From assembly GCA_018396955.1 (NCBI GenBank), contig JAGTQI010000009.1:1-33472 (forward strand): a stretch of 33,472 bases of DNA, written 5' to 3'. The stretch is from Candidatus Bathyarchaeota archaeon. GTDB lineage: Archaea; Thermoproteota; Bathyarchaeia; Bathyarchaeales; Bathycorpusculaceae. The notes beneath the pieces are model-generated. The model saw nothing but the letters and a program-made list of their open reading frames with translations. It ran no database searches and was not told where the DNA came from. Below, in pieces: positions 1-33,472 of this stretch (the first letter of the stretch is position 1; each line of letters opens with the position of its first letter). Made by a program: the position numbers and the translations under genes.

Positions 1-1241
1 TCACCAGTCACCAGCTCTTTTACATACAGTCCTCCTTGACATCTAACCTTCAGTTCAGCCCTATTCGGCGACAACCTCTTAGCTTTAACCTCATATATGT
101 ACTTTTCCCGCGTTAAATCGGCCCGCCTGTGCAAAACACGCAATGGTGTTCTCTGCCTAATGATAGAGCCGCTGAGCTTTTCCTCTAACAGCTTTAAATC
201 CTCATCTGAAATTTCTTTTTCAAATTCCACAACGACGCGGTATTCTTTTTGTGCCGACTCCGCCTTCTTCAGCTTTCGCACAAAGTCCTTATCAACAAAA
301 TGGAGTTCTGAAACCTCAACCTTACCTTTTGCATGTGCATTTACAGCTTCTTCGATTTCTTTTAGATCTAAGATGCGTTTTCTCGGCTGTGCTATTTCTA
401 TGACGAAGGGTCTACCCTTTCCAAGCATGCGAGCGTCCACATCCTCTCTTCCAGAGGCATGAAATGATGTTTTAATGCCGCCAGTAGCCTTCAAAACGGG
501 TTCGCTTATTAGTTCCTCAACGGATTCCGGATACCTCCTTCCAGTCCAGTTGCACTTTTCGCATCCTTTCCCATAACAGTTGGTGCAGAACCACTTGGAC
601 TGGGGTAAGCCCCTAACAAGCTTCTTGTAGCGTCCAGCAATATAAAGGGGGTTAACTTGAACTTTTATTTCACTGGTCATGGGGTTTAGGAGCACAACAA
701 TGTCTGGTTTTCGGTGTTCCACTGGCTTTTGGCCGTATGTGGCGATTTTCTTGCCTAAGATTCTTCCAAATTCCAGCCTAATGTTTTCGCCGTATTCCAC
801 GTTAAAACGAGCCTTAAACTCGTCCTCGCGTTCCTCAACCTCCACTGGGAGTTCTATACCTACCAAAAAATTGCTGTACTCATATTCTCGCAGCTTCTCA
901 ACAGCCCTTTTTGCCAAATCATCAACAATTTCAAAACTGTTCTCACATAGAAAACAAGCCTTCGTCACTTCCTTCTCGGAAACACGTCTTCCCATTTTTT
1001 GAAGAGCATCCAACGCCTCTTCACAGAAGCCGTTTGTTGCAAGGATTTTGAGAATCCGTATCCCTTCGTCCTTTTTCGTTCGGACAAGGGCTTGGGCTTC
1101 CATTAAAAGAACAATTTTTATGGCTTTTCCTCTATCATCGTTTCCCATTCCATGTCCCAAAAAGGCGAATTGTCTACCCAAACAGCGGTCGCATAGAGGG
1201 TGTTTTTCAAGCATTTGTAGGGCTTTTTCTAATATCCCCAT
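1..1241 (-). CDS. pus10: tRNA pseudouridine synthase Pus10, C-terminus cut by window edge
   Basis: Reverse-strand reading begins MGILEKALQMLEKHPLCDRCLGRQFAFLGHGMGNDDRGKAIKIVLLMEAQAL (ATG at 1239-1241) and ends at the edge with QGGLYVKELVTG, both typical of archaeal Pus10. Absent from the ORF track because it is open at the edge; the + ORFs listed here are antisense shadows. Confidence 0.9.
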   Translation of the reverse strand, partial: MGILEKALQMLEKHPLCDRCLGRQFAFLGHGMGNDDRGKAIKIVLLMEAQALVRTKKDEGIRILKILATNGFCEEALDALQKMGRRVSEKEVTKACFLCENSFEIVDDLAKRAVEKLREYEYSNFLVGIELPVEVEEREDEFKARFNVEYGENIRLEFGRILGKKIATYGQKPVEHRKPDIVVLLNPMTSEIKVQVNPLYIAGRYKKLVRGLPQSKWFCTNCYGKGCEKCNWTGRRYPESVEELISEPVLKATGGIKTSFHASGREDVDARMLGKGRPFVIEIAQPRKRILDLKEIEEAVNAHAKGKVEVSELHFVDKDFVRKLKKAESAQKEYRVVVEFEKEISDEDLKLLEEKLSGSIIRQRTPLRVLHRRADLTREKYIYEVKAKRLSPNRAELKVRCQGGLYVKELVTG

Positions 1242-1277
1242 AAAAACTCCTTTTAGGCGCATATTTTCGCATGAGGC

Positions 1278-2612
1278 TTAGCCTACATCAACAGGCATTC
1301 CCTTTCCAAAGAAGGGGAGTCTCTTCTTCCTCCTCAAGGTTTTCAACATTTTCCGCATAAGAACATACTGTTTTAAAAGTTCCTTTACATCCTTTTCGCT
1401 GGTTCCAGAGCCGCGAGCCACACGTCTAATCCTTGAAGCATTAAAGATTTTGGGGTTCTCCCTCTCAGCCGGAGTCATCGATTGGATTATGACCCGCCAC
1501 TTTTCCAGTTTGTCTTCAGCCATGTCAAGCATTTCTTCAGGCACATTGTACGACATGCCGGGTAGCATCTTCAAGAGTTTGCGGAAAGGCCCAATGCCCT
1601 TCATGGCTTCAAACTGTTCATACATGTCCGTCAGCGTGAACCTGCCGCTTAAAATGGCCTTAGCCTTCTTCTCCGGAACCTTAATTTCGGCTTCGCGAAC
1701 CTTCTCGATAAGAGTTTCCAAATCGCCCATTCCCAACAATCTGCCAACAAATCGGGATGGAACAAAAGGCTCTATGTCCTCAACCTTTTCGCCGGTACTT
1801 ATGAACTTTATTGGTGCGCCGGTGGCTACAACAGCGGATAAGGCGCCTCCGCCTCTGGCAGAGCCGTCAAGCTTTGTTACAAGTATGGAACCTATAGATG
1901 TTGCCTCGTTGAAGGCTTTGGCTTGCACAAGGGCTTGCTGACCAATGGTTCCATCGATGACAAGCATAACCTCGTCCGGCTTGATTTTCTCCTCCAACAT
2001 CTTCATCTCCTTTATGAGTTCGCGCTCTTCTTTGTGACGCCCAGCCGTGTCAACTATGACTATGTCCCTGTCGCTGAGCTGCTTCAAACCTTCAAGTGCA
2101 ATTTTGACAGGATCCTTGGCTTTTGGGTCTCCGTAAATTGGCACATTAATTTTGTTAGCAAGTTGCTGAAGCTGGTCTAAGGCACCCGGTCGATAGGTGT
2201 CAGCACATATTAAGGCGGGTTTTAGGCCCCTTTTTTGGAAGTATCTTGCAAGCTTAGCCGCGGCGGTGGTTTTGCCAGAACCTTGAATGCCGACAAGCAT
2301 CAAAATTTTTCTTTTGCCAGGCTCAACCTTTAAAGGAACCGGCTTTTCGCCCAGAAAGCGAGTCAACTCCTCATAAACAACTTTAATTACATGCTCGCGG
2401 CGCGAAATTCCAGGAGGAACCTTCTCTTTGAGGGCTCTTTCCTCTATGCGTTTGGAAATATCCAAGACTAGTTGAACGTTCACGTCTGCCTGCAGAAGCG
2501 CCCGCTGCACATCCCTCACAAGCTCTTTAACGGCAACCTCATCGACAACGGCAACTCTGAAAAGCTTCCTTAAAGCATCATGAAGCGAAGCGCCAAGCCT
2601 CTCTAAAGCCAT
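1278..2612 (-). CDS. srp54: Signal recognition particle 54 kDa protein (SRP54 GTPase)
   Basis: 444 aa; G-domain motifs GIQGSGKTTAAAKLA, DTAGRHKEERELI, TKLDGSARGGGALS; Met-rich M domain. Confidence 0.97.
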   Translation of the reverse strand: MALERLGASLHDALRKLFRVAVVDEVAVKELVRDVQRALLQADVNVQLVLDISKRIEERALKEKVPPGISRREHVIKVVYEELTRFLGEKPVPLKVEPGKRKILMLVGIQGSGKTTAAAKLARYFQKRGLKPALICADTYRPGALDQLQQLANKINVPIYGDPKAKDPVKIALEGLKQLSDRDIVIVDTAGRHKEERELIKEMKMLEEKIKPDEVMLVIDGTIGQQALVQAKAFNEATSIGSILVTKLDGSARGGGALSAVVATGAPIKFISTGEKVEDIEPFVPSRFVGRLLGMGDLETLIEKVREAEIKVPEKKAKAILSGRFTLTDMYEQFEAMKGIGPFRKLLKMLPGMSYNVPEEMLDMAEDKLEKWRVIIQSMTPAERENPKIFNASRIRRVARGSGTSEKDVKELLKQYVLMRKMLKTLRRKKRLPFFGKGMPVDVG

Positions 2613-2693
2613 GATATTCTCCGGATTTAAGACCGCTTACACGCTTAAATACATTTAAGCATTCGCCATAGTAGAGCTTGTGAAAGTGCATCA

Positions 2694-3362
2694 CTACTGT
2701 TGTTCTAATCCTGAATATTTTGTATCCAGAACCTCAACTATGGCTTGAACAGTCTTTTCACCCAATCCCTTAACGGATAACAGTTCCCTTTTTGAGGCTT
2801 GGAAAACTCGCCTCACGCTTCCAAAACGCCTTAAAAGTTCTTCTGCCCTTTCCGGACCTATCCTTGGTAGGCTCTGCACTGCGAGGAGTTGCCTCTGCCT
2901 AAGCGTGTAGGTTTTCGGCTTGTGTTTAACAGCTATCTTTCGCCTTTCCTCTTCTTGCAGTTTTTTGGCTAAAGCATATAAGAACATTGCTGTGTGCGCC
3001 TCGTTGGGGGTAAACACCACCGAGATATTATGGTCAGCCATAACCTTTGACAGTGCTCCCCAGAAGACTTGCGGAGTGCGAACATACTTTACGGCATTGG
3101 TAAAGTCTCCCTCAACAATGAGGCAGGCTTTTCCATAGGTTTTTGCAAGCCTATCAGCTTGCTCGAAAAGTCTGCCGTCGAAGACTGAGCGGAAAAAGTC
3201 ATGTAGCTCTTTCCTTTCAACAGCGTAGTCCTCAGCCACCACATAGTCCGCTGGGGCCAAAGTCTTCTCCACAACCTCACAGCCAAGCTCTCTCAAATGG
3301 TCTTTCACATCCATGCTCTCTCGAATGTCAGCGAACACTGTTATCTTAAACTCGTTTGACAC
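2694..3362 (-). CDS. XPF/ERCC4-type structure-specific nuclease (helicase-less form)
   Basis: 222 aa; ERCC4 core with VERKELHDFFRS (V/IERK-x3-D-like motif) and C-terminal tandem HhH (LPRIGPERAEELLRRFGSVRRVF, VKGLGEKTVQAIVEVL). Confidence 0.88.
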   Translation of the reverse strand: MSNEFKITVFADIRESMDVKDHLRELGCEVVEKTLAPADYVVAEDYAVERKELHDFFRSVFDGRLFEQADRLAKTYGKACLIVEGDFTNAVKYVRTPQVFWGALSKVMADHNISVVFTPNEAHTAMFLYALAKKLQEEERRKIAVKHKPKTYTLRQRQLLAVQSLPRIGPERAEELLRRFGSVRRVFQASKRELLSVKGLGEKTVQAIVEVLDTKYSGLEQQ

Positions 3363-3486
3363 CGACTATGCCCTCAATCAATTAATGGCTTTGCGGAGAA
3401 CTTAAACCTAACATTTTCATAAGCGCTTAACTGAGCAAACTTCTTTTACCGCGAAAGACGCTAGTGGACTTAGTGAAGTTTAGCAA

Positions 3487-5577
3487 ATGCAAACAGTTTA
3501 CGTCTGCCGCCGATGCGGAAAAACTTATTCTGCCAGTGAATATTCGAGAAGCCACTTTTGTGAGAATTGTGGAACCCTTTTAATGAGTGCATCTGCATAT
3601 GGGGAAGTAGAAGAACGTTTTGAAGACTTGGTTAGGGAGTTCTTTCCGTACCAGAGTTTCCGCCCATTCCAGCTTAAAGCCATAAAATTTGCCTACCAAA
3701 CTTTCAAAGAAGGAAAAATTGGTTTGCTCTGCTCCCCATGCGGCACTGGAAAATCCATATCTGTTTTAACAGCCTTTTTCGCGGCTAGGGAACAAAATCC
3801 TTCAATTGGTAGGCTTCTAACTCTAACTAGAGCGAAAAATCAGCTTGAAATCTACTCAAGAGAGCTAAAAAACATAAAAGACCATTGTGGCGCAAGTTTT
3901 GCCGCAGCAATCTTCAAGAGTAAGAAGGAGATGTGTCCTCACGCCTTCGAAGACCCAAAGCTTAAGGACATAGCCTACAGGGACTTCCTCTATTACTGCA
4001 AGGGTATGAGGGAAGGCTTGTTCGGCAAAACGTGCGAGTATTATGAAAGAACATATGACGGATGGAAGCCAAGCTGGCAAGCCTACAACCTAGTGGGCAA
4101 AATAAAGAAAATTGGACCCCTACTGCCAGAGGAAACCTATGAAATATGCCGCGACGCAGAGCTATGCCCATATGAAGTCACAAAGATTCTAACGCGTTAC
4201 GCAGACATCGTTATTGGCAATTACAACTACATTCTGGTGGATGCCATACGAGGCTCCATTCTAGGAAAAGTGGGAATACGCATGAAGGCGGTTAACTGCG
4301 TCTTCGACGAGGCTCACAGCCTACCATACTATGCAAGCGGCTTATTTTCAGAAGAACTCTCATCAAGGTCTGTTAGAAGAGCCTACAAAGAAGTGAAAAA
4401 CTTCGAAATTGACGATTTAGGCTTTTTAGAGGCCTTATACAGCATTATGATGAATTTTGGGAAAAAAGTTTACAAAAACTATGGGTTGGACGTCGAACAA
4501 ATAATCGATGGAAAAGTACTTACCGAAACTTTAGCCGAGAAACTGGGAGTCAACCATGAAAAACTGGGCGAGATGCTGCAAGAGCTAGCTGACAAGGGTG
4601 AACAAATCCGCGTTAAAAGAAGCGAAATGGGAAAAAGCCCAGTATCATATCTTTCACGTTGTGTTGAGTTTCTCTCAAATTGGGTGGGTTTGACAGGTTC
4701 CAGCTACGTGCGGTATGTTAAGGTTGAAATGGACAGAGACCAGAAAAAGCGTGTAAGGCTTGGAATTAAGTGCCTTGACCCATCATTGGCGGCAGGTATA
4801 ATCAATGAACTCCGCTCCACCATACTTATGTCCGGCACTTTATGGAATATGGACTATTACATGGATGTCTTAGGTCTCGACAGAAGCCGCTGCCAAAGCC
4901 TGGAACTTCCAAACCCCTTCCCATCAAAGAATAGGCTTATACTTGTGGATGAAGCAGTTACAACAAAGTTTGAAAAACGCAACGAGATTCAGTGGAGACG
5001 CATAGCAGCCCATCTAAACCAAATAATCCAAAAGGTTGGTGGAAGAGTTGCCGTATACTTCCCATCATACGAAGTTATGAGAGAAATAGCCCAGCTAGCA
5101 AAACTGGAACAGCCACTTCTGGTAGAAGAAAAAAGAACAAAGATTCTTGATGTTCTAAAGTTTTTAGAAGAAAATGGAAGATGTGTCGTTTTTGGCGTGG
5201 CGAGAGGGAAAATAAGTGAGGGCGTTGACATGACAATGGAGGGGAAAAGCCTTCTCTCTGCAGTTATTATTGTTGGGCTGCCCTTCCCAAAAAAGACAGA
5301 GATTCAAGCAGCCCTACACAAGTACTTTAAACAAAAGTTTGGGGATAAAGCCATAGAATACACCAACAACATGCCATGTCTAAACGCCTTAGCTCAATCA
5401 GCCGGAAGACTCCTGCGCAGCCCAGAAGATAGAGGCATAATAATCATTATGGATAAGCGCGCTGTCGGGAAATTTAAACGGAAACTGCCAGAAGAGTGGC
5501 AAAAAGAGATGAAAGCTCATTTGCAGATAGAGAAAATCCTCGCAAGAATAGAGCAGTTTATGGCCAACAGCCTTTAG
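3487..5577 (+). CDS. XPD/Rad3-like SF2 DNA helicase with N-terminal zinc-ribbon-like module
   Basis: 696 aa; CRRCGKTY...CENCGTLL; Walker A SPCGTGKSISVLTA; DEAH motif VFDEAHSLPYYA; Cys cluster YYCK/KTCEY/EICRDAELCPYE consistent with the XPD Fe-S domain; C-terminal motif QSAGRLLRSPEDRG. Confidence 0.9.
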   Translation: MQTVYVCRRCGKTYSASEYSRSHFCENCGTLLMSASAYGEVEERFEDLVREFFPYQSFRPFQLKAIKFAYQTFKEGKIGLLCSPCGTGKSISVLTAFFAAREQNPSIGRLLTLTRAKNQLEIYSRELKNIKDHCGASFAAAIFKSKKEMCPHAFEDPKLKDIAYRDFLYYCKGMREGLFGKTCEYYERTYDGWKPSWQAYNLVGKIKKIGPLLPEETYEICRDAELCPYEVTKILTRYADIVIGNYNYILVDAIRGSILGKVGIRMKAVNCVFDEAHSLPYYASGLFSEELSSRSVRRAYKEVKNFEIDDLGFLEALYSIMMNFGKKVYKNYGLDVEQIIDGKVLTETLAEKLGVNHEKLGEMLQELADKGEQIRVKRSEMGKSPVSYLSRCVEFLSNWVGLTGSSYVRYVKVEMDRDQKKRVRLGIKCLDPSLAAGIINELRSTILMSGTLWNMDYYMDVLGLDRSRCQSLELPNPFPSKNRLILVDEAVTTKFEKRNEIQWRRIAAHLNQIIQKVGGRVAVYFPSYEVMREIAQLAKLEQPLLVEEKRTKILDVLKFLEENGRCVVFGVARGKISEGVDMTMEGKSLLSAVIIVGLPFPKKTEIQAALHKYFKQKFGDKAIEYTNNMPCLNALAQSAGRLLRSPEDRGIIIIMDKRAVGKFKRKLPEEWQKEMKAHLQIEKILARIEQFMANSL

Positions 5578-5643
5578 CATTTAGGGCTCTTGTCCGCAAG
5601 GTTTTTACATTTTCCCAACAGAACATTTAAAGAGGGTTAGATT

Positions 5644-6390
5644 TTGAGCGAAGAAATCAAAATTATTGAGAGGAAGGAGATTCCAAAAGAGGCTGTTATG
5701 ATTTTCGGCTTTCCAGATGTAGGATTAGTCGGTGTCATCGCAGCCTCCCACCTAATTTCAGAGTTGGGATTGGAGGAGGTTGCCTACATGGATTCAAGGC
5801 TTCTCCCCCCAGTGATAGTCTTACACGAGGGGCTACCGCATTCGCCCGTAAGGATTTTTGGAAACCACCGGATTCTCCTAGCAGTTTCAGAAACAGCCTT
5901 ACGGGAAGACCTAATCTACCCAATAATGCACACGCTAATCGACTGGGGAAAAGCTAAGGGGGTTACAATGATGATCTCGCTGAGCGGCATACCAGTTCAA
6001 GATAGACAAGACCTTGACGAATTGAGGGTTTTTGCAGCAGCCTCAAGTCCAGAAGTACTGAAAATGGTTCAAGATAAGGGCTTAGAAATTTTGAGGGAAG
6101 GCTACATGGTCGGCCCCCAAGCAGTTATGCTCCAACACTGTGCCACCCTTGGAGTGCCAGCTTTGACGCTTTTATCCCAATGCTTCTTTAATTACCCAGA
6201 CCCAGAAGCTGCAGCCAAAGCATTAGAACAACTAGCAAATCTAACGGGGGTAAAAGTGGACGTGTCGAAGCTTTTGGAAAAAGGCGAAGAGATACGCCTA
6301 AAAGCGAGGGACATGATGAAAAGAACACAGCAAGAACTAGCGAGAATGCGGAAAACACAGGAATACGACATACCATTATACATTTCATAG
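5644..6390 (+). CDS. PAC2 family protein (proteasome assembly chaperone family)
   Basis: 248 aa; FGFPDVGLVGVIAASHLI and GPQAVMLQHCATLGVPALTLL are PAC2-like; TTG start. Confidence 0.85.
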   Translation: MSEEIKIIERKEIPKEAVMIFGFPDVGLVGVIAASHLISELGLEEVAYMDSRLLPPVIVLHEGLPHSPVRIFGNHRILLAVSETALREDLIYPIMHTLIDWGKAKGVTMMISLSGIPVQDRQDLDELRVFAAASSPEVLKMVQDKGLEILREGYMVGPQAVMLQHCATLGVPALTLLSQCFFNYPDPEAAAKALEQLANLTGVKVDVSKLLEKGEEIRLKARDMMKRTQQELARMRKTQEYDIPLYIS

Positions 6391-6398
6391 GAGGATTA

Positions 6399-6854
6399 AT
6401 GGAAATGTCAGAGCACAATCGAAGAAGGCGCTCAATCTCTGACATAATAGACGAGTATTTTGAAAACTTTGTAGCTTGGGCTGAAAGGGTAAGAGAAACC
6501 ATAATGGAAAGACCAAGCTGGAACTGCAGGACGTGCACCATGGAACCATTGCGGGAGGTAATGGTGACGACCGACGAGGTCATAGTGACTGTCGATTTGC
6601 CTTATGCGGAGCAGAACACAATAGAGGTTAAACCCATTGGCAAAGACACTATTGAGGTGTCGGCGAAAATGAGGCGGAAAATAAGCTTTGACGATTTTGG
6701 CATAACTCACCACAGAGGCGAGTTCCAAAGATTCCATTGCCAGACGCGAATACCTGTGCCCGTCTACATGGACCGCATGGAAATCCGATTCAAAAGAGGC
6801 ATACTGGAAATTCACTTACCGAGAAAGCATGAGTACGAGATTCCAATAGAATGA
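6399..6854 (+). CDS. Hsp20/alpha-crystallin family small heat shock protein
   Basis: 151 aa; alpha-crystallin domain VIVTVDLPYAEQNTIEVKPIGKDTIEVSA...FKRGILEIHLPR. Confidence 0.85.
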   Translation: MEMSEHNRRRRSISDIIDEYFENFVAWAERVRETIMERPSWNCRTCTMEPLREVMVTTDEVIVTVDLPYAEQNTIEVKPIGKDTIEVSAKMRRKISFDDFGITHHRGEFQRFHCQTRIPVPVYMDRMEIRFKRGILEIHLPRKHEYEIPIE

Positions 6855-6998
6855 AGCCTCAGCTCTCCTCAGATTGTCGTCACAATTCAGACGGCTCTTC
6901 TCGCATCATCGGCTTCAAAAAGTTAAAGGCAAAACAGCCAAATAAGCTTAATGAAAACCTTAAAACAAAAAATGCCTAAAACTCTAGGTTAACCCCTT

Positions 6999-7195
6999 GA
7001 CTGCAGAAAGGGCAATACAATTAGCCATGTTCATCCTAATTCTCACAGCTTACGCAGATTAAGCGCTTGGGCAAGCTTCACCTACCCAAACGGAAACGTG
7101 ATCTTAGAGCTGCAGCAAGAGCCTTAAGCTGGACCGTCATCCTCCTAAACTTATACATAGGCATCAAAAAGCTTGACTGGGAATGGTGGTGGTAA
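6999..7195 (+). pseudogene. Possible frameshifted remnant of a small membrane protein
   Basis: Protein-like text jumps frames: TAERAIQLAMFILILTAYA* (frame 1), LSAWASFTYPNGNVILEL (frame 2), AAARALSWTVILLNLYIGIKKLDWEWWW* (frame 3). Confidence 0.35.
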
Positions 7196-7204
7196 ACTAA
7201 AAGG

Positions 7205-7597
7205 CTATTTTGTTCTTACAATCTTAACCTTACCAAGTATCTTCCAGTATTCTATTTCAACGCCAGGAGACAGCTTAGCTTTAAGTTCCTCTTCCTCAGG
7301 ATGAGGCGCATCCAAATACTCGTATGTTTCCAAATCCATAATCTGGACGCTTGTAGGTGTAACTGCAAAAACTTGTCCGCTTCTTTTTTCAATTATTGGC
7401 ACCTCGGCTGTTGCATCTACCGGTTTAACAATGCTTCTTTTCACGCCGTCAAAAACGCCTATGGCAACTATCCGCGCCTTCGCGGAGCCATGCTTTCCCG
7501 GCTTGGACTTTGTTATCTCAACTATTCTGCATGGTTCGCCATCAACTATTAGGTAGCCGCCTTCCCGGAGGTTTCCAACATCAACAGGCTTGCTCAC
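7205..7597 (-). CDS. eif5A: Translation initiation factor aIF5A
   Basis: 130 aa; hypusination-loop region TKSKPGKHGSAKARIVAIGVFDG. Confidence 0.97.
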   Translation of the reverse strand: MSKPVDVGNLREGGYLIVDGEPCRIVEITKSKPGKHGSAKARIVAIGVFDGVKRSIVKPVDATAEVPIIEKRSGQVFAVTPTSVQIMDLETYEYLDAPHPEEEELKAKLSPGVEIEYWKILGKVKIVRTK

Positions 7598-7688
7598 ACT
7601 ATCACCAGCTTAAACGTCCATCACAGCAATTTTAAACAACACCCATATATAAGTTGAGTTTAAAGATTTCGCTGTCGAAGGGAGTAAA

Positions 7689-8537
7689 ATGTTCAAAAGC
7701 GCCGGCATAGTGGCCCGCTACGACAAGCGAAACGCCATAAAACTCGCAGAAGACCTAGCAGCATACATAGAAAAAAAAGGGTTAGATGTTTACATCGAAG
7801 AAACTTTGAAAGGAAAATTGAAAAAAAGAGGAAACTTCCGCCCGCTGAAAGACATGAAAACAGACCTCATAGTAACGATTGGCGGGGATGGAACAATTTT
7901 AAGGACATGCGTTGCAATTCCAAAGCCTGAACCCCCAATCTTGGCAATTAACATGGGTGTTCGAGGCTTCTTAACAGAGGCTACACCTAAAGAGGCTTTT
8001 ACGGCTATTGAAAAATGCCTTAAAGGCGATTACATAATGGAGAAATGCGCAAAACTCGCCATAACAGCAAACAACGCAAAAATTCCAGACGCATTAAACG
8101 AGGTTCTCATAACCGCAGACGAGCCGGTAAAACTGCTATACGCCAAAGTTTCAAAAAATGACGGGCACATTTTAGACTGCCAAGCGGACGGGTTAATGGT
8201 GGCCACTCAAACCGGGTCAACGGGCTATTCGCTTTCAGCAGGCGGTCCAGTCCTAGACCCAAATGTTGATGCTTTTGTTTTAACGCCCATATGCTCTCTA
8301 AGTATTTTACGCTCAATAGTTTTTCCAAACGACTCAAAAATCACAGTGACCGTGTTAAGGCCTAAACGGGTTATGGTTGTTGTTGATGGAGCGTATAGAC
8401 ATGTTTTAGAATCTGAAAGTTCGTGCATAACAGTTACACGTTCAAAAAATGTGACAACCTTCATAAGGTTCCGGGAAAACTTCTACAATCGCTTGAGGAG
8501 TAGACTTATCTTCCGCGGGTTTGGAGGAAAAATCTAA
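7689..8537 (+). CDS. nadK: NAD kinase
   Basis: 282 aa; IVTIGGDGTILR, INMGVRGFLTE, TGSTGYSLSAGGPVLDP motifs. Confidence 0.95.
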   Translation: MFKSAGIVARYDKRNAIKLAEDLAAYIEKKGLDVYIEETLKGKLKKRGNFRPLKDMKTDLIVTIGGDGTILRTCVAIPKPEPPILAINMGVRGFLTEATPKEAFTAIEKCLKGDYIMEKCAKLAITANNAKIPDALNEVLITADEPVKLLYAKVSKNDGHILDCQADGLMVATQTGSTGYSLSAGGPVLDPNVDAFVLTPICSLSILRSIVFPNDSKITVTVLRPKRVMVVVDGAYRHVLESESSCITVTRSKNVTTFIRFRENFYNRLRSRLIFRGFGGKI

Positions 8538-9070
8538 CGGTAGCCACTGGCAAAAGAGTCATAGTCCTAGATACTTCGGCTTTTGTGGCTGGTTTCGACC
8601 CATTCTCAATAAGCGAGGAGCAGTATACTGTTCCTATGGTTAGAGAGGAAATTTCCGGAAGCCGCATAGCCCAAATAAGGTTTAAAACAGCCATTGAAAG
8701 CGGACGCCTAAAAGTTCAGACTCCAGGAAAAGTGTTCATCGATGAGGTTAAGGCTTCTGCCAAAACTGTTGGAGACGCTTTTTGGCTTTCTGAAACAGAC
8801 ATGCAAGTTTTGGCTTTGGCGTTAAAGTTGAAAATGCAAGGCTATACACCGCTGGTGGCAACAGACGATTACTCCATTCAGAATGTAGCGCGGCATTTAG
8901 GCTTAGAGTTCGCATCCCTCGCAACTTTTGGCATACGCCAGCCATTGAAGTGGATAAGATATTGCCCTGCATGCCGAAGAAAATATCCCTCAGACTACAA
9001 GTTAAGTGAATGCCAAATCTGCGGAACAGAGCTAAAAAGAAAACCTTACAAAAAGAGTAAGAACTTGTAG
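8537..9070 (+). CDS. Nob1-like PIN domain endonuclease with C-terminal zinc ribbon
   Basis: Reading 8537-9070 gives (M)VATGKRVIVLDTSAFVAGFDP...VATDDYSIQNVA...YCPACRRKYP...CQICGTEL. The catalytic LDTSAF strand lies upstream of the first canonical start (GTG 8585) used by the ORF track. Confidence 0.85.
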   Translation, partial: TVATGKRVIVLDTSAFVAGFDPFSISEEQYTVPMVREEISGSRIAQIRFKTAIESGRLKVQTPGKVFIDEVKASAKTVGDAFWLSETDMQVLALALKLKMQGYTPLVATDDYSIQNVARHLGLEFASLATFGIRQPLKWIRYCPACRRKYPSDYKLSECQICGTELKRKPYKKSKNL

Positions 9071-9080
9071 AGGTGGGATA

Positions 9081-9656
9081 ATGAGCTACATTGAAAGAAA
9101 AGTTGTCTATTTCAAAACTGCTGGAAAGGCTAACACAGACACTTTGCTTGGGATTGTTAAGGAATACGCAGAAAAGGAAGGCATAAGGGACATTGTTGTT
9201 GCATCCACAACAGGCGAGACTGGCGCAAAAGTCTCAAAAATTTTCAAGGGCTATAACGTTGTCGTTGTAACTCACCATGTTGGCTTCCAAAAGCCAGGAG
9301 AAAGCGAACTAAAAGAGGAGTTTAGAAATGAAATTCTAAATAACGGTGGAAAAATCTTCACGGGAACTCACGCCCTAAGCAGTGTTGAGCGAGCCATACG
9401 AAAGGATTTTGGAACCCTCCAGCCCCTAGAGCTTATCGCAAATGTTCTTAGGCTTATGGGGGAAGGCACAAAAGTATGTGTGGAAACTGTTCTGATGGCT
9501 GCTGATGCTGGACTAATTCCAGCTGATAGAGATGTCATAGCCATAGCTGGAACCGGTAGGGGCGCTGACACAGCATTGCGCATACAACCAGCAAACAGCG
9601 CAAGATTCTTCGATTTAAAAATAAAAGAGGTTATAGCAAAGCCTTCCAGCTTCTAA
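9081..9656 (+). CDS. Conserved protein resembling the pyruvate kinase C-terminal (alpha/beta) domain
   Basis: 191 aa; NTDTLLGIVKEYAEKEGIRDIVVASTTGETGAKVS resembles stand-alone PK_C proteins. Confidence 0.75.
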   Translation: MSYIERKVVYFKTAGKANTDTLLGIVKEYAEKEGIRDIVVASTTGETGAKVSKIFKGYNVVVVTHHVGFQKPGESELKEEFRNEILNNGGKIFTGTHALSSVERAIRKDFGTLQPLELIANVLRLMGEGTKVCVETVLMAADAGLIPADRDVIAIAGTGRGADTALRIQPANSARFFDLKIKEVIAKPSSF

Positions 9657-10081
9657 ACATCATCGGATTCGCGCTTACTAAAGTAGATTATATCACGATG
9701 CTCCACATACCCCAATTTTCTGAAAAGCCTTTTAGAAGCCTCGTTCTCATCTTCAATTAGCGCACAGAAAATTTTGACACCTTGATCCCTGAGCACCCTT
9801 TCAGCTTCAGCAACCAAGGCGCTTGCAATGCCGCGTCGTCTAAAATCGGGGTCTACTGCCAACCGGTTCATCCAGCCCTTCCTCCCATCAGAACTGAGAA
9901 CAATGGCACCGACTAGCCGCCTATTTTCAAACGCTCCTAAGAAGAATTCGGGGTTTGCACCCATCTGCTTTGCTATGGCTTCTTTGCTGTCTCTCCCTTT
10001 TGGCTTGAAAGGTAGACTTGCCCTTTGCCAAAGATTGACAAGCTCTTCATAGTGATTTATGGTTATTTTTCGAATTTCCAT
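9653..10081 (-). CDS. GNAT family N-acetyltransferase
   Basis: 142 aa; RRRGIASALVAEAERVLRDQG acetyl-CoA binding motif; NEASKRLFRKLGY. Confidence 0.92.
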   Translation of the reverse strand: MEIRKITINHYEELVNLWQRASLPFKPKGRDSKEAIAKQMGANPEFFLGAFENRRLVGAIVLSSDGRKGWMNRLAVDPDFRRRGIASALVAEAERVLRDQGVKIFCALIEDENEASKRLFRKLGYVEHRDIIYFSKRESDDV

Positions 10082-10097
10082 AGGGAGGTTTTAGCCT

Positions 10098-11435
10098 CTA
10101 CTTCTCCTTTTCAACTTCCTTTACAACATCTTCAATTATTTCTAGCCCGGCATCCACAAGCTCCCTTGTAATGTTAAGGGGTGGCACAATCCTCAAAGTT
10201 GAAATCCCACACGTGATAACAGCTACCCCACGCTTCCACGCCCTCAACATAATTTCATTCGCCTTCTGTGGCGCTGGCTTCTTGCCCTCTTTGTCTTCCA
10301 CAAATTCAACACCAATCATTAAGCCCTTACCTCTGACATCCCCGACTATTTCACTTCTCTCTTTCAACTCCTCAAGTCTCTTCATGATGTAAGTTCCTTG
10401 CTTGGTGACGTTCTCCAAAAGGCGCTCTTCTTTGATGACGTCTATGACGGCTATTGCCGCAACACACGAAAGGGGGTTTCCACCGAAGGTGCTTGCGTGG
10501 GAGCCCCCAACCCAGTCCATTATCTTCGCCTTTGCAATAGTCGCACCAAGAGGCAGTCCAGAAGCCAAAGCTTTGGCACTACATATCATGTCTGGCTCCA
10601 CATTCCAGTGCTCAATTGCAAACCATTTTCCAGTTCTCCCTATCCCAGTCTGAACCTCGTCATCTATCAGCAAGATACCGTATTTATCAGCAAGTTTCTT
10701 TAAGCGTTGGAAGAATTCTGGTGGTGGAACTACATATCCGCCCTCACCTTGAATCGGTTCAAAAACAATTGCGGCAACATCCTCTGGCGGCGCATACTTT
10801 TGCAGTACAAACTCGTCTATAAAATCGACGCACCAATAATGGCAATCTGGATAAGTCTGCCTAAAGGGACAGCGATAACAGTACGGGTATGGAACATGAT
10901 TCACACCAGGCATTAAGGGGAAGAAGTAACGCCTTTGAGCTGGTTTGCTCGCAGTTAAAGACAATGAGCCGATTGTCCGCCCGTGAAAAGCGTTAATAAA
11001 AGCTATGAAAAGCTGTTTTCGCGTGTGCCACTTTGCCAACTTAATCGCCGCCTCAACAGCCTCCGTTCCACTATTGCCGAAGTAAACCTTCTTCTCAAAA
11101 TTTCCAGGAGTGATTTCCGCGAGTTTCTCAGCAAGCGCGACAACCTCATTATAATAAAAGTCAGTGTTTGAGTAGTGAAGAAAGCGGTCACACTGTCTTT
11201 TAATGGCTTCAATAACTTTTGGATGGTTATGTCCAACGTTTAAGCATGCCAGCCCAGAGTTAAAGTCTATGTACTCGTTTCCGTCAACATCCCTAACTAT
11301 GCAGCCTTTACCAGATTCGACGACAAGGGGGTAGAAGCGCACATAGGAAGGCGAAATAAACCTCTCATCCTTTTCTACAAGTTCTCTGGCTTTCGGTCCC
11401 GGCGGAGTTACAACGATTTTTGGGTAATTAGCCAT
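10098..11435 (-). CDS. Class III PLP aminotransferase (acetylornithine/4-aminobutyrate family)
   Basis: GNSGTEAVEAAIKLAKWHTRK, LIDDEVQTGIGRTGKWFA, ICSAKALASGLPLGA. Likely start is MANYPKIVV (11433-11435), not the ORF-track start at 11513. Confidence 0.92.
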   Translation of the reverse strand: MANYPKIVVTPPGPKARELVEKDERFISPSYVRFYPLVVESGKGCIVRDVDGNEYIDFNSGLACLNVGHNHPKVIEAIKRQCDRFLHYSNTDFYYNEVVALAEKLAEITPGNFEKKVYFGNSGTEAVEAAIKLAKWHTRKQLFIAFINAFHGRTIGSLSLTASKPAQRRYFFPLMPGVNHVPYPYCYRCPFRQTYPDCHYWCVDFIDEFVLQKYAPPEDVAAIVFEPIQGEGGYVVPPPEFFQRLKKLADKYGILLIDDEVQTGIGRTGKWFAIEHWNVEPDMICSAKALASGLPLGATIAKAKIMDWVGGSHASTFGGNPLSCVAAIAVIDVIKEERLLENVTKQGTYIMKRLEELKERSEIVGDVRGKGLMIGVEFVEDKEGKKPAPQKANEIMLRAWKRGVAVITCGISTLRIVPPLNITRELVDAGLEIIEDVVKEVEKEK

Positions 11436-11576
11436 ATGCCTCCCCAAGTGATTATCCACTTTTAGCCAAAACAAGTTATATATAGCTATCTGTAACTCGC
11501 TACAGAAAAACATTTACAGTATAAAATAGCCATTAGCACATTGTTGTTTATGCCTTGATGTTATGTTACAGCCCGT

Positions 11577-11915
11577 TTATGGTTTTGCAACGGTTATTTC
11601 AATGGTTGAGACGTTGGTTTTCTGTCCCTCGCCGCGGGTAACTTCCTCAGTGCCTATCCTGATTTCTTTCAGCTGCAGATCTTTCATGAAAGCCCTTCTT
11701 AACAACTCAACTGTGTCAACAGCTCTGCTGATCGCCCGCCCCCTAGCCTTTACAACAATCTTTTGGGCGCCGGAGTTAAAGAAGGTTAGGCAAGCGACCA
11801 CATAGTTCATTATTGGTTTCTTGCCGATTAGCACCGTGTTTTCGTTTGCTTGTGCTGTTTTGGTGGTTTTTTCCTCTTTGGCAGTCTTCTTAGGTTTTTC
11901 CTCCGACATATCCAA
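11577..11915 (-). CDS. albA: DNA/RNA-binding protein Alba
   Basis: 112 aa; IGKKPIMNYVVACLTFFNSGAQKIVVKARGRAISRAVDTVELLRRAF. Confidence 0.95.
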   Translation of the reverse strand: MDMSEEKPKKTAKEEKTTKTAQANENTVLIGKKPIMNYVVACLTFFNSGAQKIVVKARGRAISRAVDTVELLRRAFMKDLQLKEIRIGTEEVTRGEGQKTNVSTIEITVAKP

Positions 11916-11979
11916 CCTCCTTCCAGCATCTAAACGCTACGGTGGCAGTTGTAATCGTATCATTATTTTGTTGAAGTTC

Positions 11980-12906
11980 TTATATTTTTCCGTGCAGAGT
12001 TAAATCAGAACACTCGCTAGAGGCTAATTTTCGGTAGTATTCCCAGTCCATGTCAACCCATTGCTGAATCTTTTCAATGTCAGCCTCTGTCAAGTGGCGG
12101 AACCTATCTTGCATAGCCAAATATTCCCTAACGGGCTTGCGTTTAGACTTATCAATCAAACGGTCGCTGGGAGGGTTAAGCCTAAACCTCCCATACTCAA
12201 TTTCGTAAAGAGCCCAAATACCGGTATGCACTGCAAGCCGTCCAATTTCAACAGTTTTGCTGGTGTCATAGCGCCAGCCAGTGGGGCATGGGGCCAAGAC
12301 ATGAATGTATTTTGTTCCTTTAATTTCCTTAGCCTTCCTCAACTTATTAACGAAGTCCACAGGATAGGAAGGGCATGCTGTTGCTACATACGGTATTTTA
12401 TGGGCAGCCATTATTAAAGGCATGTCCTTCTTCCGCTCCTTCTTACCCGTAGGCGTTGTAGTCGTCCAAGCGCCATAAGGCGTAGCCCCGCTCCTCTGAA
12501 GCCCGGTGTTGCCATAAGCCTCGTTGTCATAGCATATGTAGATGAAGTTTGTTTCCCGTTCTGCAGCGCCAGATAGGGCTTGTAGGCCTATGTCCACTGT
12601 TCCTCCATCACCAGCCCATCCAACCACTGTTATGTCTTCTAAACCTCGAATTTTTAAGGCTGCTGCTATGCCAGAGCATGTTGCACCAGTAGCCTCGAAA
12701 AGCATATTCTGAAGAGGAACGGCAAAAGAGGTGTACGGATAAGGACCTTGGATAACCGTGGTGCAGCATGCTGGCACAACCATGATAACCTTGTTTCCAA
12801 GGGCTTTAAAGAGGAGGCGGAGAGCTATTGACGGACCGCACCCAGCACAAGCCGCATGTCCCTTAAGCAAATATTCCTCCTTGGGAAACTCTTTAATCGT
12901 AACCAT
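11980..12906 (-). CDS. porB: Pyruvate:ferredoxin oxidoreductase beta subunit (2-oxoacid oxidoreductase)
   Basis: 308 aa; GHAACAGCGPSIALRL; TPP motif GWAGDGGTVDIGLQALSGAAERETNFIYICYDNEAYGNTGLQRSGATP. Confidence 0.94.
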   Translation of the reverse strand: MVTIKEFPKEEYLLKGHAACAGCGPSIALRLLFKALGNKVIMVVPACCTTVIQGPYPYTSFAVPLQNMLFEATGATCSGIAAALKIRGLEDITVVGWAGDGGTVDIGLQALSGAAERETNFIYICYDNEAYGNTGLQRSGATPYGAWTTTTPTGKKERKKDMPLIMAAHKIPYVATACPSYPVDFVNKLRKAKEIKGTKYIHVLAPCPTGWRYDTSKTVEIGRLAVHTGIWALYEIEYGRFRLNPPSDRLIDKSKRKPVREYLAMQDRFRHLTEADIEKIQQWVDMDWEYYRKLASSECSDLTLHGKI

Positions 12907-12910
12907 ATTT

Positions 12911-14089
12911 TCATTCCCTTAAATCAACCCATACGGTTTCCTTCTCAACCCTTCCCGCTTTCATCCATTTCAGCGATTTTTTAGCGATTTCTTCGATGGT
13001 TTTGAATGTCACATCCCGCCCACCCAAACCGGCAATGAAGCCAGCCAGCAGAGGCTTGTCCTCCATATGGTAAAGCGAAGCCTTAATTTCTGAAGCGAGG
13101 AAGCCTTCCATCCCAAAGGATATGTGACGATCAATTGTGGCAATTATGCTAGCTTCTTCAGCAATATTTCTAATTTCCTCAACTGGAAAAGGACGGTAAA
13201 CCCTTATCCTCGCGGCTCCAACCTTTAAGCCTTCTTTTCTAAGGTTGTCAACGGCAATTTTGGCTTCGCTACCCATCGTTCCCATTGTGCAAATGATTAA
13301 ATCTGCATTCTCGCACTTATATTTGTCAATGAGCCCACCATATTGTAAGCCGAAGCGTCGCCCATACTCCTTGTCGATTTCTGGTATTAGCTGCTTGGCG
13401 TTTTCCATGGCCTCCTGTATCATGTAACGGAACTCCATGTACCATTCGGGTGAAACAAGATTTGCATGGGAAAAGGGGTTGTTCACGTCTAAAATCCACC
13501 CAGACCTGTACGGTGGTAGAAAAGCGTCTATCTCCTCTTGGTCATGAATTTTCACGGGCATGTATGTGTGGGATAAGATAAAACCTTCTAGGCATACCAT
13601 AGCTGGCAGAAAAACCCTCTCATCCTCGCATATCCTGTAAGCTTGAATAATTGTGTCAAAAACCTCTTGGTTGTCGGCGCAGTAAAACTGAATCCACCCT
13701 GTGTCCCGCTGCGAAAGCGAGTCGCTGAAATCAGGCCAGATGCTCCAAGGCGCTCCCATTGCGCGGTTAACGACAGCCATAACGATTGGCAAGCGGGAGC
13801 CAGAAGCCCAGTGTAAAGCTTCATGCATTAAAGCCAAGCCGTGAGCTGAAGTTGCCGTGAACGTTCTAACGCCAGCTGCTGCAGCGCCTATGCAAGCTGC
13901 CATAGCGCTATGCTCGGATTCAACACGAATATATTCGGCATCCATCTCTCCGCTTTCAACAAACTCGGCGATTTTCTCCACAACGGTTGTTTGTGGTGTT
14001 ATGGGGTACGCGGCAACCACTCTGACTCTTGCTGCTTTGGCAGCGTAACCAGCAATGTGATTTGCCGTGTCAATAATGATTTGAGCCAT
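12911..14089 (-). CDS. porA: Pyruvate:ferredoxin oxidoreductase alpha subunit
   Basis: 392 aa; AAYPITPQTTVVEKIAEF, ESEHSAMAACIGAAAAGVRTFTATSAHGLALMHE. Confidence 0.94.
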   Translation of the reverse strand: MAQIIIDTANHIAGYAAKAARVRVVAAYPITPQTTVVEKIAEFVESGEMDAEYIRVESEHSAMAACIGAAAAGVRTFTATSAHGLALMHEALHWASGSRLPIVMAVVNRAMGAPWSIWPDFSDSLSQRDTGWIQFYCADNQEVFDTIIQAYRICEDERVFLPAMVCLEGFILSHTYMPVKIHDQEEIDAFLPPYRSGWILDVNNPFSHANLVSPEWYMEFRYMIQEAMENAKQLIPEIDKEYGRRFGLQYGGLIDKYKCENADLIICTMGTMGSEAKIAVDNLRKEGLKVGAARIRVYRPFPVEEIRNIAEEASIIATIDRHISFGMEGFLASEIKASLYHMEDKPLLAGFIAGLGGRDVTFKTIEEIAKKSLKWMKAGRVEKETVWVDLRE

Positions 14090-14090
14090 T

Positions 14091-14372
14091 TTATTCTTCC
14101 TCCCTCTGCATGGTTATCGCCTTAACTGGGCACTCGTTCGCGCATATCCCACAGCCCTTACAATACTCGTAGTCGATTTCGGGAGAGTCATCTTCGCGCC
14201 TTGTTATGGCTACGTCTGGGCAGTAAACCCAGCAGAGCGTACATTTTGTACATTTGGAATAGTCTATTATGGGGCGGAAGGTTCTCCAAGACCCGGTCTT
14301 TCCCATGCTTCCAAAAGTTGGATAAGATATGGGAGTGAGAGGCATATCTCTACGTGCTTTAGGAACAGCCAT
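14091..14372 (-). CDS. porD: Pyruvate:ferredoxin oxidoreductase delta subunit (2x[4Fe-4S] ferredoxin)
   Basis: 93 aa; CTKCTLCWVYCPD and CKGCGICANECPVKAI. Confidence 0.94.
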   Translation of the reverse strand: MAVPKARRDMPLTPISYPTFGSMGKTGSWRTFRPIIDYSKCTKCTLCWVYCPDVAITRREDDSPEIDYEYCKGCGICANECPVKAITMQREEE

Positions 14373-14376
14373 CCTT

Positions 14377-14943
14377 TCACCACCCTTTAATCAGGCGTTC
14401 ATAGGCAAGTTCAGCCGCAAGGGCGTTCTTCTCTCCAGCGCTGCCCCGCCAGTTCCCCCTTATAGCTTTCAAAACGCTTTCCAATTGAACCTCGTCTGTT
14501 GCCCTGGAGAAAGCACCTAAAATTGAAGTGTTAACCACTGGCAAGCCAGCAACACGAAGGTTCAGTTCAAGAGCAATGCCGGTGGCATCAACGGTGGCAA
14601 CCCGCCAACCCTTCAATCCTAACTCGTCTGGCTTCTTCGTTGAGTTCATAACTATAATCCCATCCATTTTGAGGCCTTCGGTAACATCTATTATTTTGTA
14701 AAGCTGCTGGTCTAAAACCACCACATAGTCTGGGTTGTAGACTTGGCTGTGGAGGAGAATGGGCGCATCGCTTATCCTTGCAAAGGCTTTGACTGGGGCA
14801 CCTCGGCGTTCAGCCCCAAAATATGGGAATGCTTGGACATATTTGCCCTCTGTGTGAGCCGCGTGGGCTAACAGTTGTGCAGCGGTGACAGCGCCTTGCC
14901 CGCCTCTACCATGAATTCTAATTTCTCTAAGCAAGCCTTTCAA
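14377..14943 (-). CDS. porC: Pyruvate:ferredoxin oxidoreductase gamma subunit
   Basis: 188 aa; [48 protein letters not shown]. Confidence 0.94.
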
Positions 14944-14992
14944 CCCTTCTCGAGAATTGGAAGGTTGAGCGGCTTCCCTTATTAGGGTTTAG

Positions 14993-16813
14993 CTAAACAT
15001 AAAGCGAAATCAACATTAAAACGAGAAAGGCCGCACCAAACAATGGAAAAATTATCCTCCTTGCAGCTTGAATAACATTGTCCGTAAGCATACACAATTT
15101 TTCCAATGGTTTTCGTCCAATAACCTTCACGCCCGAAATAAGTATGCTTCTGTATCCAAACTTGGCTGGCTCCATGCTTGCCAACGCACCCTTCGCAGCC
15201 TCAACTATGTAGCCGATAAGCTTCTCATGATTAATAACTTCGCCTACCGGATGATACCCACGCTCGTTAAATATCACGGCGTTAACAGCATGTGTGTCTG
15301 TGGTGAAAACCTCACCATCAACGAAACCTAAAAGCTTAAGCGCATCCAAAATTTTTTCTCGCAAGCTAGAAACCATGTTATTCCCATCAACGATTACATA
15401 GGCGGCTTTCTGAGAACCAGTCTCAACGGCCAATACTGTTATGCCACCGGAGCCCATACCATCCTCAACGCTGAACTCCTTCGGCAGAACAGTGGCAGCA
15501 CCAACTTTAAATGAGGTTACCCGTGCAGAGACACCTTCTTTTAGGCAGTTAACAGCAGCATTTTTCAAGGCATCTAATGCTGTTTGCATATCCACAATGC
15601 CGTTTATGCTGTTATGCGCGTTGATGGTGACGCAGGATTCCAAGCCAAGTTTTACAGCCTCCTTCCGAACGGCGTCACCTAATTCTTGCGGAAAATCCTC
15701 TGTAGTTTTTGGTGCGAGAGAAAATGAGATTAACGCGGTTTTGCCGAAAACTTGGCAGCACACAGTGGCCAAGCCGTTACTAGCCTTAATGAAGGGAGTA
15801 GCTTTGACCTCTTTCGCCGTAAAATCTGCTGATTGAAGAGTGCCAGCAATTATTTTTTGAACTTGGCTTTGGGAAGCTGCATCAAGTTCGTGGCCTAGCA
15901 AACCCAACGGCACACATGCAACACCGCCAAACTTTTGCTCTAAAGCCTTTTTAAGCATGAAAGGCAAAAGGCTGCTACCAACATTTTTGAATGGGCCGGG
16001 ATGCACTGAAGGAACAACAATGAAGACTTTAGATTTTGAACTGTCAAATCTTATTATTGAAACCTCGACATTGTATTGTTCGCTCAATCTTTCGAGGAAA
16101 CTCTCAATAGGGGCGTTTAAGTCCGCAACCCAATTCATAAGAAAAGCCCTAAAAATAGGGATAGATTGTTCGCCAAGAGAGCGTTTTCCAATAAAATTCA
16201 AGAGAAAAATGAAGGAAAAACTTGAGGCCAAAGCAATTACTAACGCAATAACTGAAAATCCCAAAGCAAACTTAATATTAGCATTGTTCAACCACCACAA
16301 AAACACAAATGGCATTAAACACAGAAAAGGCTGAAAGATAGAGGCTAACAAAAAGCGCTGAAAATTCATGGAAGAGGTTGAATACAAAACGATGATGCGG
16401 AATATTATAACAGCTGAAAAACCTAAAAGGCAAAATCTGACGGCCCAATGCGAAAAAGCCGTAAAAAAGGCTACTGCACAACCCATAACAATGAATAAGA
16501 GCCAAAAAGCCCAACAAAACATAGAAAGAGCAGCGGTCCTTCTCAAGTCGTAAATTGGGTCTTCTTTCGACACAAACATTGCCAGAAAATAATTTGTGAG
16601 TAATGTTATGGAAAAAAATGCGAAACCCAAAAGTAGTCCATAGGTTAGCCAAAGAGACGGCGGAGTAAAACTAAAAGTTGACAAAAAACTGCTGACCATA
16701 CAAAGCAACGCTAAAAGTTGAACTATCCTTTTATACGATGGAAGCCTGAAAAGCGATGAGTAGTGTTTAGCCGCCCTATCTAAATGCTGGTTAAGTGAAA
16801 TGCTATTAGCCAC
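14993..16813 (-). CDS. DUF2070 family membrane protein
   Basis: 606 aa; multiple N-terminal TM helices, soluble domain with VPSVHPGPFKNVGSSLLPFML, C-terminal TM. Confidence 0.85.
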   Translation of the reverse strand: MANSISLNQHLDRAAKHYSSLFRLPSYKRIVQLLALLCMVSSFLSTFSFTPPSLWLTYGLLLGFAFFSITLLTNYFLAMFVSKEDPIYDLRRTAALSMFCWAFWLLFIVMGCAVAFFTAFSHWAVRFCLLGFSAVIIFRIIVLYSTSSMNFQRFLLASIFQPFLCLMPFVFLWWLNNANIKFALGFSVIALVIALASSFSFIFLLNFIGKRSLGEQSIPIFRAFLMNWVADLNAPIESFLERLSEQYNVEVSIIRFDSSKSKVFIVVPSVHPGPFKNVGSSLLPFMLKKALEQKFGGVACVPLGLLGHELDAASQSQVQKIIAGTLQSADFTAKEVKATPFIKASNGLATVCCQVFGKTALISFSLAPKTTEDFPQELGDAVRKEAVKLGLESCVTINAHNSINGIVDMQTALDALKNAAVNCLKEGVSARVTSFKVGAATVLPKEFSVEDGMGSGGITVLAVETGSQKAAYVIVDGNNMVSSLREKILDALKLLGFVDGEVFTTDTHAVNAVIFNERGYHPVGEVINHEKLIGYIVEAAKGALASMEPAKFGYRSILISGVKVIGRKPLEKLCMLTDNVIQAARRIIFPLFGAAFLVLMLISLYV

Positions 16814-16983
16814 ACATACTCACTCAAAGAGTTTCTGAAAGTGCATAAGGCATATTAAAGTGTTGCATAAAAACTTAGAGGAAATAACACTGTTCAAGAA
16901 AGTACTCTTATAGTTGAACCATGTGTTGCTTTTGAGGGCAAGCGTTTTATCCTTGAAAATCATTATAAATTTTTGCTGGTGCC

Positions 16984-17271
16984 ATGCCCGAGCAACCACT
17001 CCCACCAACAATATTTCACATGCTTGAAAAAAACATTGGGAAAAGCATCCGCGTTATTCTAGATCCTTCTTACGGTTTTGAGGGGGTTTTGGCGGCGGTA
17101 ACCCGTGAACCGGCGGGCATATGGCTTTCTAACGCTGAGGCAATAGTCCTACGAGCGACAATTGCCCAGCCTATTCCGCAAGTTGCAAGCAGGGAGGAGC
17201 GTAGCGAAATATTCATCCACCTAAATTCCGTTCAGAGAATAGAGGTTTTACACACGACTTCTCGTCGCTAA
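16984..17271 (+). CDS. Lsm/Sm-like small protein
   Basis: 95 aa; MLEKNIGKSIRVILDPSYGFEGVLAAVTREPAGIWLSNAEAIVLR...IFIHLNSVQRIEVL fits the Sm1/Sm2 layout. TATA-like ttataaattt lies upstream. Confidence 0.65.
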   Translation: MPEQPLPPTIFHMLEKNIGKSIRVILDPSYGFEGVLAAVTREPAGIWLSNAEAIVLRATIAQPIPQVASREERSEIFIHLNSVQRIEVLHTTSRR

Positions 17272-17441
17272 CGGAAGAAAACACGTGCGAGGATACATAT
17301 TACAATTAGGGCTATGGCTGCAGCTATCAGAATTTCTGGTTTCACCTTAACTCCTTCTGTTTCCTCTTCAAAAAATCGTAGTAGTCCTGCGCTTGCAGCG
17401 GGCATCGGCGCTGACTCGCTTTTCTTCTTTTTCTTGCTCAT
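17268..17441 (-). CDS. Preprotein translocase subunit Sec61-beta (57 aa)
   Basis: Reverse-strand reading MSKKKKKSESAPMPAASAGLLRFFEEETEGVKVKPEILIAAAIALIVICILARVFFR*: SAGLLRFFEEE-G-KVKPE plus a single C-terminal TM. Below the ORF-track cutoff. Confidence 0.93.
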   Translation of the reverse strand: MSKKKKKSESAPMPAASAGLLRFFEEETEGVKVKPEILIAAAIALIVICILARVFFR

Positions 17442-17557
17442 TGTGGAAAGCGTCTCCCTATGACTTTTTCATTTTAACATGAGAACTTCTTCATTATTAA
17501 CCTTGCGTTGTTGTTCAAAACAGTTTTATTTTCGTAAAGGCGATAGTACGAGCGGGT

Positions 17558-18880
17558 ATGTTGATGCCAACCCCCAGTGAGGAGTATCAGTTTGTTTTAG
17601 ATGCTCTCCAAAAGCACCATACATGGTTCAGGGAATGCATACCCCTAATAGCAAGCGAAAACATACCAAGCCCAGCGGTACGCGAGGCACTGACAACAGA
17701 TTTTGGAAATAGATACGCTGAAGGCTGGCCTGGAGAACGCGTTTACGCAGGATGCCGCTTCATAGACCAAGTTGAGTTTAAATGCATTGAACTTATGAAA
17801 AGACTTTTCGACGCTGATTTTGTGGATGTGCGCCCAATTTCTGGTGTGGTGGCGAACCTTGTTGTTTATACGGCTTTTACTGAGCCAGGCGATGTTATGA
17901 TGGCCTTATCCATACCTTGTGGTGGGCACATAACAATGGGCAAGAAAGAGCTCGGAGGCACAGCGGGCGCGGTTCACGGTTTGGTGGTTGAATATTTACC
18001 CTTGGACTACAAGGAGTTGAACATTGATGTGGATAAGGCAAAGCAACGAATAGAAAAGCTTGCGGCAGAGGGTAAGCCACCGAAACTTGTAATGTTCGGA
18101 GCAAGCGTCTTCCCATTCCCCCACCCGGTGAAGGAGCTAGCAGACACAATACATGCAGTGGGCGGAACCGTCGGCTACGATGCCGCTCATGTTGCTGGTT
18201 TAATCGCCGGAAAATGTTTCCAAGACCCCCTCCGCGAAGGCGCCGATGTTGTAAGCTTAAGTACGCATAAAACGTTTTTTGGGCCCCAGCATGGCGGAGT
18301 TTTGTCTTGGGAAAAGTACGCCGACAAGATTAAGCGTGCCACCTTTCCTGGAATGGTGAGCAACCACCACTTGCATGCAGTGGCGGGTGTAGCAATTGCC
18401 GCCGCCGAACTTCTTGAGTTTGGAAGAGAATATGCACGCCAAGTTGTCAGGAACGCGAAGGCTTTGGCCCAAGCATTGTATGAAAGAGGCTTCAATGTCT
18501 TAGCTGAACATAAGGGCTTCACGGAATCCCACGTGATTCTAATAGATATAACAAAGTATGGTGATGGAGGTACAATAGAGGAGACTCTAGAGAAGGCGAA
18601 CATAATTATCAATAGGAATCTACTGCCATGGGACATTAAGGAGGGACGCCACTTCCAGCATCCAGGCGGCATTAGGCTGGGTGTTTCAGAAATCACAAGG
18701 CTTGGAATGAAAGAGTCGGAAATGGCGGAAATAGCCGAATTCATAAAACGCGTGGTAATAGATAAGGAATCGCCAGAAAAGGTCGCCGCCGACGTAGCGG
18801 AGTTCAGAAAGGACTACCAGAAAGTGCACTACTGCTTCGAGAACGCAACAGAAGCCTACCAATATATAAAAATCAGATAG
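17558..18880 (+). CDS. glyA: Serine hydroxymethyltransferase
   Basis: 440 aa; LIASENIPSPAVREALTTDFGNRYAEGWPGERVYAG; PLP-lysine region VVSLSTHKTFFGPQHG. Confidence 0.94.
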   Translation: MLMPTPSEEYQFVLDALQKHHTWFRECIPLIASENIPSPAVREALTTDFGNRYAEGWPGERVYAGCRFIDQVEFKCIELMKRLFDADFVDVRPISGVVANLVVYTAFTEPGDVMMALSIPCGGHITMGKKELGGTAGAVHGLVVEYLPLDYKELNIDVDKAKQRIEKLAAEGKPPKLVMFGASVFPFPHPVKELADTIHAVGGTVGYDAAHVAGLIAGKCFQDPLREGADVVSLSTHKTFFGPQHGGVLSWEKYADKIKRATFPGMVSNHHLHAVAGVAIAAAELLEFGREYARQVVRNAKALAQALYERGFNVLAEHKGFTESHVILIDITKYGDGGTIEETLEKANIIINRNLLPWDIKEGRHFQHPGGIRLGVSEITRLGMKESEMAEIAEFIKRVVIDKESPEKVAADVAEFRKDYQKVHYCFENATEAYQYIKIR

Positions 18881-18889
18881 GCTTAACTA

Positions 18890-19330
18890 ATGGGAAAACA
18901 AGTGTCCGTATGGACCATTGGGCATAGCAACCACTCCATAAAAGCCTTCCTAGAAATGCTAAAGGAGCATGAGATACAAGTATTGGTAGACATCCGTCAT
19001 TTTCCAACCTCAAAAATTGAACATTTCAAAGAAGAGCAAATGGCGAAATGGTTGCCGGAAAATGGGATAGAATATGTTTGGCTTGGCAAAGAGTTGGGAG
19101 GATACCGAAAGGGCGGGTACAGGAAGCACATGCGAACCAAACTTTTCAGGGAAGGCATAAAGAGGCTCCTTGAAATTGCCCAACAAAAAAGAATATGCCT
19201 CATGTGCATGGAGCCAAACCCAAAATACTGCCATAGACGGTTTATTGCCGCCTACCTTGAGAGAAAAGGCATAAAAGTCATCCACATAACCGCCAAGGGA
19301 CAGAAAGCCTTACTTAACTTTAAAAGCTAA
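18890..19330 (+). CDS. DUF488 family protein
   Basis: 146 aa; VWTIGHSNHSIKAFLEML, VDIRHFPTSKIEHF, CLMCMEPNPKYCHRRFIAAYL. Confidence 0.92.
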   Translation: MGKQVSVWTIGHSNHSIKAFLEMLKEHEIQVLVDIRHFPTSKIEHFKEEQMAKWLPENGIEYVWLGKELGGYRKGGYRKHMRTKLFREGIKRLLEIAQQKRICLMCMEPNPKYCHRRFIAAYLERKGIKVIHITAKGQKALLNFKS

Positions 19331-19365
19331 AAGCAACATAAGCTTGATTGACCGGTGCCGTGGGA

Positions 19366-19653
19366 ATGCACATACATGAGTTTCAAGATATGATGCGGAC
19401 CCTATACCTTCACAGAGATTCACAGCGGGGCATTGAGAGGACCTTTGAGTGGCTTATCGAAGAAGTAGTGGAATTGGGCGAAGCGCTAAGGGTAGACGAT
19501 AAAAAAGCTTTAGAAAATGAGTTTGCAGATGTCATTGCATGGCTCGCATCATTAGCTAACATAACGGATGTAGACCTAGAAAAGGCTGCCCTTAGCAAAT
19601 ATTGTGGAAAATGCCCAAAATGTAGGCATTCACCATGTCAATGCACGTTTTAA
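19366..19653 (+). CDS. MazG-like nucleotide pyrophosphohydrolase with Cys-rich tail
   Basis: TFEWLIEEVVELGEALRVDDKKALENEFADVIAWLASLANI has the EExxE...ExxD MazG pattern; tail CGKCPKCRHSPCQC. Confidence 0.85.
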   Translation: MHIHEFQDMMRTLYLHRDSQRGIERTFEWLIEEVVELGEALRVDDKKALENEFADVIAWLASLANITDVDLEKAALSKYCGKCPKCRHSPCQCTF

Positions 19654-19657
19654 GACA

Positions 19658-19921
19658 TTAGCCTAAACGCCTCTGCCCAAGCCCAGTTAAAGCCCAAACA
19701 GAGGGACGCTTGCTATCTCTTTTTGCAATACCTTTGGTTTCTAGGAGTTTTAGGTGATGCATAACTACGTTGTAGGGCAAGCCTGTTTCTTTAGCAATAG
19801 TTTTCGCATCCGTAGAAGATCTCTCAAGAAAATTCAATATCAAAGTCCGAGCCTTCAAGCCCAACTTAACGTTTTTAAAGTCTGTTAGGTAGGCGTTTGG
19901 GTGATACTCTTCCCGGGGCAT
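19658..19921 (-). CDS. Winged-helix DNA-binding (ArsR-like) protein
   Basis: 87 aa; DAKTIAKETGLPYNVVMHHLKLLETKGIAKRDSKRPSVWALTGLG. Confidence 0.82.
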   Translation of the reverse strand: MPREEYHPNAYLTDFKNVKLGLKARTLILNFLERSSTDAKTIAKETGLPYNVVMHHLKLLETKGIAKRDSKRPSVWALTGLGQRRLG

Positions 19922-19968
19922 GCCTTATCAAAACAGTTTAGCGATGAGGGTGTAGAAAAGGTTTCACT

Positions 19969-22900
19969 CTAAGCGAAGCTTGTTAGGCTAATTTGTCTAG
20001 GCTTTTTACCATCAAATAACGAGTTAATCTCTTCCCTTACAAGCAGAATCCGTTGACTGTAGTAGCGCGGCAAATTATACTTCTTAATTATGTGTTCAGC
20101 AGCCTCAAGATACTTTTCAATGCCACCCCGATAGACTGTTAGGGTTAAATCGCCGCCGCATGTTGGACATTTACCCCGCAGTGGCAAACGCCGGAAACGC
20201 TTATTGCAAGATTTGCAGCGGAACCCTTGCATTGAAAAAGCCCGAAGGTTCCCGACAATGTCGCGGATAAAATGTTTTGTCAAGACTTTTAAGGCGACTT
20301 TTTGCGCGTCCACAGCCTCAATTTTCTCTGCAAGAGCCAACTGCCCGTTAAGCTTTTCCACCATGGCTTTAAAGCGTTTATAAGCGCTTTCCGCATTACC
20401 CATATTAATGTTTGAAGCGGGTACTGTAAAGCGGTAGCCCTCAAACTGCGCTTCTGTTTCAAGACGATATTCAATGAGATCTATTAGTGGGCTAATATGT
20501 TTAGCTTCAGCCTTTTCCAAAGTTTTCTGGTAAAACTCTAATGGGTAAGTGCCAGCCACGTCAAAGTCGTGCGCTTGCCTTTGCACCTCTTTTGGGTTGA
20601 CAACAGATATCAATAGCAAAGGAGCATCCATTATTCCGCCTATTTGCGCTGGCAAGAAAACCCTTGAAAAGTTTAGCAGTGTGTCCAGTGCAAGCATTAG
20701 TGCGTCTTCGTCACCGTCGCAATCCCTTCGCTTGGCAGAGTGCCAAATTGGATGGGCATAACAGACATTTAGACTTGTGAATCCGATGATCCGCCCAAGG
20801 ACACCAACACATGTGTGGGGAGCCAAGCCGATGACTAAATGACCAACAAGGTCTTCAACGTGTCTAACATTATAGTACGGCGGCAGTCCATAAACCTTCA
20901 CAAGAAGTTCGTCAACAAAGTTTGCCACAAGAACAAAATATTCTCCGCACTTAATCGGAATAATGACATCTTGTATTTTCAGCTCGCATAACTGCTCTGG
21001 ACTTGTTAGAGGATTGCCATAAGCATCGGTTGTGTAACCAAGCTGAACAAGCTTTTCGACGGAAACCCCAATCTCTAATGGTTTAAAATGTGTTAACGGA
21101 GCATTTGTTGCATCAAAACGTATAGTGCCGTCCTTGTAAACGGAAAGGTCGTATTTTGCTCGCAAAACACCTTTCTCCAGAATTTCTGGAGTTTTGGTTT
21201 CGTTGGTTAAGCCCTTAACACCCTTCAAAACCTTCAGTGACGACACGCCTAAATGAGTGCAAGCTTGGTCTAGCAGCTCACTGATATTGATGCTTTGCCG
21301 CTGATAGGGAACTGCAGAAACTTTACAGACCGGACATTCGCCACCCCCGTTAAGCACTTTTCCACATTTTGGGCAAACATACTCTAAAACCGTTTTAGAA
21401 CCACATGCAAGGCACTTTCTTCCAAGAGCAATTGTCCTACATAATGGACATTTGCGTTTGACAACTTCCACGTAAACATTTCCACGTTTTGCGGCCTCTA
21501 AAGCATCTCTTTGAGAACCACCAGCCAAACCCAAAGGGAACAAAACATGCACAAGAGGTTTCATCTCCCGCCTTTTAGCCTTTTCAGGGCGGCCCATTCT
21601 CGCACCAATAAAAGTTGAAGCTTTATCCTTAACAACCACGCCGCAAAGTTCCTCAAAGGTTCTGAAAACATCCGCTTGTCGAAAATCAACGTTAGATTTA
21701 CCGATGCCAAGACAGAAGGCGAAGGCACACGCGTCATCCCCTTCAACAACTATATTATCCCCAACAACTTTATGGGGTAAGCATATGGATTCTAAAGCCC
21801 TTTTAACATTCTCATCCATCTTGCCAACTATACGGCGGGTGCATCCACCATCACACTCCACACTAGCTGTAATTAGCCAGTCCCTAAGAAGCTTGAGCTC
21901 TTCAACAGAACTTAAACCTGACCAGAAGAATGTATAGGCTGGATGAAGCGGAACTCCAACATTTAATGAAAGCGCCATGGCCTCCTTGCACGTCGGCTTA
22001 TTTACAAACGGATTATCAAGAAAACGCTTAAGTCTCTCAACGGATATTCCGGCGGCAACCACAGCCCTTTCAAAATCTCCACTAAACTTCTCGACGACAA
22101 CTTTCCTTAGATCTTCAGCCCACCACTCTTCAACATATCCGGCGGGAGCAAGGGTCTTCCCTTGGTAAAGGAAATCGCCAAAACTTATGAGGATATCGCC
22201 CAGAAACAATATTCTCTCAATTCTATCTCTAACATCACTGAAATTTTCCATAGAAACACGCACAACCGACCCGTCTCTCAATTTCACTATCGGCGGTTCC
22301 AAGGTGTCAACAGGTACAGCGATTCCACCTTTCCCGGGAAGCTCAAGGCGAAGTTGAGTGCCGGCTGCGATGAAACCTTGAAGAACAAGCATAGTTGCCG
22401 GATGAACGCCCACAGCTGTTAATCCCGTGTTTCTTGCCCTCCCATAACGTAGGCGAAAACCGCCCCGCCTACCCGGAAAGGAGAATATGGGGCGTCCTGC
22501 AACAATGTCGTCCATGAAGCCAGATGCTTTCTTTTCAGACATTTCTCTAATATCCTTAAGCCAATCCCAGCCTTGAATGCCCAGCTTCTCCACAATAGCC
22601 CAAACCTTTGAAGCCCGCCCAACGATTCCATCGTTGACCACACGAAGTGCTCCTCCCCGAACCTTGTTCGTTTCAATGCGGGGCAAATTGCGGTAAGAAG
22701 AAACCTCAACAGAATTAGATTCTGTGCCAGTAACTTCTACGGGCAACCACCGTAGCGCTCTCTGTAGCTCTTCGTCTGAAACGTGATATTGGAAACGGCT
22801 TACAGTGCGCTCATAAAGTCTAACCTCCTCGATAAAGCGGGCAATTTCCTCCTCCGTGGGCTTATAACGGTCAAGGCCAAGAATTCTACGAATAAAATCA

Positions 22901-23370
22901 CCAATAACAAGTGTAAGCGCTTGGTCGGTTCCTCCGGCAGAGCGGATTGGACCAGCGAAGTAGATAGCCAAATACTTTGACCTATCATGGTTAGTTTTTA
23001 TTTTAACCTGCGCAATGCCTTGTATTGGGGCAGCAGTAACCCCTTCTGTAAGGATAGCTAAGGCTGTCCGTATTGCTTGTTCAGCGGCAGCCTCAGGCTC
23101 CAAGTGTCCAAACTTTCCGTAAACAATGTCCTCAGCAATTTTGAAGGCAAGCTCCTCCCTTGAAAGTTTTGAGCTCAACTCCCGTATTCTTTCTGCAACG
23201 CCCCTCGGACCAACAAGCCCCTCAATAAGGTCAGCCATGTCCCTTGCAATCGTGCATTCCGGCTTAAATTCGGGGTCAAAGCCTTTTTCTCGAGCTTTGG
23301 TGGCTATGCTGTATAACTGTTCGAGCTGCTTTTCTAAATTCTCAACATATTTTTCGTAGGATTTGCTCAT
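19969..23370 (-). CDS. polC: DNA polymerase D large subunit DP2
   Basis: About 1133 aa from MSKSYEKYVENLEKQ; AAEQAIRTALAILTEGVTAAPIQGIAQVKIK, GPIRSAGGTDQALTLVIGDFIR, HSAKRRDCDGDEDALMLALDTLLNFSR; Cys4 zinc modules. No intein apparent. Confidence 0.97.
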   Translation of the reverse strand: MSKSYEKYVENLEKQLEQLYSIATKAREKGFDPEFKPECTIARDMADLIEGLVGPRGVAERIRELSSKLSREELAFKIAEDIVYGKFGHLEPEAAAEQAIRTALAILTEGVTAAPIQGIAQVKIKTNHDRSKYLAIYFAGPIRSAGGTDQALTLVIGDFIRRILGLDRYKPTEEEIARFIEEVRLYERTVSRFQYHVSDEELQRALRWLPVEVTGTESNSVEVSSYRNLPRIETNKVRGGALRVVNDGIVGRASKVWAIVEKLGIQGWDWLKDIREMSEKKASGFMDDIVAGRPIFSFPGRRGGFRLRYGRARNTGLTAVGVHPATMLVLQGFIAAGTQLRLELPGKGGIAVPVDTLEPPIVKLRDGSVVRVSMENFSDVRDRIERILFLGDILISFGDFLYQGKTLAPAGYVEEWWAEDLRKVVVEKFSGDFERAVVAAGISVERLKRFLDNPFVNKPTCKEAMALSLNVGVPLHPAYTFFWSGLSSVEELKLLRDWLITASVECDGGCTRRIVGKMDENVKRALESICLPHKVVGDNIVVEGDDACAFAFCLGIGKSNVDFRQADVFRTFEELCGVVVKDKASTFIGARMGRPEKAKRREMKPLVHVLFPLGLAGGSQRDALEAAKRGNVYVEVVKRKCPLCRTIALGRKCLACGSKTVLEYVCPKCGKVLNGGGECPVCKVSAVPYQRQSINISELLDQACTHLGVSSLKVLKGVKGLTNETKTPEILEKGVLRAKYDLSVYKDGTIRFDATNAPLTHFKPLEIGVSVEKLVQLGYTTDAYGNPLTSPEQLCELKIQDVIIPIKCGEYFVLVANFVDELLVKVYGLPPYYNVRHVEDLVGHLVIGLAPHTCVGVLGRIIGFTSLNVCYAHPIWHSAKRRDCDGDEDALMLALDTLLNFSRVFLPAQIGGIMDAPLLLISVVNPKEVQRQAHDFDVAGTYPLEFYQKTLEKAEAKHISPLIDLIEYRLETEAQFEGYRFTVPASNINMGNAESAYKRFKAMVEKLNGQLALAEKIEAVDAQKVALKVLTKHFIRDIVGNLRAFSMQGFRCKSCNKRFRRLPLRGKCPTCGGDLTLTVYRGGIEKYLEAAEHIIKKYNLPRYYSQRILLVREEINSLFDGKKPRQISLTSFA

Positions 23371-23514
23371 CTGGATGCCCAATCAACCACTCGGTACTTC
23401 ATTGGTCGCAGTTGCATATTTTTGTTTTCTAACAAGTAAAAGGCAAAGCTTCCATCGTCCTAAAGCAGCAAAACTATCAAGTTTTATACAAGAAAATGCA
23501 CCCTATGAGCGGTA

Positions 23515-24267
23515 TCAGGCTTTACAGCTCCTCAAGCCCTCAACAATCTCTGAAACCTTATCCCTAACATGACCGTTCTCAACAACATTGCCAGTAACAA
23601 TTATGTCTGCACCCGCAGACGCTGCCGTCAGTGCTTGCGCCCTTGTCCTTATCCCTCCACCAACAATTAAAGGGACAGCAATATTCTTCTTCACTGCGCG
23701 AATCATCTCTTTTGAAACCGGTTTTTTAGCACCTGAACCGGCTTCAAGGTAAATGAAGCGCATGCCCAAATACTGCCCTGCCAAAGCATGGGCAACAGCC
23801 AATTCTGGTTTATCATAGGGTATTGGAACAGCCTTCCCCACAATGCCAGCGGTCCCGCCTTCGCCAACAATTATGTAGCCCAGCGGAATTGGTTCGAGGT
23901 GATACCGCTTAACTAGAGGTGCGCCTAAAACTTGCGCGCCTACTATGAAGTAGGGGTCTAAAGAGTTTAATAGAGACATAAACCATATGGCGTCAGCATA
24001 GCGGCTTATACTCGTGACATTGTTTGGAAATAGAATCACAGGAAGATCTACAGCTCGCTTAACCGTCTTAACAACATCATCTAAGTGTTTAGCCGATATA
24101 AATGTGGAGCCCCCTATCATTATTGCAGATGTTCCACTAGCCCGCGCTTTTCTTGCAATTGCCGAGGCTTGCGAAGGCGTGACCTTTTCTGGGTCGATTA
24201 GGGTTACGTGAATTGCCCCTTCTGAGCTGATTTTGTCCAGCAAATATTTTTCAACAGGTCCTATCAA
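23515..24267 (-). CDS. Geranylgeranylglyceryl phosphate synthase family
   Basis: 250 aa; HVTLIDPEKVTPSQA, IMIGGSTFISAKHLD, FIYLEAGSGAKKPVS, PLIVGGGIRTRAQALTAASAGADIIVTGNVVE. Confidence 0.94.
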   Translation of the reverse strand: MIGPVEKYLLDKISSEGAIHVTLIDPEKVTPSQASAIARKARASGTSAIMIGGSTFISAKHLDDVVKTVKRAVDLPVILFPNNVTSISRYADAIWFMSLLNSLDPYFIVGAQVLGAPLVKRYHLEPIPLGYIIVGEGGTAGIVGKAVPIPYDKPELAVAHALAGQYLGMRFIYLEAGSGAKKPVSKEMIRAVKKNIAVPLIVGGGIRTRAQALTAASAGADIIVTGNVVENGHVRDKVSEIVEGLRSCKA

Positions 24268-24281
24268 GGGCTCTCCATCCT

Positions 24282-24551
24282 TTATGCGGATTCCTTAACT
24301 TCTGGGGCGGAAAGTTTCCTTACTCCACTATAAAATTTGTCGGTGAAAAGGCAATACGCGTCTATTTCTCCAAGGGCGCCTTTAACTGGAAACTCCTCTT
24401 TTGCGCCGCAGCTGCCGCAGCTTACAACAGCTCTTCCCTCATCCCGGAACATTTCAACACGAACTGACGCCTTTCCACAAATAGGGCATGAGAAGAATTT
24501 TGGTAAACGCTTCTTTGGAATTCGGACAACCTTTCGCCTTCTACGCCCCAT
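24282..24551 (-). CDS. Elf1-like zinc-ribbon transcription elongation factor homologue
   Basis: From [34 protein letters not shown]...[15 protein letters not shown]: basic N-terminus plus CxxC-CxxC as in archaeal Elf1. Confidence 0.82.
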
Positions 24552-24652
24552 ACGCCAATCCTTCATGCAATGCTTTTGAGGATACACCTATCTATTATCC
24601 CATCTTCGTCCTTAAATACTTGCCTAATCCCATAAACAATGAGGATGAAACC

Positions 24653-25492
24653 TTGAAGCTAACACCATCGGTCTTGGAGCTAGACTGGACAGAAGTGGAG
24701 GGAAAAATAACACGTTTCATAAAGGATTACGTGGAAAAGGCAAAGGCTAACGGTATAGTTTTAGGACTTTCCGGGGGCATAGACAGCAGCACGGTGGCAG
24801 CATTATCCGCCAAAGCCATAGGAGGAAACAAGGTTTTAGGTCTAATGCTTCCAGAAAAGGAAACATACAACCCAAAAGACATGAAGCACGCAAAGCTTGT
24901 AGCGGAAAAATTTGGTCTAAAAACAGAAGCCATAGACATTACACCAGCATTGGAGGCGCTTCAAAGAACGATACCAATCTTTGATGCTGGAGACAAACTC
25001 TCCAAGGGCAACCTGAAAGCACGAATGCGTATGCTTTATATTTATTACCACGCCAACAAACTCAACCTAATAGTGTGCGGAAGCTCTGACAAATCAGAAA
25101 CTATGATGGGCTACTTCACTAAGTGGGGGGACGCAGCAGCAGACATATCCCCAATAATGGACCTATACAAAACCCAGGTGAAAAAGCTCGCGAGCCACTT
25201 GGGCATACCAAAAGAAATTGTGGAAAAGCCACCATCCCCAACCTTGTGGCCCGGGCAAACGGCAGAAGAAGAATTAGGGATAAAATATGAAACGTTAGAC
25301 CTCATCCTATACGGGCTTGAACACTTCATGAAAACAGAGGATATAGCTGAGCAGCTAGGCCTACAAAAAGACTTAGTGGAAGGGGTAAAAGAGCGTTGGT
25401 TAAAAATGGAACATAAAAGGAGGATGCCATTAACAACAAAACTTCAATATAGGACGGTAGGATTTGACTTTAGAATACCTTTCACAAAATAA
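24653..25492 (+). CDS. nadE: NAD+ synthase (ATP-pyrophosphatase domain only)
   Basis: LGLSGGIDSSTVAALSAKAIG P-loop; CGSSDKSETMMGYFTKWGDAAADISPIMDLYKTQV; KPPSPTLWPGQTAEEELG. Likely TTG start at 24653; the ORF-track start at 24488 overlaps the divergent Elf1-like gene. Confidence 0.93.
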   Translation: MKLTPSVLELDWTEVEGKITRFIKDYVEKAKANGIVLGLSGGIDSSTVAALSAKAIGGNKVLGLMLPEKETYNPKDMKHAKLVAEKFGLKTEAIDITPALEALQRTIPIFDAGDKLSKGNLKARMRMLYIYYHANKLNLIVCGSSDKSETMMGYFTKWGDAAADISPIMDLYKTQVKKLASHLGIPKEIVEKPPSPTLWPGQTAEEELGIKYETLDLILYGLEHFMKTEDIAEQLGLQKDLVEGVKERWLKMEHKRRMPLTTKLQYRTVGFDFRIPFTK

Positions 25493-25504
25493 GGAAGGAA
25501 AAAT

Positions 25505-26338
25505 TTGAAGGAAAAATTCTTAACGGCCCTTGCCCAAATCAGCTGCCAACGGGGAGACAAACAAGCAAACATACAAAAAATAGAAGAATATACCGAAAGA
25601 GCAAGGCGGCAAGGCGCAGAGCTCGTTATTTTCCCCGAACTTTCACTAACGGGATACACAATAAGGGATGAGCTTTACGAGCTAGCGGAGAAAATTCCTG
25701 GACCATCAACAAACGCCATTGAAAAAATCGCAAGGAAGTGTAAGGTCTACATAGTTTTTGGGATGCCGGAACTCAGCGCAAAGGCACAAGCAACAATCTA
25801 TAACTCTGCAGTTCTCGTGGGACCAGAAGGCTACATTGGAAAATATAGGAAGATGCACCTACCAACCCACAGCGTTTTCGAGGAAAAAAGATATTTTAGA
25901 CCCGGCTACCAAGCAGGGACTTTCGAAACAGCCATTGGGAAAATTGGGCTAATAATTTGCTATGACATCTTCTTCCCCGAAGTTTGCCGACTTACACGTT
26001 TGGAAGGTGCTCAAATGATCATTTGCATATCAGCCTCCCCATCTGTTCGCAAAGCGTTCTTTGAAGCTTTAACCGTTGCTAGGGCCATGGAAAACGCGGT
26101 GTTTCTGGCTTATGTCAACCTTGTGGGCATAGAAGATGGATTACAGTTCTGGGGCGGGAGCAGACTTGTAGCTCCAAACGGGAAGATAATTGCAAAGGCG
26201 AAATATGATGAGGAGGACTTAGTGGTGGGCGAAGTGAATTACATCGATATAAAGCCTGTTGAAGCCTTTGTCCCAACATTAAAGGACTTGCGCCCAGAAC
26301 TCTTCGACAAACTAAAGGGGAAGGCGGAAGAACTCTAG
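25505..26338 (+). CDS. Carbon-nitrogen hydrolase (nitrilase superfamily), candidate glutaminase partner of NadE
   Basis: 277 aa; E-K-C triad in FPELSLTGY, KYRKMHLPTHSVFEEKRYFRPG, GLIICYDIFFPEVCR. Confidence 0.9.
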   Translation: MKEKFLTALAQISCQRGDKQANIQKIEEYTERARRQGAELVIFPELSLTGYTIRDELYELAEKIPGPSTNAIEKIARKCKVYIVFGMPELSAKAQATIYNSAVLVGPEGYIGKYRKMHLPTHSVFEEKRYFRPGYQAGTFETAIGKIGLIICYDIFFPEVCRLTRLEGAQMIICISASPSVRKAFFEALTVARAMENAVFLAYVNLVGIEDGLQFWGGSRLVAPNGKIIAKAKYDEEDLVVGEVNYIDIKPVEAFVPTLKDLRPELFDKLKGKAEEL

Positions 26339-27080
26339 CGAGAATCCTTAAGCTTTTTAACAACCTTTTCTATGCGATTGAAAGCCCCCTCTGACTGTTT
26401 ATAAGCAGCGTGGGAAATTCGGGTAACCTTCACCATAAGAACCAGAAGCCGACACTGGAACCGTAGCGACACACGCTTCGTAAATTACGTCTGAAATCAC
26501 AATCAAATCACGTTCAACAGCTATTTTGGCTAAAACTTTAAGTTCATCAAAAGAAAGGACCGTCCCGGTTGGGTTGTTTGGCGAGTTAAGAAGCATCACA
26601 CGTGATTTTTCCGTGATAAGTGACGTCACGTCATCAATGAAAGGCTTAAACTCATTCCTCTCCAATATAGAAATTGTTACGGGAATTCCGCCCGCCAATC
26701 TGACACAGGGTTCATAACAAATGAAACCGTGTTAGGGATTAACACTTCATCGCCGGGGTTGACTATAGCCAACAAAGCAGGGGAAATGGCCTCCGTCCCG
26801 CCAACAGTAACCAAAACCTCAGAGTTTGGGTCATATTTAAGGCCTTCTCAGCCAAAACCTCTCGAAGCTCTGGAATACCATTAGTCTGATCATAGTGAGT
26901 TTTACCCTCTAATACTGCCTTCCAACCTCTCGCCAAAGCATGCATGGGGCGGCGTAAAACCCAGCTTCTTCCCAACACTCAAATTAATAATTCCTGGAAT
27001 TTCTCAGTCCAAAGCGAAAAATCGGCGAATCCAGAGGGCTTTATCTTTTTTAGACGCTCAGAAGCCTTAAATTGCAACAT
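26335..27080 (-). pseudogene. Class I/II PLP aminotransferase pseudogene with frameshifts and internal deletion
   Basis: Pieces in different frames: MLQFKASERLKKIKPSGFADFSLWTEKF; KTHYDQTNGIPELREVLAEKAL; GGIPVTISILERNEFKPFIDDVTSLITEKSRVMLLNSPNNPTGTVLSFDELKVLAKIAVERDLIVISDVIYEA; VATVPVSASGSYGEGY; RISHAAYKQSEGAFNRIEKVVKKLKDSR*. The PLP-Lys (SFSK) segment is absent. Confidence 0.88.
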
Positions 27081-27222
27081 CAAACACTTTCCTCTCACCA
27101 GTGCTATATAATGGTTAACGTCTTGGAAGCACACTTTTAAATGTTATTGAACAGAACTCTTTTAAAAAGGCTTGTATACAAAAGTGTATTCAAAAACCCC
27201 AATTCATAGGAGCGAAACTGAA

Positions 27223-27699
27223 ATGCAAAAAAACAACGTTCAATTATGGCTGAAAAATTCTTTAGAAGACCCCATAGTCAAAATACTCGCAAAAAACAGC
27301 CACTTAACAAAAACCCAACTAGAAACGCTGCTAATAGACATTTTAGCCGAAAATTTTTCGGGAAAACCACTAAAATATGATGAAAAAGCCAGATTACGCC
27401 TAACAAAGGCAAAAATAAGCCGTGGAGCCTTCAATAGAACTTTAAGGCAAGCGCAGAAAAACGTCATAAAAGCGGTTTACACTGTGCTGCTCTTGGGGTA
27501 TTTGGGAATCTTTGAAAGCCCAACGCTTGACCAGTATATTGAAATTGCAAATAAGCTACAAGAATACATAGACGCCTACAAAAGCCTGCCAAACAAAACT
27601 GAGCGACCAGAAGAACAAATAAGATTCCTTAAATTGCTAAGGGAAGAGCTCGAAAATAGCTTGAAAAAGCTCTCAAATCCATCCGAAGGCTTCATGTGA
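27223..27699 (+). CDS. Uncharacterised Lys-rich helical protein
   Basis: Single open frame from MQKNNVQLWLKNSLEDPIVKILAKN; segment RLRLTKAKISRGAFNRTLRQAQKNVIKAVYTVLLLGYLG looks like a helix-turn-helix-type fold. Family not named. Confidence 0.6.
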   Translation: MQKNNVQLWLKNSLEDPIVKILAKNSHLTKTQLETLLIDILAENFSGKPLKYDEKARLRLTKAKISRGAFNRTLRQAQKNVIKAVYTVLLLGYLGIFESPTLDQYIEIANKLQEYIDAYKSLPNKTERPEEQIRFLKLLREELENSLKKLSNPSEGFM

Positions 27700-27854
27700 C
27701 GTCACGAGTCACAAGTAAAGCAATAGACACTTCCATTGCGAAAATGGGGGAAACATAAAAATAGGGCTAAATAGGAGAAAAAGGTCAAAAACAAGGTTTT
27801 TTCTTAAGGATAAAAAGTAACGTTGCATATACTGCTTGTGACTTGTGATGTCAT
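27696..27854. repeat. Imperfect inverted repeat, about 21-nt arms (27696-27716 and 27834-27854)
   Basis: Left arm gtgacgtcacgagtcacaagt; its reverse complement acttgtgactcgtgacgtcac matches the right arm gcttgtgacttgtgatgtcat at 17/21 positions, all mismatches transitions. Confidence 0.6.
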
Positions 27855-27966
27855 AGTTCTCCATAACAGCCGCAATCCTTAAATGTTCTTTCATGGTTAA
27901 ACTGTGATGTGTGATGTAACGTGGTAAAAGTCGCAATATGTTACAGGAGAGTCAAGGGGGCAACAC

Positions 27967-28680
27967 ATGGTTGATCTTTTAATTATTATCTCGAGCGTTT
28001 TTCTGGCTGCGGCTATTAGTGCTGCTATAGAATATTATAGGAACATTGTTAGAATTAGGAAAGAGTACGAGAAAGCTAAGGAAGCATTTAGTGACATAAT
28101 CTTGAGCTTTAGTAGGGAACTTAAGCATGCAACAGAAGCCTTGAAAACCATTTCTTACAAGGTTGAAGCCGCTTCTGCCAAGGGTGACAATACGCTGAAG
28201 GCTGTTAAAGACTTGGAGAATCGACTAAAGCTCTTGGAAGTTAATACAAAGGAGTTGCGTGAGGATAGGGAGAAGATGATAACTCGGATAAGCGATATGG
28301 AAAAGCAAACTCGTGACATCACCGAGGCATATAAAGAGGTTCTAGTGAAAGTTTCAACAATTGAAGAGAGAACTCAAAAAGTGCCAACACTTCCTGAACC
28401 TGGAGTTGAAGCAGTTATACCAATAAAGAGGGAGAAGGCACTAGCCAAATTAACACAAACCGAACTTGCTGTTTTGGAGATGTTAGCCGCTGAGGGCCCA
28501 AAAACAGCCCCAGAAATTAAGGAGAGAATTAGGCTTAGCAGGGAGCACACGGCAAGGCTTATGAAGAAGCTTTACGAGGAAGGCTATTTGGAAAGGGACT
28601 CAAGTAAAATTCCCTTCAAATACAGCGTGAAGAAGGAGATGGAGAATTTTTTAAAGAAGGCTGAAACGGAGGCCGCTTAA
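27967..28680 (+). CDS. Membrane-anchored coiled-coil protein with C-terminal winged-helix domain
   Basis: 237 aa; N-terminal TM VDLLIIISSVFLAAAISAAIEYY, about 100 aa coiled coil, C-terminal TQTELAVLEMLAAEGPKTAPEIKERIRLSREHTARLMKKLYEEGYLERD (MarR-like wHTH). Confidence 0.72.
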   Translation: MVDLLIIISSVFLAAAISAAIEYYRNIVRIRKEYEKAKEAFSDIILSFSRELKHATEALKTISYKVEAASAKGDNTLKAVKDLENRLKLLEVNTKELREDREKMITRISDMEKQTRDITEAYKEVLVKVSTIEERTQKVPTLPEPGVEAVIPIKREKALAKLTQTELAVLEMLAAEGPKTAPEIKERIRLSREHTARLMKKLYEEGYLERDSSKIPFKYSVKKEMENFLKKAETEAA

Positions 28681-28687
28681 AAGGGTC

Positions 28688-29104
28688 TTAACCCTCGTTT
28701 GGTATATGGTGCTTTACTATAACTTGTGGTGAATTAGGCGCAATTCTGTACTGGAGACGATTAGATGCGCCAGCCTTTACGAGTAGTCCTTTACCAGCCA
28801 TTCTTGAGAGGTAGGTGGCCACCGTGCTTAGGCTGATGGGCTCCTTAAACTCTTGTTCGTAGGCTATTTGAACTTCCTTTGACGAGAACCAAACAAGGGG
28901 GAAGTTCTTTTGAAGAACTGCCAACAGCTTATCATATTTTGACTTCTTAACGCTAGTAATGCCAACCCCGTGATTGGCGCTTGATGTAACCCCTCCCAGT
29001 AACTCCACAAGGTCTAATAGACGCAAGGCTTTGTCTCGCGTTATTTGTCCTTCAATGGATATGCAATATTTATTGCCTTCACCATCGAACACTTCGACTC
29101 TCAT
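28688..29104 (-). CDS. Uncharacterised winged-helix-like protein
   Basis: From MRVEVFDGEGNKYCISIEGQITRDKALRLLDLVELLGG; wHTH-like FSSKEVQIAYEQEFKEPISLSTVATYLSRMAGKGLLVKAGASNRLQYRI. Confidence 0.62.
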   Translation of the reverse strand: MRVEVFDGEGNKYCISIEGQITRDKALRLLDLVELLGGVTSSANHGVGITSVKKSKYDKLLAVLQKNFPLVWFSSKEVQIAYEQEFKEPISLSTVATYLSRMAGKGLLVKAGASNRLQYRIAPNSPQVIVKHHIPNEG

Positions 29105-29318
29105 CTTTCTCGCTGGCACTGCCGTCGGACACCCGCAAATTCTCTTCACAGATTTGCACTTCACAAGATATAGCTATTGCGGTGAAGTCAAGGATATTCA
29201 AAAAGCCAATTTTAAACCGGAAATGACGTAAAGCGCTTTATTTCCAAAGATTTTGGATAACAAAGTTTACAGACAATTTCCTTATGTAAAACAAAAGAGT
29301 CGGCAAATTGCGCTGGCG

Positions 29319-29342
29319 TTTTCCAGTAGAAACTATGGGGTG
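29319..29342 (+). promoter_or_regulatory. ORB1: origin recognition box-like element
   Basis: ttttccagtagaaactatggggtg matches the archaeal ORB layout TTCCAgTgGAAAC...GGGGT. Confidence 0.78.
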
Positions 29343-29536
29343 CCTTTTCCAAAAAGAAGAGACACAGAAATAGCAATACGGTGAGAATTAAGGGAATAAA
29401 AACACCAAAAATAAGTAAATTCACAAGTTTTTCACAAGGTGTGAAAAGAATATGGTTTCGTTACGCCTTAGTATGACGAATGTGTTCAGCTGTTGTAAGT
29501 TTCTTGGCTTTAAGTATATGTGAGATATTAGGGGTG

Positions 29537-29562
29537 CTACCCCGCTGTTTCCATTGGAAAGG
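29537..29562 (-). promoter_or_regulatory. ORB2: origin recognition box-like element, inverted
   Basis: Reverse complement cctttccaatggaaacagcggggtag aligns with ORB1 and ORB3 without gaps. Confidence 0.8.
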
Positions 29563-29721
29563 ATGTTTGCGCTAAAACTTCTTCGTTACTACAGATCAAG
29601 GTGAAACATTTTTAGTTTAGGTATAAAAACTTCTACGAGAACTTTTTTTATTTGTAAAGATCTCTAACCGTTCAGAGTATTTTTCCTTTTCCAGGAAACA
29701 GAAATTTTAAAAACTTAAGAG

Positions 29722-29745
29722 TATTCCAGTTGAAATGATGGGGTG
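29722..29745 (+). promoter_or_regulatory. ORB3: origin recognition box-like element
   Basis: tattccagttgaaatgatggggtg; same length and spacing as ORB1. Confidence 0.78.
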
Positions 29746-29894
29746 TCTCCTTTTTCTAATAACAGAACATCTACCACTTTTAGGATTTTACTGCTGCTTG
29801 TTCACTTTTCTGTATGAGATGCCTTATCTTTAAACTCTTCAAAAATGAGGCGAACACACTTTGCATAAAGTTTCATTTAGGAGAAAGGAGTCTA

Positions 29895-31145
29895 ATGAAG
29901 GATACAAGTATACTTGATGAGGTGTTTGAAAGATTCTGCAATACGGTGGGCGTGTTTAAGGACAGGGAGGTTCTCCGGCACGACTATTTACCAGAGAAGC
30001 TTCCCCATCGTGAAGAACAGATTCGACGCCTTGGAGAGGTTATTGCACCAGTTTTGAAGGGCGCACGATGTTCCAACATTTTTGTTTACGGGAAAACGGG
30101 CACCGGTAAAACTGCTGTGACTAAATATGTCTTGAACCACTTGGAAGTTAAGGCTAAGGAAATCGGTGCACCTGTAAGTTTTTGTTATGTAAATTGTCGC
30201 TTGGCTGGAACCGAGTATAGGGTTCTTGCGAGTTTATGCCAGAGTATTAACCTCGTAGTTCCGTTCACTGGGCTTTCTCTTGGCGAGGTTTTTGACCGGT
30301 TTAAGCAAGGCTTGGATACTGCTAAGAGGATACTGATTGTCGCCCTTGATGAGGTGGACGCCATAGTAAAGGCGCGAAGCGACATTCTCCTATACGAACT
30401 CACAAGAATCAACGAAATATTAACACGCAGTAAAGCCTCCGTAATAGGCATTTCCAATGACTTACGCCTAAAAGAGTTCCTAGACCCTCGGGTTCTAAGC
30501 TCCCTGAGCGAAGAGGAAATAGTCTTTAGGCCCTATAATGCAGCTGAACTAAGGAACATTTTGGCCGAGCGGGCGCAAATGGCTTTCCGCGATGGGGCCC
30601 TTACCGAGGGAGCTCTAAGCCTTTGCGCGGCTTTGGCGGCTGCCGAGCACGGTGATGCTCGGAGAGCCTTGGATCTGCTAAGAGTTGCTGGCGAAGTTGC
30701 AGAACGTAAAGGAGAAAGCACTGTTACTGAGGAGCATGTCCGCGAGGCTGAGAGGCTTATAGAGCATAATAGAGTTGTTGATGCTTTGGCAAATTTGACC
30801 TTACACTCTAAACTTGTGATGCTGAGCGTTTATCATCTTGTTAGGGCGAACGGTTACCGTGCGGTTACGGGCGAAATTTATGAGGTGTATAATGAGCTTT
30901 GCAGCGAATTGGCTGTAACGCCTTTAACTCAGAGGCGTGTTAGCACCTTGGTTAACGAGCTTGATGCTTTGGGTCTGCTAAACGCGCAAGTTGTGAGCAT
31001 GGGACGTTATGGACGGACGAAAAAGATCCGCATGGAGGTGACACGCACCCTTATTAAAGAAGCCTTCTCTAATGACAGTAGGCTTGGACGCTTGATTGAT
31101 TATGAGCCCAAAAGTCTTTCAAAAGATGCGGGTAGTAGGAATTGA
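29895..31145 (+). CDS. cdc6: Orc1/Cdc6 replication initiator (AAA+ ATPase)
   Basis: Walker A YGKTGTGKTAVTKYVL, Walker B LIVALDEVDAIV, sensor GISNDLRLKEFLDPRVLSSL, C-terminal winged helix. Likely ATG at 29895 after gagaaaggag RBS. Confidence 0.96.
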   Translation: MKDTSILDEVFERFCNTVGVFKDREVLRHDYLPEKLPHREEQIRRLGEVIAPVLKGARCSNIFVYGKTGTGKTAVTKYVLNHLEVKAKEIGAPVSFCYVNCRLAGTEYRVLASLCQSINLVVPFTGLSLGEVFDRFKQGLDTAKRILIVALDEVDAIVKARSDILLYELTRINEILTRSKASVIGISNDLRLKEFLDPRVLSSLSEEEIVFRPYNAAELRNILAERAQMAFRDGALTEGALSLCAALAAAEHGDARRALDLLRVAGEVAERKGESTVTEEHVREAERLIEHNRVVDALANLTLHSKLVMLSVYHLVRANGYRAVTGEIYEVYNELCSELAVTPLTQRRVSTLVNELDALGLLNAQVVSMGRYGRTKKIRMEVTRTLIKEAFSNDSRLGRLIDYEPKSLSKDAGSRN

Positions 31146-31659
31146 AGATGGAAGTTTTGTAAAGGGTGTTGATGAAAAGGCTCTTTTGGCCGCTGTCCTT
31201 TTCAAGGGGTTAAAGATTGAGGATGTGACTTTCAAATGGATAACTGTTGATGGCTTTGATGCAACGGAAAAGGCTGCAGAAATCCTAAAACAGTGGGATT
31301 TTCAAGCGGTCATGCTTGCTGGAGTGTCCTTTGCCGGCTTTAACGTTATAGACCCTTTAGCTCTTTCTGACATGTTTCAAAAACCCATAGTTGTTGTGGC
31401 AAGAACAAAGCCTGATAATCGGGCGGTTAAAAGTGCACTTATACGACACTTCAAGGATTGGGCACGACGCTGGGAGGTTTTTGCAAAATTAGGGCCAATC
31501 TATGAGGTGAAGGTGTTGGAAGGTGAGGCCCCATTATATTTTGAAGTTGTTGGGGCAAAGATGGAGTGGGCCAGCCAGCTTATAACAAGTTTTGTTGCCT
31601 GTGGCAGAATACCGGAACCCCTCCGTGTCGCTAGACTAATCGCACGCGGCCTATCTTAA
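31102..31659 (+). CDS. DUF99 family protein
   Basis: MSPKVFQKMRVVGIEDGSFVKG...AVMLAGVSFAGFNVIDPLALSDMFQKPIVVVARTKPDN; overlaps the cdc6 3' end by 44 nt. Confidence 0.9.
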   Translation: MSPKVFQKMRVVGIEDGSFVKGVDEKALLAAVLFKGLKIEDVTFKWITVDGFDATEKAAEILKQWDFQAVMLAGVSFAGFNVIDPLALSDMFQKPIVVVARTKPDNRAVKSALIRHFKDWARRWEVFAKLGPIYEVKVLEGEAPLYFEVVGAKMEWASQLITSFVACGRIPEPLRVARLIARGLS

Positions 31660-33239
31660 GTAAACGGGATGACTTTAACATCTAATGTTTGGAGATTCAC
31701 CACCGGTACCAGACCGGGCATTGGGATGAACCCTTGCCTTTTCATGTACTCAGTCTGCTCCTGCCAGCACCCAGAGTTAACAACGGTGACTCCCCTGTAA
31801 TTTGTATATCCGGCTGTGTGGGTGTGCCCGGCGTGGAAAATGTCGGGCACGCGATCTATGACGAGGTAGTCTTTGCTCTCTGGCGCCAACGGTGTTTTTC
31901 CTCCATAAACTGGTGCTAAGTGGCGGCACTGCAAAAGTAGGGTCATGGCTTTTTCTGGCTGGGTGTAATTTATTCCAGGAACTGTTGAGATTATGTCGTC
32001 TAGGCTTCGGCCATGGTACATGAGAGCTTCAACGTTGTGGAGACTGAGAAGACAGGGATTTCCAAAAGAGTGGATGTTGCTTGCGTCGTGAAGGTTCTCC
32101 AGAAAGGCACCGGATATTGGCGGTTGGGGTAAAGCCTTTCTTGGGGCATCATGGTTTCCCGGAATGATTACCACTTCAATGTAGTCTGGGATTTGCTTGA
32201 TGAGATTTGAGGCTAATCTATATTGCCCATAAATATCCCTTATTGCAAGTTCCTTAACTTGATTTGGGTAGACGCCTATTCCGTCAACGATGTCGCCGGC
32301 TATCAAAACATATTTTACATGGCTAGCTATCTCTCGCATTTGCCCATTTCCATATTCGCCCTTTAACCACAAAACAAACCTGTTAAAAAGATGTTCTTGG
32401 AATTTTACACTCCCCACATGCAAGTCTGAAGTGAGCACGGCGTAAACAGGAACCGGAGCCTTGTTCGGATTTTTAGGGGCGATGTCTGGGAGGATAATGT
32501 CTTCAGCTATCAACAAGTTTCCCCGAGTTTTAGTCACGCTCACACAAATAACCTGGTCCAACAAGAGGGTTCTTGCTTTGGTCAAGAGGTCGGAGGGCGC
32601 ATTTTGCGGCACCAAAACAGTGGCGCTTGCACTGAAATCTTCTAACGTTAAGAGAATTTTTTGCTTTGCCTCTTTCTTCTCTGTTATCATGCCGATTATT
32701 TTGAGTTTTGTGTTGGGCGGAGCCCTTACCACATCAGCAATTGGAGTCGCTCCTCTTGCATCCATTCTTTGCCTCAGCAGTTTTTCGAGGCGTTCAAACC
32801 TATCCCTGAAGTATTTAAGGTAATCTTCCAATGTTCCGCTTGAGCTTAGTTTACTGCCAGCATCCTCAATGATCTTAATTTCGGCTTCCACTTCTCTGGC
32901 GTATGGGCGGAAAAGCTTTTTCCCCTCAAGGATTAATTGAGGCTGTATAAGCGATCCTCGAAGAATTGTTTGTGGGGATACCTCTTCATTTATCTGCGGT
33001 GCTAAAGTTGAGCTTTCAATTCTTTCGGGCTTTTTTACAATCTCTTCTAAAAGACTTCTTTCAATGAAAAGCGGCTTATCCTTTAATGTTTTTATTTTGG
33101 CTAAAGCTTTACTTATAATATCAACAGGGTCTTCGGTTGAGGATGCCTTGTTTAAGAATTCGAAGGCATCTTTGTTAAGCTGGTATCCTGCTGCTACAGT
33201 AAGCTCGACAGCCTTTTGAAGCTTCTCGAAAAAACTCAT
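31656..33239 (-). CDS. polB: DNA polymerase D small subunit DP1
   Basis: AVLTSDLHVGSVKFQEHLFNRFVLWLKGEYGN, IAGDIVDGIGVYPNQ, IPGNHDAPRKALPQPPIS, HAGHTHTAGYTNYRGVTVVNSGCWQEQTEYMKRQG. ATG 33237-33239 overlaps the upstream stop (ATGA). Confidence 0.96.
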   Translation of the reverse strand: MSFFEKLQKAVELTVAAGYQLNKDAFEFLNKASSTEDPVDIISKALAKIKTLKDKPLFIERSLLEEIVKKPERIESSTLAPQINEEVSPQTILRGSLIQPQLILEGKKLFRPYAREVEAEIKIIEDAGSKLSSSGTLEDYLKYFRDRFERLEKLLRQRMDARGATPIADVVRAPPNTKLKIIGMITEKKEAKQKILLTLEDFSASATVLVPQNAPSDLLTKARTLLLDQVICVSVTKTRGNLLIAEDIILPDIAPKNPNKAPVPVYAVLTSDLHVGSVKFQEHLFNRFVLWLKGEYGNGQMREIASHVKYVLIAGDIVDGIGVYPNQVKELAIRDIYGQYRLASNLIKQIPDYIEVVIIPGNHDAPRKALPQPPISGAFLENLHDASNIHSFGNPCLLSLHNVEALMYHGRSLDDIISTVPGINYTQPEKAMTLLLQCRHLAPVYGGKTPLAPESKDYLVIDRVPDIFHAGHTHTAGYTNYRGVTVVNSGCWQEQTEYMKRQGFIPMPGLVPVVNLQTLDVKVIPFT

Positions 33240-33472
33240 AACCTTACCTCTCTCCAATCCCACTTTATTGGGACTACAATGTAGCCTTCCTCGAAATCAC
33301 CCAAAATTTCTGTTAAACCTTCCATGTAAAAATAACCAGTCAACGCCGCTGTGACAGCGTCTATCTCATGCGGCGTCAATGCACGCTGACTTAGGGACCC
33401 GGCTAGTCCGATGCTTTTTAGAATGTTTTGAATTGTTTTCCAGTCTCTTGTTGGCATGCCTAAAGCCTTTCT
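33236..33472 (-). CDS. DUF429-like predicted nuclease, C-terminal part only (runs off window)
   Basis: RKALGMPTRDWKTIQNILKSIGLAG...LTPHEIDAVTAALTGYFYMEGLTEILGDFEEGYIVVP; no start in window. Confidence 0.6.
   Translation of the reverse strand, partial: RKALGMPTRDWKTIQNILKSIGLAGSLSQRALTPHEIDAVTAALTGYFYMEGLTEILGDFEEGYIVVPIKWDWREVRL

Follow-up and report, generated by a model that had tools for sequence, protein, structure and literature searches.

A probable oriC1-type replication origin upstream of orc1/cdc6 in Bathyarchaeia, with a candidate winged-helix accessory module

How archaeal origins are recognised is known from a few cultivated lineages, in which Orc1 is the established initiator. 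The oriC1 of Sulfolobus and Saccharolobus carries three ORBs and adjoins the Orc1-1 gene (PMC12141716, PMC4010727); ORB2 and ORB3 flank its A/T-rich DUE in inverted orientation, and the origin requires both of them (PMC12141716). Within that DUE lies an accessory motif, ucm, which is bound by UBP, a 111-aa protein that is described as contacting DNA through beta-hairpins. Ori1 of Aeropyrum pernix bears four ORBs, whose pairs surround a melting region rich in A/T (PMC8287685). Accessory components of other kinds are found at Haloarcula hispanica oriC1, where G-rich, inverted repeats lying directly inside each ORB modulate origin activity, and at Sulfolobus oriC3, beside which a small, Cdt1-related winged-helix protein, WhiP, is encoded that takes the place of Orc1 (PMC4010727). 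In the ammonia oxidizer Nitrosopumilus maritimus, one origin has been mapped in vivo (Pelve 2013, as cited in PMC4010727 and PMC5333045).

The window analysed here is a stretch of 33,472 nucleotides from a Candidatus Bathyarchaeota archaeon (assembly GCA_018396955.1, contig JAGTQI010000009.1), and its orc1 locus is very probably the main chromosomal replication start site of this Bathyarchaeia lineage. The locus resembles the Sulfolobus and Saccharolobus oriC1 in its three ORBs, in the inversion of ORB2 and ORB3 around an A/T-rich region and in the adjoining Orc1-1 gene, and it resembles Aeropyrum Ori1 in its ORB pair around such a region and in a homologous ORC1 (2v1u). Unlike Sulfolobus oriC1, it carries an extra array of TTCACA boxes around ORB1 and a divergent winged-helix (wHTH) gene; Ori1 differs from it in its four ORBs and in that no accessory box array has been described there. 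Like WhiP, the product of the divergent gene is a small winged-helix protein encoded next to an origin, but it accompanies an Orc1/ORB origin, and the accessory repeats near the ORBs recall those of Haloarcula, but form an array of A/T-rich hexamers with a linked protein gene. Within a major class that is uncultivated, an origin can thus be placed on good evidence, and class-wide comparison exposes a conserved second module that is invisible to single-genome origin finders.

ORB elements and the adjoining initiator gene

The window's genome is a 1.37-Mb assembly in 83 contigs, 91% complete. The features of the core locus and its replication-related neighbours are the following:

29321-29341, plus strand: ORB1, TTCCAGTAGAAACTATGGGGT
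29539-29559, minus strand: ORB2, TTCCAATGGAAACAGCGGGGT
29560-29723, no strand: candidate duplex unwinding element, A/T-rich, between the inverted ORB2 and ORB3
29724-29744, plus strand: ORB3, TTCCAGTTGAAATGATGGGGT
29895-31145, plus strand: orc1/cdc6, an Orc1-1 type initiator of 416 aa (NF001625, 503 bits with a cut-off of 501; TIGR02928, 433 bits; Cdc6_C and Cdc6_lid)
31096-31659, plus strand: endonuclease dU (Endo_dU; PF01949, 169 bits), origin-proximal neighbour
31656-33263, minus strand: PolD small subunit DP1 (NF003118, 492 bits), origin-proximal neighbour
19969-23382, minus strand: PolD large subunit DP2 (NF003103, 1441 bits), in the same replication island

The three ORBs align without gaps and match the shared core, TTCCANTNGAAANNNNGGGGT, exactly, each with the TTCCANTNGAAA dyad followed by a G-string. 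ORB2 and ORB3 point their G-strings away from each other, and A+T makes up 70% of the 164 bp that separate them. In the whole 1.37-Mb assembly there is no fourth match with fewer than 2 mismatches, and two others have exactly 2. An earlier note on this DNA had described three gapless ORB elements upstream of an orc1/cdc6 gene, the second and third inverted with outward G-strings; all of this was borne out, and its ORB coordinates are right to within 1 base (ORB2, taken as 24 nt, spans 29538-29561). Its left limit of the feature has to be moved, as the feature reaches about 29145, and the unwinding stretch that it proposed is indeed A/T-rich, although only moderately so. Even so, the weakest-pairing 50-bp stretch falls between ORB2 and ORB3 in 16 of 23 genomes, the window's included, and this interval averages 74% A+T in relatives, against 68% between ORB1 and ORB2.

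The orc1/cdc6 gene starts at an ATG (29895) preceded by GGAGAAAGGAG. The solved structures nearest to its product are Cdc6-1 of S. solfataricus (2qby_A, the best PDB match, 388 bits) and ORC1 of A. pernix (2v1u_A), and its named relatives all belong to Bathyarchaeota. Around the gene lies a replication island that comprises endonuclease dU and DP1, with DP2 some 7-10 kb off; in Euryarchaeota, too, orc1/cdc6 and DP1 are known to be linked (PMC2643942). Elsewhere in the window, a 99-aa ORF on the minus strand (26399-26698) matches a class I/II aminotransferase only over its middle part (about residues 111-194 of 361) and looks like a gene fragment or a frameshifted gene.

The arrangement is conserved well beyond this genome. 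The order plus/minus/plus of the three ORBs is kept upstream of orc1 in the relatives with enough upstream sequence, and recurs in other Thermoproteota families. In most relatives the distance from ORB3 to the downstream orc1 is about 140-215 bp, the order of the triplet and the ORB2-ORB3 spacing being fixed at 140-425 bp upstream, and ORB1 is conserved at about -500 to -700. The inverted pair around its A/T-rich element is held at 187 ± 10 bp (23 genomes), with 237 ± 36 bp between ORB1 and ORB2. A relaxed pattern for relatives, YTCCANNNGAARNNNNGGGGT, with its reversal as control, matched exactly 47 times in 24 Bathyarchaeia genomes, 46 times beside orc1 and once at a contig end, against 2 matches of the control; across the class, 153 of 189 genomes have a match, against 8 control matches. 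A random scatter of ORB matches over the genome, which the earlier note had named as an outcome that would speak against an origin, was not seen, the ORBs being almost confined to the orc1 locus in every genome. At several loci (L011; L013; L029 in G003; L026 in G008; L037 in G013; L024 in G016), a fourth, weak ORB-like element with 2-3 mismatches was seen about 55 bp upstream of orc1, close to the orc1 promoter, where it possibly serves orc1 autoregulation.

Two further Cdc6 paralogues are encoded in the window's genome (G000:C13:3917-5020 and G000:C29:2836-3648; loci L126 and L144). A second ORB origin at such paralogues was considered and rejected, as no ORB within 3 mismatches was found in 20 upstream regions; since the genome has these two additional genes, further origins of other types are possible. 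The upstream regions of the first paralogue share 8-mers across relatives (such as GCTTGAAA and AACGTTTC), perhaps the putative sites of another initiator. In several Bathyarchaeia genomes (families f21, f22 and f23, and G026), mostly >90% complete, Orc1-1 orthologues are missing at E<=1e-60 and ORBs are few or absent, which suggests another initiation system or gene loss.

Strand asymmetry at the orc1 locus of relatives

Because the genome that holds the window is broken into too many pieces (83 contigs), skew was examined in relatives, in 20-kb stretches and at fourfold sites, with T-A skew corrected for gene strand. The earlier note had looked to an inflection of GC skew for confirmation. 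GC skew gave no significant two-arm signal in the window or in the sampled Bathyarchaeia genomes, so that the support from skew rests on T-A, the second measure tried, whose sign was taken from genome G273; with this measure the expected switch of strand asymmetry was found. In G030, a complete genome in one 2.15-Mb contig, the T-A step at orc1 amounts to 0.188 (p=0.0005), the best T-A boundary on a 45-kb grid lies 6 kb from orc1, and the sign changes between -33 kb and 0. The switch at orc1 is weak in G008 (p=0.021, best position 21 kb away) and in the partial contig of G002 (p=0.05, best position 100 kb away). At the homologous locus of G273, a genome with AmoA present elsewhere in its family, T-A skew switches again (p=0.0005), and a GC boundary is found there too. 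The switch has the same sign in all four genomes, and in G030, G008 and G273 no site is clearly better. A switch of replication-strand asymmetry is thus found in relatives, within Bathyarchaeia by T-A skew only.

Nitrosopumilus maritimus offers a comparison with a mapped origin. G273 has a homologous locus with wHTH gene, ORBs, boxes and orc1, and from its skew this locus is inferred to be the mapped N. maritimus origin peak; unlike in the window, the boxes of G273 are mostly TTAACA and its ORBs are CTGGAGTGGAAATAAAGGGG. As a separate observation, the strand asymmetry in G030, G008 and G273 is carried by T over A, without a common GC skew, and therefore finders based on GC skew would miss Bathyarchaeia origins.

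The TTCACA array and the divergent winged-helix gene

The earlier note's picture of ORBs and orc1 holds, but it is incomplete, having overlooked an array of boxes and the winged-helix gene linked to it, whose features are:

28688-29119, minus strand: divergent wHTH gene, 143 aa, candidate accessory origin-binding protein, start GTG 29119 (MPARKMRVEVFDGEGNKY...)
29145-29186, no strand: box cluster over the wHTH promoter, with TTCACA at 29145-29150 and 29160-29165, a TATA-like ATATAGC at 29168-29174 and an inverted GGTGAA at 29181-29186
29257-29271, plus strand: degenerate box pair, ATAACA/TTTACA here and TTCACA-N3-TTCACA in relatives, at -63 and -54 from ORB1
29348-29353, plus strand: degenerate box, TTCCAA here and TTCACA in 17 of 24 relatives, at +27 from ORB1
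29420-29445, no strand: box cluster TTCACA-N5-TTCACA-N3-TGTGAA, with boxes at 29420, 29431 and, inverted, 29440, at +99, +110 and +119 from ORB1

The clear boxes of the window are those at 29145, 29160, 29420 and 29431 and the inverted one at 29440. Across relatives, TTCACA recurs at about -176, -161, -63, -54, +27, +100 and +111 from ORB1, and its inverted form, TGTGAA, near +120; the first two of these positions belong to the promoter cluster, a conserved block in the alignment of 24 genomes. Between -200 and +140 around ORB1, these genomes hold 132 boxes, as against 4.4 in shuffles (maximum 11), and one offset is common to 20 of the 24 within 1 bp, a figure that does not exceed 3 in shuffles. 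The sequence between the boxes is far from uniform: spacer identity of the window's genome is about 23-50% with G018 or more distant genomes, and 30-68% with G002 and G008. Nearly all boxes (128 of 131) lie upstream of ORB2 and a single one between ORB2 and ORB3, and because of this and of the fixed offsets, ORB1 and the boxes are taken as one rigid unit and ORB2, the unwinding element and ORB3 as another. This placement, together with a linked protein modelled as wHTH, also sets the array apart from an accessory system of the Sulfolobus ucm-UBP type, which was rejected. Single TTCACA pairs elsewhere in the genomes are near chance (70 over 12 genomes, compared with 34 for the reversed control), and a regulon of box pairs was likewise discarded: only at the origin were pairs seen to recur at a homologous site from one genome to the next.

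The start of the wHTH gene was placed at the GTG at 29119 because MPARKM is conserved, the automatic ORF start at 29164 being too long. An AlphaFold2 model of the protein (9-sequence alignment, pLDDT 72) comprises a beta-hairpin and a helix, joined by a disordered linker to a wHTH domain. No model of Pfam or NCBIfam exceeded its cut-off (best in Pfam, Penicillinase_R, 17.7 bits), a PDB profile search reached E 0.067, and Foldseek placed the C-terminal domain weakly near repressors of the Fur/BlaI/RosR type (best E 4.6e-3). Membership of a known family was thus rejected, Pfam, PDB and Foldseek giving generic wHTH only; no Cdt1-type match was obtained in Pfam or PDB (generic wHTH folds, E>1e-3). 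Of 299 Thermoproteota genomes sampled, 190 have an orthologue, and the gene is single-copy and linked to the origin across much of this phylum. It stands head-to-head with orc1 at all 24 Bathyarchaeia loci with enough upstream sequence, as well as in 28 of 28 genomes of family f25 (AmoA-positive where tested), 3 of 3 of f29 and 2 of 2 of f45; in f52 the two genes lie within 3 kb of each other in three genomes, and linkage is looser in f30 (10 of 16 at 6-40 kb). Open-access papers yielded no report on a Bathyarchaeia origin or on a wHTH gene divergent from orc1, and because most subscription papers were outside the scope of the search, the novelty of the wHTH-box module is provisional.

Proposed mechanism and alternative readings

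Since the ORBs are unique, the triplet is kept and T-A skew switches at the locus, a working oriC1-type origin is very probable, and the functional oriC that the earlier note had proposed is accordingly supported, by ORBs confined to the locus and by the T-A switch in relatives. That the orc1 locus is a replication origin can be held with high confidence, and it is likely that the origin is an Orc1-dependent, bipartite one of the oriC1 type, with a core of ORB2, A/T-rich stretch and ORB3 and a module of ORB1 and boxes served by the wHTH product. At the core, by homology with oriC1 of Sulfolobus and Aeropyrum, Orc1-1 monomers would bind the inverted ORB2 and ORB3 with the polarity expected of Orc1 on ORBs, and the A/T-rich stretch between them would melt and be loaded with MCM. 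In the second module, ORB1 would sit within the rigid TTCACA array, which runs into the promoter of the divergent gene; the wHTH product may bind the boxes, form a phased complex with Orc1 on ORB1 and modulate initiation, whether by activating or by restraining it. It probably also represses its own gene, since the boxes straddle its TATA element. This accessory module is the new part of the reading and, resting on sequence comparison, is put forward as reasonably probable. On balance, the same comparison favours a wHTH origin protein, so far undescribed, that has TT(C/A)ACA boxes in phase with ORB1 as its binding sites in Bathyarchaeia, ammonia-oxidizing Nitrososphaeria and several other Thermoproteota. 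If so, origin recognition in these lineages would need two sequence-specific proteins and not Orc1 alone, the wHTH-box module would predate their split, and a wHTH origin factor would bear on the control of firing in single-origin archaea.

Evidence on what binds the boxes comes from genomes in which the wHTH gene has moved or is missing. In five genomes where it lies away from orc1 (G213, G280, G335, G206 and G399), the boxes stay with the ORB triplet upstream of orc1, with 5-12 TT[CA]ACA boxes in 700-800 bp there (null 0.8-1.9) and 0-3 at the wHTH gene. This argues against the view that the locus is a working Orc1 origin whose boxes are the mere operator of an autoregulated wHTH transcription factor without a role in replication, as does the reach of the boxes, at unvarying offsets, to +119 past ORB1, some 300 bp from where the wHTH gene starts; the straddled TATA-like element and the weak Foldseek resemblance to repressors speak for this view, which is nevertheless unlikely. 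Among genomes with Orc1-1 and without the wHTH gene (G166, G208, G215, G201 and G193), 0-1 boxes were counted, and G215 and G166 keep their ORBs; this set represents five families, one with only 288 bp of upstream sequence and another G+C-rich, and G201 and G208 give little power. Most wHTH-negative genomes also have no Orc1-1 orthologue. Boxes are found in 13 of 13 wHTH-positive and 0 of 5 negative families, a split expected by chance about once in 8,600, the families not being fully independent, and the wHTH-bearing genomes tested have boxes at the orc1 origin even when the gene is distant, except for orc1 of G195 (f26). Most simply, the boxes would be bound in trans by the wHTH protein. Another origin or chromatin protein (UBP-like, histone-like or a second Cdc6) might occupy them instead, the wHTH gene being merely a neighbour: linkage by itself is no proof of binding, and in S. 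islandicus the nucleoid protein UBP, encoded by an unlinked gene, binds an essential origin motif (PMC12141716). Such a binder is possible but rather doubtful, as the boxes track the presence of the wHTH gene even when it is unlinked, and do so within family f17 too, where G165 has both and G166 neither; moreover, no box excess was found upstream of the second Cdc6 (0.45, null 0.94).

Doubt may also be directed at the origin itself. The ORBs could serve autoregulation of orc1 or other regulation at an inactive or dormant locus, with replication starting elsewhere, and precedents are at hand in non-initiator Orc1 paralogues that act as regulators in archaea (PMC9738581) and in the dormant ORB origins of haloarchaea (PMC4595724), to which the two other Cdc6-like genes of this genome may be added. 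The T-A switch of like sign in four genomes, with no clearly better site in three of them, the lack of ORBs upstream of the Cdc6 paralogues, and the fixed triplet order and ORB2-ORB3 spacing upstream of orc1, as in known oriC1, make this very unlikely. Hardly credible is a structured RNA gene in place of a protein-binding array, even though fixed spacing and the complementarity of TTCACA and TGTGAA could give hairpins: there is no Rfam match, RNAalifold predicts 9 pairs, none of them changed on both sides, at -1.5 kcal/mol over 316 columns, and direct boxes outnumber inverted ones.

An Orc1 origin with a wHTH-box module remains the preferred reading, and family f10 and the f26 genome G195 depart from its usual layout. 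In family f10 (L158-L165; G031, G037, G038, G040, G041 and G042), one ORB with boxes lies beside the wHTH gene and orc1 is some 4-5 kb away, keeping in several genomes an ORB or ORB pair of its own, so that the origin looks split between the two genes; G042 has a further ORB pair on another contig. In G195 (L193 and L203), ORBs and boxes are both absent upstream of the orc1 orthologue, and a different contig carries the wHTH gene with an ORB-like element close by; in this genome the origin apparently remained with the wHTH gene.
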